Shown here piece by piece: positions 1-51,939 of a stretch of 51,939 nt of DNA. Within the stretch, counting starts at the first letter, position 1. Each line of letters starts with the position of its first letter. The position numbers and the translations under genes were made by a program. The DNA lies in the IMG/VR virus record IMGVR_UViG_3300009603_000019, positions 1 to 51,939 of that record, one strand, 5' to 3'. The notes beneath the pieces are model-generated. The model ran no database searches, had not been told where the DNA came from, and was given only the letters and a program-made list of their open reading frames with translations. The stretch comes from a virus.

Positions 1-217
1 AAGAAGTAGGATCTACGTCTGGATCTACAGCCTTAGGAATTAAAGAAGTAGGATCTACGTCTGGATCTACAGCCTTAGGAATTAAAGAAGTGGGATCTAC
101 ATCTGGATCTACGGCCTTGGGAATTAAAGAAGTGGGATCTACATCTGGATCTACGGCCTTGGGAATTAAAGAAGTGGGATCTACATCCCTTCTCGTAGGA
201 ATTAAAGAAGTAGGATC
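1..217. repeat. 42-bp coding tandem repeat, left part
   Basis: Four 42-bp units plus a partial unit at the right. On the minus strand each unit encodes the 14-residue repeat VDPTSLIPKAVDPD. Units differ at a few positions (ACGTC/ACATC, CAGCC/CGGCC), so they form at least two subfamilies. The same repeat fills the last 200 bases of the window, and this most likely caused the assembly to break here. Confidence 0.95.
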
Positions 218-2368
218 TAGACCTCCTACGTCCGTCGGCATTAGAAATCCACTCTGTGCTGCCGACCACGGATGAGTAATACTCTCGGCTTGGCCCATCA
301 TCATACCCGGTGCAGCCCTAAGTCCAACACTTCCCTTTAAATCCCATGCCATGCGATTGTGGTATTCAAAATCTTTTTCGCCATAAATCCTAGGATTTGC
401 TTCTCTCCATTCAGCCACCTGTTGCTGAACCTCTTCGGAAGAACCCTCAAAGCCTGTCAACTCCTCTGGGTCTGCCTCCACACCACTGATCCGATTCATT
501 TCATCAGTGAAACCCTCATCTCCATACATTTCTTGAGCATTTCTCAACGCCGTCTTTTGAGCCTCAGTGAGACTCAACGGCAAAGCATTGATCTTTTCAT
601 CAAGGGCATTCCTTACCCTCATCTTACTCATATGATCTATACGAGCTTGAACCTCATTTCTTTGTACATCACTCAATTGAATTGATTCAAGCTCATATTC
701 TTCAATGTCCTCATTGTTCATAATACGACCCATGAGATCATTAAAATTTGTTTGCTGTAGCGTTACTCTATCAGCATCAGCTTGCACCCTTTCTTGCTCT
801 CTGCTATACGTAGTAAACCGAGCCATTAAATCAGATCGTTGAGAATCGTTTAACTGCATATTCCCTATTTCATACTCAGATACGGCATCCCCACCCATAA
901 AACGAGTGATCAATTCATTATAGTTTTTTACTTCTAGTGCTTCTCTTTCTTTTCTTGTTGCTGTCTCATTTTCTATTCTGAGTCTTTCTGCTTCAGCCTC
1001 TTCCCAATCATCCAATTGTCGTCGTACGTCAGCGCGTTGGGCATCACTCATATCTATATCATTGAGTTCATTCTCTGATATACCGCCCCCATCTCCACCC
1101 ATCAATCTACCAATCAATTCATTATAATTAACATTGCGAGTAGCGTCCCTTCGCTCTGTTTCCTTGCTTGTGATTAGGGCAACCAAGCTATCTTTTTGTG
1201 ACTGACTTAAATTTGATGAAAGTATTTCTGATCGTGTAGGAGCTTCATCGGCATTGATTCGATCTGTATAAGACTGATTCAATTCCAATTGCGTTGCCGC
1301 TCTTCGTTCTGCTTCAATCTCTTCGTTTCTTGTATTAAGAGTTTCCGTCAATTTAGCTTTCTGAGCATCATTAAGATTAACATTCAAACCTATGTCATAC
1401 GCAGTAGCTCTCCCATCTTTTATCGCATTAAGAATTTTATCATAGGCATACGGATCTCGTACAAATGATGACTCTGGGACTTCCTCTTCTCCCGTGGTGT
1501 CAGTTTCTTCAACAACGTCGCTATAGTCCTCACCTTCCGCAAAAGATATTGCATACTCTGAATTGGGATCTTCCATCCAACGCTGTATAGCTTTAGCCAC
1601 TTCAGGATTTTGCATATACAACGCATTAAATCCTATATCTGCATTAGGATCATCTAGAAGAATCCCTTTTAGTCTTCCAAGCTCAGAAGCGTCCGACTGC
1701 TCCTTCGCACTAGCCGCTTCCGACAACCTAGTAGCTTCGGCAGCCTTCTCAGCCCTGCTTGTAACACCCTCATTGTAAAGTGCCGTTAATTCCGCTGTGG
1801 CATTATCACGAAGGTTTAATTCTGCGATAGCGTCTATATCCAACATGCCAGATCGCGCACGTTGCTTAGTATCTTCATATATATGGGGAGGTTGTACTAC
1901 CTTTGACTTATCGACAGTTCTAGCTACTTCTTCATCTGATAATCGATCAAAGGCTTGTCCTCTTGGAATCTCTGCTGTAGGAGGAGCAGTCCCTAAGGCT
2001 GAAGCCATACGGGCGTTATATTCTGCATTAGTCTCGCCGTACGTTGGCCTGTTTATTCTTTTCCATTCGGTTTCGGGATCTTGCGTTGCAGAAGGAATTA
2101 AAGACGTAGGATCATCCCTATCATCTGCTCTAGGGACATTTACTCTAGTAGGAACTTGTGTCATTCTGCCCCCTCCGCTATAAGGGGACTGTACATAAGA
2201 AGTGGGAGTATCCTTATTCTCTCTATCCATCCTTTCCCTAGCCAACCTCTTCTTTTTCTCTTCTTCAGTTTCAAAAGACGCAGAGGTAACTCCATTTTCG
2301 CCGGGAAGGGTAGATCTTGCAGACGCATCCCCGATATAATTTTTTATTGATCTTATTCCCCATGCCAT
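1..2368 (-). CDS. Giant putative internal virion protein, N-terminal part (runs off left edge)
   Basis: Open from ATG at 2368 (AAGGGG ribosome site 8-9 bases upstream) to base 1 with no stop; 789 codons are visible. The other part is at 48024..51939. No enzymatic domain is recognised. Residues about 330-590 hold five diverged repeats of 50-70 residues with a NYNELI-R-MGGD stretch, then an SE-E-I-x-LSD-QR stretch. A DPTSLIP motif near residue 87 returns in the tandem repeat at the C-terminal end of this part. A W-[KR]-x-x-N-x-[YF]...N-R-A motif occurs near residues 97 and 652 and again in the other part. The long, acidic, helix-rich sequence downstream of fibre and membrane genes fits an ejection or internal virion protein; this is inferred from position and size. 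Confidence 0.8.
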   Translation of the reverse strand, partial: MAWGIRSIKNYIGDASARSTLPGENGVTSASFETEEEKKKRLARERMDRENKDTPTSYVQSPYSGGGRMTQVPTRVNVPRADDRDDPTSLIPSATQDPETEWKRINRPTYGETNAEYNARMASALGTAPPTAEIPRGQAFDRLSDEEVARTVDKSKVVQPPHIYEDTKQRARSGMLDIDAIAELNLRDNATAELTALYNEGVTSRAEKAAEATRLSEAASAKEQSDASELGRLKGILLDDPNADIGFNALYMQNPEVAKAIQRWMEDPNSEYAISFAEGEDYSDVVEETDTTGEEEVPESSFVRDPYAYDKILNAIKDGRATAYDIGLNVNLNDAQKAKLTETLNTRNEEIEAERRAATQLELNQSYTDRINADEAPTRSEILSSNLSQSQKDSLVALITSKETERRDATRNVNYNELIGRLMGGDGGGISENELNDIDMSDAQRADVRRQLDDWEEAEAERLRIENETATRKEREALEVKNYNELITRFMGGDAVSEYEIGNMQLNDSQRSDLMARFTTYSREQERVQADADRVTLQQTNFNDLMGRIMNNEDIEEYELESIQLSDVQRNEVQARIDHMSKMRVRNALDEKINALPLSLTEAQKTALRNAQEMYGDEGFTDEMNRISGVEADPEELTGFEGSSEEVQQQVAEWREANPRIYGEKDFEYHNRMAWDLKGSVGLRAAPGMMMGQAESITHPWSAAQSGFLMPTDVGGLDPTSLIPTRRDVDPTSLIPKAVDPDVDPTSLIPKAVDPDVDPTSLIPKAVDPDVDPTSLIPKAVDPDVDPTS

Positions 2369-2400
2369 TATATAAACCCCTTGTCAAACAACTTTTGATA

Positions 2401-2607
2401 TTAATTCGCTATTACATCCTGCTCTTCGCTGCTATGCCCGTTCTTTAACTCAGTTAACCCAGTCAAAGCTCCATCCTGACGATCAATCATCTTACGCAAA
2501 TTCATTACCGCACTCTCTGCTTCTTGCAATCTCTCTACAACTTCCTTTCTATTCTGTGTAATTTCTTCAATCTTCTCATCGATGCTCTCCATCGTCACTT
2601 CAGACAT
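2401..2607 (-). CDS. Small coiled-coil protein, 68 aa
   Basis: Not recognised. About residues 8-50 form an uninterrupted charged helix with heptad-like spacing (IDEKIEEI, VVERLQEAE, VMNLRKMI), predicting a coiled coil. There is no membrane segment. It lies between the putative holin-like gene and the giant virion-protein gene in the leftward operon, about 10 bases downstream of the holin-like stop, so it is co-transcribed. Such small coiled-coil proteins near lysis genes are common in phages, but nothing in the sequence assigns a role. Confidence 0.7.
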   Translation of the reverse strand: MSEVTMESIDEKIEEITQNRKEVVERLQEAESAVMNLRKMIDRQDGALTGLTELKNGHSSEEQDVIAN

Positions 2608-2616
2608 GATACACTC

Positions 2617-2847
2617 CTATGTGTGTTTGGCAACGAATTGCCTTACTGCGTTTATTATGGATGATAGTCCTGCCACCACATAGGGAACCGTATCGGGCGC
2701 AGTGAGTGCGCTTGGCATATAACCAAAATCGACAATAATCGAATAGGCTACAGCCCCTACCCCACCGATTGCTACTCCCTTAGTTGTCTTTGATACTTCC
2801 TTCTTCCCAAATCCTATGCTAACATTATTTTTTATAAAATTCTTCAT
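2617..2847 (-). CDS. Small membrane protein, holin-like, 76 aa
   Basis: Begins MKNFIKNN at 2847, just after the TAG of the upstream gene; GGAG lies 10 bases before this ATG. An upstream in-frame Met at 2910 lies inside the previous gene and is less likely. Two hydrophobic stretches are visible: a glycine/alanine-rich one at about residues 24-43 and another at about 52-70, separated by a short D/P-containing loop, with a basic C-terminus (RQFVAKHT). Size, charge pattern and position next to other small membrane proteins fit a class II holin, but no family signature was recognised. Confidence 0.6.
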   Translation of the reverse strand: MKNFIKNNVSIGFGKKEVSKTTKGVAIGGVGAVAYSIIVDFGYMPSALTAPDTVPYVVAGLSSIINAVRQFVAKHT

Positions 2848-2849
2848 GT

Positions 2850-3263
2850 CTATTCTGCTCCGTAATAACTCCGCGCTACCCACGCAAAAGTTGTCGTTGC
2901 GAACCAGCATACGGCCCCATAAAAAATCTCAGACTCCATCAAAAACGGAGGGAGAGGCGATCCATAGTGTTGCATGGCTTGCCACGTGAGGGTCACGCAT
3001 CCAATGGCGGCACCCGACCAGCCAGCCGTAGATTTCAGCTTTTCTGACGCCGCTTGCTTACGTGAAATAACATCCATCTTGCGGACAAGCTGACGTTTCT
3101 CTTTTTTTAATTCTTCTGCCTCAAGACGTCTATCCCGCGTTATAGACTCCATTGCGTGTAGATTACGCTGAAGTTCTTTTTTCTCCGCGAGGAGCCTGTC
3201 TACTTCGACCCTGCACTCCGCAAAGGTGGCAATATCTTTGCTCGATTCTGGGCGTGGCATCAC
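2850..3263 (-). CDS. Coiled-coil protein with C-terminal membrane segments, 137 aa
   Basis: The N-terminal half (about residues 15-75) is a long charged coiled coil (RLLAEKKELQRNL, RRLEAEELKKEKRQL). The C-terminal half has two hydrophobic segments (about 80-98 and 108-132) around a proline-rich turn. Start ATG at 3263 overlaps the stop of the upstream MscS-like gene by four bases (ATGA), so translation is coupled. A cytoplasmic or periplasmic coiled coil tethered to the membrane, within a run of membrane genes, suggests a lysis or infection-stage membrane function. It lacks the usual spanin layout of an N-terminal anchor followed by a coiled coil. Confidence 0.65.
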   Translation of the reverse strand: MMPRPESSKDIATFAECRVEVDRLLAEKKELQRNLHAMESITRDRRLEAEELKKEKRQLVRKMDVISRKQAASEKLKSTAGWSGAAIGCVTLTWQAMQHYGSPLPPFLMESEIFYGAVCWFATTTFAWVARSYYGAE

Positions 3264-3676
3264 TCATCTTTCCTCTTGCCATTTGGTCCTTCCGACCATC
3301 GCCAGTAATCCTCAGACTCCAGATTTTCCAGCGGCTTCTCAATCCGCATATCTTTGAGTGCTGTATTCGGGACTGCCAACTTGGTTCCACCAACCGCAAT
3401 GCCATCCCGATAACTAGTCAAATAAAAAACTGTTTTAGTAAGTCCCACTCTTGCTATTCTACCGGGACGCCCGTCAACGATGACTACATCGTCTTCGTCG
3501 TAATCGGTGCCAAAAAATACTTGTAACCCCGCTACGCCATTTTCGATACTCGACTTGAACAGCAGCAGCGCAAACGCGATTACCGCAATCCAAGAATATT
3601 CGCTTACAAGATTCGCAACGCCACTTTGCTCACCAAATTTTGTAAGTGCCGCAGTTGCGTCAGTATCCACGTCCAT
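3260..3676 (-). CDS. MscS-like mini-channel protein, 138 aa
   Basis: One hydrophobic helix at about residues 28-46 runs into an S-x-x-N-x-x-A-G-L segment and then a compact beta-type domain at about 50-115: DYDEDDVVIVDG, GRIARVG, a threonine-rich strand and VPNTALKD. This order (pore helix, gD-x-V-x-v-x-G, G-x-V-x-x-I/V-G, PN-x-x-L) is the signature of the pore helix and middle beta domain of MscS mechanosensitive channels. Bacterial MscS has three helices and a further alpha/beta domain; here only the core remains. In a run of membrane genes it could form a pore used for lysis or DNA entry, which is inference. Confidence 0.65.
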   Translation of the reverse strand: MDVDTDATAALTKFGEQSGVANLVSEYSWIAVIAFALLLFKSSIENGVAGLQVFFGTDYDEDDVVIVDGRPGRIARVGLTKTVFYLTSYRDGIAVGGTKLAVPNTALKDMRIEKPLENLESEDYWRWSEGPNGKRKDE

Positions 3677-3776
3677 CTTTTCGACGCTGGACAGCGGCCC
3701 AAATCACAAGCGCACTCATCCACAGAATGGCCGATCCCAGCATGAAAATTATCACCGCTTCGCAGGTGTGAGTCAT
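3660..3776 (-). CDS. Single-span membrane peptide, 38 aa
   Basis: A short ORF starting ATG at 3776 and ending TGA at 3660, overlapping the start of the MscS-like gene by 17 bases. Almost the whole peptide is one hydrophobic helix (EAVIIFMLGSAILWMSALV) followed by a basic, charged tail (QRRKDGRGY). GGTGGA lies about 9 bases before the start. The overlap and the well-formed membrane helix with a positive-inside tail argue that it is real. It may be an accessory to the adjacent channel or lysis proteins. Confidence 0.5.
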   Translation of the reverse strand: MTHTCEAVIIFMLGSAILWMSALVIWAAVQRRKDGRGY

Positions 3777-3842
3777 GGCCGCATCATCCACCGAAGAAGG
3801 CGAATAAATGGGCGTAGAAGACGGTCAAGAATTGGAGTAAGC

Positions 3843-3980
3843 CTAATAACCCTTAGTCCGTGCTTTAGCTTTGGGTTTTTTGGCTTGCTTCATTGGCTTG
3901 CCCGTGCGTTTGGCTTCCTTCTTAGCCGCCGCTACGCCTTTTTTACTGTAGCTATAAGTCTTGCTTCCTACTTTAGGCAT
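3843..3980 (-). CDS. Lysine-rich MPKVGSK-type small protein, 45 aa
   Basis: Starts MPKVGSKTYSYSKKGVAAAK and is rich in Lys, Arg and Ala to the end (KARTKGY). GGAG lies 9 bases upstream. A clear paralogue of 42 residues lies at 19394..19522 and shares MPKVGSK, the Y-S-x-K-G step and the AK-x-x-AK run. Small proteins beginning MPKVG-K are widespread among tailed phages and are usually unnamed. The charge suggests nucleic-acid binding or a virion-internal basic peptide (inference). Confidence 0.7.
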   Translation of the reverse strand: MPKVGSKTYSYSKKGVAAAKKEAKRTGKPMKQAKKPKAKARTKGY

Positions 3981-3982
3981 GA

Positions 3983-4057
3983 TCAGGTTCTCCGTGGTTT
4001 AATTACCGTAACGGTAATCCCCAATGCCGCGAAGATACTCGCAAGGAATCTACGCAT
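3983..4057 (-). CDS. Possible 24-aa hydrophobic peptide
   Basis: ATG at 4057 overlaps the stop of the 69-aa gene, and the frame closes with TGA at 3983. The peptide (MRRFLASIFAALGITVTVI, then KPRRT) is a basic-hydrophobic-basic helix like very small toxic or lysis peptides. A perfect odd palindrome, ATTACCGT-A-ACGGTAAT, lies inside it at about 4003-4019. It is too short for coding to be judged from sequence alone. Confidence 0.25.
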   Translation of the reverse strand: MRRFLASIFAALGITVTVIKPRRT

Positions 4058-4259
4058 CGTCAGTTACCTTGCCGTTAGTCGATGTGAGGGCCGTAAGAAT
4101 ATCCCGCTGCCCAACGCATCGCTGGTAGATCGGGTCGTTGGCCGCGAGGACGTTTAAACGCTCTTGCATCTGAGCCTCGACTATCGCCAGTTGCTGCTCT
4201 GGCGTCGTCGTCTGGGGCTGAGACTCGGTGACTTCTTCTTCGATTGCTTCGGTTTCCAT
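4050..4259 (-). CDS. Small acidic protein, 69 aa
   Basis: Starts by TAATG overlap with the fibre gene stop (ATG at 4259). The first 20 residues are acidic and Thr/Gln-rich (EAIEEEVTESQPQTTT). A helical segment PEQQLAIVEAQMQERLNVL follows, then a short tail with one Cys. There is no signal or membrane segment. Its direct coupling to the fibre suggests a fibre-associated chaperone or accessory protein, but no family is recognised. Confidence 0.65.
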   Translation of the reverse strand: METEAIEEEVTESQPQTTTPEQQLAIVEAQMQERLNVLAANDPIYQRCVGQRDILTALTSTNGKVTDDA

Positions 4260-7200
4260 TATACGGCCTCCAATACGGCAACTTTAGCGGACAATTCTTG
4301 GACTGCGGCAACTAAATACATATGCAAATCATGCGGCGTATAAGTTTTTAGATCAGTCATCAGTGTCTCAGATATTTCCTCAGTTCTGACATCGCCAACG
4401 GCCTTGTCATTAGGTATGTCGTTATCACCGGCCCGATACAGTACGGCAGGGGTGGTCTTGACCAGATCGCCGCCCACTGATACGGCATCGGGAAATACTG
4501 TTGCGTACTCTTCTGCAATGAAGGAGTTATACGTTTTTGTGCCGTCGATCTCGTCGTGAGCCGATAGATATTGGTCCGTATACCGAAAACTTACTGGGCG
4601 CAAACTATTGATTTTCGCCAATGCTCCCGAAATCGTCTGAACACTGGTTTTGATGCGACTGTCTGAGGTATCTGTCCATGCGGTACCGGTACTCAATCCC
4701 GCAGTACCCGTGACTGTAATAGCGGGTGACGCGGATGCGTTTATCCGCATCCGCTCTACTGAGCTATACACACCCGCTGGTACTGTTCTAAACGCTAAAT
4801 ACGTCGGTAGATTGTCGTCAGACCAATCAGCAGCCGCAAACGCTTTAAATTCAGCCCCATAATAAAAATAACCATTATCGGGCCAAGCTCCTGCAAAGCC
4901 AATCTGCCCTAAGCCGTCACCCGATTCTGGGTACGCCAAAGTACCCACGGTAGCACTGCGTGATTTTTGTAAGATTAGTGAGCATGGATTAGTGTCAGCA
5001 CTATAAAGAGTCATTATTGCTGACGGCCACGCTGTAGTCGCTAAGTCGAGCTTCGCGGCTGAGACTCCCGAATTATTAGTTCTGGCGGTAGTATTTATAA
5101 GAAACCCTCCACTACCTGATACCGCAGGTAGCAAGATGGCATTGGAATTATCATAGTAGAGATCCGCATCGCCACCCGTGCCGAGCGTGACTTTTGCATT
5201 ATCGACAAACGTCATATCGCCCGATATAGTCGAGGTGCTGGATAGTGTCATCGACCCCGTCACTGCCAGCGTCGAGCCGTCGAAGGTCAGGTTGGCCTCG
5301 ACATCAGCTACAGAAGAGCTTGCGTAAGTGGCTACACCATTCGCCGTACTACCATTAAAGGAGATGCCGCTACTGGGCAATGCCTCCCAAGCTGGTGGTA
5401 GATTAGCACCTGCGGAAGTTAAGACTTGACCGTCAGACCCATAATTTGCACCTCCAATACCTATCTCGCCTTGACTGGTAAACCTAAACTTCTCCGTAGC
5501 CGCTTCAGAATGTCCAGTATAAAAAATTATATCTGTCGCATTAGAGCTAGCACTAAAAGTGCTTTGTGCAACAGCTTGGATAGAGGCCGCTACCGCAATT
5601 GCATCTGTTCCTGTCTCATGCGGAGCTTGAAAGTCTATTTTCCCCAAAACATCATTGGCATTAATGTCTGTCAAAGAAGTGGCCAACAAAAGTTTGCCCG
5701 TGCTAGTCGTTGCATCTGCTGAAGCACCCATAATACGAAGCTGATCGGCACTCTCGTCCCACTCCATGTAAGCTCCTGCAGAATCTCCAAAAAACTTTAC
5801 ATCTTTTCCTGTGCCATCAACTCCTACGGTAACCGTTCCAGTAAAAGTCTTATTGGCAGTGAAAGTCTGCACTACACCAAGGTGAGCAGTATCGTCGTCA
5901 AGATACGCAGAGGCCACTTTCGTGCCTTGCCAAGTGCCTGTACCAATTGTACCTACGGTAGCAATACTACTACTGCCAGCTATAGGGCCATATATAGATC
6001 CTATAGCCGTATCGCCAATCGTTATAGCATCCGCTTCAAGAGTTCCATCTACGTCAATATTACCTGCAAGGTCTATGTGTCCCGGTATCGTGACTATACT
6101 TGCACTGCCATTGCCTATAGTCACATCCACTTCGTCTTCAGCACTGCCATCTTCAATAAGGAGTCCTTGATTTAGCTCTGCATCATGTGAAGCTACAGAA
6201 AACTTTATTTGACCTCCTTCCTGTCCAGCAGTAGCTGTCTCAACAATACCTTCAATCTTAGCAAACTCTTCGTGGGTAGCTTCCCCTGCATCTGTCCCAT
6301 AGAAGGAAATAGTACCCATGACATCACTGTCGTCACCACTAGCAGAATCTTTTGAGAATTGAATAATTCCAGCCGTAGCACCAGCATGGGTATTTTTAAG
6401 CTCTATCTTAGGAAGATTTGCGGAAGTCGAAGTGGCAGTAAGGATATCACTGGCAAAGGTCAAGGTGGATGCAACAATGGCAGAAGAGCTACTGCCATAA
6501 GTAACCATACCATCAGCAGTAGACCCACTAAAAGAAATGCCACCTCCTACTCCAGATGCCTCCCAAGCAGGAACGGCTCCTGCTCCTGTTCCCGTTAGCA
6601 CATATCCATCTGCACCAGAAGCAAGTCGAGCAAGAAAACCAGAGCTATCACGATAGTAGAGATCTCCAGTAGCATCGGTTGATCCATTTATTGCAATGCC
6701 AGCATTGGCAAAGACCAAGTCATCTGCCGATTCGTCCCAAGTAAGACTGGATGATGCGGTATCTCCATAGAAGATTACATCCTTACCAGTTCCATCTACA
6801 CCTACGGTGACTGTCCCTGTGAATGTTTTATCACCAGTAAATGTTTGAGTAGTTGAAAGATGTGCCGTATCCGCATCGAGATAAGCAGAGGCTACTGCTG
6901 TTCCTTGCCATGTTCCCGTTCCTATAGTCCCCACAGTAGCGATATTAGTACCGCCAACGCTATGACTAGCGAAGTAAGTGCTAACCGTATCTACATTGGT
7001 CATACGCATCGTACCTGCGTCATTGACCAACAACCCATCACCAGAAGCTACCGCAGTCGTCCCCCTAGACGTTCCACCATCTATTAGATTCAATTCAGCG
7101 GTAGTAACCGTAGCCCCATCCAGTATTTCCAGTTCAGCTTCGGTGATTACAGCAGATCCAATAGTAAAACCTGTTGCCGTCACCACCCCACTGCTGGTAA

Positions 7201-7897
7201 TAGCTCCAGACCCTATAGTGCCTATAGTGGCAATATTTTTTGAAGCGTCTAAGACCACAGCTTTTGAAGCTGCCGCAGTACCGGCAGTTATACCGTCCAA
7301 CATCTCTAACTCAGCTTCACTTATTGCCGCACTACCTACTGTCAAAGCACCAAAAACACCTGTTCCCGTAACGGTAAGGCCTCCACCAATAGTAGCATTG
7401 GTTCCAATAGCCACCGTGGTAGTTGTCATCGTTATAGCTGTAGAGTTAACTACAAGGGGAGTTACTGAAGAAGCATTAGCTATCGTGGAAAAACGCCACT
7501 CCGAATCCTCTGAAGAGGCTGAGGCATCCGTCATCTTTAGGTCTACATAACCTATAGCCGTAGCGGCACCACCCGCATCATCTGCGGTAAAAGTTAATCT
7601 CAATCCATCATTATTTGCAGGAGTTCCAGACGATGGATTGATCTCAAACTTAGCTACCTCACGCAATCCTCCAGCCGCCGCAGACGTTGTGCTGAATGTT
7701 TTTAGACCCGTAATAGTCTGAGCAATAGATTTTCCTACGATACCATCACTACCTGAAGTATCGACATTGGCTTCATCTATATTGGTTGCCTCAAGGAATG
7801 TCCTAATATTAGTAATCCAATCCTTGAGAGGAGCCGCCTTGATTTCTGCTCCAGCTACAGGTAGCGTTGAGTCACTAGGAACTGTAATCGTTGCCAT
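4259..7897 (-). CDS. Tail fibre/spike with C-terminal S74 intramolecular chaperone, 1212 aa
   Basis: A Gly/Ala/Ser/Thr-rich fibre. Many repeats are visible: AELEMLDG and AELEILDG turns, TIGTGTWQGT, TVTVGVDGTGKDV and GISF-GSTA-G. A module of about 55 residues (GTIGTGTWQGT to GKDV-F-GD) occurs twice, near residues 315-375 and 645-705. The C-terminal 130 residues form a peptidase S74 domain: TSDSRIKTSV carries the Ser1080-Lys1083 dyad that cleaves itself off after trimer folding. The domain ends in a coiled coil (LVAAVQELSAKVAVLEAV). It should form a trimeric receptor-binding fibre. The gene starts in a TAATG overlap with the upstream tail gene. Confidence 0.93.
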   Translation of the reverse strand: MATITVPSDSTLPVAGAEIKAAPLKDWITNIRTFLEATNIDEANVDTSGSDGIVGKSIAQTITGLKTFSTTSAAAGGLREVAKFEINPSSGTPANNDGLRLTFTADDAGGAATAIGYVDLKMTDASASSEDSEWRFSTIANASSVTPLVVNSTAITMTTTTVAIGTNATIGGGLTVTGTGVFGALTVGSAAISEAELEMLDGITAGTAAASKAVVLDASKNIATIGTIGSGAITSSGVVTATGFTIGSAVITEAELEILDGATVTTAELNLIDGGTSRGTTAVASGDGLLVNDAGTMRMTNVDTVSTYFASHSVGGTNIATVGTIGTGTWQGTAVASAYLDADTAHLSTTQTFTGDKTFTGTVTVGVDGTGKDVIFYGDTASSSLTWDESADDLVFANAGIAINGSTDATGDLYYRDSSGFLARLASGADGYVLTGTGAGAVPAWEASGVGGGISFSGSTADGMVTYGSSSSAIVASTLTFASDILTATSTSANLPKIELKNTHAGATAGIIQFSKDSASGDDSDVMGTISFYGTDAGEATHEEFAKIEGIVETATAGQEGGQIKFSVASHDAELNQGLLIEDGSAEDEVDVTIGNGSASIVTIPGHIDLAGNIDVDGTLEADAITIGDTAIGSIYGPIAGSSSIATVGTIGTGTWQGTKVASAYLDDDTAHLGVVQTFTANKTFTGTVTVGVDGTGKDVKFFGDSAGAYMEWDESADQLRIMGASADATTSTGKLLLATSLTDINANDVLGKIDFQAPHETGTDAIAVAASIQAVAQSTFSASSNATDIIFYTGHSEAATEKFRFTSQGEIGIGGANYGSDGQVLTSAGANLPPAWEALPSSGISFNGSTANGVATYASSSVADVEANLTFDGSTLAVTGSMTLSSTSTISGDMTFVDNAKVTLGTGGDADLYYDNSNAILLPAVSGSGGFLINTTARTNNSGVSAAKLDLATTAWPSAIMTLYSADTNPCSLILQKSRSATVGTLAYPESGDGLGQIGFAGAWPDNGYFYYGAEFKAFAAADWSDDNLPTYLAFRTVPAGVYSSVERMRINASASPAITVTGTAGLSTGTAWTDTSDSRIKTSVQTISGALAKINSLRPVSFRYTDQYLSAHDEIDGTKTYNSFIAEEYATVFPDAVSVGGDLVKTTPAVLYRAGDNDIPNDKAVGDVRTEEISETLMTDLKTYTPHDLHMYLVAAVQELSAKVAVLEAV

Positions 7898-9462
7898 TAT
7901 AATACCCCTTGACCACTTATAGAATATTCCACTTGGTAGCCCATTAATTCTGCTGGATTAGAACCCGTTATTTCTAGTTGTATATTTTCTGCTGTTCTAT
8001 TTATCGAAAAAAGAGCCTTATTAGCTCTTTCATCTGGAAATAAAAGGCCTGAATCGTATTCATAATCATCATCGTATACGTAATCGGTTCCTATTGTAAG
8101 TGTCTTTTCCTTGGTACCCCTAACCCCTTGATCGCGTTTTAAGGTGACTCCTATGGTCGATAAGACGCCCGTATTCTTGTAGTATATAATAATAGTCTTT
8201 ATAATCTTAGATGTGCCGGGAGATCCCAAATCATTAGGTGCCGTTTCATATGTATAACTGTAATTGGTGGAATCGTCATCGGTTCCTGTATTGCCCTTAT
8301 ATACATAACCCGTACTATAAGATCCTAAGAAATCAAACTCAGAGTCACTGACAAAAAAATTACTTATAACATTGAGAGAGGCCGTATATGATTCGATCTG
8401 TATTTCATTAGTCTCCCAATCCCATACAAGAACTTGATCATGTCCAGTGCTATTGGACGTAGAAGACATAAGAACTCTTACCTGATGATCTTTCTCTCTT
8501 ACAGTAGATACAGCATATTGAAGCCTTGCCAAATTAAACTTAGATTGAAAGTCGATCTCTCTCGTCACAACCCTGTATTGCATGTCAGGTGTTATAACAA
8601 AAGCTCCTTCTGTGGCTATCCCAAAGATAAATTCTGGACGAACGATAATACTCATCTTTGAAACTGGAGAAAAGCCCCTCATTGTATTGCCGGGAACATA
8701 TTCCAATGCCCCTACATGATATACAATGTCTCCTATATACGCCCCGTCTTTCTTGAAGATAAAGACCTTATCCCACGCAGAAGCACCAGCTACTATATCG
8801 GTACCTCCAGCATCAACCTCAAACCTGTTGTTATCTAAGACCCTGTCTATATCTACACCAAAAGTATCCGTATTTACGTCACACCAGTAAAGTCTTGTCG
8901 GATACTTGGTGCTGCTTATCGTCGGAGCTATGAATAGTAGTACGTTCTTATGAACTATAAGATCTTCACAGGTAGCTAGGACTACAGGCGCAGTAGTCAT
9001 AGCAACCGCACTATTAGACGTGTTCCCATCCCACGTCCAAATGTTATTTGTTCCATTTACCGCTATTAACTTGCTGTCTAAATAGGCAAATCTATGTCTT
9101 CCCTCTGCTCCTGCATTCAGCGTCACTGAGCCAGTCAGATCTGTCCTTGTAGTTCCGTTGTCGGCAAATATTTTTGTAGTCGTAGTATAGACATTACGCA
9201 ACCCCTGAGTGCCTATAAGCTGATGCCTGAACCCAGTTAGTGCAGGAGATCCACTTATCTGACTGGTATTGTATTTTGCATACCCGCTTCTTCGTCTTGC
9301 CATTCTTTGTTCGGACAAGTCTATATTGTCCATTACAATAGCAGATTCTGGACCCAAATCTGGAGACGGGTAGTTGTGGACATCCTTAAGACCCCTGAAC
9401 ATAAAAATTTGGGATCGCTGAAGATCAGGAAATACACGGGGTTCTGGTAATGCTACAGTCAT
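7897..9462 (-). CDS. P22 gp10-like tail hub / head-closure protein, 521 aa
   Basis: Begins with a proline-rich arm (EPRVFPDLQRSQIFMFRGL) and a segment DNIDLSEQRMARRRSGYAK, then repeated W/Y/G strand units (IWTWDGNT, RLYWCDV, VFIFKKDGAYIGD, VLVWDWETN) consistent with a beta-propeller-like fold. Length and the neighbouring gp4-like gene fit the packaged-DNA stabilisation/tail hub proteins of P22-like phages (P22 gp10 is about 470 residues). It should sit on the portal ring below the head and hold the fibre, whose gene follows immediately. The assignment rests on fold pattern and order, not a decisive motif. Confidence 0.65.
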   Translation of the reverse strand: MTVALPEPRVFPDLQRSQIFMFRGLKDVHNYPSPDLGPESAIVMDNIDLSEQRMARRRSGYAKYNTSQISGSPALTGFRHQLIGTQGLRNVYTTTTKIFADNGTTRTDLTGSVTLNAGAEGRHRFAYLDSKLIAVNGTNNIWTWDGNTSNSAVAMTTAPVVLATCEDLIVHKNVLLFIAPTISSTKYPTRLYWCDVNTDTFGVDIDRVLDNNRFEVDAGGTDIVAGASAWDKVFIFKKDGAYIGDIVYHVGALEYVPGNTMRGFSPVSKMSIIVRPEFIFGIATEGAFVITPDMQYRVVTREIDFQSKFNLARLQYAVSTVREKDHQVRVLMSSTSNSTGHDQVLVWDWETNEIQIESYTASLNVISNFFVSDSEFDFLGSYSTGYVYKGNTGTDDDSTNYSYTYETAPNDLGSPGTSKIIKTIIIYYKNTGVLSTIGVTLKRDQGVRGTKEKTLTIGTDYVYDDDYEYDSGLLFPDERANKALFSINRTAENIQLEITGSNPAELMGYQVEYSISGQGVL

Positions 9463-9465
9463 ATA

Positions 9466-10458
9466 TTATGCGCTGGCGTTAGGTATTTTGCCTCTCGTAT
9501 AAGAAGAAGGCGGGATATAAGGGTTGGTTACATTCTTAAACTTCCTAGAGGTAACCTGTTTCTGTTCCCTATGTCCTAAGAAATCCTCTTTTCGCTGCTC
9601 ATACTTTCGTGCTGCTAACTGCCCTGCCTGACCTTTTCCTACTAGAGGAAGAAGAATGGCTTCTGAGCCATAAATAAGAAGATCGTGAAAACGATTGTCC
9701 AACTCAGGCCAATCATCGTCGTTAATCAATGGCGGCTTCTTCGCCAAGGTGCGGACAATATACGTAATAGCCGCATCTGGAACAGGATATAACTCCCACC
9801 ATTGATAGGATGGAGAATCGCCCCAATAAGGAGGAATGACCGATAATATATTGCTATCTGTATCTTTAACGGTCACCGTCCCAACAAAGGTAACGTTATT
9901 AGTTTGCTGCAAGACCACCCTGCGTATCCCAATACCATTTGCAACAGCATCAAAACTAGAAGTCGAGGTTGCTGGCGTTATTCCAGTAAAAGTGATCTCT
10001 TCTCGCAGATCAACGCCGCTAGACATTCCATGAACAACTGCCTTGTAATTGCTTCCCGCATCCAGTGCCGAAGAGCTTACCACTGACACGGTACCTGCCG
10101 AAGCAGGTTGTTTCTGCACCCCAAAGTAGCCAAAAACATAGGCTTCTGTAGGAGTACCACTGCTACTCGACCCTGCCCGCTCTCTGTCAAAGTCCTGAGA
10201 GGTCTTTAATACCAACTGCCTATCATTGGTATCGTCTTCTATATTCAAGACCTGTTGGACGTAGAGGGGCATACCATATTTGCTGGTGCCAGACACCGTA
10301 GCAAAGGTATACTCTCTACGCTCAAAGTCGGTATCCGTCTCACTGAGAAGCTCTTCGTAGATGAGATTGACGGCACGTTTGGCCATTGTCTCAAACTCAT
10401 CACCAGCCTCCTCAGAGGCCGCTTTATTGAGATAAGATATGATGTCAGAGAATTTCAC
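9466..10458 (-). CDS. gp4-like head-tail adaptor, 330 aa
   Basis: The N-terminus is helical (FSDIISYLNKAASEEAGDEF, AVNLIYEELL), a beta-rich middle of about residues 50-240 has T/S/V repeats (GTVSVVSS, NNVTFVGTVTVKD), and the C-terminal helical part has LLIYGSEAILLPLVGK and a basic tail. Adaptor proteins of podoviruses (P22 gp4, T7 gp11 type) have this helical-with-beta insertion pattern, often with the motif WWELYP seen here near residue 222. It is encoded directly before the gp10-like gene, as expected for the ring between portal and hub. No catalytic residues are visible. Confidence 0.6.
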   Translation of the reverse strand: MKFSDIISYLNKAASEEAGDEFETMAKRAVNLIYEELLSETDTDFERREYTFATVSGTSKYGMPLYVQQVLNIEDDTNDRQLVLKTSQDFDRERAGSSSSGTPTEAYVFGYFGVQKQPASAGTVSVVSSSALDAGSNYKAVVHGMSSGVDLREEITFTGITPATSTSSFDAVANGIGIRRVVLQQTNNVTFVGTVTVKDTDSNILSVIPPYWGDSPSYQWWELYPVPDAAITYIVRTLAKKPPLINDDDWPELDNRFHDLLIYGSEAILLPLVGKGQAGQLAARKYEQRKEDFLGHREQKQVTSRKFKNVTNPYIPPSSYTRGKIPNASA

Positions 10459-10845
10459 TTAGTAATCACCCTGTTTACGCTTCTGAGATTGACGAGTGCC
10501 ACCACTGGCCTTAGTGCGCCTTTTCTTTTCTGCCTTTCGTTCTTTTTTTATCTCCCTACCAAAAGCTTCTGCCTTTTGAGCCTGTGGGTCTTCAATTCCA
10601 AAAATGATAGCTTGAAGGGGTCTAAATCCTGCTTCCATTGAATGTTTATAAGAGACAACTTGTTTTCGTCTCTCTTCCTTAGTCATTCTAGGTTGCCTTT
10701 GGGCCTTTGGCTGCTTCCTGAAAGTAGATTCAGCCCTTGCCGTTTGCTTCTTAGTAGCCTTCTTCGCAGCCCTCTTTACCTGTGATGTACCCCTTGAAGA
10801 AGACTTACTTTTCTTGTAAAGGCTATGATACCCCTTCTTAGCCAT
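10459..10845 (-). CDS. Very basic lysine/arginine-rich protein, 128 aa
   Basis: Lys, Arg, Ser and Gln dominate (KKSKSSSRG, KRAAKKATKKQ, KKERKAEKKRRTKASGG). A short hydrophobic stretch FRPLQAIIFGIE lies near residues 75-86. The start overlaps the upstream stop (TAATG), and its stop abuts the adaptor start, so all three are translationally linked. It could bind DNA inside the capsid or act as an assembly factor; no homologous family is recognised. Confidence 0.7.
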   Translation of the reverse strand: MAKKGYHSLYKKSKSSSRGTSQVKRAAKKATKKQTARAESTFRKQPKAQRQPRMTKEERRKQVVSYKHSMEAGFRPLQAIIFGIEDPQAQKAEAFGREIKKERKAEKKRRTKASGGTRQSQKRKQGDY

Positions 10846-11684
10846 TACTTACCTTTTCTTGGACGTCCACGTTTCGTGGAAGCAGGAGCCGCTTCCTCCA
10901 ATATCCCTTCTTCTACCAACTTCACTACCTCTTTATCCTCAGAAGGTTCTGGTTCTGAAGAAGAGGCCATGATCTGCTCCGTATGCTCCTGCTGAAGCTC
11001 CTTCATATCGACCATAGCCTTAACTTGATCACCCGAATACTGGCTCATCAAAAGCTCTATGGCACCATCTTCAGATAGGACGGGAATCTGACCTGTTTCG
11101 CCAGCCTGACCGTCAAAACGCTCAAACATTGTTTTAAAGACCTTATCCATGCTGGACAACATGCTGCTCTGCTCATCGTTCTTACGCTCTTCATAGGTCT
11201 GGTGAAGCTTCATCCTGCGCTCTGGACCATCTGTAAGCTTTGCTGAAGCAAGTCTGAACTCCCATCTCTTAAACATGGGATAACTAGCCCCCATCGCTTC
11301 CTCTTCAAGCTCCTGCTGCTCTTCCGTCAACATACGCCCCGACCTTGTATCTATAGCCACTTCTCCATTAGGCGTACCCTCAAACCTGAGAATGATACCA
11401 TCATCTTCCTGTATATTGCGATTCTCTGATGCATTATTGAGATTATCGCCATAGACATTCACTCTATTACTGACAATCGTCTCCTCTGTCCATGTGCTGT
11501 GATGAATGACATCGGTGACGCTTGGGTCTGTCCCTTCAAACTTTCTGTATACCACTGTATTTTTATCAGCATCAGAAAGAGGAAGCTCTATTCCATTAGC
11601 TAGCTTCTCCTCACCATGCTCCAATTTTTCTTGAAGCGCAGCAGTAAGATTTGTATCAAGGACAACGGATGGTTTGCGATTCAT
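10845..11684 (-). CDS. Unrecognised structural-operon protein, 279 aa
   Basis: Mostly hydrophilic and acidic. It opens with MNRKPSVVLDTNLTAALQEKLEHGEEKL and has a stretch around YRKFEGTDPSVTDVIHHSTWTEE. Long helices follow (EEQQELEEEAMG, MLSSMDKVFKTMFERFDG), and it closes with a basic tail TKRGRPRKGK that resembles an AT-hook (RGRPRK). It has no membrane or catalytic signature. It lies in the leftward morphogenesis operon between a small post-glycosyltransferase gene and the basic 128-aa gene, so a virion or assembly role is likely. Confidence 0.7.
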   Translation of the reverse strand: MNRKPSVVLDTNLTAALQEKLEHGEEKLANGIELPLSDADKNTVVYRKFEGTDPSVTDVIHHSTWTEETIVSNRVNVYGDNLNNASENRNIQEDDGIILRFEGTPNGEVAIDTRSGRMLTEEQQELEEEAMGASYPMFKRWEFRLASAKLTDGPERRMKLHQTYEERKNDEQSSMLSSMDKVFKTMFERFDGQAGETGQIPVLSEDGAIELLMSQYSGDQVKAMVDMKELQQEHTEQIMASSSEPEPSEDKEVVKLVEEGILEEAAPASTKRGRPRKGK

Positions 11685-11694
11685 AACATTCTCC

Positions 11695-12012
11695 TTATAT
11701 AGTGAATCCGCTTATATTGACTTGGCAATCAGCACTTGACGAAGCTATGTTGCCAGTTACTGCCTCCCCCGGTGTACTTGCTACATTATTAACATTAAAT
11801 GAAAACGAAAACCCCTCTACCGACAAATCGATCTTACTTTGCCAAATAATAGTTGACGCACTCTTAATGGTAATAATAGAATCTGCATCTATATGGCCAG
11901 AAATAGAGGATACAAAATGCTGACTGCCCGTTATAGCAGCCTTGCTGGCCGAAGCACCAGAATCGGTTCCAGCCGCTGTTGCAGACCAAGGACTCGCCTG
12001 TGAAAAATCCAT
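11695..12012 (-). CDS. Small beta-rich protein, 105 aa
   Basis: Ser/Ala/Gly/Ile-rich with alternating hydrophobic residues (HFVSSISGHIDADSIITIKS, IIWQSKIDLSVEGFSFSFNV), predicting a small beta-sandwich. Its composition resembles the two small proteins that follow the capsid gene (15330..15623 and 14834..15301), so it may be a decoration or head-fibre protein. No motif proves this. It begins 10 bases after the stop of the third glycosyltransferase. Confidence 0.6.
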   Translation of the reverse strand: MDFSQASPWSATAAGTDSGASASKAAITGSQHFVSSISGHIDADSIITIKSASTIIWQSKIDLSVEGFSFSFNVNNVASTPGEAVTGNIASSSADCQVNISGFTI

Positions 12013-12021
12013 TATACTCTC

Positions 12022-12969
12022 CTATGCCGATAGCTTAATACCAGCATTTGTAATGATTTTATTCATACGAAGTTCATATGTATGAAACTTACGACACTTC
12101 TCATGTCCAGATTTAGCAATGGATTCTCTCTCTACTGGATTATCCAATGCCCATTGAATCTTATCTTTCATTTCGGCCTTATTCGTATAGCCTAAAAAGT
12201 CTTTTCCCTCCTCAAATCCAAGCTCTTCTATTCCGTCTACCGTAGTATTTGTCAACAAGCATGTTCCAGTAGATAAGATCTCAAAAAATCGCATATTCAA
12301 ATCATTTTTAATGCTGACATTAAACCCTACTCTAGACCGTATGTAACGTACGGACATGTCTTCAAAGAAACAACTAAAAGAAAACCAGCTATTGGGAAAC
12401 TCCTTGAACAAAGAATCCAAATAATCAATTCTGTTATTTTGATCTTCTTCGTAGTCTCTCATAAAATGACCTACAAAAGAAACGTCCCATTCTTTTTGTA
12501 ATGTCCACGTCCCCAAATGTGATTCTTTGTTTGGGTGAACCATCATTTCACTGAGGCTTGGATGGGCCATAGTATTACAAGCCAATGGCAACCATGTAGC
12601 TGATTCTATACCATCTGCCCTCATTCGCTCTGCACCCTCTTTTTGAGCGCAATAAACGTACTTGAATTGTTTGGCCTTTTCCTTTCTAAAGTCATACCCC
12701 ATATGCGTATCAATAGAATAGTAGGCACTATTTTCGGGAGCGGTCCAATTCAAGTCATCTCTGCCATCATCTATATGAATATAAAACTCAGCAGGAGGCA
12801 ATTTTTTTGAATCATCATCTGGTGGTCTATACCTGCATACGCCCTCTCCCCACCCCAATTGATATTTCACAGCATTAAAGCATAGGGTGGGAGTCCCATT
12901 ATTTCTTATATCACTATTATAAACAAAAGCTAAGCGAGGATGTCCTTCAATTGCTTGTATGCTTTTCAT
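12022..12969 (-). CDS. Glycosyltransferase, GT4/CgeB-like, 315 aa
   Basis: The C-terminal half carries the GT-B donor-binding signature: DVSFVGHFMRDYE, then LNMRFFEILSTGTCLLTN (E-x-x-x-x-G in place of the usual E-x-x-A-x-G), then IEELGFEEGKDFLGY and a terminal helix with the loop EKCRKFHTYELRM. This matches CgeB-type or glycosyl-transferases-group-1 proteins that take a nucleotide-sugar donor. The N-terminal half is an acceptor-side domain with no signal peptide. The start overlaps the upstream GT2 gene by 23 bases. Position among morphogenesis genes suggests sugar decoration of virion proteins, but phage DNA or host surface glycans are alternatives. Confidence 0.8.
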   Translation of the reverse strand: MKSIQAIEGHPRLAFVYNSDIRNNGTPTLCFNAVKYQLGWGEGVCRYRPPDDDSKKLPPAEFYIHIDDGRDDLNWTAPENSAYYSIDTHMGYDFRKEKAKQFKYVYCAQKEGAERMRADGIESATWLPLACNTMAHPSLSEMMVHPNKESHLGTWTLQKEWDVSFVGHFMRDYEEDQNNRIDYLDSLFKEFPNSWFSFSCFFEDMSVRYIRSRVGFNVSIKNDLNMRFFEILSTGTCLLTNTTVDGIEELGFEEGKDFLGYTNKAEMKDKIQWALDNPVERESIAKSGHEKCRKFHTYELRMNKIITNAGIKLSA

Positions 12970-13750
12970 ACAAATCCTCTTGGTGGCTAAGTCCTTTTTT
13001 CAACCTATAATTTTTCCACGTATGTCCCGTACAAGTCACCCATTTCTTTAGTCCATGCTTTTTAATAATTGCATTGTTAGTTATCTCTTGATGTATGCCA
13101 GAATCCCAATAGCCCTCAAAAACTCGCTTCCCTGTCTGCTGTCCTATATGATGCAAGTATGATGTCCTATTGGCGATTAATTTAAGACCTCGATCACGCA
13201 ATCGTATCGACAAGTCCAGATCGTCTCCTCCCGGCAAAGCCTCGTCCAATCCCCCTATTTCACGAAAAAGTTTTGTCTTTACAACCAAACACATTCCTAT
13301 TAAACAAGTAGTTTCTACTATAGATGGTGTTTCTACGTTGAAAAGATTTTGATTTCCCGATACAAAATTACTACATGGACCCACTGCGCCCACTAAGGGA
13401 TCTTCAAATACATCTATCAAATTCTTCCAAAAGTCTTTTGATTCTGGTATAAAGACTGTGTCGTCATTCATCATACAAAAATATTCTGACTGCGCTGCGT
13501 GAATATGATGAAGACCTATATTGATAGACCCCATCCACTTTAAATTCGATCCCGGTTGGACTATCGTTATTGCATCTTCTGGCAAATCCTGTATGATATT
13601 TTGAATGCTCTTATAGGATTCTATGGCCGACTCATTATCGATCACCAAGATTTTATAATTGTAATCGGTATGTTCAAATAAAGAGTGAAGACACCAATCC
13701 AATTGTTGGTGATTATTATACGTGGGTATGCATATAGATAGAAATGCCAT
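12947..13750 (-). CDS. Glycosyltransferase family 2, 267 aa
   Basis: Classic GT-A fold: nucleotide-binding start LSICIPTYNNHQQLDWCLHS (residues 4-23), VIDNES at 36-41, metal-binding NDDT at 95-98 (D-x-D-like), and a later GGDDLDLSIRLRDRG acidic motif that holds the catalytic base. It ends with basic, helical residues and has no membrane helix, so it acts in the cytoplasm. Its start touches the previous gene's stop and its end overlaps the next glycosyltransferase, making a compact three-enzyme cassette that probably builds one glycan in steps. Confidence 0.85.
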   Translation of the reverse strand: MAFLSICIPTYNNHQQLDWCLHSLFEHTDYNYKILVIDNESAIESYKSIQNIIQDLPEDAITIVQPGSNLKWMGSINIGLHHIHAAQSEYFCMMNDDTVFIPESKDFWKNLIDVFEDPLVGAVGPCSNFVSGNQNLFNVETPSIVETTCLIGMCLVVKTKLFREIGGLDEALPGGDDLDLSIRLRDRGLKLIANRTSYLHHIGQQTGKRVFEGYWDSGIHQEITNNAIIKKHGLKKWVTCTGHTWKNYRLKKGLSHQEDLYEKHTSN

Positions 13751-14592
13751 TACCTTTCAAGAGCCTCTATAAGATTGAAGGTCATTGCATCATTAGGCCA
13801 ATTGGATGTGTATAATTCTTTATTATGCTTTATATACTCTTCGTAATAGGATTCTGATACAAAATCAACATCCCACCTCTTATGTGATGTCTTTATTGAA
13901 GTATCAATATATCGTGGGATACCAAACTCATGGCATCTAGTGCAGAAATGAAAATCTTCCCCACATCCAGTAGAATAGAACCACGGTTGGGGGATCTGCT
14001 TAAATATATTCATATCCAATAGTATGACGCTAGCTCCAAAAGCTATTGCTCCTCCCACATCTACATTGGTTATCAACTTATTTTTGGGATAATCAAATAC
14101 TATATCCGATGTAAAAACAGGTTCATTATTAGTGCCTGTTTTTTCTATTATTTTCATTATTACTGGATAAAATGGAGGTCGTGCCGTAAAAGCTAATGCC
14201 CCCACCATAGGCAAATTATGCCTCCAAAGATTTAGAAATGTAGAATACTCAAATTTCATATCGGCATCCCACATAAACAAATAATCTGCATCCCATGATA
14301 GGGCTTGCTCTACAATCATATCCCTAGCCTTACCAACCAATGACGTTTGCGAATAATCAACTAGGGCAATATCCAACTTCCCCATTCGATCATAATCCTC
14401 TATGGTTGGATCTGCATTGGGGTGCAGTGACGGAAGAGAGGGCAGTAAGGCATCGAACTTATCTTTTCCTAGGGAATTTCTGGAAATAGTTCTCTCCCTC
14501 AATTGGCCAAAGTACATAAACATATCTTGATACAAGGCAAAGGTTTTTACATCTGGCCCATCGTACCAAGGCATTCCTATGGCCAACTTCAT
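13750..14592 (-). CDS. GT-A type glycosyltransferase-like protein, 280 aa
   Basis: Begins KLAIGMPWYDGPDV, then DYSQTSLVGKARDMIVEQAL (residues 79-98) and WDADYLFMWDADMKF with the metal-binding DAD at 109-111, a pattern shared by Anp1/GT2-like proteins found in many phages. Downstream PMVGALAFTARPPFYPV and a CGEDFHFCTRCHEFG segment (acidic ED plus Cys/His) fit the acceptor site of the same fold. It overlaps the upstream 65-aa gene by four bases and the GT2 gene by one. It should transfer a hexose from a nucleotide sugar; the substrate is unknown. Confidence 0.75.
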   Translation of the reverse strand: MKLAIGMPWYDGPDVKTFALYQDMFMYFGQLRERTISRNSLGKDKFDALLPSLPSLHPNADPTIEDYDRMGKLDIALVDYSQTSLVGKARDMIVEQALSWDADYLFMWDADMKFEYSTFLNLWRHNLPMVGALAFTARPPFYPVIMKIIEKTGTNNEPVFTSDIVFDYPKNKLITNVDVGGAIAFGASVILLDMNIFKQIPQPWFYSTGCGEDFHFCTRCHEFGIPRYIDTSIKTSHKRWDVDFVSESYYEEYIKHNKELYTSNWPNDAMTFNLIEALER

Positions 14593-14786
14593 TTTATAAG
14601 ACCTAATTTCATTTTAATAAATTCGAAATAGGTACCGCCCGTAGCAGGACTATACCTATGTCCATCGTGAGATTTTAAGACATCTTGCGGCGAATCTTCC
14701 CAAAAAAGCTTACTACAATCACATCTCATCAAAGTACGAGCCGTAGACTCATTCTTGGATAACATTGATTTGATAATATTAATCAT
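14589..14786 (-). CDS. Small Cys-containing protein, 65 aa
   Basis: Starts MINIIKSMLSKNES and has a single C-x-C (MRCDCSKLFWED), then SHDGHRYSPATGGTYFEFIK. It is the first gene of the glycosyltransferase cassette and its stop overlaps the next start, so it probably works with these enzymes. No known family was recognised. The gene follows directly after a strong terminator, so it needs read-through or its own promoter; AT-rich sequence lies between 14770 and 14796 but no clear -35/-10 pair stands out. Confidence 0.55.
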   Translation of the reverse strand: MINIIKSMLSKNESTARTLMRCDCSKLFWEDSPQDVLKSHDGHRYSPATGGTYFEFIKMKLGLIK

Positions 14787-14796
14787 ATAAAAATTA

Positions 14797-14826
14797 GGGG
14801 AGGGAGGTCGTTCCTCCCCTCCCCCA
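14797..14826 (-). terminator. Rho-independent terminator after the capsid group
   Basis: On the minus strand a G/A-rich arm (GGGGAGGGGAGG), a five-base loop (AACGA) and a C/T-rich arm (CCTCCCTCCCC) are followed by TAATTTTTATA. The stem has one bulge. It lies just downstream of the 155-aa gene and would limit transcription into the glycosyltransferase cassette relative to the capsid genes. Confidence 0.8.
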
Positions 14827-14833
14827 ATCTATT

Positions 14834-15301
14834 CTACAGGTTGCGAATAAATACGTGATTGGCATGACCAGTGGCATTTAACTGCATCGTGGCAGCAACA
14901 ACGGTATCCAATACAACTACAGGACCGTTTGTATCGCCATATCCGATTGAAGTCAAGCCCAATGACGCTATGGTCACAGGTGGACCCCAACAAGTTCCAC
15001 AATGCTCTACTCCAGCACTGCCCCTACCAGCTACTTGGCACGAAGCCTTATAGCCGTATACCTGCACTCTGCCTACTGCGTTGTTTACAATATCCTCATC
15101 CGCAAGACCAATAAATGACCCTGCACTGGTAATCGTCCTCTTAATGGACGTTACGTTGTTATTGCTCCCAACGCTAGCCAGATTCTGTGCAGCCGTAAAA
15201 GCAAACACAGGTTGATTATTGGTGCATGTCTGACCACCGACATTCGTAACATTCACGAACACCTTTTCAGCGTCAGACCGATTGACTGTCTGTAGCTGCA
15301 T
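14834..15301 (-). CDS. Post-capsid protein, 155 aa
   Basis: Beta-rich, Val/Thr/Asn/Gly-rich, with four cysteines (TCTNN, ASCQV, EHCGTC). The stretch VNNAVGRVQVYGYKASC is a recurring feature, from memory, of small proteins encoded after coat genes in aquatic phages. There is no signal peptide or membrane span. Position between the second small post-capsid gene and a terminator suggests an abundant virion protein such as a capsid decoration protein. The role is inferred. Confidence 0.65.
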   Translation of the reverse strand: MQLQTVNRSDAEKVFVNVTNVGGQTCTNNQPVFAFTAAQNLASVGSNNNVTSIKRTITSAGSFIGLADEDIVNNAVGRVQVYGYKASCQVAGRGSAGVEHCGTCWGPPVTIASLGLTSIGYGDTNGPVVVLDTVVAATMQLNATGHANHVFIRNL

Positions 15302-15329
15302 GATTAGTTCTCCTCAAATAACTTTTGAA

Positions 15330-15623
15330 TTAAAAAGGTCCACCACTTACAACTGCCGTGAAGATGACTTCGCAGGCAGATGACGCTTCAATCAATACGG
15401 TTCCATTTACCGTATCCAGTGAAGTGTTTGTATTTATTACCACCAGTGGATCAGTTGTAAGTTCTTCTTGCGCCGCCACTTGACATGCTAAAATAAAACC
15501 AGTTGAAGAAGGCAATAGTGTCATGTGATTTTTATTCGCATCGGGAATGGTAATCGTTCCCGTAATCACTGCATTCTCGCCCACTGGACCATATGAAGAT
15601 GTAGAATGCGTTAAAGCTGCCAT
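15330..15623 (-). CDS. Small post-capsid beta protein, 97 aa
   Basis: Directly follows the coat gene. Alternating hydrophobic and T/S residues (NAVITGTITIPDANKNHMTLLPSSTGFILACQV, TVLIEASSACEVIFTAVVSGG) predict a small beta barrel. Capsid decoration or stabilisation proteins commonly have this size and place. No catalytic residues; the function is inferred from context. Confidence 0.65.
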   Translation of the reverse strand: MAALTHSTSSYGPVGENAVITGTITIPDANKNHMTLLPSSTGFILACQVAAQEELTTDPLVVINTNTSLDTVNGTVLIEASSACEVIFTAVVSGGPF

Positions 15624-15655
15624 TTTGGTATCTCCTTAAGCCTTATCTGCCTAGT

Positions 15656-16654
15656 TTAGGTAATACCAGTAAGCTTACCAAGCTTACGACGATTGTTGAC
15701 AGCAATATTGCCCTGAAAAAGAATCTGGGCAACCAACGCATCCTGATCGATGGGCTTCTGAAAACCCTCATCAGTCATCGCCATATTAGCCTTCGCGTGA
15801 ACGAAAAGCATGATATGCGAACCATTAAGCATGTACATGTTGCCCGAACCGCAAAAATTGTCCATGACAACCGTAGCACCCTTGAACAGCAGCTTCTCAA
15901 CGCCAGCATCTGCACCACCCGAAGGGTTGGGTTCATAGCGTACGCGAGGAGCAATCAACGCCTCAAACGATTCGTGAACCGTCTGAGTAGTGACGATGTA
16001 ATCGGGCGAAGTATTAGAACCCGATTTCCCTTCACCGCAGTCATTCCATACCGTCCGCATATTAGAAATGAGATTAGTAGCGGCTGCTCCAACACTGCTT
16101 TGAATCTGACTGCGCCACGAAGTGTTATCTTTCTGATTGATGTCAGCATAGGTCGTATCAGAAGTCGGATCATCTGGACATGCTGCTTCCAAACCCGTCA
16201 TCTGCTTATTGCTGGAACCCGTTCCATCAGAGAAAACACCAGTAGCAATACCGTCCACCAAACTAAGTTCGGCCTGACGGGATTTTTCCTTCATAATGTC
16301 AGCAATCTGTGTCGGACCCATGTTCTGACGAACGGTAAGACCGTCAATAGCGATGCTGACTGCGGCTTGCTTCCACTGATACCATGCCGTGGTAAAGCCG
16401 ATTGAAGGAGTGATATTAAGAGTATCCAACTGCGAATACCACTTAAATGTACCATTCGTACCCGTCATCACAGGAATGCGAATACGTTCGCCTCCCTGCA
16501 ATACCTTGATACGATTTCCAGAATTGAACCAATCCAGCGTGGGATTGGCCTGATAAACATTGTCCTGTATTGCTCCCGATGAAAGGATCTCATCCAAGGT
16601 CATCGTGAGCAACGGACCATATGTTCTACTTAGGCTACTTTCTCCCGTTGCCAT
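15656..16654 (-). CDS. Major capsid protein, 332 aa
   Basis: HK97-type coat protein by context and pattern: N-terminal helix TLDEILSSGAIQDNVYQANPTLDW, a strand-loop region GGERIRIPVMTGTNGTFKWY, the spine-helix-like IADIMKEKSRQAELSLVDGI, and a C-terminal domain with DYIVTTQTVHESFEAL and LLFKGATVVMDNFCGSGNMYMLNGSHIMLFV. The last segments (metal-free FKGATVV, YMLN) are typical of the coat family found in many aquatic siphoviruses and podoviruses. It follows the scaffold gene by about 20 bases, the normal order. It should build the icosahedral shell. Confidence 0.88.
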   Translation of the reverse strand: MATGESSLSRTYGPLLTMTLDEILSSGAIQDNVYQANPTLDWFNSGNRIKVLQGGERIRIPVMTGTNGTFKWYSQLDTLNITPSIGFTTAWYQWKQAAVSIAIDGLTVRQNMGPTQIADIMKEKSRQAELSLVDGIATGVFSDGTGSSNKQMTGLEAACPDDPTSDTTYADINQKDNTSWRSQIQSSVGAAATNLISNMRTVWNDCGEGKSGSNTSPDYIVTTQTVHESFEALIAPRVRYEPNPSGGADAGVEKLLFKGATVVMDNFCGSGNMYMLNGSHIMLFVHAKANMAMTDEGFQKPIDQDALVAQILFQGNIAVNNRRKLGKLTGIT

Positions 16655-16674
16655 TAGAAAGCTCCATCAAATAT

Positions 16675-17592
16675 TTATTGACCCAAGGCACGAAACGCTT
16701 TTAATACGGCACGTTCTGTAACCGTATCCAAGCTGTCTCCTTCCCTATAGATCGATTGATTGTCAGGCGCACGATGTGACGACTGGTCTATAGTCCTCGC
16801 ATTGGCCGCACGAGCCACGCGATTCGATATGCCACCCCGTCCTTCCGTAGCACCACGATTATATGCATCTTCAAGAAGATTATCGAAATGATAGATTTTG
16901 TACAGTTGCGTCGGTGTGATTCCTTTGTCTTTGGAAAGCATATCCGAGTACAACTCACGAACTCCATCATATATGTCGGGGTTCCATACAAACTCTCCCC
17001 CCTCCATATGGCCAAAGTTATCTCCCCACGCATCGACACCCTCATTAATGGTATCTACCGTGTATTGATAGGCTTCACGATCCACTTCCTGATCTTCAAG
17101 ATCTTGGCGAGACACATACCCCATCTCATCCAATAAAGCTTGAAATGCTTCTTGCTGCTGCTTGGGAATACGATTCACTAATGCCCTACGACGCTCCGTA
17201 TCTGCATCAACCTGTTCGGGCTGATCTTCCGTCAATGCTTGCTCTAAATCATTCAATCTACCTTCAAGGTTATTATTCGATTGACCCTGTTGGGAGATCG
17301 TGCGTTGCATCTCACGAAAAGCTTGTGCGCCACCGGGGATATTATGAGCGTTATCCTCCAAGTATTGAAGCACTTGGTCCCTGCCAGCAGATTTCTCCCC
17401 CGTAGTATCGGAATTGGAGTTTCCATTAGAAGCCGCATCCGATCTGGGGTTAGTGGCAGACGCGGTTGCTCCCCCGCGTCGAGCATCCATAGCCGTATCG
17501 ATCTCACTTAACCGTTGGGACGCCTCCATCTGCTGTAAAGCATCAGCAGGGTTATCCATGGCTGGATCTATCGGTATAGTTGCCTCAGTCAT
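16675..17592 (-). CDS. Scaffolding protein, 305 aa
   Basis: Acidic, Gln/Asn/Asp-rich and largely helical: disordered N-terminal 75 residues (GGATASATNPRSDAASNGNSN), then coiled-coil segments (REMQRTISQQGQSNNNLEGR, LNDLEQALTEDQPEQV) and helical modules to the end. Placed directly before the major capsid gene, the standard site for scaffolds. It guides coat assembly and then leaves the head. It has no protease motif. The assignment comes from composition and order. Confidence 0.75.
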   Translation of the reverse strand: MTEATIPIDPAMDNPADALQQMEASQRLSEIDTAMDARRGGATASATNPRSDAASNGNSNSDTTGEKSAGRDQVLQYLEDNAHNIPGGAQAFREMQRTISQQGQSNNNLEGRLNDLEQALTEDQPEQVDADTERRRALVNRIPKQQQEAFQALLDEMGYVSRQDLEDQEVDREAYQYTVDTINEGVDAWGDNFGHMEGGEFVWNPDIYDGVRELYSDMLSKDKGITPTQLYKIYHFDNLLEDAYNRGATEGRGGISNRVARAANARTIDQSSHRAPDNQSIYREGDSLDTVTERAVLKAFRALGQ

Positions 17593-17603
17593 TATACATC
17601 TCC

Positions 17604-18011
17604 TTATCCATCATCATAGGTAAAAGAATCTTTAGCCTTCTCCATCACATCTTTTTTGCGATGGATGTCGTCGATCTTTTTACCCCGTAGCTTGGATGAA
17701 GGGCGAATAGCAGTGGGATTACCCGAATCCCAATTACGCCCTCCATGCTTCCTATCTCCCGACTCATGCACATTAAGTGCATTCATCACATCTTTCTTCT
17801 GCCTACGTCCAGTAATGTCGCAATCTAAGGACTCATCATAATATTCCTCAAAAGGCACAAAACTTTTGAGGGCATTCATGGGAAACATACGCTCTGTTTC
17901 CTCGCCACAATCCTTGCACGTATGGCTACGCTCTTCAAATAAAGCGAACCTCTCCTCTACCTTTTCACAGGCCTTGCACTTAAAATCATATAATTTTTGA
18001 CCTTGTTTCAT
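17604..18011 (-). CDS. FmdB-like zinc-ribbon protein, 135 aa
   Basis: Begins MKQGQKLYDFKCKACEKVEERF with C12-x-x-C15 and, 17 residues later, C32-x-x-C35 (TCKDCGEE), which is the FmdB/CxxC zinc-ribbon pattern including the Y-x-F-x-C start and the RMFPMN tail. The remaining 90 residues are hydrophilic and basic. Such proteins occur in many phage head-gene clusters. It overlaps the upstream gene by one base. Role unknown: possibly protein-protein or nucleic-acid binding in assembly. Confidence 0.8.
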   Translation of the reverse strand: MKQGQKLYDFKCKACEKVEERFALFEERSHTCKDCGEETERMFPMNALKSFVPFEEYYDESLDCDITGRRQKKDVMNALNVHESGDRKHGGRNWDSGNPTAIRPSSKLRGKKIDDIHRKKDVMEKAKDSFTYDDG

Positions 18012-19384
18012 TATCTACGAGCGCGTCTTCCTTGCGTTTGTCCAGCCAAAATACTTCTAAATTGCTGACCGTAGTCTTTCAATATTCTATTTACTATCAC
18101 TTGCGGTAGCTTTTGCGCTCCAGAACCTCCCACGGTAGTCTCTAGCTGTCCTTGGCCGGGACGAACCCTAGGTCCACCTTCTGCTCTGTCAGCTTGAGAC
18201 GTAAGGTCGGCGTGTATTTTTGACAACTCCTGCTTTGAAGCCCTATCTCCTCCTTGGGCCTTTTGAAGTAGGGTATCTATTTGATCCCGCACCTGCTTTT
18301 CCTCTACATTAAACCTAGCCTGTCCACCACCATATTGATCACCCGCAGCATACATCTTTTCATCCTTACCCCTTGCTCCTATGGCCCCAGCCCTTTGCGC
18401 CCCTGCTTCCATCGTGCCTTGTAATCTTGCTGCGGCAGGACTATATCCCCCTCCCGCTACTCCTCCAGACTTCTGAAAATCACCAAAACCCATGGCCCTT
18501 GATCTACCTACTCCACCTAATGCCGCTGGCAAACGAGCCTGATCAAGGGTTAATGGCGGTTGCGGAGCAGCCTGAGGGGGTCTTTGGGGTGCCGACTGCG
18601 TTGGCCTAGAACCCTCCTGTCCTGCTGAACCTCTCTGTGGTCCCGATCTTGGTCCTTGTTGTATAGGAGGTTGACCCGCAGGAGGCATTGCACCAGAAAA
18701 CCCCGCCGATTCCATTAACTTCTTACGCTGAGCAGCCGTTACCGCACCTCCTGTGGCCACAGGAGGTCTTTGGAAGTCTCTACCTTGTCTTGGATCAACA
18801 CTTGGTCCCCCTTGGGCTACCTCACCACCGCGACGTAACCCTGCTGCTGCTGGGGCCGTAGGTGAAGCAGTTAAAGGTTGCGTTAAGGGTGACGTTGGCT
18901 GCATAAGACCTACACTAGGCTTTGCAACCTCAGGTGCTGGCTGTCTCCGTTGGACGTTTCTACCCTCTATGCCACCTCTTCCAGAAGCCAGCCAACTGCC
19001 AGCCCTACCTGCCAGCCCTTTCAATCGATCTAGTCTACTTTTGGCTTGTGGGGCTGCTATACCCGCCTCTTCCCTCGCCTGTTTGCCTAACCCCCTCCTG
19101 AAAGCTTCATTGGTAGAAGCCCGCACATCCTCTCTACTCCGAATCCCCTCTGGTCCTCCTCGCAAAGACCACTTATTATCAAATTGTGAAGCAGGAGCTT
19201 CCGTCCCTACGCTCATATCCCCTTGCAAGCCACCCGCCCCCTGCTTCCTTTCTGCTACAAATCCTCTGATTTCATCAGCTAGAGGACCGCCACTAAGCCC
19301 CTTTAGAAACTCTTCCAACTTGTCTAGGTCGCTTTTCTTCGACTTACTCGACTTACTCGCCTTACGTTGTTGTCTGGTAGCCAT
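18011..19384 (-). CDS. Low-complexity Gly/Pro/Gln/Arg-rich protein, 457 aa
   Basis: Basic start (ATRQQRKASKSSKSKKSDLDKLEEFLK) followed by more than 250 residues rich in Gly, Pro, Ala, Gln and Arg (QPTSPLTQPLTASPTAP, QRPPQAAPQPPL), with a helical, charged C-terminal part (QIDTLLQKAQGGDRASKQELSKIHADL). It is likely disordered. Located between the portal and capsid genes, it may be a head-completion, internal or assembly protein; its low complexity prevents recognition of a family. C-rich bias on the plus strand reflects the Gly/Pro codons. Confidence 0.75.
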   Translation of the reverse strand: MATRQQRKASKSSKSKKSDLDKLEEFLKGLSGGPLADEIRGFVAERKQGAGGLQGDMSVGTEAPASQFDNKWSLRGGPEGIRSREDVRASTNEAFRRGLGKQAREEAGIAAPQAKSRLDRLKGLAGRAGSWLASGRGGIEGRNVQRRQPAPEVAKPSVGLMQPTSPLTQPLTASPTAPAAAGLRRGGEVAQGGPSVDPRQGRDFQRPPVATGGAVTAAQRKKLMESAGFSGAMPPAGQPPIQQGPRSGPQRGSAGQEGSRPTQSAPQRPPQAAPQPPLTLDQARLPAALGGVGRSRAMGFGDFQKSGGVAGGGYSPAAARLQGTMEAGAQRAGAIGARGKDEKMYAAGDQYGGGQARFNVEEKQVRDQIDTLLQKAQGGDRASKQELSKIHADLTSQADRAEGGPRVRPGQGQLETTVGGSGAQKLPQVIVNRILKDYGQQFRSILAGQTQGRRARR

Positions 19385-19393
19385 GATATACCC

Positions 19394-19522
19394 CTAGTAT
19401 TTGCGCTTGGATTTGGGCTTGGAAGATTTGGTTACTTTCTTCTTTTTCTTCTTAGCGTATGCTTTGGCCTGTGCCATCCCCTTAGAGGAATAGGCAAAAT
19501 GCTTTGATCCTACTTTTGGCAT
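19394..19522 (-). CDS. Lysine-rich MPKVGSK-type small protein, 42 aa
   Basis: MPKVGSKHFAYSSKGMAQAK followed by AYAKKKKKKVTKSSK and ending KSKRKY; 17 of the last 25 residues or so are Lys, Arg or Ser. Paralogue of the 45-aa protein at 3843..3980. It lies between portal and low-complexity genes and ends 9 bases before the next ATG. High basicity suggests nucleic-acid binding; the family is common in phages but uncharacterised. Confidence 0.75.
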   Translation of the reverse strand: MPKVGSKHFAYSSKGMAQAKAYAKKKKKKVTKSSKPKSKRKY

Positions 19523-19524
19523 AA

Positions 19525-21609
19525 TTATCGTCCTTCCACATTCTGACGGGGCGGTGATGGCGCACCCTGCCCTTGCGTACGTTGGGCATCTCCTAAAATA
19601 TTGCTGGGTGTCTGTGGAGGCTGTCGCATCATACTCGGATTTACTGCACCGCTCGGTACTCTTGCCCCACCCCTCGCGCCGCCGGGAGCCTGTCCCGGTG
19701 CCGCCTGAGCCTCAGGCGCAGCAGGATTAATGACCTCCTTGGCGGGTTTATCAAGGAAGGGAAGGATACGCTCTGGATCATGGATCTCATAACCTCGCAC
19801 CAACAGCAACCGAACCAATTCACCCAGATTAGGAGGTTCTCCATAAATCTGCTGAATCTTATCTGTTAAACCACCCATTAAGTTGATCAAGTCCAGATAC
19901 TGCTTACGCTCTAAGGCTACAGCCTTTGCCCCAGAAGTTATGTCGATCTCAAAATCATATTCACCCTTTGCCATATCCTCTGTAATGGATACATACTCAT
20001 CGGCATTAGGGTCTATAAGAAAAATTCTCTCTGGCTTGAACTCTGTCGTAAGTTGCCAGAACTTCATCGCCTTACGAACTTGGAAGTACTTAAAAGCCTG
20101 TGCGCGTTCATCCTCTCTGGCCGAATTACGCTTATCCATTATATTGGCTTCAGTAGCCGTATCGCTCTGGGGCAATGCTACGGGTTGAGGAGTACCCGCA
20201 CTGCGATCAAACATTGTTTGAACCATGTTGAGCAACTGGCCCTTGTCGCTCTGCACATCCCCAAACTGCACCGCTTGCACAGCACGACCCTGTGACTCTA
20301 CCAGCCCCTCTACCTCAAAAGCTTCCATGTCATCCGCTTGAAGGATGTCATTGATCTCTGTATCTGACACATAACGTGGATCATAGAGAAAGAGATTCTT
20401 CTGCTTGCGTATGACCGACAGGAAAGAGTCCAGTATCTCATTTACCAGTGACTGCAACGCATCCCCTCCCGCCAATAGAAGCGGAGGCTTATTGAACCAC
20501 GTAGTCAATGAATTATTAAAGTTCAAGACCTCACAGGGGAACCCCTCTACGTGCCTGAAAGGCCAATCTTCTTCATAGCGAAAGAACTTATTGTGAGAGG
20601 GGGAGAAGTTGAGAAATAGGTTGGAGCGACTGCCCTGTCCTATGACCATATTCCTTGCATAGATCTCATACCCCTCTACCATGCCAAAATCATCTATTTC
20701 ATAGATGTTGTCTTGCTCAGGGGCATTGGCAAACCGTAACTCTTCCGATGGTTCCAAGTCGGCGGTATTATAGAGGGAATCGTCTGCCATCATCTCGTCT
20801 ATATGGCGCACGTATCTAAAAGCCACCCACTTGGCATCATGTATGCCATCAGAGGCAAAGGGGTCCATGAGAAAGTCACCGGGGTTCCACCTTCGTCCAT
20901 AGGGAGCTTCCCATTTTATAGACGTATGCTCTCCCGCATCTCCCCTGTCCAAAATTATTTGATGGTCTTGAATGTGGGATTCTAAGATAGCCTGAAAGCG
21001 AGGGTCGAGGTCGGGCTGCTGAAGGAACTCTGTATGGACCGCAATATGCTCTTCGTGACTCTGTTCAGCGGTGACCGTCGTTATCTCACCCGAAGTGAGA
21101 AACAGCGACTCTGTATTGGGATCATCCATCACCTTGCCGGGGTTCAAAAGCTGGCTGGTGACGATATCCGTCTCCAAGTCCATGGTGTAGCCAACCTTAG
21201 TAACACCCCAAGGACTGAGAAAAGCATCCAATAAAACCCGCTTATCCTGCTCCAACTGCCCCGTTTCACGATACCAATAATCGCTTATCTTAGCGACAAA
21301 TCGCTCTTGACCTACACCATCTTTATTGAAAGGAGTTATTTTAAACTTGGGATCGTGCGCGGCTATATTAGAGACACTCTGGTCGATCCACCCATAGATC
21401 AAATTAGTTTTGATCCTCGTACCGGGATCGCCCGTTAAAGACAGGTCTTCCAAGTCCTTTTCTCGCTCAGTAGCCGCTTGCATATTGTACTGATCGAGTA
21501 AGACCTGTGAAGCATCGAAAAAAGGTCGGTAGAAGTCCGTAGCGTGTTGAATCCTACGCTTCCACCACTCCAATTGATGTTCGCGTTTATTTGGATAAGA
21601 TACCGGCAT
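19525..21609 (-). CDS. Portal protein, P22-like, 694 aa
   Basis: Size, place after the large terminase gene, and pattern fit the P22/T7-class portals: an N-terminal helical wing (EWWKRRIQHATDFYRPFFDAS, RIKTNLIYGWIDQSVSNIAAHDPKF), a long central helix-turn region (LVNEILDSFLSVIRKQKNLFLYD), stem-type segments (TATEANIMDKRNSAREDERAQ), and a C-terminal acidic/proline-rich disordered tail (GQAPGGARGGARVPSG). The gene would make the dodecameric DNA gate at one vertex. It starts ATG at 21609 with only a weak ribosome site, and a possible promoter lies just upstream. Confidence 0.9.
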   Translation of the reverse strand: MPVSYPNKREHQLEWWKRRIQHATDFYRPFFDASQVLLDQYNMQAATEREKDLEDLSLTGDPGTRIKTNLIYGWIDQSVSNIAAHDPKFKITPFNKDGVGQERFVAKISDYWYRETGQLEQDKRVLLDAFLSPWGVTKVGYTMDLETDIVTSQLLNPGKVMDDPNTESLFLTSGEITTVTAEQSHEEHIAVHTEFLQQPDLDPRFQAILESHIQDHQIILDRGDAGEHTSIKWEAPYGRRWNPGDFLMDPFASDGIHDAKWVAFRYVRHIDEMMADDSLYNTADLEPSEELRFANAPEQDNIYEIDDFGMVEGYEIYARNMVIGQGSRSNLFLNFSPSHNKFFRYEEDWPFRHVEGFPCEVLNFNNSLTTWFNKPPLLLAGGDALQSLVNEILDSFLSVIRKQKNLFLYDPRYVSDTEINDILQADDMEAFEVEGLVESQGRAVQAVQFGDVQSDKGQLLNMVQTMFDRSAGTPQPVALPQSDTATEANIMDKRNSAREDERAQAFKYFQVRKAMKFWQLTTEFKPERIFLIDPNADEYVSITEDMAKGEYDFEIDITSGAKAVALERKQYLDLINLMGGLTDKIQQIYGEPPNLGELVRLLLVRGYEIHDPERILPFLDKPAKEVINPAAPEAQAAPGQAPGGARGGARVPSGAVNPSMMRQPPQTPSNILGDAQRTQGQGAPSPPRQNVEGR

Positions 21610-21615
21610 AATATT

Positions 21616-21645
21616 AATATGTTTCCATTAGGTATAGTTTGTCAA
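21616..21645 (-). promoter_or_regulatory. Possible leftward promoter before the portal gene
   Basis: TTGACA at 21645-21640 and CATATT at 21621-21616 are 18 bases apart on the minus strand, in an AT-rich gap between terminase and portal genes. The predicted start of RNA would be almost at the portal ATG, which is awkward, so the call is weak. Confidence 0.3.
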
Positions 21646-21668
21646 GTAGTAATAATTCTTGGTAGTTA

Positions 21669-23234
21669 CTATTCTACACTACTATAATGCTGGTCATAAG
21701 GAATAGGATCGTGTGACCCTATGATAGGAGCCTCCCTAACGACTCTTTTACCCTGCCTACGCAACTTGCTTCTGTGCATCAACTCTTCAAAAGTATATGT
21801 CCTAGCTCCCCATGGATTATCTTCGTCAGGTAGCGGCTTGCCGGGCGTAAGCTCTTCCAACATAATACCCAGCAAAGAAAAACAATCTACCTCATCATCA
21901 TGCTTCCCCACGGGGAAATTGGTTAACGTCTGCAACACCTCTTGTGTCCAACGCCTCTTAGAAGGAAACAAGATCATCTTCTGCTGCGCCCTCCCCTGAA
22001 TAGCTCTAGCTCTAACTGTCTTATCCTTACTCGGCGTATACTGCTTCCTATAGCAATAAGCGTCACGCTCCTTCATCCGCTGTGATAAGTAAGGACCAAC
22101 AGAATTCAAGATCTGACCACGCTCCTCCCCCCACTGCGTGATCTTCCACTTCTTCATCATATCGATGACCGACTCAATCCATTCCTGTGGCTTAGCTCGC
22201 TTCTTCCAAAAATCAGCCACATAAATACGGTCATATGGATCTACTGCAAAAACGACATGCACCGTATAATCCGCACCAGAACGCTCTGATGTTGCATAGT
22301 CACTAGTACCATAAAAACGCAACGTAGTATGAGGAGGGAGATGCTCATACATATCAAACCAGTCTATGTGGAAAAAGGCTCCTTCCGCACGGGTAGGCTC
22401 CTGCTGGTAAAGTGCGTGATACTCTCTTTCCCCCAAGACCCCACGAATTTCTTTTAACGCTTTCTCATCATACCATCCCGGCCAGAGAGCCTTACCCTTG
22501 TCCCTACCCAAAGGATCGTCATCCATCGCTTCTGCCGCAAGCTTCAATACCTCCCAATCCCGTACCTCCTCCGTATCATCCATCTGCTGAATCAGCCTAC
22601 CACTCAAGTCGTCGTCATGCCAGCGTGTTTGGATGACAATGATCTTTGCATTAGGCTGCAAGCGAGTAAAGGCCGTAGAGCGATACCACGCCCAGACCCT
22701 CTCTCGCTCCGATAACGAATCTGCCTCCTCACGATTCTTAATAGGATCATCTATAATGAGTAGGTCTGCTCCTCGTCCCGTGGCTGCCGTGCCAACACCC
22801 ACCGCAAAATACTCACCCCGATAATCAGCAATACGCCACTTATTAGCGGCAGTAGCATCCTGAGAAAGCTTCTTCCCCTCAAAAATCTTTTGATACTCTT
22901 CGCCGTTGACGATCTCCCTAACATCACGACCAAAATCCGTAGCTAGCTCCTGACCATATGAAGCATGTATTATAGATGAATTAGGATTGCGACCCATAAA
23001 CCATGCCGGGAATCTGCGACTAGCCAACTCACTTTTGCCATGTCTAGGCGGCATAAAAATCATCAAACGATGACACTCACCCGACTCCACCTCTTGGAGC
23101 TTTTCACAGATAACACGATGATGATCCGCTACTACGAACTTGGGGAAGGTAAACGTAGTGAAATCTAGCAACGTATCATAGGCCGACTCCCGCTCTAAAA
23201 GAATCTCAGCCGCTTGCTGTGCAGGATCTCTCAC
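21669..23234 (-). CDS. terL: Terminase large subunit, 521 aa
   Basis: ATPase: Walker A PPRHGKSE (62-69), Walker B LLIIDDP (158-164) and the coupling-type motif VIQTRWHDDDL (200-210). The C-terminal RNase H-like nuclease has the first acidic residue in YGTSDYATSERSGADYT (D312, with D322 close by), later VYVADFW-type strand and a DDEVDCFS segment near residue 455 that supplies a further acidic residue. It packages DNA into the prohead through the portal encoded next. Walker A in this PPRHGKS form is typical of the Terminase_6 group. Confidence 0.95.
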   Translation of the reverse strand: MRDPAQQAAEILLERESAYDTLLDFTTFTFPKFVVADHHRVICEKLQEVESGECHRLMIFMPPRHGKSELASRRFPAWFMGRNPNSSIIHASYGQELATDFGRDVREIVNGEEYQKIFEGKKLSQDATAANKWRIADYRGEYFAVGVGTAATGRGADLLIIDDPIKNREEADSLSERERVWAWYRSTAFTRLQPNAKIIVIQTRWHDDDLSGRLIQQMDDTEEVRDWEVLKLAAEAMDDDPLGRDKGKALWPGWYDEKALKEIRGVLGEREYHALYQQEPTRAEGAFFHIDWFDMYEHLPPHTTLRFYGTSDYATSERSGADYTVHVVFAVDPYDRIYVADFWKKRAKPQEWIESVIDMMKKWKITQWGEERGQILNSVGPYLSQRMKERDAYCYRKQYTPSKDKTVRARAIQGRAQQKMILFPSKRRWTQEVLQTLTNFPVGKHDDEVDCFSLLGIMLEELTPGKPLPDEDNPWGARTYTFEELMHRSKLRRQGKRVVREAPIIGSHDPIPYDQHYSSVE

Positions 23235-23449
23235 AATAACGTAGTAACCGTCTTACCATGCTCATCCTCCTCATACACCACCCGCTGGTCCTCATCCGTA
23301 TGCGGCTCTACCTTTTCACCTAATTTTGGGAATATTTTTTTAACGGAAAATGAACCCAACGATTTCTTGACCCTTTGATACTCTTCCATTGTTTCACGTG
23401 GAATACCCGCCAAACCATACACCGCGTCTATCCATCTATTACTATTCAT
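23231..23449 (-). CDS. Small protein, 72 aa
   Basis: The start is placed at ATG 23449 (MNSNRWIDAVYGLAG) because AGAGGG lies directly upstream and an earlier in-frame Met lies inside the preceding gene. It ends in a four-base overlap with the terminase start. Sequence is mixed, with GIPRETMEEYQRVKK and an acidic HTDEDQRVVYEEDEHG tail. Not recognised. Its place between TerS and TerL suggests a packaging accessory. Confidence 0.6.
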   Translation of the reverse strand: MNSNRWIDAVYGLAGIPRETMEEYQRVKKSLGSFSVKKIFPKLGEKVEPHTDEDQRVVYEEDEHGKTVTTLL

Positions 23450-23630
23450 ATTCCCTCTTTGCAAAGTCACTTTTAGGCAACAAAAGACCCATCGCATGAA
23501 TCATACGGTTCTTTCTCTCCCTTGACATAATAGAGTCGCAATCCCTCAAATACATATCCACAACGCCCAATGCCTCCCCAACAGTAGGCTTCACCTCTGT
23601 AGATTCAAGCAACCTATCCAGATTGCTCAT
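23442..23630 (-). CDS. Small protein, 62 aa
   Basis: MSNLDRLLESTEVKPTVGEALGVVDMYLRDC, then a basic helix MSRERKNRMIHAMGLLL. It overlaps the upstream terminase-small-like gene by 17 bases and the next gene by 8, so all are translated in a chain. Short helical proteins with this look lie in packaging modules of related phages, but no function is known. Confidence 0.6.
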   Translation of the reverse strand: MSNLDRLLESTEVKPTVGEALGVVDMYLRDCDSIMSRERKNRMIHAMGLLLPKSDFAKREYE

Positions 23631-24201
23631 CCAACATCACCACCTCTCCTATCTCAGAAACCTCCGACTCAACAGACAACGCCGCCTCCGTCTTACGCTT
23701 CTGAGCAATCATCATCAACTCCTCCCTACTTAACTCCTCCAAAGGACGATCTATCTTACTATGCGTCATCGCCACCTCCTTAGGAGCGTGGAATCCCAAA
23801 ATCTTACACCGCTGCTCTACACACCACGAAATTTTGTCTAACCACTTGGCATCCCCAGAACTTGAAGCCTCCTTCTGTGTTACCGTCCTAGGATTGACCT
23901 TCTCGTCATAATGCGTAGTACGGCGATGCTCACCCTTCGATGCCTCATACGCCTCCCATGCCGCCCTCTCAATCTCGTCAATCTTAGCCAACTGCTCCAT
24001 CTTAGCCGATCTAAAATCATACGAAGCACCATTGTGCCACTCATCACGCAACTTACGCAAATCTACCTCTATAGTACTCAGACTAACCTTCAACTCCTTC
24101 GCCATCTCCGCTTGCTTCATACCCCGCAAATACATCGACGATAAAAGCTGCCTGTCAAACATTCTTTGCATCCTACTCCGCTTAATCGTGTTCATACCCA
24201 T
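23614..24201 (-). CDS. terS: Terminase small subunit-like HTH protein, 195 aa
   Basis: An N-terminal helix-turn-helix of the resolvase/MerR-like type is clear: MYLRGMKQAEMAKELKVSLSTIEVDLRKLRDEW (residues 23-55). A helical oligomerisation region with KMEQLAKIDEIERAAWEAYEASKG follows, then KWLDKISWCVEQRCKILGFHAPKE. This pattern and its place upstream of terL are typical of DNA-recognising small terminases. It would bind the packaging start site. A general DNA-binding regulator is the main alternative. Confidence 0.7.
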   Translation of the reverse strand: MGMNTIKRSRMQRMFDRQLLSSMYLRGMKQAEMAKELKVSLSTIEVDLRKLRDEWHNGASYDFRSAKMEQLAKIDEIERAAWEAYEASKGEHRRTTHYDEKVNPRTVTQKEASSSGDAKWLDKISWCVEQRCKILGFHAPKEVAMTHSKIDRPLEELSREELMMIAQKRKTEAALSVESEVSEIGEVVMLDEQSG

Positions 24202-24207
24202 ACTATC

Positions 24208-24441
24208 CTATACGTGAAGCGTACCACCCTCCAAAATTAAAGAAACTTCCTTGTTAGAAGCCGTACGACCCAATACCGTAGGCAAAATATCAGCCAACCT
24301 GAAAAACTTATCAAAATCACCCAACTCCGAAGCAATACCCAACGTCTCTAACGAAATACCCTCCTCGCCTAACTCATCCCGCAATACCTTGATAATGTCA
24401 TCCGCCGCCGAAATCATCTTTACTATATTACGACTGTCCAT
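24208..24441 (-). CDS. First gene of leftward operon, 77 aa
   Basis: Starts ATG at 24441 behind AGAGGTGG. Helical and acidic: MISAADDIIKVLRDELGEEGISLETLGIASELGDFDKFFRLADILPTVL. No membrane or metal site. It opens the packaging/structural operon directly downstream of the leftward promoter, so it is expressed earliest in that block. Unknown; a small adaptor or regulator are both possible. Confidence 0.65.
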   Translation of the reverse strand: MDSRNIVKMISAADDIIKVLRDELGEEGISLETLGIASELGDFDKFFRLADILPTVLGRTASNKEVSLILEGGTLHV

Positions 24442-24464
24442 CCAAAACCACCTCTCTAATATAA

Positions 24465-24522
24465 CCGCGATAATGCGGATAATACTCTAATATACTATAC
24501 CACAACAAGCGCAACAAGCCAA
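24465..24522 (-). promoter_or_regulatory. Leftward promoter and leader hairpin
   Basis: On the minus strand -35 TTGGCT (24522-24517), 17-base spacer and extended -10 TGG-TATAGT (24499-24494) are followed by a leader with a CCGC-GATAAT-GCGG hairpin at 24465-24478 and the ribosome site of the 77-aa gene. It is the best promoter candidate for the long leftward block. Confidence 0.65.
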
Positions 24523-24877
24523 ATATGACTTTTTAGACCAAAAATGATACGCTTGGTAGGAGTGCCATATATTATAACAAAAATCGTAAGTCGGGGATGA
24601 CGTTTGCGGAGGGGGCCAGATGCCGGGGCCATGGCGCGGGAAGCCGCCTAAGCTCCGAAGGAGCCGCGTGGGCTTTTTCCCCGTCGTTGAGGGGTCAAAT
24701 GGCAGCGGACCCTGCATAGACTCAGCGACCTTTTCGCGCATCCCTAAAGGCTTCAGCCTTTAGTGTGTCATTGCTTTGTTGGAACTCTTCTAAAAAGCTA
24801 AAGCTTTTGTTATTGGGAGGCTGAACCATGGGGTGGATGGTTGTTGGGAACTATGGGGTGGATGGTTACCAGACCTA

Positions 24878-24948
24878 ACTCCCTCTCTCTGCTACTCAGA
24901 GAGGGAGTAATGCGATGACCCCCTCTCTCTGCTTCTCAGAGAGGGGGT
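24878..24948. repeat. Twin hairpins with matched arm changes
   Basis: Two hairpins 40 bases apart: ACTCCCTCTCT...AGAGAGGGAGT (24878-24908) and ACCCCCTCTCT...AGAGAGGGGGT (24918-24948). Their nine-base loops are almost identical. The third stem base pair is T-A in one and C-G in the other, changed on both arms, so the pairing itself has been kept. Confidence 0.9.
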
Positions 24949-24958
24949 AGGCTGATTT

Positions 24959-25008
24959 CTTGGAGGACTGCTTACAGAAAACTTGTTTTCTGTAAGTAGT
25001 CCTCCAAG
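24959..25008. repeat. 50-bp inverted repeat
   Basis: Outer arms CTTGGAGGACT / AGTCCTCCAAG, one G-T mismatch, inner arms CTTACAGAAAAC / GTTTTCTGTAAG and only TT at the centre. Such a small centre favours a DNA cruciform as well as an RNA hairpin. Confidence 0.9.
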
Positions 25009-25009
25009 T

Positions 25010-25072
25010 CAACTCTTGTCAAGAGGTTGTAGTAAATAACTTGTTATTTACGAAACCTCTTGACAAGAGTTG
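25010..25072. repeat. 63-bp inverted repeat with 19-bp outer arms
   Basis: Outer arms of 19 bp (CAACTCTTGTCAAGAGGTT and its exact complement), inner arms TAAATAAC / GTTATTTA and a TT centre. It stands directly next to the previous inverted repeat and contains the CTTGACAAG element seen near other promoters in this genome. Confidence 0.9.
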
Positions 25073-25176
25073 GTAGGGTGCCGTAAGTTTGGGGTCCGAT
25101 CATCGCAACTCTGTGTTGGTCGGTTGTATTGCAGTTCACCCCGTGAAAGTCCCAAAGGGACTGAAGGGAGCTTCAA

Positions 25177-25680
25177 ATGGCTAAGTTTAGCCTGTCCAGC
25201 CTCAGCAAAGCTGAGGAGTCGAAAGTTCGTAAGTCCGATTCAAAGAATCGGATGAAACTCGAAACAGCGGCTTTGCCGCTGGACAGTAGCAAACCGACGA
25301 TGAATCTGCTCCTGAAGGGAGCAGAACTGGCTGAGTTCAGCAAAGCTGAAAGGGACCTGCTGGATCAAGCCTCTGGCTTGATCTGCCGGGGAGAAGCTTG
25401 GAGCGTCATCGGAAAGGTTAAAGACGCCATCAAAGATGGCGACACTGCACTATCCAAAGCTGAGCTTTGGTCGTTGATGGCTTTGGCTGAGGGCCGAAGC
25501 GAACTTCCAAGGTCTTCTAAGAAGACCTCCAAGACTCCAAAGGAGTCTTCGAAACCGAACATCGACGTATCTTCGCTGAAGGCGAAGATTGACGAGGTCG
25601 TTGAAGACGACTTGAAAGACGCTCTGGAAAGAGCGTTGGAAGGCCTCTTAGATGCCTTGGTCCTGATTGACGAGGCCTAA
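25177..25680 (+). CDS. Hairpin-saturated gene, Lys/Ser/Ala/Glu-rich helical protein, 167 aa
   Basis: Starts ATG at 25177; the AGGGAG site lies in a GAAG-GGAG-CTTC hairpin loop. The protein is helical and charged, with LSKAEE, FSKAER and LSKAEL repeats, a KTSKTPKESSK linker and an acidic helix VVEDDLKDALERALEGLL. No family is recognised. The unusual part is the DNA: about 15 perfect hairpins of 5-9 bp with 3-5-base loops, most AAA or TGAA, are spread through the gene (for example 25200-25216, 25234-25252, 25363-25383, 25510-25528, 25672-25687, the last with the stop codon in its loop). It is the first rightward gene. The ORF might be secondary to an RNA function. Confidence 0.65.
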   Translation: MAKFSLSSLSKAEESKVRKSDSKNRMKLETAALPLDSSKPTMNLLLKGAELAEFSKAERDLLDQASGLICRGEAWSVIGKVKDAIKDGDTALSKAELWSLMALAEGRSELPRSSKKTSKTPKESSKPNIDVSSLKAKIDEVVEDDLKDALERALEGLLDALVLIDEA

Positions 25681-25687
25681 AGGCCTC

Positions 25688-26613
25688 CGAAGCAAGATAG
25701 CCTGAAGGGCTATCGTGCTGCCGACCTCCTCCCTTCGGGGAGGGGGTTGGTCCCATCGGTAAGAGATGGGGCATCCCTTAAGGGATGTCGGCGTATCCCT
25801 TCTAAGATCTTTGAGCTACTTCGTAGCTACGCCATCCTACCCTTGCTCCCTTCGTGGAGCCTTCGTATAAATCCCTTCGTGGATAAGTCATAGCTCCCTT
25901 CGTGGAGCCTTCGCCTCACCCCCTTCGTGGATAATCCCATAGGGTTTAAGACCCTTAGGCCAGTGAACTGTTCGTCCTTCGTTGACGGATCGTAAGCGAC
26001 ACCGCCGCTGGTACTCTCTTAAGCCCCTTACATCAGCTTTGGATAGTGCAGTTGAAGCTGCAACCACTGGTTAACTCCCTTCGTGGAGTTCCAGCTTGGT
26101 AAGCGACCAGAGCGTGTCCTTCTCAACGGAGAAGTGACGAGTCCCTTACTACGTAAGCATCTTGCCCTTTGTGGCCTTCGGAGATCATCTCAAGATACTT
26201 GACGGCATCCCTTCGTGGACTATGGATCACCTGTTAGCCCTTCGCGGCCTTGATACAGGACGAGATCAACGCTCCGCTCATAAGCGGAGACTTCGTCAAG
26301 GATTAAGAGATAGAGCATTCGTAAGCGTAGTGGACCCCCTGAGTGAGAGACAGGGTTGGGCAAATAGTATGTGCTTAGGTAGCTGACTGAAGGCCTAAGC
26401 ATGTACACTCATCAGTCCTTAAGGACTGTCTTGATCTTCAAAAGTTGTTGGCTGGTAAGCCTACCTGTCGGAACCATTTAATCACGGTGACCGAAGGTAA
26501 GCTTGCTTGTTGACAAGCAGTTGAAGATCAAGGGGCATCCCGCAATAGCGAAAGTCCTGTAAATGCCATTGAGCTATTGCATCATTCGCTGTTAAGCGAA
26601 AAGGAGTTGTACC
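25688..26613 (+). ncRNA. Candidate large multi-branched RNA, about 0.9 kb
   Basis: No credible gene fits here, but hairpins follow one another: GATAGCC-TGAA-GGGCTATC; a closing stem CCGAC(25721)/GTCGG(25787) enclosing three hairpins (CCTCCC-TTCG-GGGAGG, CCCATC...GATGGG, CATCCC-TTAA-GGGATG); AGCTAC-TTC-GTAGCT; several CTCC-CTTCGT-GGAG-type loops; CTTCTC-AACG-GAGAAG; CTCCGCT-CATA-AGCGGAG; GTGCTTAGG...CCTAAGCAT (about 26371-26403); CAGTCC-TTAA-GGACTG; and long-range CTTGATCTTCAA / TTGAAGATCAAG closing 26430-26532. The strand is assumed from the rightward operon. Large phage RNAs such as GOLLD or ROOL are the nearest known idea; identity is not shown. It could instead be a long structured 5' leader. 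Confidence 0.5.
26502..26520 (+). repeat. 19-base element with palindromic core, copy 1
   Basis: CTTGCTTGTTGACAAGCAG, with the palindrome GCTTGT-TG-ACAAGC. An exact copy lies at 30465-30483, just upstream of the DUF932 gene. Both sit before genes in the rightward block, so an operator role is plausible. Confidence 0.75.
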
Positions 26614-27102
26614 ATGGAAGTATTGACGAATGCCTTGACCTTGCTACGTAAGTTCGTAGCTGGCTTGGCAGAAGAAGTCAAGGCTGCCGAACAGGATACC
26701 GTTGAGTTTGGCAAGATGGATCTGCGGGTCAAGGACATTGACCAATGCCATGAGCTAAGCACATCGCTGTTGTGTGCTTGGCAGATGCAGTTCGGTGACG
26801 AACTACGAAAGGCTATAGTCCAAGGTAATAAGCCGAGGATTAAGTCTTTGTGGGACGTGATTTGTAAGATCACGTCTTCATGCCTCAAGGAAGACGAAGC
26901 ACTCTGCAATATGGTAGAGATTGCCTACGAGTTAGGCAAAGAAGCCTCAGATTCTTTGGTTAAAGACTTAAGAGAAAACGTCTTGGATATTAGACTTGAA
27001 AAACAAAAAGCTATCCGTGAGAGGAACAGACTTTCCTTAGAATTAAGGGCTAAGGAGAAGCAAGCACGGTTAGACTGGCCCCACTCAACGTCCAACGTTT
27101 AG
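26614..27102 (+). CDS. Unrecognised helical protein, 162 aa
   Basis: Good start: AAGGAG 8 bases before ATG 26614. Residues 1-110 are mixed helical with three Cys (QCHEL, LLCAW, SSCLKEDEALCN). Residues 115-155 form a charged coiled coil (DLRENVLDIRLEKQKAIRERNRLSLELRAKEKQ). No membrane segment or known motif. Its codons still carry hairpins, such as GACGTGAT...ATCACGTC and TTGCCTA...TAGGCAA. It is the first gene after the large structured region. Confidence 0.7.
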   Translation: MEVLTNALTLLRKFVAGLAEEVKAAEQDTVEFGKMDLRVKDIDQCHELSTSLLCAWQMQFGDELRKAIVQGNKPRIKSLWDVICKITSSCLKEDEALCNMVEIAYELGKEASDSLVKDLRENVLDIRLEKQKAIRERNRLSLELRAKEKQARLDWPHSTSNV

Positions 27103-27113
27103 GAGGATTAACA

Positions 27114-27290
27114 ATGGCTATAACAACTCAACAAGCCAATGCTTTAATAGCAATCAACACCCTTCTCAACAGAGCAACCGTTGAGGAGTTCAATCGTCAC
27201 CCCGAACCGCTTCGGCTTCACCAATCGGTGGACCGTTACGGCAAGGTCACCTTTAAGGAAGCGTCCAGCTTGGACGCAGAGGAGGTTTAA
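27114..27290 (+). CDS. Small protein, 58 aa
   Basis: ATG at 27114 behind AGGAGG; ends TAA at 27288-27290 immediately before the ATG of the next gene. MAITTQQANALIAINTLLNRATVEEF is a hydrophobic-polar helix, followed by a short basic middle and KEASSLDAEEV. The stop region contains the next gene's GGAGG ribosome site. Not recognised; the tight fit in the operon and the two ribosome sites support coding. Confidence 0.6.
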   Translation: MAITTQQANALIAINTLLNRATVEEFNRHPEPLRLHQSVDRYGKVTFKEASSLDAEEV

Positions 27291-27656
27291 ATGAAAGACA
27301 CCATAGACTTCAGCCAAATCTGGAGCATGGCTTACGAAGCAGGGACCGAAGCGGGTAATGCCGCTCAATGCACCCCGATGATAATCACTGAAGAGATCGG
27401 TCCCAATCCCGGTCAACAGTGGATGGTCCCTGATGGTCCCTGTGGATTTGCTGAGATCAAATTTGCCGGGAATACTCAATGGGGCCGATGGGCCAAGAAA
27501 GAACGGGGCTGTACCAAAGCCTACCCGAAGGGATTGCACTATTGGGTAAGTGAATTTGGACAGAGCTATACAAGAAAGAGTGCCTTCGCCATAGCCTTTG
27601 CTAAGGTGCTAAACAACTATGGCATTGACTGCTATACAAGCAGTCGATTGGATTAA
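27291..27656 (+). CDS. Conserved phage protein, 121 aa
   Basis: GGAGG 6 bases upstream. The C-terminal half GLHYWVSEFGQSYTRKSAFAIAFAKVLNNYGIDCYTSSRLD matches a pattern I recall in many unrelated phages (W-V-x-E-F-G-Q-S then A-x-A-F-A-x-V-L), for which no function is known. The N-terminal half has a conserved WMVPDGPCGFAEIKFAG segment, predicting a small mixed alpha/beta fold. Soluble, early-type gene. Confidence 0.75.
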   Translation: MKDTIDFSQIWSMAYEAGTEAGNAAQCTPMIITEEIGPNPGQQWMVPDGPCGFAEIKFAGNTQWGRWAKKERGCTKAYPKGLHYWVSEFGQSYTRKSAFAIAFAKVLNNYGIDCYTSSRLD

Positions 27657-27663
27657 GTGAGCC

Positions 27664-27692
27664 GGGGAGAGGGGTTTAATTCCCCTCTCCCC
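27664..27692 (+). terminator. Perfect 11-bp hairpin, terminator-like
   Basis: GGGGAGAGGGG, a TTTAATT loop and CCCCTCTCCCC, then TTAACC. It follows the 121-aa gene by 7 bases. The T tract is poor, so it may slow rather than end transcription or protect the RNA 3' end. Confidence 0.6.
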
Positions 27693-27710
27693 TTAACCTA
27701 AGAGGAAATT

Positions 27711-27974
27711 ATGCCACAGATCACTGATGTCAAGGTGGAGCGAAGTGAATATAACACCACCCTTGTTACAGCACGAAGCATCCTCAGCGGCGATCAGAGT
27801 GTTCAGCTTTGGGACATTCCCTTCTTACAATTTCAACGGGGCTATGCTAAGTGGCTGAACACAGGGACTCTGATACAGAATGCTTTGCCTATGTTGGATG
27901 ACAATCAGCGGGAATTCCTGATGACAGGAATAACTGAAGACGGTTGGGATGACCTGTATGATCTATCAGAATAG
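27711..27974 (+). CDS. Conserved phage protein, 87 aa
   Basis: AGAGG upstream of ATG 27711. VQLWDIPFLQFQRGYAKWLNTGTLIQNALPMLDDNQREFLMTGITEDGWDDLYDL: the I-Q-x-A-L-P-x-L-x-x-x-x-R-E-F-L-x-T-G-I step is a pattern seen in small proteins of many phages. It is acidic and soluble. The function is unknown. Confidence 0.7.
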   Translation: MPQITDVKVERSEYNTTLVTARSILSGDQSVQLWDIPFLQFQRGYAKWLNTGTLIQNALPMLDDNQREFLMTGITEDGWDDLYDLSE

Positions 27975-27985
27975 GAGGCTTGTGA

Positions 27986-28180
27986 ATGAATTACATTCAC
28001 CAGTTGCAGCAACAGGTGAAAGAGTTAGAGCAGATGCGAAGCGAAGCGGACCAATTGGTCACTGAGTTTCGCGTCTACTTGGAATCAAATAAGTTTTGGG
28101 AAGACACCACCATCGAAGTGGCCGATGTCCAGAGAAGGTTAATGCCACTGCGTCACTTACTCTTAGACTCATACAACTAA
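27986..28180 (+). CDS. Small coiled-coil protein, 64 aa
   Basis: AGGAGG 7 bases before ATG 27986. The first 40 residues form one charged helix (YIHQLQQQVKELEQMRSEADQLVTEFRVYLES), and the end VADVQRRLMPLRHLLLDSYN is also helical. Resembles the small helical proteins that pair with the 87-aa family in other phages. No function is known. Confidence 0.65.
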   Translation: MNYIHQLQQQVKELEQMRSEADQLVTEFRVYLESNKFWEDTTIEVADVQRRLMPLRHLLLDSYN

Positions 28181-28192
28181 GGAGGTAGCACA

Positions 28193-28354
28193 ATGAACAA
28201 AGACCAGCGCATTGAACGAGCCGAAGTTCGTCAGGGGGAACGCTTGGAGCGTTCCCCCGAACAGCAACTCCAACTCCTTGATAAGCGATTGGGTAAGGGA
28301 GTTGGTGCCTCTAAGGAGCGAGCTAAGTTACTCGCTCAGATAGGGAGTAAGTAA
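28193..28354 (+). CDS. Small basic conserved protein, 53 aa
   Basis: GGAGG 10 bases before ATG 28193. IERAEVRQGERLERSPEQQLQLLDKRLGKGVGASKERAKLLAQI: the SPEQQL-LLD-RLGKG-GA-KERA pattern recurs in small phage proteins. In the DNA, a GGGGGAACGCT-TGG-AGCGTTCCCCC hairpin, GAGCGAG...CTCGCTC and CAACTCC...GGAGTTG lie inside the codons. No function is known. Confidence 0.7.
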   Translation: MNKDQRIERAEVRQGERLERSPEQQLQLLDKRLGKGVGASKERAKLLAQIGSK

Positions 28355-28356
28355 AA

Positions 28357-28896
28357 ATGAAACTTCCTTGGGTAGATGACGGAAACCTGCAGGAAAAATT
28401 GGGATGGTGGTTAACCTTAGAAGAGTTGGAAAGCTGGCTGAAAGAGGCAGAGCTTCCTGAGCTTATGGCTACTCAGTCTTGGGAGGCTTTCCCTAAGGAG
28501 CCAGTAGACTGGAACGAATCATGTTTATGTCCTGTCTCCCTCTGCATTAAGGAGACTAAGTCGATGGAAGAGCAGAAAGCATTTAGCACAACGGTAGGCA
28601 TTCGGCTTAGGGCAGACTTCACAGAAGGAGGAAGCGGAGTATGGCCGGTGCCTTACCACCTAATGGAGTTCACACAAAGGTATGACCTCAGGTGTGACGA
28701 TCAATGGGCTGACGAATGCCGCAATAAGTGTTCGCTTAGCACTGAAGAAGGACACGTTCAAAGCCAAGGAGGTAAAGAAGTAAGACCCTATCAAGTAGTT
28801 CCAGCGGAGACAGCAAGACTGCTGGCCTTATCGGCAATTGAATCCATGAAAGAAAAGACGGAGGAGTCGAATGAAGATTACGCAGCATCGCTCTAA
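28357..28896 (+). CDS. Unrecognised protein, 179 aa
   Basis: GGGAG 9 bases upstream. Trp- and Glu-rich start (LPWVDDGNLQEKLGWWLTLEELESWLKEAELPEL). Cysteines at SCLCPVSLC and, later, RCDDQWADECRNKCS may bind metal. It overlaps the next gene by 26 bases. No homologous family is recognised. Confidence 0.65.
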   Translation: MKLPWVDDGNLQEKLGWWLTLEELESWLKEAELPELMATQSWEAFPKEPVDWNESCLCPVSLCIKETKSMEEQKAFSTTVGIRLRADFTEGGSGVWPVPYHLMEFTQRYDLRCDDQWADECRNKCSLSTEEGHVQSQGGKEVRPYQVVPAETARLLALSAIESMKEKTEESNEDYAASL

Positions 28897-29605
28897 GTCG
28901 TTGCCCCGCAAGCTCTTAACGTGGGGCGAAGAGAATCCTAAGTTGGCCAAGGCGGTCAACTGGTATCAGGTGGGGCTTAACCTGATGCCAACGAAGAAGC
29001 TGTGTCCCTATCAGACAGAGGGATGCACTGCACCCTGCTTAGTGCATCAAGGTCGTGGGGCTATGGCTTCTATCATTAATGCACGAATGCTTCGCAACTG
29101 GATCTTGGAGAATCATCCAGTGATGTTCTCCGATACCATTCATACGGAGCTATTGAATGCGAAGCGAAGAGGTGAGAAGAAACATCTTCCCCTCTTAGCC
29201 CGAATGAATCTCACCAGCGACAAGATGTGGTATAGGGACAAGCTGTTTAAGCAGTGGTATGATATCGAAGAGATCTGGTTTGAGGAATACACTAAGATCC
29301 CCATTCGATACTATAAAAATAAGCCAGACCATATGCATCTCACCTTCAGCCGAAGCGAAAGCAACATGGTTGACTGTTGGGAAGCATTAAACCATGGAGT
29401 TAACGTAGCAGTGGTCATGGAAAAGGAGGATGGAGCATGGCCACAATCATGGATGGGGTATCCAACCTTGGATGGTGATATCTCAGATGAACGAATCGAT
29501 GATCCTTCGGGTCATTGGGTGCTACTTAAGCCGAAAGGCTCTATAAAAAACGACACCACTGGAATGGTGGTGCGAAAGGAAGAATGGAATGCCAAGTCCG
29601 CATAA
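28871..29605 (+). CDS. Phage GP88/DUF7227-type conserved protein, 244 aa
   Basis: GGAGGAG lies before ATG 28871. Pattern: LPRKLLTWGEENPKLAKA, then GLNLMPTKKLCPYQTEGCTAPCLVHQGRGA (C-x-x-x-x-x-x-C-x-x-x-C), LARMNLTSDKMWY, YYKNKPDHMHLTFSRSESN, and NVAVVM, VDGD and RIDDPSGHWVLLKPKGS. This series of blocks is shared by a large phage family that resembles enzymes but has no assigned reaction; the Cys/His may hold a metal and the D and S residues are highly conserved. Inside the gene are hairpins such as ATCAGGT...ACCTGAT. Confidence 0.7.
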   Translation: MKITQHRSKSLPRKLLTWGEENPKLAKAVNWYQVGLNLMPTKKLCPYQTEGCTAPCLVHQGRGAMASIINARMLRNWILENHPVMFSDTIHTELLNAKRRGEKKHLPLLARMNLTSDKMWYRDKLFKQWYDIEEIWFEEYTKIPIRYYKNKPDHMHLTFSRSESNMVDCWEALNHGVNVAVVMEKEDGAWPQSWMGYPTLDGDISDERIDDPSGHWVLLKPKGSIKNDTTGMVVRKEEWNAKSA

Positions 29606-29753
29606 CTTAAGCAGGATGACGGCTCAAACATTATTTGAACACCTCTTGCAGAATGATGTTATCAGTGAGGATGATATCTACGAAGATCTCAATGAAGAGA
29701 TAGCCGACATCATATTTTCTGCCATAACTCTTTCCCTTAAGGAGAACAAATAA
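29589..29753 (+). CDS. Small acidic protein, 54 aa
   Basis: ATG 29589 with AAGGA upstream overlaps the previous gene by 17 bases, and TAA shares a base with the next ATG (TAATG at 29751-29755). MTAQTLFEHLLQNDVISEDDIYEDLNEEIADIIFSAI predicts two acidic helices. A second in-frame ATG at 29616 is an alternative start. It has the look of small regulators or inhibitors, but no match is known. Confidence 0.6.
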   Translation: MPSPHNLSRMTAQTLFEHLLQNDVISEDDIYEDLNEEIADIIFSAITLSLKENK

Positions 29754-30196
29754 TGGCTTCTCACGAGTTCAGAACCGAAGTAACCGCCGAAGTAGAGGTT
29801 GAGGTTGACATCACCGTTTCGGATGAGCATGGCAACGATATTGACTGTGACACCGAAGGTTACGGCACAGACATCACCGTCAATATAGACCTGTCAGATG
29901 TCAAAGAGAATCTCAAAGAGGAATTGTGGGCAGAGGTCAGGCAGCAGATCATAAATGAGATCAGCGATGCCGCCAACCCCATGCAGTCCCTTGCAGAGTT
30001 CATCTTGTTGGTCGGTAATGGTTACACGGTCAACAAAGAAAGGACTGACGACAGGCTGAAGGATCTTGGTGCAAAAATACGTGCCTTTGAGATTGTTGTG
30101 GAGGAGAAGAACAAGGAGATCTCAACATTAGCACAACGGGTTGTTGATTTGGGATTGAAGCAAAAAACCACCATCCCTAGTGAGGAGACGAAGTAA
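29753..30196 (+). CDS. Acidic protein with helical tail, 147 aa
   Basis: Starts in a TAATG overlap. First 60 residues alternate E/V/D (FRTEVTAEVEVEVDITVSDEHGNDID), suggesting beta strands; residues 60-140 are helices ending in a coiled coil (LKDLGAKIRAFEIVVEEKNKEISTLAQRVVDL). It ends in a TAATG overlap with the next gene. Unrecognised; such acidic strands followed by helices occur in DNA-mimic inhibitors, but this is only a possibility. Confidence 0.65.
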   Translation: MASHEFRTEVTAEVEVEVDITVSDEHGNDIDCDTEGYGTDITVNIDLSDVKENLKEELWAEVRQQIINEISDAANPMQSLAEFILLVGNGYTVNKERTDDRLKDLGAKIRAFEIVVEEKNKEISTLAQRVVDLGLKQKTTIPSEETK

Positions 30197-30390
30197 TGAA
30201 GATCACCATTAATCTGGACGAAGAAGATCTTCGTATTGCCCAAAGTATTGTGGCTAACCAATCGCACTTCGTGATAAACAGCCACACCATTGAGGATGCA
30301 GTGATCACAGGTATTCTCCAACAGATTCAAGTCTTAGCCTTTAAGGCTCAACAAGGGGTAGATAATCCTTGCCCTTCTAACAAGAAGTAG
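30196..30390 (+). CDS. Small protein, 64 aa
   Basis: TAATG-coupled start. MKITINLDEEDLRIAQSIVANQSHFVINSHTIEDAVITGILQQIQVL: beta strand plus two helices, similar in outline to ribbon-helix-helix or small antitoxin-like proteins, but the match is too weak to name. Ends NPCPSNKK. Followed by AT-rich DNA with repeated AACTATTACAAAACT-like stretches. Confidence 0.6.
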   Translation: MKITINLDEEDLRIAQSIVANQSHFVINSHTIEDAVITGILQQIQVLAFKAQQGVDNPCPSNKK

Positions 30391-30464
30391 TTAAATTTAA
30401 AACTATAACAAAACTATTACAAAACTCTTACAGCCAAGGTGCCAAGGAAGGAGGTGTATGGCAT

Positions 30465-30483
30465 CTTGCTTGTTGACAAGCAG
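30465..30483 (+). repeat. 19-base element with palindromic core, copy 2
   Basis: Exact copy of the element at 26502-26520, here 44 bases upstream of the DUF932 start. Its palindrome could be a repressor or ParB-like protein site. Confidence 0.75.
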
Positions 30484-30526
30484 AAGAGATTCCCTCTTCC
30501 GCTACCTCTCAATATGGAGTTTCAAA

Positions 30527-31597
30527 ATGAAAAAAGGTCGTGACCTTCAGCCGTTAGTAAGTGAGTTGACCCGTCAGATGGATTCCAAATTGGATTTGCT
30601 TGCTGATACCAGATCTATCCAAGCCGTCCCTCATACATTGGAGGGAGCATCCGATGGAATCGCTCTGGCCATTAATGGTCGAGGTGCATTTCCTACTAAC
30701 TCTATAGCTGACGGACAACTCAGTAGTCGGTTGAAGATTCCTAAGAAGTATTACGACAGGATGAACGCTGCATGGCCCGAACTCCTTTGCACCAACATTA
30801 ATCACTGGTTCAACACCGAACCAGAGAAAAGGCTGGTGCGAACCTTAGATGGTGGAGCGAGAGCTTTTCTCAGCGAGAAGTACCGCCCCTTGGACAACTG
30901 GTTTCTCTTAGAGGCCATACTGCCCTCGCTAATTGAAGCGAAAGCAGAGGTGGTTAGTTGCGAAGTGACAGAAACTCGCCTTTACATTAAGGCAGTCACC
31001 GATCACGTTCAAGGAGAGATCAAGAAAGGAGATGTTGTAAAGGCCGGGGTGGTCATATCCAATTCTGAAGTTGGACATGGGTCACTAAGCGTTACTCCTT
31101 GGCTACTTAGGGTGCTTTGCATGAATGGAATGAAAGCCCACTCGTGGGGCAAACGGAAGTATCACACAGGAAATAAGATGGGTCACAACGTGACTGATCT
31201 TGATAATGCTTGGGAGCTTTACACCGATGCCACTAAGCAGAAAACGGACGAAGCTTTCTGGATGCAAGTTCGTGATCTGGTGAAGTCGGTTATGTCTCAA
31301 GCAACTTTTGAATGGATCTGTAATGAGATCCGTCAGACTACGGACAATCAGATCGAAGGTGATCCGTTGGCCGTAATTGAAAAAACCCAGAGAAAATTCA
31401 ATCTAAATCAAATTGAATCCTCTGGAGTCATGCAGCATCTTTTAAAGGGGAACGACTTGAGCCAATGGGGATTGGCTAATGCCGTAACCCGAACCGCAGA
31501 AGATGCTCCTTCCTACGACAGGGCTACTGAGTTGGAAGGAATCGGATGGGATGTCGTTGAGCTTCCTCGCAGTGACTGGAAGATTATGACAGCATAG
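30527..31597 (+). CDS. DUF932 family protein, 356 aa
   Basis: The ATG at 30527 (MKKGRDLQP) is chosen because GGAG lies 8 bases before it; an upstream frame extension reads through the 19-base element. Blocks typical of DUF932 (phage/plasmid-like protein): LSSRLKIPKKYYDRM, WFNTEPEKRLVRTLDGGARAFLSEKYRPLDNW, VVKAGVVISNSEVGHGSLSVTPWLLRVLC, and C-terminal SQATFEWI. Length is normal for the family. Such proteins accompany replication or recombination genes in phages and plasmids; the biochemical role is unknown. It converges on the next gene, overlapping it by 14 bases. Confidence 0.85.
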   Translation: MKKGRDLQPLVSELTRQMDSKLDLLADTRSIQAVPHTLEGASDGIALAINGRGAFPTNSIADGQLSSRLKIPKKYYDRMNAAWPELLCTNINHWFNTEPEKRLVRTLDGGARAFLSEKYRPLDNWFLLEAILPSLIEAKAEVVSCEVTETRLYIKAVTDHVQGEIKKGDVVKAGVVISNSEVGHGSLSVTPWLLRVLCMNGMKAHSWGKRKYHTGNKMGHNVTDLDNAWELYTDATKQKTDEAFWMQVRDLVKSVMSQATFEWICNEIRQTTDNQIEGDPLAVIEKTQRKFNLNQIESSGVMQHLLKGNDLSQWGLANAVTRTAEDAPSYDRATELEGIGWDVVELPRSDWKIMTA

Positions 31598-32198
31598 TCT
31601 CAGCCGTAAGCGTCATATTGACCCTGCCCCATGGCAACTTAAACGTTACTTCTTCGCTGTGGTGGATAGGTTTATATACCGCCAGAGCTTCCATAAACCC
31701 TGACATGGCCTTACGTAATTCATTTGACATATGCTCAGGCATCTCAAGGGATGGAAGCTCTGGCGCATCTCCTACATTGTTATTCCTTAATTTGCGAAGC
31801 TGAATGGAAGACAGTCCCTTCTCTTCTGCTTGAACAAGCAACCACTTACGTTCCTCTGGACTCTTAACGCTGGCCACTTCAAAGTGGTGAGTATAAGACA
31901 ACAAAGGATGTCGATCTTCAGGTGGAAACACATTACAAACCCATGCACTATTACGTAGCGTTACATCAGATTTGCCCGTCAAGTAAATGGCTTGACTGAA
32001 TTGATCGGGCCATGTCTTTTCACCATGAAGTATCCAATCCCCAATCCACCAGTTAATAGATGTTTGAATGTCGGTTAGTAAGCTACCTGCCCGTTGCCAA
32101 TCCTCAAACTTCATAGTTTCTGACGGCAGGTAAGCGTTCTCTGTTAATGTGCCGGGGATGGGAATGTGACTAGTTTGACTTAAGCTTGCTTCGCTCAT
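31584..32198 (-). CDS. Lone leftward regulator-like protein, 204 aa
   Basis: The only gene on the minus strand within 14 kb of rightward genes. GGAGA stands before ATG 32198. Pattern: INWWIGDWILHGEKTWPDQFSQAIYLTG, SDVTLRNSAWVCNVFPPEDRHPLLSYTHHFEVASVKSPEERKWLLVQAEEKGLSSIQLRKLRNN. The H-H-x-E-V-A...ER-x-L-L-x-x-A-E-x-x-G-x-S-x-x-x-L-R step is shared by a family of plasmid and phage proteins thought to be DNA-binding with a helix-turn-helix. With its own promoter, it may regulate the divergent gene set; the family name is uncertain. Confidence 0.6.
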   Translation of the reverse strand: MSEASLSQTSHIPIPGTLTENAYLPSETMKFEDWQRAGSLLTDIQTSINWWIGDWILHGEKTWPDQFSQAIYLTGKSDVTLRNSAWVCNVFPPEDRHPLLSYTHHFEVASVKSPEERKWLLVQAEEKGLSSIQLRKLRNNNVGDAPELPSLEMPEHMSNELRKAMSGFMEALAVYKPIHHSEEVTFKLPWGRVNMTLTAETMLS

Positions 32199-32214
32199 AC
32201 AATTTCTCCAATTA

Positions 32215-32254
32215 AAAGGGGGAAGTGGAATGGCTAGAAACCACTTCCCCCTTT
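32215..32254 (-). other. 14-bp leader hairpin upstream of the lone leftward gene
   Basis: On the minus strand AAAGGGGGAAGTGG, a 12-base loop and CCACTTCCCCCTTT, followed by TTAATT and the gene's ribosome site. It looks like an intrinsic terminator only 17 bases before the start codon, so attenuation or RNA-stability control is possible. A second hairpin, CAACGTG...CACGTTG, lies at 32261-32285. Confidence 0.7.
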
Positions 32255-32292
32255 GCGAGACAACGTGGCTCCGTCAGTCACGTTGATACTTA

Positions 32293-32320
32293 AATATAAC
32301 TAATACAAAACCCTTGACAA
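32293..32320 (-). promoter_or_regulatory. Leftward promoter for the lone gene
   Basis: Minus strand TTGTCA (32320-32315), 16-base spacer, TATATT (32298-32293). The -35 lies in CTTGACAAG, a near-palindrome whose other strand offers TTGACA to rightward transcription (possible -10 TAAATT at 32337), although that -10 would be inside the next gene. Confidence 0.6.
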
Positions 32321-32331
32321 GAGGTTATTTT

Positions 32332-32514
32332 ATGGTTAAATTTCTTGGTAACAAGAATAATAAATTAGCCTATTTTTTCCTCCTCGCCAGTGCCATTATA
32401 CTGGCGGTTAAGATAGTCCCATCCTTAATCAACCCACCTGAAAGGAAGGTAAGTGGGGTCTCATTAATCGCAAACTCACCATACAAGGTGCAATTGCACA
32501 AAGGAGATAAGTAA
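32332..32514 (+). CDS. Single-span membrane protein, 60 aa
   Basis: ATG 32332 (MVKFLGNKNNKLAYFF) with AGAGG 8 bases upstream; an earlier TTG start coincides with the TTGACA element and is less likely. A hydrophobic helix at about residues 13-33 (LAYFFLLASAIILAVKIVP) is followed by a polar tail with VQLHKGDK. Positively charged residues before the helix suggest an N-in, C-out orientation. Unknown; early-expressed small membrane proteins of phages often act in host takeover or superinfection exclusion. Confidence 0.6.
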   Translation: MVKFLGNKNNKLAYFFLLASAIILAVKIVPSLINPPERKVSGVSLIANSPYKVQLHKGDK

Positions 32515-33006
32515 ATGTTAAGTTTTCCGAAGTCAGCTTTTGTTCCTCACCCCACAGGACAGCACCAAGGTCATATCTTTGAGGTAGAAGTTCGCTACCA
32601 AGAAGAGACACCTTGGGGCTTGAAGGATAAGATCATCCTCAAGATCGAATCCGAAACTCCCATGTTAGATGACAAAGGGAAGCAACGCACCGACAAAGAA
32701 GGCACTCCCATGTTCTACAACTTGTGGGACTTCCTTACCGTTACTCGCAAAGGTAAACTGGCGAGTCGAAGAGAGGCCATCCTTGGAAGACCTCTTACTC
32801 CAGAAGACTTCCCCGATGACTACGATCCTGAGTTGGAGTTCTTGGATCGCAAGATCGGTTACGTAGTTAAGCACACCGCAGGAAAGGAGCCAGACACGGT
32901 GAGTGCTAGCATCGAAACGCTTTGGTCGTTAGGTGAAGGACCGAAGTTGAGCTTGAGTAATAAGCCGTCCGAAGCAAAAGCAAAAGACGACGACTTACCC
33001 TTCTAA
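32515..33006 (+). CDS. Putative ssDNA-binding protein with acidic tail, 163 aa
   Basis: AGGAG lies upstream in the previous gene's end; the genes abut. Beta-rich core: GHIFEVEVRYQ, DKIILKIESE, FYNLWDFLTVT, REAILGRPLTPEDFPDDYDPELEFLDRKIGYVVKHT, and SASIETLWSL. It ends with DDDLPF, the kind of acidic, aromatic C-terminal tip by which SSB proteins recruit partners. The R-x-x-I-L-G-R-x-L-T-x-E-D-F block is shared by a phage family often placed with recombination or replication genes. No OB-fold residues can be proved by eye. Confidence 0.65.
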   Translation: MLSFPKSAFVPHPTGQHQGHIFEVEVRYQEETPWGLKDKIILKIESETPMLDDKGKQRTDKEGTPMFYNLWDFLTVTRKGKLASRREAILGRPLTPEDFPDDYDPELEFLDRKIGYVVKHTAGKEPDTVSASIETLWSLGEGPKLSLSNKPSEAKAKDDDLPF

Positions 33007-33033
33007 ATTACCCCTTTAAGGAGACTTAAAAAA

Positions 33034-33870
33034 ATGGCTACTAAAGAAAGAACCTCTGAGTCGATGCCCTACATCACTGACTACACCCAGATTGAAGTCA
33101 TTGATGGATTCAATCATCGCACAAGTTTTTTGAATATCGAACAGTTGGCAACGAGCATTCGTGAAGTTGGGATGCTTGACCCTATCAAAGTTACTCGCAA
33201 TCCGAAAGGATCGGACTTTGATTTCCGACTGATCGACGGGGAACGTAGGCTCAAGGCAGTGCAGATGTTGCACGAACAGGGCGTAGAGATTTCATTTCCC
33301 GTTCGTATCCTTCAAGGAATGGATGACGAATCATCGGTCATCGTTGCCGCTACCTCTAACATGGAACGTAGCGACATCACTCCGCTGGAAGAAGGAAACA
33401 TCGTGGCTAAGATGGAAGCGTATGGATACGACACAAAAGAAATCGCTTTCAAGCTAAGCCGTAGTGATCAGTGGGTTCGGGACCGTAAGGCATTGGAAGG
33501 AGGATCTCGTAAGATTAAAAATGCCTTAGGGAATAATCGCATCCCTGCTGATGTGGCTGTAAAGTTGATCCGTAAGCACAAGGATCACAAGGAACAGGAC
33601 AAAGCACTGGCCGAAGTAGTTACTGCGGCGGGAGGACAGAAGTCCAACACCCGCAAAGCGGCAGCTAAGAAGGGTCACGGTGGGTCATTGAAGCCTACCG
33701 CCAAGGAATTGGAAGCTATGTCCGACAACCTTAAGACCCTTGACATCTCAGACACCATCAGAGATGCGGCGAATGCTTCACTGGCTTATGCAGATGGATC
33801 GCTTCCACCCGCTAAGTATAAGAAGTATCTCGAAACCCTACAGCTAGAGGCTTACAAAGTAGCTAGCTAA
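33034..33870 (+). CDS. ParB-like nuclease/DNA-binding protein, 278 aa
   Basis: ParB N-terminal domain: RTSFLNIEQLATSIREVGMLDPIKVTRNP (about residues 29-57) and the box II DGERRLKA (68-75) that binds CTP in ParB. A KorB-like helix-turn-helix follows: GYDTKEIAFKLSRSDQWVRDRKAL (131-154). The C-terminal 100 residues are basic (KSNTRKAAAKKGHGG) with helical ends. In the phage it could partition DNA, regulate transcription or protect DNA. No chromosomal-type parA gene is present. Binding sites might be the periodic YGAC array or the palindromic elements; this is a hypothesis. Confidence 0.85.
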   Translation: MATKERTSESMPYITDYTQIEVIDGFNHRTSFLNIEQLATSIREVGMLDPIKVTRNPKGSDFDFRLIDGERRLKAVQMLHEQGVEISFPVRILQGMDDESSVIVAATSNMERSDITPLEEGNIVAKMEAYGYDTKEIAFKLSRSDQWVRDRKALEGGSRKIKNALGNNRIPADVAVKLIRKHKDHKEQDKALAEVVTAAGGQKSNTRKAAAKKGHGGSLKPTAKELEAMSDNLKTLDISDTIRDAANASLAYADGSLPPAKYKKYLETLQLEAYKVAS

Positions 33871-33890
33871 ACCATCTAACCTTAGTGCCG

Positions 33891-33930
33891 AAGGGGAGGG
33901 GGCGAATTCCCCCTCCCCTTTCTCTTTTAA
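33891..33930 (+). terminator. Rho-independent terminator after ParB-like gene
   Basis: AAGGGGAGGGGG, CGAATT loop, CCCCCTCCCCTT, then TCTCTTTT. Stem 12 bp and perfect. It ends the SSB-like/ParB-like transcript and leaves the next gene dependent on a new start or read-through. Confidence 0.85.
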
Positions 33931-33946
33931 TTGAAAGGAACCCAAC

Positions 33947-34684
33947 GTGGAAAACCTTGCCCAGAAATTCATCAACTCTGATCTGTTCTCTGTCTATACG
34001 ATGACCCTTGACTTCAAGGAAAAGCTCTGTGGTGGTATCCCCAAGTCAGAGAAAGCCATCGAAGGCTGGATACGAGCTAACGTAGAAGACAAGAGCAAGC
34101 TGGAGCAGATGGTAGCAGACACTAAGGAGTCCATGAATGTAGACAACCTTAGCGAAAGCGATCTGGAAAACCTCGCCAAGTCTGCATGGAATGGATTCAA
34201 ATCTGATGAACGCGGACTCTACATAGAGGGCAGACAGATCAAGTCTATGTTTAAAGAATCTGCAAACGTAATCAAAAATGTTTTGAATGTCTCTGCTTTC
34301 AAGGCGAGAATAGCGGAGAGGGTCTTTGTCGTAGAGGACAAGGTGCATCTCCGCTATTCTGGATTGGATATCGCTTTGGCAGACATTTTTCAAGAACCTT
34401 CTGGATCATACGAAGGGATGGTTCATGCGATGACTGCCATGGGTAAAATCTCCGCATTGAAACGAGTTGATTACGTAGAGAAAGCTTATATAACTTTCAC
34501 CTTAAAGATCTTAAATGAGAAGATCATAACGAAAGATAAGAAACGTCTGGATGTCCCACAGTATATCATGCATTTGATTACGCACTCTCAAGAGAATGGT
34601 CTTGGGGCAGAGCGTAGTCAGGGCAATGGCAAATTTAATTGCTCTTTCTTTGGCCTCAAGGAGGAGATTAAGTCTAATGAATAA
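33947..34684 (+). CDS. Phage protein with RAMP-like glycine loop, 245 aa
   Basis: GTG start at 33947 with GAAAGGAA before it. N-terminal domain FKEKLCGGIPKSEKAIEGWIRANVE (residues 23-47, family motif GIP-x-x-x-x-x-I-x-G-W-I-R), LYIEGRQIKSMFKESANVIKNVLN (91-114), and a C-terminal GLGAERSQGNGKF (218-230). The last segment resembles the G-rich loop G-x-G-x-x-R-S-x-G-x-G of RAMP-fold RNA-binding proteins (Cas5/6/7). The N-terminal motifs recur in a phage family with no assigned role. RAMP kinship is an inference from one motif. Confidence 0.65.
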   Translation: MENLAQKFINSDLFSVYTMTLDFKEKLCGGIPKSEKAIEGWIRANVEDKSKLEQMVADTKESMNVDNLSESDLENLAKSAWNGFKSDERGLYIEGRQIKSMFKESANVIKNVLNVSAFKARIAERVFVVEDKVHLRYSGLDIALADIFQEPSGSYEGMVHAMTAMGKISALKRVDYVEKAYITFTLKILNEKIITKDKKRLDVPQYIMHLITHSQENGLGAERSQGNGKFNCSFFGLKEEIKSNE

Positions 34685-35009
34685 AGCTTTTACCACTGAG
34701 CAGTTGCTCCATATTGTTAACAAGAACATAGACAAAAACAGGGGGCCAAGCGAAGAAGCTTTAGAAGATTTAGCCCCTAATGGATGGCACTTGGTGCATA
34801 GGATCATGGTGCATAATAACGTAGAGTATAGATGTCGAGTTGCTCTATGCGTTCAAGGCACTAAGACACCAAGGATTGTCCTTATGGACATGGAGTTCGA
34901 GGACTACGAGCAGGGTCACGATCCTGATCATATCATTAAGCAAGCCGAAGAGCTTAATAATAAAATGAATAATCTTGATTCAGGGGAGATAGACGATGCT
35001 ATTATTTAG
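34677..35009 (+). CDS. Small protein, 110 aa
   Basis: The start at ATG 34677 (MNKAFTTEQLLHIVNKN) is preferred because GGAGGAGA lies 9 bases upstream; it overlaps the previous gene by 8 bases. Sequence NGWHLVHRIMVHNNVEYRCRVALCVQGTKTPRIVLMDMEFEDYE suggests a small alpha/beta protein. Acidic C-terminus (LDSGEIDDAII). No family is recognised. Confidence 0.65.
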   Translation: MNKAFTTEQLLHIVNKNIDKNRGPSEEALEDLAPNGWHLVHRIMVHNNVEYRCRVALCVQGTKTPRIVLMDMEFEDYEQGHDPDHIIKQAEELNNKMNNLDSGEIDDAII

Positions 35010-35012
35010 AGC

Positions 35013-35041
35013 TTGACAAGAACATGACTCTTTAGTATCTT
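35013..35041 (+). promoter_or_regulatory. Rightward promoter before the structured RNA
   Basis: TTGACA (35013-35018), 17-base spacer and TATCTT (35036-35041). The -35 is full consensus and is part of CTTGACAAG. RNA should begin near 35048, five bases before the first stem of the candidate RNA. Confidence 0.75.
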
Positions 35042-35047
35042 AGGTAT

Positions 35048-35200
35048 AGTCAGTGCCGAGTGAGTGAAGTGGACAACGAACGTAATATGCCTTATCATTA
35101 CCCCGTAAGGCTATTGCTTCCTATTCCCGGTCACGTTCGTTGACTACTGATCCCACTTCGGCACTGGCATCCTAGGGAAGAAGCAATAGCCTTCTTTCTT
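35048..35200 (+). ncRNA. Candidate structured RNA with crossing stems (pseudoknot or switch)
   Basis: Stems read from the sequence: P1 GTGCCG (35053-35058) with CGGCAC (35159-35164), continued by AAGTGG (35067-35072) with CCACTT (35153-35158); P2 CAACGAACGT (35074-35083) with ACGTTCGTTG (35133-35142), perfect 10 bp; P3 AAGGCTATTGCTTC (35107-35120) with GAAGCAATAGCCTT (35180-35193), 14 bp, extended by TTCCC/GGGAA after a bulge. P3 crosses P1 and P2. A short alternative, GCCTTA/TAAGGC (35089-35094 with 35106-35111), uses P3's 5' arm. CTTCTTTCTTT after P3 looks like a terminator tract. It could be a stand-alone RNA or a two-state leader. Confidence 0.6.
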
Positions 35201-35600
35201 TAAAAGCCTTAGCGGGTCTGAGTACGGGAGTACCAGCACACCGAAGCACGGCAACATACTGGTGTATAAAGATAGTGCCGTGAACGATGGAGAGAGATAG
35301 CTTCAGCGAAGCTTATCGATAGCCGCCATCTTAAACAAAGGGTGAGGGAGTTTAGGAGGGGTGTATGGGACAGGTCTGTACGACATTCCATATCGAGTCC
35401 GCTCCGCTCCGTTCAAATTGACTGATCCAATCCACTCAATTCCTGTCACTAGACAATTCTACTCCTTTCGTCTCCTTTCCATAGACTAGCCACACCACTC
35501 CTCTCCGTCCCTTATAGACTTTTTCTCTTTACGCCGTAGGCGTACTGTACATCCTGTCCTACGGACAGTAAAAGAAAAGAAAAGAAAGGAAAGTAAGTAA
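35201..35600. other. Gene-free 400-bp stretch, structured then pyrimidine-rich
   Basis: No credible gene. 35222-35340 holds hairpins: GTAC-GGGA-GTAC; CACGGCA...TGCCGTG (35247-35282); and GATGG...CCATC enclosing GATAGCTTC-AGC-GAAGCTTATC. From about 35380 to 35530 it becomes pyrimidine-rich with NGAC cores at 35381, 35419, 35451, 35483 and 35516 (spacing 38, 32, 32, 33), like the array at 35.9-36.6 kb. TACGCC-GTA-GGCGTA and CTGTCC-TAC-GGACAG come before a purine run that supplies the next ribosome site. Confidence 0.7.
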
Positions 35601-35855
35601 GTGAAAGAAGTACGTACAAAGCAAGAGTTGATAAACGTACTGGAGGAACTGGATGCCCCCAATGAGGTTAAGCGTAGCATTTACTTCGACACTACAGGAG
35701 GAGGAGGCTTTGCTTTACACAACGAAGAGGCATTACGATTAAATAAAAAGAAGTATCCTGTATACTCCATAGTCTTACCAGACTCCAGCGGCATAGTTAT
35801 TACTGGAGAATTGAGAAAGTCTATGATAAAGGAGGCCAAAGCAAAAGTTTTTTGA
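35601..35855 (+). CDS. Small protein, 84 aa
   Basis: GTG start with AAAGGAAAG upstream; no internal Met could serve. MKEVRTKQELINVLEELDAPNEVKRSIYFDTTGGGGFALHN, then VYSIVLPDSSGIVITGELRKSMIKEAKAKVF. The central GGGG and flanking strands suggest a compact alpha/beta domain. It interrupts the two pyrimidine-rich YGAC tracts. No family is recognised; the clean amphipathic pattern supports coding. Confidence 0.6.
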   Translation: MKEVRTKQELINVLEELDAPNEVKRSIYFDTTGGGGFALHNEEALRLNKKKYPVYSIVLPDSSGIVITGELRKSMIKEAKAKVF

Positions 35856-35889
35856 GATGAAACGGCCCGTTTCATGCCAAGCCTCACCC

Positions 35890-36600
35890 CGATGACGTGA
35901 CATACCAAGCTAAGTCTAACCGTACCCAACCAACCTCTATCGACAAGCCGATTCGAGTCTTCTCAGATCTACTGACGGAGCGGAACTTTCCTATCCCTAT
36001 CGACAAGTCTTATCCATCCGATGCTATCCTATCCCTATCGACAAGCCGATGCTATCCTATTCTTATCGACAAGCCGACTCTACCCCTGTCGTACCAGACC
36101 ATATGACGAATCGAGCCCAGCCTCTTCGGACCCCTTTGACGTTTCAGGTCGTTACGAACCTTGTCTCCTCTAATGACATGCCAATCCGCTTCTATCTAAG
36201 CCCCTTGACCTTCCTAGTCGAGTCAAGTCAATTCGATTCTAGTTGACGATCCTAGTCGAGTCAAATCAAATCAATTCGATTCTAGTTGACGAGTCCATCC
36301 GTCTCTTGCCCCATCAAACCTGCCCTAATGACTGGTCATACCGCGTCCACTCTTATCAAGTCCATAGACATGCCGATTCCGCTCGACCCCGTTTGACTGG
36401 CCGCGTCCTTTCATTTCTTTTCGAGCCTGTTGACACCCCGTGTCCCCCCGTGCCAAGCCCGATGACTAGCCAGACCTCACCACCCCCATCTAAGTTGACA
36501 GATCTTATCCATGACAAGCCGAGCCAAGCCAAAAAACATTTGACGAGTCAAGTCCATCCCTACCAAGGGGCAATCCTCATCGACCCTTTCCATTTCCAGC
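35890..36600. repeat. Degenerate array with a YGAC core about every 35 bases
   Basis: Gene-free and rich in C and T on the plus strand. TGAC or CGAC cores start at 35941, 35973, 36001, 36039, 36067, 36104, 36137, 36174, 36206, 36244, 36287, 36329, 36394, 36431, 36463, 36496, 36541 and 36580; spacing is mostly 28-45 (one gap of 65 contains AGACATGCCGATT at 36366). Units begin like TATCGACAAGCCGAT (four close copies before 36080) or AGTTGACGAGTCC. A longer pair, CCTAGTCGAGTCAA to ATTCGATTCTAGTTGACGA, is duplicated (about 36212 and 36250). Candidate iteron origin, partition or packaging site; it is not a CRISPR array. Confidence 0.7.
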
Positions 36601-36631
36601 CAAGGGTTTTCCATTAACGAAAGGAGATAAC

Positions 36632-37084
36632 ATGGAAGACTTCAAGGGAAGCAAGAAGCACAACCGATCTGATACAGAGGATAGAGCATTCTCTTACAGG
36701 TCGTATCGTAGAAACTTTGGTGAAGGATTATACGTTAATGACCTTGACCATGTAGAATGGAGATTGGTAGATGGTGTGCCTACTCCAGTAGCCGTCCTTG
36801 AACTTACCAGAGTAGACAATGCCTTCTACAACGAAGACACAAAACGAAAATACCAGCAAGCTATCTTGGATCGTTTTGCCAGAGATGCTCAGCAGGACTT
36901 CGTTGTGGAGATGGCATATAGGCTAAGCGTATCAGCCTATATCATCTTATTTAACAAGGATCTCACTGACTTCTGGACCTATAACCTTTCGAGAGACGAT
37001 TATCCTAACACGGGAATCGTCAACGAATGGCATCACTATAGAGAATCGGGGTATAGATTATGGATAAAAAATCTGGAAGCTTAG
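36632..37084 (+). CDS. PD-(D/E)XK nuclease-like protein, 150 aa
   Basis: AAAGGAG before ATG 36632. Core: FGEGLYVNDLDHVEWRLVDGVPTPVAVLELTRVDNAFYNEDTK. A D (DLDHVEW) followed about 20 residues later by V-L-E-L-T-R matches the PD-(D/E)XK beta-hairpin, but T replaces the usual K, so activity is uncertain. Then ILDRFARDAQQDFVVEMAYRLSVSAYIILFNKDLTDFWTYNL, typical of a family found in phages and Actinobacteria. It overlaps the next gene by 25 bases and follows the YGAC array. Confidence 0.6.
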   Translation: MEDFKGSKKHNRSDTEDRAFSYRSYRRNFGEGLYVNDLDHVEWRLVDGVPTPVAVLELTRVDNAFYNEDTKRKYQQAILDRFARDAQQDFVVEMAYRLSVSAYIILFNKDLTDFWTYNLSRDDYPNTGIVNEWHHYRESGYRLWIKNLEA

Positions 37085-37875
37085 ACTTTGGATGGAATGC
37101 AGCCTCAGGTCTTTTGACAAAGGTCTACAGGAGATTCTATAAAAAGAATCCTAGTGAATTGGATAACGACATACGCAATCTCTTCGACCACATAAAAGAA
37201 TACGGCAAGTTCAAGTCACTGGATGTGACAGGATCTGACGTAGAGACTGCGGTAAAGAATTATATCTTCAGCGACGACAACAAGGGAGGGAATGAAGGAG
37301 GTAAGTTCTTCCCTGACATATCATCCATAGTAAACGAATTAAGATATGTCATCATGCATAGAAAGAAAATGCGGGGCGAAGAGATAGCAGACAAGATGGT
37401 TTCCTTTGACGAGAATAAAAACATGGTCACTATTCCCATCAAAGGAACACCCTTAGAACGATGGTTTAAGGAGGACTCCATCGAAGCATTAGGATCTGCT
37501 GGTAGCAAATGTAGTGATTGCTTTGATACGGGAACCATCAGATTTTATTATATTAAAGGCCATGCTCATCATGTATTCGCAGCAAAAGAATGGCTTGACC
37601 TATCCGACAAGGATGAGGCCAAGGCTTCTATGTTCACTTGTGCAATATGTTATTGTGACCATTGTGAGTTGGGCCGTTTAATCTATACACGATTTCAGCA
37701 GAACGATCTCAGACCTCCTCTCTATAGCACCATATTAACCCTTGTAGGAAATCGAAAGAAGCGTAAAAAGGAGAGGGATATAGTGCGGGAAATTGAGGAT
37801 GGGGGAGAGCAAGGTGATATGCTTCACAGTCTTGACGAAGAGGGTGCAGCAATCGATCCTGAAACCAGACTATAG
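37060..37875 (+). CDS. Zinc-cluster protein, possible replication accessory, 271 aa
   Basis: N-terminal helices (ASGLLTKVYRRFYKK, NDIRNLFDHIKEYGKF), KFFPDISSIVNELRYV near residues 83-98, then C-x-x-C (SKCSDCFDTG, about 149-152) and a second cluster FTCAICYCDHCELG (about 187-196), which should bind zinc. The order FFP-x-I-x-x-I then C-x-x-C-x-D-T-G and a later Cys pair resembles small replication-initiation or helicase-loader proteins of phages, but this is only a family-level resemblance. C-terminus is basic then acidic. If right, it would be the one replication protein seen. Confidence 0.5.
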   Translation: MDKKSGSLDFGWNAASGLLTKVYRRFYKKNPSELDNDIRNLFDHIKEYGKFKSLDVTGSDVETAVKNYIFSDDNKGGNEGGKFFPDISSIVNELRYVIMHRKKMRGEEIADKMVSFDENKNMVTIPIKGTPLERWFKEDSIEALGSAGSKCSDCFDTGTIRFYYIKGHAHHVFAAKEWLDLSDKDEAKASMFTCAICYCDHCELGRLIYTRFQQNDLRPPLYSTILTLVGNRKKRKKERDIVREIEDGGEQGDMLHSLDEEGAAIDPETRL

Positions 37876-37929
37876 GTAACACGGGAGTGACTGGTTTCCT
37901 CCCCCATTCTCATCACCTTAGGAGATGCT

Positions 37930-38226
37930 ATGTCATCAAAAAGAAGTTATTCTCAGCATAAAAGAAACGTAGGAGCATTAGACCCATACGCTAGGTTGAG
38001 TGGTGCAGTGTATATGGATGCTTTTAACACACTGAGGAAAGCAGTAGACCTCCTCGACATGGATGAATTAAACAAAGAAGCACAAGGCAGGAAGGATAAC
38101 GCCTTAACCTTTTTATATTCTGATAATCCTTTTAGAAAGTATTTGGAAATCAGGGGTCACGAGATGCCGATTCAAAAGGGCATAGATGGGATTATTTTAA
38201 AGAGGGAGGATCGATATGAGTCGTGA
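37930..38226 (+). CDS. Small protein, 98 aa
   Basis: AGGAG before ATG 37930. SKRSYSQHKRNVGALDPYARLSGAVYMDAFNTLRKAVDLL, then an acidic helix and FLYSDNPFRKYLEIRGHEMPIQKGIDGII. No membrane segment. It overlaps the amidase by 11 bases. A GAAACCAG...CTGGTTTC inverted repeat lies in the gap before it (37861-37898). Unrecognised. Confidence 0.6.
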   Translation: MSSKRSYSQHKRNVGALDPYARLSGAVYMDAFNTLRKAVDLLDMDELNKEAQGRKDNALTFLYSDNPFRKYLEIRGHEMPIQKGIDGIILKREDRYES

Positions 38227-38953
38227 TCGTGTAGATGAAGTCTTTCAAGCTTCAGACAAGTACTCTATGGTGATGCTGGATACGCCTAACAAGAAAGGAA
38301 GGAGAAGGCTGGATCAAATAACTCTTGGCGTTATTCACTACACGGGATCGTCCAGCTTAGAAGGCACCCTTGCTTGGTTCCAAGACCCCGAAGCTAAGGT
38401 GTCCGCCCACTATGTCATCGCTGCGGATGGTGCTGTGGTGCAGTTTGGAGACTTAGAAGATGTGTTGTGGCACGCTGGTCGTTCAGAATGGCTGGGCAGG
38501 AAGTGGTGCAACAAGTACAGTATCGGATATGAAGTGGTCTGCGGCCCTAAAGGACGCTTCACCCCATCGCAGATAACGTCATTGCATTACCTGCTAAGGA
38601 TGAACATTCAATCTACAGGAATGACGGCTGTCGTAGGACATGAACACATAAGTCCCGGCAGGAAAATAGATCCCGGTAACTGTGTCAACTGGCACACCGA
38701 TTTTAAATTAAACATAATAGATCCTGACAATCAGTTGGAGTATTTCTCCAACCAGCGAATCGATCATACTGATGTCATAGAAAGGTATTTAAAGGAGGAT
38801 CAAAGTCTGGCATCCAGCAGAAACATTCCTATTGAACACGCCAAAGAATTAAATGAGATGAATCGTGCTAAAGAGATGACCGATGGAAGAGGGGGGTCAG
38901 ACTTCAGTTGGTTGCCCCGCCTCCTCAAGGCTCTCTTTCAACGCAGCGTATAA
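38216..38953 (+). CDS. N-acetylmuramoyl-L-alanine amidase (endolysin), 245 aa
   Basis: Amidase_2/PGRP fold: GVIHYTGSSS (Zn ligand H41), SAHYVIAADGAVVQFG (H65), LWHAGRS (H86), YSIGYEVV (catalytic-site E106), and VVGHEHISPGRKIDPG (H142, K150 and Zn ligand D152). The H, H, D ligand set replaces the Cys used in T7 lysozyme and matches AmiD-type enzymes. It cuts the bond between MurNAc and L-Ala in peptidoglycan. There is no signal peptide, so a holin or channel is needed; the membrane proteins at 2.6-3.8 kb would serve. GGGAGGA lies before ATG 38216. Residues after 165 are helical with no recognised wall-binding domain. Confidence 0.9.
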   Translation: MSRDRVDEVFQASDKYSMVMLDTPNKKGRRRLDQITLGVIHYTGSSSLEGTLAWFQDPEAKVSAHYVIAADGAVVQFGDLEDVLWHAGRSEWLGRKWCNKYSIGYEVVCGPKGRFTPSQITSLHYLLRMNIQSTGMTAVVGHEHISPGRKIDPGNCVNWHTDFKLNIIDPDNQLEYFSNQRIDHTDVIERYLKEDQSLASSRNIPIEHAKELNEMNRAKEMTDGRGGSDFSWLPRLLKALFQRSV

Positions 38954-39238
38954 CTCTACGAAGCGACCCCACGGTAACACAACCGTGGGGTCTGCATTAT
39001 TCCTTTTGAGAATTAAACAATCATTATCCCCCAACCATTCCTCGATCTGCTTAAACCCCCCTCCGTTCTTCCTCGCTTTAACCTCCGCTATCCACCCTCC
39101 GAAGCTTATATCACCCGTGTAAGAGCCTCCTGCGGCCCCTGAGAGGGGAACGCGCTCAGCCCCTATCCCTGCCTCGTTCAGCCTATGCACAATCTCACGC
39201 TCTACGCGCAAACCCTTGTTGCGCTCACTCCGTCCCAA
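38897..39238 (-). CDS. Holliday-junction resolvase-like nuclease, 113 aa
   Basis: PD-(D/E)XK pattern: RNKGLRVEREIVHRL (E13/E15), RVPLSGAAGGSYTGDI (D43), WIAEVKARKNGGGF (E52, K54), and IEEWLGDNDCLILKRN. Such small Hjc/RecU-like nucleases resolve branched DNA before packaging. It overlaps the polyvalent gene by 14 bases and the convergent amidase gene by 57. Confidence 0.8.
   Translation of the reverse strand: MGRSERNKGLRVEREIVHRLNEAGIGAERVPLSGAAGGSYTGDISFGGWIAEVKARKNGGGFKQIEEWLGDNDCLILKRNNADPTVVLPWGRFVELYAALKESLEEAGQPTEV
38965..38992. terminator. Bidirectional-type hairpin at the convergent gene ends
   Basis: GACCCCACGG, TAACACAA loop, CCGTGGGGTC. Perfect 10-bp stem 11 bases after the amidase stop, then ATTATTCCTTTT. 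It lies inside the resolvase-like gene, in the codons for DPTVVLPWG, so it is both a coding and a terminator-like element. Confidence 0.65.
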
Positions 39239-42200
39239 TGTTCAATCCCATTAGCTTAGCTCGCTTTCTGATTCGCCCCTTGATTTCAGCCACTCTCTTA
39301 CTGCCCTTCTTTTGAAACTCAAACCGTCTATGCCGCACCACAGCATCCACGTCAACCGTTCGTATTGGTACCCCCGCCACTCTGCCCCACACTTCCAACG
39401 GGGACTTACCCTTTGATAGATCTCTCGTAATAGACTTGATTTTAGAAGCAGGGGGCAATAGAGAATTTACTAAATGATCCATGTTAGGTCCATAGATGGC
39501 CGTTAAGTCTATATCCCCTACAAAGGTAGGATCATCTGCACCATACTCCTTTCTGATGGGCGCACCCGTCATCGTTTTCTCATTAGCCACTAGCTCATAG
39601 GTTGTCTTTAGTATGGGATGCATCCTCCCTATCCAAGCGTTCAAGTCTAAGATGCCCTCTGCTGTTTCTATGTCCAGATATGGTAGATCTGGCACGGCAT
39701 AGGTAGGCTGGTGGTCAATCATAAAAGGCAATCGTGTCGCTAGGTTCTCTTTAAAATAATCTGGAGTGGCAGGATCGTCTTGATACTCAACCTGAGACAA
39801 CTCGCCCAACTCCGCACGGGCCTTAGCTGCACTGGCATACTTGGCGGGACGATTGATGATAGATTCTATTTGCAGAGGAATATTCTTTCTTAACCATGTG
39901 TAGAAAGGAATGATGTTCCTCATAACATTTTTCTCAAAGTCGGTCAGTTCACTGTAGTCGAACAAATATTTTTTGACGTTGAATGCCGCCTCTGCCCCCG
40001 TCATTCCATCCAACATAGACTGTATGAACAAAGCCCCTCTGGCATTGTGTTCCGTAATACGTGCTGCCCCTCTTGTAAAACGCAGGTAAGCGTTATTGCC
40101 AAGAACCCTCTTCAACCCCTCCGCACTCAATGGGACTCTACGCTCCCCCGTGGCGGGATCTTTCCAACCCCTCGTTACTGTCTCCCCCTCCAACCCAAAT
40201 AGATAGTTCTTAGCCCGTTGACCAACCCCCGCTTCATGGGGGTCTTCTATCTGACCTAACTCCACCATCTGACTAAACAACTCACCCTTCTCTGGCTCAG
40301 CCTCGACCCCCTGACCAAGGAGATTGTTTATCTTCTGCTTAACCTCCATTGGCAATTCGTCAGGCAACAGTTTCTCCATGCCATTCGTCTCATAGATCTC
40401 CTTCATAGAGATCGTAAGCCTTTCAATGGCTGAGATATGATTGCTGGATAAGCCTACAGGTTTTAATGCCCCCTCCAAGATATACTTCTCTATGGCCAAT
40501 GCGAACTTCTCCTCCGCATTGACCTTTTCCCCCGGCAAGGGATCTGGGTCAGGCCACATGATCTGATCGACAAAATCACGGGTATCATCCTCACTGAATT
40601 GACGACCCAACGGTCTTGCCTCCCCATAAGCATCCTCGCTGAATGCCTCAAGACGCTTCTTCACCAAGTCCCTGCCCTTCGGCTCTCCCATCCCAAAGAT
40701 CCATCGATTGATGACATCCTTATCCCCATTCTCCAGCAAGTTGGATCGACGCGCCAAGTGCGCCAACTCATGGATCATCGTAGAGACATCACCACTCTTG
40801 AAAGCCACTATGGTTGCCCTGCCACTATCTAAAAAGTTGGTAAGTCCTTTGATCTTCTCTATTTCCCCTGACTTTTCCTTCTGGAAGAAGGTCATGCCGC
40901 CATTAAGAGCCTTGTTCGACAAGTCTTCGGAGATGTCTATGGCATTATACTTTCCCGTTTCATGTTCTATTGTAGACAATTTTAATGAAGGTCTTTCACC
41001 CACTGCCTTGGCAGGATCAGCAAGGTCATCTGCTTTTGCATCGACTCGATGGATAATCTTCCGAAAGGTATCACCTACCCCACCGCGTTCATTATTCTTG
41101 ATATAACGATCAGCCACTCTTTGATATTCATACTTAGCTACCGCTGCTGGACCCCAAGCCTGTGCTGTTGCTACTTGCTTCAGATTTGAGGCCCAGATTA
41201 TCTTTTTATAACCACCTTTTGCCGCCTCTTGTATAAGCAACTTTTGAGCTACCATAGGAAATGTGCCGGGACTCAGTGGAATTCCCCAACCACCCATATT
41301 CTCTTCGACACCTTGAAAATAATCACTTTGCAATTCGTGTAATACTAAATACTTATCATCATTATCAGGGTTGGGGTAATAATCACTTATTTTATAATGA
41401 CCTATAGCATTCTGTCTTGTCGAATATGGGGAAAAAGGCTCTTCTCCAAGCTCTGTGTATCCCGACCTTCTCGCACCAGACTGTGTCGCATCATCTATCA
41501 TAAATGGTCCCTCCTCAAGCACCTCTTCAAAGCGGGCCTTAGGACCTAAATCATGTTGAACGGCTTGCACGAAACCTTGGTCTAACCCTTCTGCTGCCAA
41601 CCTGTACTCATCAATACTTGCACCGGGTGATGGCATTCCTTCTGCCACTATGTATCCTGTTCTAAATCCAACATCTGAACGACCCCTAGATTCACCTAGG
41701 TAAGCCGCTCCTTGCGCCCTCTTCGCCGCTTCCTTAGCACGAGCCTCATCACGAGGATCGTCTAACTCCCATGGATCATAACGGATGTCATCTTCTGTTT
41801 GAAGTAACTCATCTTTTCTCCTTGCCGATAGGACTGCTTCCTTGCTGGTGATTGGAAGTTGTTTTTTATGGATGTTGTGAGGCCTCATATACGCCCCACT
41901 TGAATTTTGTCTAAACCAATAACCAGCCGCCCCTTCTTTAACCCTAGAGAGCTTAATAGAATTTTGAAGAATGATATCTGGAAACGCGAACATTGGCTTT
42001 TCAAGTCGTTGCCCTACTGTCACTATATTTTGTAGGGCTTCCGATATGAGAGCAGATGAATTATCCAATCCAAATTTCGGCTCTTCTAGATCCCTCATTC
42101 TTATAGTAGACTCTTGCAACTTCCCTCCAACTCCCCGGCGATACTTAGCTCCTGTTCTCGGTTCCAGAGCGGTGGGCAACTTATGTCCAGCCACCGGGTC

Positions 42201-45200
42201 CGCTGCATAAAAAACATTTTTATCTAACGAGCCATTTTTTATCATCTGGTCTATCAACACTTCAGATAGGTCAGATCGTATCGTTAGGTCTAAGGGTTCT
42301 GTAAAATCCTTTGTATTTGCGGGATTCAAAATTCGCCAAATGATCTGATCGTTTTTATTAGAAGGATTTAATCGTATCCTCATGGGAGAAGTAGCATAAC
42401 GTATATCATCTTGATAGCTTGATGGCTCTCTAAATGTGTGTCCAAAAGAGCTTTCTGTAGTAGGCTCTCCCGATGCAGTTAGTGGAGAACCCTTCCCGTA
42501 GAAATCTGCCTCCCCCTTAGTTAACCCCGATGAGGGTTCAAGTCCCCAACGATGAGAAAGGCGCGGTGACAATTGAGGAAGTCTGTGTCCAAATATTATT
42601 TGACCGTCATCCAAGCGTTGCTCCAATGCTAATTCCCCATTGGGGCTTAACATTTGTCCCTGCGAAAGCTCTGCTGGCCTTACGCGAAATAGACCACGAT
42701 CCATAGCGTTTACTAAATTGTTCTTTGTAATCTTTTGATTGGGAAAGTTTTCAACCGCATAATTCAACCAATCGTCAAACATCATAAATTCTTCACCTTC
42801 GCCGGGATGTCGTAAGGAAGTCCACTCTTTTTCTTTTGCCAGTCTTCTTGGATCATCTGGCCAAGCCTTGCCCTTCTTTTCTGTTTCAACCAGTCTCGTT
42901 TTAGGTATATTGGTTCTGCTGCCCTCAATTACGGGACCAAGCTTTTTCTTTAACTCTGCAAAGGTAAGCATCTGCTCCCCACTCTCATCTTTGCGCCATA
43001 TGGATTTCTTACGCTTGGATTCCTCCTCAACAAAAGAGGCCATCATACTACGCAATGCTGGCATCGCCTCCGTCTTCTCGTCCCACCATGGTTTCCATCC
43101 CGAATCATCCGTAGCTGCCTGAGGAAGGACATCAAAAATGTTTTGCTCCACATACTTGGACTTGACCTGATTGAAATCACTAAACCCTTCGATGGTAAGT
43201 TTATTCCACCACTCTGCCGGGACACCCCCACTATACCACGCCCACTGTCTGGCCATGCCATCGTATAATTCGGCTAGGGCATGAGCCTCCTCTTTTGAAA
43301 TCTCCTCATTCTTGATGCTGGCAAACACCTCCTGTATGTGTCGGGTAGCATTGTTGACCCGCTCTTTTGTATCACCCCACGATGGCATCCCCTGTATCCC
43401 CTCACGGATAGCCCCGACAGGAATAGTTCTGGCACTGTGGTAAATGCCATAGGCAGCACTCTCCACACCAGCCAGTTCAGCCATCTCATTCGTGCTAAAC
43501 GTCTGGGCGAATATACCGTGTTTGTCCATCTCACTTCTCATGTCCTTGAGACTTAAGACTCTTCCATCTTTCAGCTTGAACTTATAATCTTGAATAACCT
43601 TAGGACCACCCACCTTGAATTCTACATAAGACCTTAGTCCGCGAGGCATGTTGTCTGTACCACCCCATTGGAGCATAGCTGCCTCAAGGTAACGCACTGG
43701 ATTCGTTACGCCAGCTACGTAGTTGGTGAATATATTCGATTGGACATTACGCGCTACGTAACCCCAACTGCCTAAAGCCCATTGCCGCCATAGAGTTGTC
43801 CCCATCTGCCACTGTTTCCAAAGCTTAGACCACCCTCCAGACTTCGACACATCTACAGCCCCCTCCATAAGTTCATTAGTAGTCTTAAGGGCATTGACCA
43901 TATCCTTGGGCATGGCGTAAAAAACAGCCCCCTCACCCTTCCACTCTCCCGCTGGAGAATAGAAATCAAAACCCTTTGATAAAAACTTCTTATGCAGAGG
44001 ATGTGCTTTATCTGTAGCTATAGCCATATCTACAGGGATGGTAAGCGTCCTGTCGTTGAGTATATACTCCTGAAACTTCTTTGTATTTCTCAATCTCAAA
44101 GACTCAAAGGAGCGATTCCCATACAACAATGCATAGTCCATTTCAGAAGGACTCAATCCCAGCAGCTTACTATACAGATCTTTATATGTAGCTTTGTTTT
44201 GAAATGTAGCTTTTACGTCTCCCTCCATATGAGAGAAAAAACTCTGCCTACCCTCAGATGACATGATCTTCTGCATTATATGCTCTATGTCCGCTTCACT
44301 ATCCATGCTTGTTTCAAGAAATCGGCGCATAGTGCGTTCGCCAGAAGCACTTAGGGGGGCTCGACTTGGCAAGTAATCGCTTCTCAATTCTGTTTGATCT
44401 AAGAGGCCATGTTTTAAATCTTTATCTGTCATCTCTTTGGTAAGAGACTTAACGAGATTCAACATCTCGTACATCTTTTCCTTGAAATCAGCATCCCCCG
44501 GCCCCTCGTCAATCATTCTCTTTGCCGACTTCGTATTGGCTGCAAGGAGACTCATAGCATACCGTGCATCCAGACCGTACACCTTAGTCATGTGCAGCAT
44601 CGCATTCTTAATAGCTTGTGATTCAGAAGCACTATCAAGAGAAGCCTTGTTAACAAACCCTAAGTATTTGGAGGCATTGTTTTGGATAGACTCATCAAGA
44701 GCCTCATCTGACAAACCCGTAAGATGCTCCACCAACTCTCCCTTATCTACGTTAGCACCTTGTGCGCCAGCTATTTCTTCTGCATTCTCTTTTAAAAACT
44801 TTCTGAAAGTAGCAGCCGTCGCTGGATTCTGTAGCCTCTTGATCACATTATTTTGAATAAACAGCCCGCCAAATCCCCTTTTCGGTAGATGGGCATCCAG
44901 TTTCCCCATAGTACTAAGGACCAGATTGACATGATTAGAAACCCCCTCTGGCACCGTGTACCCTTCCTCTCGTAAGCTTGGAATAACCTTGCCAAGCTTC
45001 GTCCTGCGTGGCTCTAATAAAGCTTTCTCAGCGGCTGTCTCCTCCATATCAAAAATACGCAACTGCTCATGCATATCCTCTTCAATGAAGGGCTTGCCTG
45101 ATTCGTCTGTCGCACCAATTTTCTTTTCAAGATCTTCTTCTAGATTGGCTCTTCGTATGGCCACATCTTGCTGTGGATCAGCAAGTTTCGTATTCAACGC

Positions 45201-46091
45201 CTTCCTTGCCCTGAACTCTGCTTCTACCGTTGTCTCCACGCCCCTTAGAAATCGCCCTCCCTTAAGGGCTCTTGCGCCCTTTCCTATAAACCCAACGCCC
45301 GTATACGTCAGTGGATCAAGCATTATATCTGCTAGCAGGCCTAGTGCGGCTAGCTGATAATTTTCAGCCGAAGATAGGGGTATGGTATTCAGCCGCGCTG
45401 CCTCTGACGTACGATAATCCTTATCCGCCACCACCCTTATTAAATCACCCCACTTCATCATTGCCTCCCAAGGATTCGTCGCTCTAGTCTCCTCGTATAT
45501 CCCAAAACCAGCATCTAATAATTTTTTACCAATAATTCCATTGTTGGATCTAAGGATCTGACCCCACTCTGCACGGTAGGCGGGCCTATTGAGTATAGAT
45601 CCATATTCTGGATCATAATCGTCATCAAAGGTATAACGCAACTCGCTCAAAGATTGTTTGAAAGCTTCCCCTACATCACCCGTCCTCATCATCTCCAGCA
45701 CCCCACCCGTAATCATATACAGAGGCGTTTGAAGAACATCAACCGTTGTTTGTAGGAGCCCCTCCGTTTTATGTCTTTTTGAGTCAAGAGCAATTTCGTC
45801 GGAGAAATCATCCAGATAGTTCTCACCCGGCTCTATATCGCCCGTCAAGATGCCCTGCTGCGTCAACATTCCCTCTGGTCCCATAGTCTGTATATTGCGC
45901 TGGCTAGAGGTTAACGCACTCCTCTCGCTTCTATTTTGATTGCGCCTTGTAAGAGCATCGATGTCACGGGTAACCCTATAGCCGGGGAACTGCGTTGACT
46001 CAAGAGATACAAAATCATCCGACAATGGATAGCCCTGCTGCCGCTGCTGATCTGAGACAGACTCTCTGATTAAATCGGTAAAAATGGCCAT
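39225..46091 (-). CDS. Large polyvalent-type virion protein with metallopeptidase motif, 2288 aa
   Basis: Helical N-terminal 1000 residues include TTLWRQWALGSWGYVARNVQSNIF, a membrane-proximal type stretch. Around residue 1585 LHELQSDYFQGVEEN matches the conserved E-[IL]-Q-S-D-x-x-Q block of polyvalent-protein domains, with a following YKKIIWASNLKQVATAQAWG strand. STMIHELAHLARR gives the HExxH zinc-peptidase motif (H1774-H1778). The last 400 residues contain KYLFDYSELTDFEKNVMRN and PFYTWLRKNIPLQIE, a widely shared phage block, and a basic tail. Polyvalent proteins are known to be injected with phage DNA and to act against host defences. It should be carried inside the virion; this is inferred from family and position. 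Confidence 0.8.
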   Translation of the reverse strand: MAIFTDLIRESVSDQQRQQGYPLSDDFVSLESTQFPGYRVTRDIDALTRRNQNRSERSALTSSQRNIQTMGPEGMLTQQGILTGDIEPGENYLDDFSDEIALDSKRHKTEGLLQTTVDVLQTPLYMITGGVLEMMRTGDVGEAFKQSLSELRYTFDDDYDPEYGSILNRPAYRAEWGQILRSNNGIIGKKLLDAGFGIYEETRATNPWEAMMKWGDLIRVVADKDYRTSEAARLNTIPLSSAENYQLAALGLLADIMLDPLTYTGVGFIGKGARALKGGRFLRGVETTVEAEFRARKALNTKLADPQQDVAIRRANLEEDLEKKIGATDESGKPFIEEDMHEQLRIFDMEETAAEKALLEPRRTKLGKVIPSLREEGYTVPEGVSNHVNLVLSTMGKLDAHLPKRGFGGLFIQNNVIKRLQNPATAATFRKFLKENAEEIAGAQGANVDKGELVEHLTGLSDEALDESIQNNASKYLGFVNKASLDSASESQAIKNAMLHMTKVYGLDARYAMSLLAANTKSAKRMIDEGPGDADFKEKMYEMLNLVKSLTKEMTDKDLKHGLLDQTELRSDYLPSRAPLSASGERTMRRFLETSMDSEADIEHIMQKIMSSEGRQSFFSHMEGDVKATFQNKATYKDLYSKLLGLSPSEMDYALLYGNRSFESLRLRNTKKFQEYILNDRTLTIPVDMAIATDKAHPLHKKFLSKGFDFYSPAGEWKGEGAVFYAMPKDMVNALKTTNELMEGAVDVSKSGGWSKLWKQWQMGTTLWRQWALGSWGYVARNVQSNIFTNYVAGVTNPVRYLEAAMLQWGGTDNMPRGLRSYVEFKVGGPKVIQDYKFKLKDGRVLSLKDMRSEMDKHGIFAQTFSTNEMAELAGVESAAYGIYHSARTIPVGAIREGIQGMPSWGDTKERVNNATRHIQEVFASIKNEEISKEEAHALAELYDGMARQWAWYSGGVPAEWWNKLTIEGFSDFNQVKSKYVEQNIFDVLPQAATDDSGWKPWWDEKTEAMPALRSMMASFVEEESKRKKSIWRKDESGEQMLTFAELKKKLGPVIEGSRTNIPKTRLVETEKKGKAWPDDPRRLAKEKEWTSLRHPGEGEEFMMFDDWLNYAVENFPNQKITKNNLVNAMDRGLFRVRPAELSQGQMLSPNGELALEQRLDDGQIIFGHRLPQLSPRLSHRWGLEPSSGLTKGEADFYGKGSPLTASGEPTTESSFGHTFREPSSYQDDIRYATSPMRIRLNPSNKNDQIIWRILNPANTKDFTEPLDLTIRSDLSEVLIDQMIKNGSLDKNVFYAADPVAGHKLPTALEPRTGAKYRRGVGGKLQESTIRMRDLEEPKFGLDNSSALISEALQNIVTVGQRLEKPMFAFPDIILQNSIKLSRVKEGAAGYWFRQNSSGAYMRPHNIHKKQLPITSKEAVLSARRKDELLQTEDDIRYDPWELDDPRDEARAKEAAKRAQGAAYLGESRGRSDVGFRTGYIVAEGMPSPGASIDEYRLAAEGLDQGFVQAVQHDLGPKARFEEVLEEGPFMIDDATQSGARRSGYTELGEEPFSPYSTRQNAIGHYKISDYYPNPDNDDKYLVLHELQSDYFQGVEENMGGWGIPLSPGTFPMVAQKLLIQEAAKGGYKKIIWASNLKQVATAQAWGPAAVAKYEYQRVADRYIKNNERGGVGDTFRKIIHRVDAKADDLADPAKAVGERPSLKLSTIEHETGKYNAIDISEDLSNKALNGGMTFFQKEKSGEIEKIKGLTNFLDSGRATIVAFKSGDVSTMIHELAHLARRSNLLENGDKDVINRWIFGMGEPKGRDLVKKRLEAFSEDAYGEARPLGRQFSEDDTRDFVDQIMWPDPDPLPGEKVNAEEKFALAIEKYILEGALKPVGLSSNHISAIERLTISMKEIYETNGMEKLLPDELPMEVKQKINNLLGQGVEAEPEKGELFSQMVELGQIEDPHEAGVGQRAKNYLFGLEGETVTRGWKDPATGERRVPLSAEGLKRVLGNNAYLRFTRGAARITEHNARGALFIQSMLDGMTGAEAAFNVKKYLFDYSELTDFEKNVMRNIIPFYTWLRKNIPLQIESIINRPAKYASAAKARAELGELSQVEYQDDPATPDYFKENLATRLPFMIDHQPTYAVPDLPYLDIETAEGILDLNAWIGRMHPILKTTYELVANEKTMTGAPIRKEYGADDPTFVGDIDLTAIYGPNMDHLVNSLLPPASKIKSITRDLSKGKSPLEVWGRVAGVPIRTVDVDAVVRHRRFEFQKKGSKRVAEIKGRIRKRAKLMGLNIGTE

Positions 46092-46104
46092 TTTATAACC
46101 CTAG

Positions 46105-47985
46105 TTATAGAGTTGTTACGGATTGCACGTTAGATGGTCTAGTCTTTACTCCCTCAAGGTGATCAAAGGATTTGTCAGTAAGAGAATTACCGCTTCCACT
46201 ACGACCCCTACCTCCTGACGGAGATGCTCCCGCCTGAATCCTTCCCCTTCCCCTTCCAGTGGCAATCCTTTTCTCCTCTTTTTCCTTCTCTGCTTCTTTC
46301 TCTTTATCAAAGCTTAAGTCAGGCCAGTAAAGTGATAGAGCGTTAAACAACTCATCCACTCTACGTATAGCCTCATCACGAATCTCCGCATTCGTCACGC
46401 CGTCCCCTATTTTTACTTTTAAAGCATTTTTTAATTTATTTCTCTTTCCTTCCGTGGCAACTGCCGCATTTTTTGCCATAGACTTTACTGTCATTTCATC
46501 CAACTGACTGAATCCCGGCAGGTCTGTTAGCTCAAAGGCATTTAACATACCGCCAAGCCCCATCATAGCAGACTCAGTAAATTTTGGCTCATGGGTATGT
46601 ATCTGTTGCGCTACCCTATCCCTTTCCCAAGAACTCAGAAATTTAATATCACCAAGAAAGCCTAATACTTCGTCTTTGCCATAAGCTCCAGCATCAATCA
46701 GGCCAGTATACTGCTTTGCCATCCTATCGGGTAAATTATCGGCAGTGCCTACGGGTATCTGGAGTTCTAATGACCTGTCCCATTCAAATCGATCAACCAT
46801 CCATTTCTCTATCCCAAACGCAGTGGGGTTGTTTTCTATATCCCTAATAGCCTTATTCATTGCTTCCAAAAAATTTGTAAATCGTCCACCTTGCATATGA
46901 ATTTTTGCTTGAGCTAGAATTGTTTGTGATACCCGAGACTTTGATTCTATTGCCATAGAGCTAAACTTATTTTTGATATTTCTTATAAGTAACTCTTTTT
47001 TAGACTCTCCTATGTTCGGATTCTTTAATAGGTCATCATACACGCGAGTCAATGTCCCATAGTCCCTAGCCCCTTCTATATCAAGAGTTGTTATCTCACC
47101 CGCCTGTATACTTTCATGCTCAGATACTATATTGTTGAGAGTTGGACTATCCCCTGCAAACACATATGCTTGATCCACATCCCCAACCTTTAGTGCGTTC
47201 AGGATTTTTTCTCTCATAGCACTCGATATTCGAGCTTGTTGCACTGAAGGTGTGTAATAAGTGCCTCCTTGTTGGTTCATCAACTGTATGGCATAATCAT
47301 AATTCTCGTTCTTTAGGGCAATCTCGACTGTCGCATCATAATCTTCTCTGCCCATAAGATATTTATTATACCCCGAACTATGTGCGTTGACCTTTTCTAA
47401 TTGTCTCTCTATATCATCTAGTCGTTCGTTGTATAAGGCAATCGTCTTATCATCGGCACCGTATTCAAAGTTCGGGTCTTCCATTACTGCAAGAATATTC
47501 TCTTTGGTGCCTTCAAGTTGTCCTACTATATCTTGGAAGGTTTCTGCATTTGTACCACCAGCTTGTAACTGCCGATAGTTTTGACTCTCCAGCGACTTAG
47601 AAAAATCTAAAGCTACATCTGCCAGACGAAAACTTTGTTCAGATTTCTGATGTATATTATCTACAATAAATCTTATCTGAGATTGAGCTTCGTCATAAAG
47701 AGGATCGTCTTCGCCAAATTCATCAGCCAGACCTTGTAAATTTCTAGTCTGCCCCAACTCCTCAAGAAGACGCAATCTCCCTTCATACTCTCTTTGCTCC
47801 TCTTCCTCTTCGCGTGCATACTCACGACTCTCACCTAGCAACCTCTCCTGATACTCACGCTTTTCCAGCATTTGCCCTCTCTCATATTGACGCTCCATAT
47901 TCCGCGTATAGAGAGGGACAAAGGTTTCTGCTGCACCTTCAGCAAAACCTCCAGCAAAGTCACCAAGCTTATCTAGAAAAGACAT
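46105..47985 (-). CDS. Putative internal virion protein, 626 aa
   Basis: Begins MSFLDKLGDFAGGFAEGAAETFV, an amphipathic Gly/Ala helix, then a charged coiled coil (NMERQYERGQMLEKREYQERLLGESREYAREEEEEQREY). The rest is helical and repeat-poor, ending in a low-complexity basic/Gly tail (GRGRGRIQAGASPSGGRGRSGSGN). No enzymatic motif. It lies between the giant repeat protein and the polyvalent protein, the place of internal or ejection proteins in podoviruses. The start follows the giant gene's stop by 38 bases. Confidence 0.7.
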   Translation of the reverse strand: MSFLDKLGDFAGGFAEGAAETFVPLYTRNMERQYERGQMLEKREYQERLLGESREYAREEEEEQREYEGRLRLLEELGQTRNLQGLADEFGEDDPLYDEAQSQIRFIVDNIHQKSEQSFRLADVALDFSKSLESQNYRQLQAGGTNAETFQDIVGQLEGTKENILAVMEDPNFEYGADDKTIALYNERLDDIERQLEKVNAHSSGYNKYLMGREDYDATVEIALKNENYDYAIQLMNQQGGTYYTPSVQQARISSAMREKILNALKVGDVDQAYVFAGDSPTLNNIVSEHESIQAGEITTLDIEGARDYGTLTRVYDDLLKNPNIGESKKELLIRNIKNKFSSMAIESKSRVSQTILAQAKIHMQGGRFTNFLEAMNKAIRDIENNPTAFGIEKWMVDRFEWDRSLELQIPVGTADNLPDRMAKQYTGLIDAGAYGKDEVLGFLGDIKFLSSWERDRVAQQIHTHEPKFTESAMMGLGGMLNAFELTDLPGFSQLDEMTVKSMAKNAAVATEGKRNKLKNALKVKIGDGVTNAEIRDEAIRRVDELFNALSLYWPDLSFDKEKEAEKEKEEKRIATGRGRGRIQAGASPSGGRGRSGSGNSLTDKSFDHLEGVKTRPSNVQSVTTL

Positions 47986-48023
47986 TGTATACTCCAGTAT
48001 TTATCACAGTTATGCTACTATAT

Positions 48024-51000
48024 TTATGGCTGCGTTGCTGTACTTAATGCACTTGCCGCGTTAGTCGCTACTCCTGCTGGATTACCTGTTTTTGCCGCTA
48101 CCACAGCACCTACTACATTTCCAGCAATAGCTCCGAACTTAGCCCATCCGCTGGTACGAGCCACCTGACGCTCTGGAGTAACATTGCCTCCATTAAGAAG
48201 AGCAAATATCCCCTCCAACTGACCCTCACCCTTATAGTTATCTACCCAGTTTTCTGGTATCAACCGTGTGGAAATGTTTCTATGGCTATTCATGCCAAAT
48301 TCTGTAGAGCCTAGATCTATCTCTCCATCATCAATAAAATTCATAGCCTCAGCTATCGACATTGGTCTGCCCCATATCTCCTCAAAACGGCCAGAATAAG
48401 CTTTCAATGTCCTCATTCCTTCTTCTGAAAACACATCTGTAGACTTTTTCAGGCCAGAAAATTCTGGTATAGTCATAGATGAAAACTCACGGGCATAATC
48501 TTGATTAGACGCTATTCGATCCCTACCTGCTGGAGTTATAAGATCCAATGCCCCGAATATAGTATAGTCGGCAAACTGATTCCTAACAGAATTCCAACCA
48601 CCTTCATCTCGTTTCTCTGCATTTAACCACGATTTTCTATCTTCAACAGATGGAAGTATTCCTGTTTCGGTAATATGACTCAATGAAAATGACTCGCCAT
48701 AAGATTGGGTAATTTTCTCTGCCAAAGCTCCAGCTACAAATTGTTCTAATATATCTCTTTTAATAACATCATCAACTAATCCATAATTACCTTCTATGGA
48801 ATCAAACAATCTTGGAGGAGGATTTTCCATTAAACTATCTACAATAGTAGACACGCTTCCCGCATCTGCAATTAGAACTTCTCCACTGTCTAATTTCGGT
48901 ACCATCTCTCGCGCATTCGCACTTGCTATATATCTCCTAATATTACTAGCAGCTCTATTTCTATGATCATCCCCGGTTTCATCATCAAATTTAGGATTTG
49001 CTTCCCTCCATCTACTAATCAACGCATTGTAATCACTCTCTGTTGCAACCTCTGGATCATAGCCTGACATTACTTCAACCATATTCCTTCCATGAGATTC
49101 TGTTGCCAGTTCTCTATAAACTTTTTCCCAATGAGCGGGAATGGATGATCCTATATCTGTATATTCATTTATATAACTCATAGTGTCATTAAACAATATT
49201 CTGTGACTATCATACAAGTCAATATTTGTAGCTTCCTCTTCTCTAGCTCCCATCAACCCTCCCCATACCGCATCATACTTCTCCTCTTGTAAGTCTGCCT
49301 GTTCGTTCGCTCTTAAGAATTTACTCTCTTCAAACTTATTTGCCTGTGCAATATCCTTTAATTGATTGCCAAAGGTATTGTCAAAGACTTCATTGGCTTG
49401 TCTCCAGTTTGAATTAAATGTCTCTTGTTCAGTCAAATACTCATCAGTTCCCGGCTGGAACCCGAGGGCTCTCATATACGTTTCTTTAGCTTTAGTTTCT
49501 GCCATATAGCGCAAGTCAGGATTTTCATCACCATTCTTTGCGGGGTCAGGAGATAGGGGATCATACATCTTATCATACTGGTATTTAGCATCTCTGAACC
49601 CATCATTACTCATTCCAAAGGTTTCAGATACATCACCAATACCTATATACCATGCCCTGTCAGCCTCTTGCTTTGCATTTTGAAATCTTTCTACATCCAA
49701 ATCATTCTCTTTGGAAATGGCATCATACTTATTCATACGATCAAGGTTCTGCATCACAATAGCCGTAGCTATTTGTCGGGATTCTAAAGTAGGTATTCCC
49801 GCCACAGTCAGGTCTTCACCATTTACTAACAACTCCAATTGATCTAAGGTTGGTAAGGCACCCGTAAGAGCCTGAAAGGACTGAGAGATCGTTCGACCTA
49901 CGTCTGTATCGACCAGATGCATTCCCGGCAGTTCCTTTGTCTCAGCATCGATCTCCGAAAGTGGAATGCCTAAATCGCCAAGGTTTATAATACCCTCCAT
50001 GTCTCCAGCAACGCCCGTTATGCCAGCCCATCCTTGAGCGATCTCTGCCGATAGGGAGCGAGTCTGATTGATAATATCAGAGTTCATCTTTTTCAACATG
50101 GCTGCCGTTTCCATCTCACTCAAACCATATTGTGCCGCAAACTCATTGATCTTATTCCCCAACGTCTTATTGAACTGGCGAATATTTTCATATATCTGAG
50201 TCTGCGTTATATCCAACTCCCTGCTTCGTAAGGCCAATGAATCAGTACTCTCTTTCTCCTGTGCCTGAATGCTGGCATCAAACTGTCTACCTCGCTCTTC
50301 CAAGTCCTCGGCTTCTAACCCCAACTTGTCAGTGCTAATATCAATATTGGCCAGCGAGGCAAAGGAATCGGTTAACGTAGTTACCTGTAACGCCGCATAC
50401 TCAGATTTCTTTTGACTGATGGCTAAATCTATGTCGCGTAAGCTGGTTTGATAATTACTGGCCAGATCCTCATATTGCCGCTGCTCTTGGCCACTCCCAG
50501 AAAGCCCATTGACTAGAAAATATCGGTTCGCTTCTTCCAACTGATCATCGTAATCCTCCCTAGCCTGTTCCCGCATCAACCTCTTTTCTTCATCTAGGTC
50601 ATAATTGCCAAAAGAAGTGAGGGCACTTGATAAGGCTGTTGAAAAATCTTTCCTCAAATCACTTTTGGTGAAAGCATCTGTATTTTGAAATCGCTCTAAC
50701 CCCGCTAGAAAATTAGCGACCTCAGGGGAATCTGTAAGATTCTTACCCAGCGTCTCTATCATCAATGCCACTATATCATCCGACTCAGTAGGGCTAACCG
50801 ATGAATAAGTGACATTGCTATCTGGGTCTTTGAACTCTGTCAACCATTCTGCCCCCTCCGCTCTTTCCCAAAAATCTTCCTCTGACTCTCCCGGCCTTGA
50901 GGCTATGTTATATACATCATCTTTATAAAAGGGATGACCGTAGCCGCCATACTCTGGAGTCAAATTAAAAACTTCTACCTCTTCTACCTCCTCAGACCCA

Positions 51001-51939
51001 TCCGCATTAGTCGTAACGACTTCCTGTTTTACCATTTTTCCTGCTGGAGGCGCACCCGACCCTCCAGCATTCTTGAATACCGTATACGCCTCTGTAGGAG
51101 TAGCCCCCTTTTCCAATGCCTGATGATATGCTTCCTCAGGAGACACCCTCATCTGATCGAAAATATCAAACTTGTCAAACAAAGCATTTACTGCAATCAT
51201 AGGATCAAGCTCAGTGGCAGTAACTGTACTGCCATCTCGTGCTTTTACCTCTAACTCTTTTCTTTCTACAAAGGTTAAAGGCCTGACCCGTGTTCCTTGA
51301 AAATGAGCAAAATAACCTCTCCCTATATCTGCTACCGTATTGAGAAGAGTAGAAGAATCCACATGCATATTATTGCCATCCAACCTAGCTTGAACCAAAC
51401 TGACTATTTGTTCTTCTGTCAAGGTGCCAGCCATATTATCAAACACATCATTAATCACATCACTTAAGGCTTCTGGCTCAATAAGTTGCTTGCCATCATA
51501 AAGGGCTATATGATCTTCCGTCGCCTTTGTCTGGTCATTCCTTAAGACCTCTTCTTCTAAAAGTTGTTCGTCCGTCTTGGGCGGCAGGAGCATGGCCTTT
51601 AGCCGCTCCTTCTCACCCTCTGACAGATTAGACCTTTCTATATCAAATAGAGAAGGAGCAGGTATTTCTGGATTAACTTGAGAAGCCCGTATCTTATTAG
51701 AGAAATCGTTGAATAGACCCACCCTTGCTGGATCAGCAGAAGGAATTAAAGAAGTGGGATCTACGTCTGGATCTACAGCCTTAGGAATTAAAGAAGTAGG
51801 ATCTACGTCTGGATCTACAGCCTTAGGAATTAAAGAAGTAGGATCTACATCTGGATCTACAGCCTTAGGAATTAAAGAAGTAGGATCTACATCTGGATCT
51901 ACAGCCTTAGGAATTAAAGAAGTAGGATCTATACTAGGA
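48024..51939 (-). CDS. Giant putative internal virion protein, C-terminal part
   Basis: Open to the right edge; the GTG at 51722 is not the start because the frame continues through the 42-bp repeats without a stop. Bridging to base 1 needs four bases (ATTA), which complete the GGAATTAAAG repeat step and join this frame to the gene at 2368..1. Content: DPTSLIPSADPARVG, long helical, acidic segments, an RWREANPKFDDETGDDHRNRAA motif (coordinates about 48930-49010) like those in the N-terminal part, and a Gly/Ala-rich, weakly hydrophobic end (FGAIAGNVVGAVVAAKTGNPAG). No enzymatic domain is seen. Confidence 0.8.
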   Translation of the reverse strand, partial: PSIDPTSLIPKAVDPDVDPTSLIPKAVDPDVDPTSLIPKAVDPDVDPTSLIPKAVDPDVDPTSLIPSADPARVGLFNDFSNKIRASQVNPEIPAPSLFDIERSNLSEGEKERLKAMLLPPKTDEQLLEEEVLRNDQTKATEDHIALYDGKQLIEPEALSDVINDVFDNMAGTLTEEQIVSLVQARLDGNNMHVDSSTLLNTVADIGRGYFAHFQGTRVRPLTFVERKELEVKARDGSTVTATELDPMIAVNALFDKFDIFDQMRVSPEEAYHQALEKGATPTEAYTVFKNAGGSGAPPAGKMVKQEVVTTNADGSEEVEEVEVFNLTPEYGGYGHPFYKDDVYNIASRPGESEEDFWERAEGAEWLTEFKDPDSNVTYSSVSPTESDDIVALMIETLGKNLTDSPEVANFLAGLERFQNTDAFTKSDLRKDFSTALSSALTSFGNYDLDEEKRLMREQAREDYDDQLEEANRYFLVNGLSGSGQEQRQYEDLASNYQTSLRDIDLAISQKKSEYAALQVTTLTDSFASLANIDISTDKLGLEAEDLEERGRQFDASIQAQEKESTDSLALRSRELDITQTQIYENIRQFNKTLGNKINEFAAQYGLSEMETAAMLKKMNSDIINQTRSLSAEIAQGWAGITGVAGDMEGIINLGDLGIPLSEIDAETKELPGMHLVDTDVGRTISQSFQALTGALPTLDQLELLVNGEDLTVAGIPTLESRQIATAIVMQNLDRMNKYDAISKENDLDVERFQNAKQEADRAWYIGIGDVSETFGMSNDGFRDAKYQYDKMYDPLSPDPAKNGDENPDLRYMAETKAKETYMRALGFQPGTDEYLTEQETFNSNWRQANEVFDNTFGNQLKDIAQANKFEESKFLRANEQADLQEEKYDAVWGGLMGAREEEATNIDLYDSHRILFNDTMSYINEYTDIGSSIPAHWEKVYRELATESHGRNMVEVMSGYDPEVATESDYNALISRWREANPKFDDETGDDHRNRAASNIRRYIASANAREMVPKLDSGEVLIADAGSVSTIVDSLMENPPPRLFDSIEGNYGLVDDVIKRDILEQFVAGALAEKITQSYGESFSLSHITETGILPSVEDRKSWLNAEKRDEGGWNSVRNQFADYTIFGALDLITPAGRDRIASNQDYAREFSSMTIPEFSGLKKSTDVFSEEGMRTLKAYSGRFEEIWGRPMSIAEAMNFIDDGEIDLGSTEFGMNSHRNISTRLIPENWVDNYKGEGQLEGIFALLNGGNVTPERQVARTSGWAKFGAIAGNVVGAVVAAKTGNPAGVATNAASALSTATQP
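51741..51939. repeat. 42-bp coding tandem repeat, right part
   Basis: Four full units and a variant ending TCTATACTAGGA, which would encode SIDPTSLIP after joining to the left end. Same repeat as at bases 1-217. The real copy number cannot be known from this assembly. Confidence 0.95.

Follow-up and report, generated by a model that had tools for sequence, protein, structure and literature searches.

The gene at positions 3260–3676 (minus strand) of the 51,939-nucleotide stretch of viral DNA that we analyzed (the window) belongs to an uncatalogued, widespread family of MscS-derived one-helix proteins of uncultivated phages. Its open reading frame starts with ATG and encodes an MscS-like subunit of 138 amino acids, to which we refer as the mini-channel. 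The protein is almost certainly an MscS homologue with the MscS fold, and it is likely to form a pore in a membrane. The chances that it acts in or on lysis seem to us even, and we give equal weight for and against the narrower reading in which it is a minimal MscS-family channel subunit serving as an accessory of the lysis programme. With its single helix, the family offers a test of the minimum that an MscS channel needs.

Comparison of the window copy with a 93%-identical copy in locus L001 gave a dN/dS of 0.059 (38.5 synonymous and 10.5 non-synonymous changes), indicating that the 138-amino-acid reading frame is a real, functional gene under purifying selection. A Pfam search of the window protein returned the MscS beta-domain family PF00924 as its sole match (residues 43–84, E 0.012), with a score of 16.2 bits that is below the curated cut-off of 20.2 bits. 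PF00924 matched 33 of 37 family members at E≤1, the best at E 4e-5, and the cut-off was exceeded in 5 of the 32 viral records with relatives. The Pfam families for the first and third domains of MscS matched none of the 37 members. Matches to NifZ, Selenoprotein_S and other Pfam families were rejected, being weak and at odds with the predicted fold. Searches with less information were of little use: phmmer of the single sequence against the PDB was uninformative, as was hhalign of the single sequence against one MscS (probability 9%), and the A2 profile reached MscS in the PDB at an E-value of 1.2 only.

The structure was predicted with AlphaFold2 in two runs, based on alignments of 37 and 43 natural sequences, with middling confidence (pLDDT 69.7 and 74.0; pTM 0.46 and 0.47). 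Both models contain a helix through residues 20–39, a kink at residue 40, a helix at residues 41–55, and then beta strands (64–67, 70–77, 81–90, and 93–103); the helix before the kink starts at residue 19 or, in one model, at residue 3. Based on the models and on column mapping, the single transmembrane helix (residues 20–40; 3557–3619, minus strand) is the predicted equivalent of MscS TM3a. It is followed past the kink by a TM3b-like helix (residues 41–55; 3512–3556, minus strand; ungapped alignment KSSIENGVAGLQVFF / QGSLSNLAAGVLLVM). The MscS beta-domain, as delimited by the AlphaFold2 strands and the VIA alignment, covers residues 62–104 (3365–3493, minus strand), from D62-D63-x-V to the invariant Asn of PN.

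Structural searches with these models gave uniform results. Foldseek against the PDB returned MscS-family channels as the first 47 matches in one run and as all 50 matches listed in the other, with probabilities of 0.96–1.00 and modest E-values (best 4e-4). VIA-align placed residues 21–118 onto MscS residues 92–181, comprising TM3 and the beta-domain, with Z up to 9.8; Tudor/SH3-like folds in the VIA-align lists came below the MscS block or among its last rows. An hhalign comparison of 36 phage representatives with 32 bacterial MscS cores gave a probability of 95–96% over 75 columns. Reversed profiles gave 0.1–0.2%, and 100 column shuffles gave at most 6.4%. Among 20 shuffles in which gap-rich columns had been retained, one gave a spurious 99.5%, compared to 0 of 100 above 6.4% once these columns were removed. 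We rejected chance similarity to MscS based on the dN/dS, the hhalign shuffles, and the uniform Foldseek matches. These data bear out the description in the earlier note of one helix followed by an MscS beta domain. That note had named structure prediction against MscS as a check, and the prediction produced an MscS middle domain rather than a fold without it.

The TM3-to-beta-domain fold is common to the phage family and to E. coli MscS, MscK, YnaI, plant MSL10, and Flycatcher1 (PF00924). In the AlphaFold2 models the kinked TM3a/TM3b pore helix directly precedes the beta-domain, and the beta-domain is recognized by PF00924 in the relatives, by hhalign, and by its fold; these are two of the features that mark the MscS superfamily. 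With E. coli MscS the family also shares the position of G121 (G50 in the window protein, Gly in 35 of 37 members), that of the pore residue L109 (L38, Leu in 32 of 37), and the Asn of PN, N104, which is invariant. Unlike E. coli MscS, the family does not show the two-constriction pattern of L105 and L109, because the position of L105 (A34) is Gly or Ala in 34 of 37 members. Constriction residues differ among other MscS homologues as well (PMC12334622). Most of the Gly/Ala packing known from E. coli TM3a is lost, those positions being occupied mainly by bulky residues. Of the two sequence landmarks reported in the earlier note, g-D-x-V retains its D and V (D62-D63-V-V), but an invariant Asp replaces the glycine (Gly133 of MscS); in P-N-x-x-L, the Asn holds throughout and the Leu (L107) is at least 90% conserved, but the Pro varies (P/A/Q/E/R).

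Whole segments of E. coli MscS are also missing from the phage proteins. TM1 and TM2, the sensor paddle, are absent, as there is only one hydrophobic helix, located after a short N-terminus, and tension gating may be absent with them. The C-terminal alpha/beta cage is likewise absent, the protein ending approximately 30 residues past the beta-domain. The N-terminal tail has on average 0.6 positively and 2.8 negatively charged residues, an acidic character that would fit an N-out/C-in topology.

The nearest characterized relative in size is TcMscS of Trypanosoma cruzi (PDB 9bgq), a mechanosensitive heptamer of 165 amino acids that lacks TM1 and the cage, is organized as N-helix, TM2, TM3, and beta-domain, and is the smallest characterized MscS member (PMC12334622). 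VIA-align matched it to the phage protein over 87 residues (Z 7.4, rmsd 3.4 Å). The two proteins are alike in their kinked pore helix and beta-domain and in their lack of TM1 and cage. TcMscS differs in being eukaryotic, in having an N-helix and TM2, and in its demonstrated heptamer and current, whereas the phage protein has one transmembrane helix, additionally lacks TM2, and is known from sequence and model. Since TcMscS also lacks the cage, the cage is not essential for channel function. We count the precedent of this functional miniature in favor of the channel reading, along with the conserved G121 and L109 positions and the acidic N-terminal tail. The sole published mention that we found of a similar phage protein is gp51 of Paraglaciecola Antarctic GD virus 1 (PANV1; MW805361), for which an HHpred match to MscS (6RLD, 99.7%), one doubtful transmembrane helix, and, in a single sentence, a possible role in transport were described (PMC9239159); we liken this phage protein to the family by that published description only.

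Scans of IMG/VR identified first 63 and then 352 stretches encoding relatives, from which we recovered 164 loci on contigs of 4 to 200 kb, forming 36 clusters at 85% identity. Across 43 members, no PHROG gave a match at E≤0.01, and tblastn against 50,697 phage records found no convincing relative, so that a family with a clear structural parent has gone uncatalogued. The earlier note considered such a protein unusual in a phage; this is true of catalogued phages, but the family is common in the uncultivated phages of IMG/VR. A scan covering 84,980 prokaryote species yielded two loci only. Each is on a contig that also carries phage structural genes and that had been assigned to a metagenome-assembled genome of a marine lineage (Pelagibacter, Marinimicrobia), and an origin in a cellular genome was rejected on this basis. 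The phages that carry the family are probably marine. One phage encodes two divergent members 0.36 kb apart (L034:9983-11020), the second being similar to the L007/L067 subtype.

Small genes surround the mini-channel gene in the window, all of them on the minus strand. Just upstream is a 43-amino-acid reading frame with one hydrophobic stretch (3660–3791) and no match to a Pfam or PHROG family. On the other side, overlapping the mini-channel gene by 4 bp, is the gene for a 137-amino-acid coiled-coil protein (2850–3263) with two moderately hydrophobic C-terminal stretches; these are below the Kyte-Doolittle threshold of 1.6, membrane insertion being judged by eye. Homologues of this protein adjoin the mini-channel gene in L001, L005, L011, and L012. 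Beyond it are genes for a 97-amino-acid membrane protein (2617–2910), which has one transmembrane stretch over the threshold, matches no Pfam or PHROG family, and is holin-like by size and hydrophobicity only, and for a predicted coiled-coil protein of 68 amino acids (2401–2607) with weak coiled-coil matches only, a similar-looking gene being found 3' of the mini-channel gene in L012. The small membrane proteins that the earlier note had placed nearby are thus present. Upstream and co-directional is a tail fibre gene (4259–7897, minus strand) encoding a C-terminal Peptidase_S74 chaperone (PF13884, E 9e-10; phrog_9942, tail fibre).

The endolysin of the window (38216–38953, plus strand) is an Amidase_2 enzyme (PF01510, E 8e-26). 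Neither a signal peptide nor an N-terminal transmembrane segment was found in its sequence, in agreement with the earlier note, though its gene is 35 kb from the mini-channel gene, or approximately 17 kb across the repeat-bearing ends. The shorter distance applies if the genome is circularly joined: a 42-bp tandem repeat is common to both ends of the window (1–219 and 51741–51931), pointing to a possibly complete genome that is circular or terminally redundant. The proposed link to lysis is therefore not directly visible in the window, and it is the gene neighborhoods of several other lineages that support it.

We examined the position of the gene relative to endolysin genes in 18 records, these being the records with a PF00959, PF01510, or PF05838 enzyme plus L069. 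An endolysin was present within 1.5 kb of the mini-channel gene, and indeed within 1.3 kb, in 8 of the 18, compared to an expected 1.8 (p 8e-5), and by lineage in 4 of 9 (p 0.0025); these values are to be read against a null of uniform placement that ignores phage gene modules, with lysozyme and GH108 families picked once the adjacency had come to light, non-independent records inside each lineage, and a lineage grouping of our own. A T4-type lysozyme gene was located within 1.3 kb in all seven records having PF00959, including the 200-kb contig. This recurrence of a lysis-gene neighborhood in other lineages supports the link to lysis. Counted against a role in lysis are the 9–79 kb that separate the endolysin from the mini-channel gene in the window and in lineages B, E, F2, and H, and the location of the gene between portal and (minor) head genes in L054, L073, and L080.

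The neighboring genes follow several arrangements. Group G (L058, L060, L062, L155, and others) has the mini-channel gene within a run of small genes in the order membrane protein, (in many) lipoprotein and transmembrane-plus-coiled-coil protein, mini-channel, coiled-coil-plus-transmembrane protein, and (in several) PF00959 lysozyme. At 14 loci the end of an i-spanin-like transmembrane-plus-coiled-coil gene overlaps the start of the mini-channel gene by a few bases, and the i-spanin-like gene is itself preceded by a small lipoprotein gene. The order in L069 is mini-channel, transmembrane-plus-coiled-coil gene, and an endolysin that is GH108-like by sequence inspection. In L111 (200 kb) and L129, the mini-channel gene is divergent from a holin-like/lysozyme cassette. 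At 18 loci (L093, L098, L100-L102, L104, L105, L107, L108, L110, L113, L114, L116, L117, L130, L135, L136, and L139), a gene 2–87 bp upstream encodes a protein of 319–321 amino acids with an N-terminal lipobox, a coiled coil, and later transmembrane stretches, an architecture resembling that of a unimolecular spanin. No partner gene common to all lineages was found. A membrane protein of approximately 92–114 amino acids with a conserved WEVFEYYIENWKPYGS-like motif (cluster d17) is encoded upstream of the mini-channel gene in L151-L164 and L058-L063 (for example L156:5083-5427) and has no match in Pfam or PHROGs.

Taken with the fold, these arrangements make a small inner-membrane channel that functions late in infection and tunes lysis the most likely role of the protein. 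Each subunit would contribute one pore-lining helix, equivalent to TM3a/TM3b, and a ring-forming beta-domain. Late in infection the subunits would insert into the host inner membrane with the N-terminus out and the C-terminus in, and their beta-domains would close a ring, probably a heptamer like those of MscS and TcMscS, with seven helices lining a narrow ion pore. The ring might open with rising tension, or when enough rings had assembled, and the resulting ion leak would lower the turgor or the membrane potential. Such a leak could set or sharpen the moment at which a separate holin, endolysin, and spanin act. More tentatively, and at less than an even chance, marine phages may have recruited an MscS pore module, reduced to one helix and the beta-domain, as a lysis protein, the ring reading tension or its own density and so deciding when holin, endolysin, and spanin fire. 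If so, it would also be the smallest MscS-type channel known. The family is a concrete candidate for phage sensing of turgor or membrane tension in lysis timing.

A different question is whether the mini-channel itself makes the hole through which the endolysin leaves, as a new type of holin. MscS-type pores are approximately 1–1.5 nm wide, too narrow for a folded endolysin, and holin-like genes adjoin the endolysin in L058, L111, and L075, where the mini-channel is not needed as a holin. These considerations make an endolysin exit hole unlikely and disfavor the new holin type that the earlier note had raised; the mini-channel is probably not the large-hole holin. Another idea put forward there, a tension sensor for lysis timing, may hold in the form of a tension or ion channel that tunes lysis timing.

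The main rival to a channel that tunes lysis is an osmotic safety valve, a host-physiology gene whose product would open upon tension from phage takeover or wall damage, release solutes, and delay lysis, keeping the infected cell from bursting until the virions are ready. Cellular MscS is an osmotic safety valve and works in exactly this way. The gene occupies many genomic positions, including ones far from lysis genes, as would a stand-alone gene, and the L017/L021 type carries it on the opposite strand to its structural neighbors; a 2026 survey likewise suggested that the mechanosensitive-channel genes of viruses assist the host under osmotic stress (PMC13288924). However, bacterial hosts already own MscS, which was present in all 14 control genomes and in 38 of 40 from the phylum to which G034 belongs, the loss of TM1 and TM2 removes the known tension sensor, and adjacency to lysis cassettes is recurrent in four lineages. 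We give the safety valve a modest chance.

It is unlikely that the MscS ring has become a non-conducting membrane ring or anchor, a scaffold for late spanin-like or coiled-coil membrane partners. Such a function would be consistent with the most conserved patch of the protein, which is charged (D62, D63, R73, R76, and K99) and not in the pore, with the coiled-coil membrane genes that often adjoin the mini-channel gene, and with the Gly/Ala at the L105 constriction. It is at odds with the conservation of the L109 equivalent and of the kinked pore helix, and with the lack of a shared partner gene.

We consider it slightly less likely again that the protein is an MscS-derived pinholin, whose rings would themselves trigger lysis by depolarizing the membrane at a fixed moment, like the phage 21 pinholin. 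Pinholins serve SAR endolysins, but the amidase of the window and the lysozymes and GH108-like enzyme near the mini-channel gene have no N-terminal transmembrane segment. To our knowledge, holins, including the known pinholins, have no folded cytoplasmic beta-domain, and we saw no relation in sequence or fold between the family and either the phage 21 pinholin S21-68 or canonical holins. What they have in common is being small phage membrane proteins and, as proposed here, forming an inner-membrane ring of about seven subunits at lysis; the phage 21 pinholin is heptameric with a pore of approximately 2 nm, so that subunit number and pore scale would match (PMC9636201). L069 has no other obvious holin between the mini-channel gene and the endolysin, but the holin-like genes of L058, L111, and L075 coexist with the mini-channel. 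A virion component or DNA-entry pore, the latter also raised in the earlier note, is very improbable: the gene comes after the tail fibre gene in the window and lies in the head region in L054, L073, and L080, but its position is not conserved, many loci are outside the structural module, no virion-protein family matches convincingly, and we found no support for DNA entry.

Several other genes of the window were noted. A 45-amino-acid, highly basic protein (3843–3980, minus strand) belongs to phrog_33179 (E 3e-11). The 521-amino-acid protein encoded at 7897–9462 (minus strand) matches phrog_5107, named "amidase" (E 1e-14), yet its gene has tail genes on either side and the protein matches no amidase family in Pfam, and the name may be wrong. 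Two neighboring glycosyltransferase genes (12022–13750, minus strand) lie within the virion gene block, and a 113-amino-acid reading frame at 38897–39238 (minus strand) resembles, by eye, a Holliday-junction resolvase or VRR-type nuclease.
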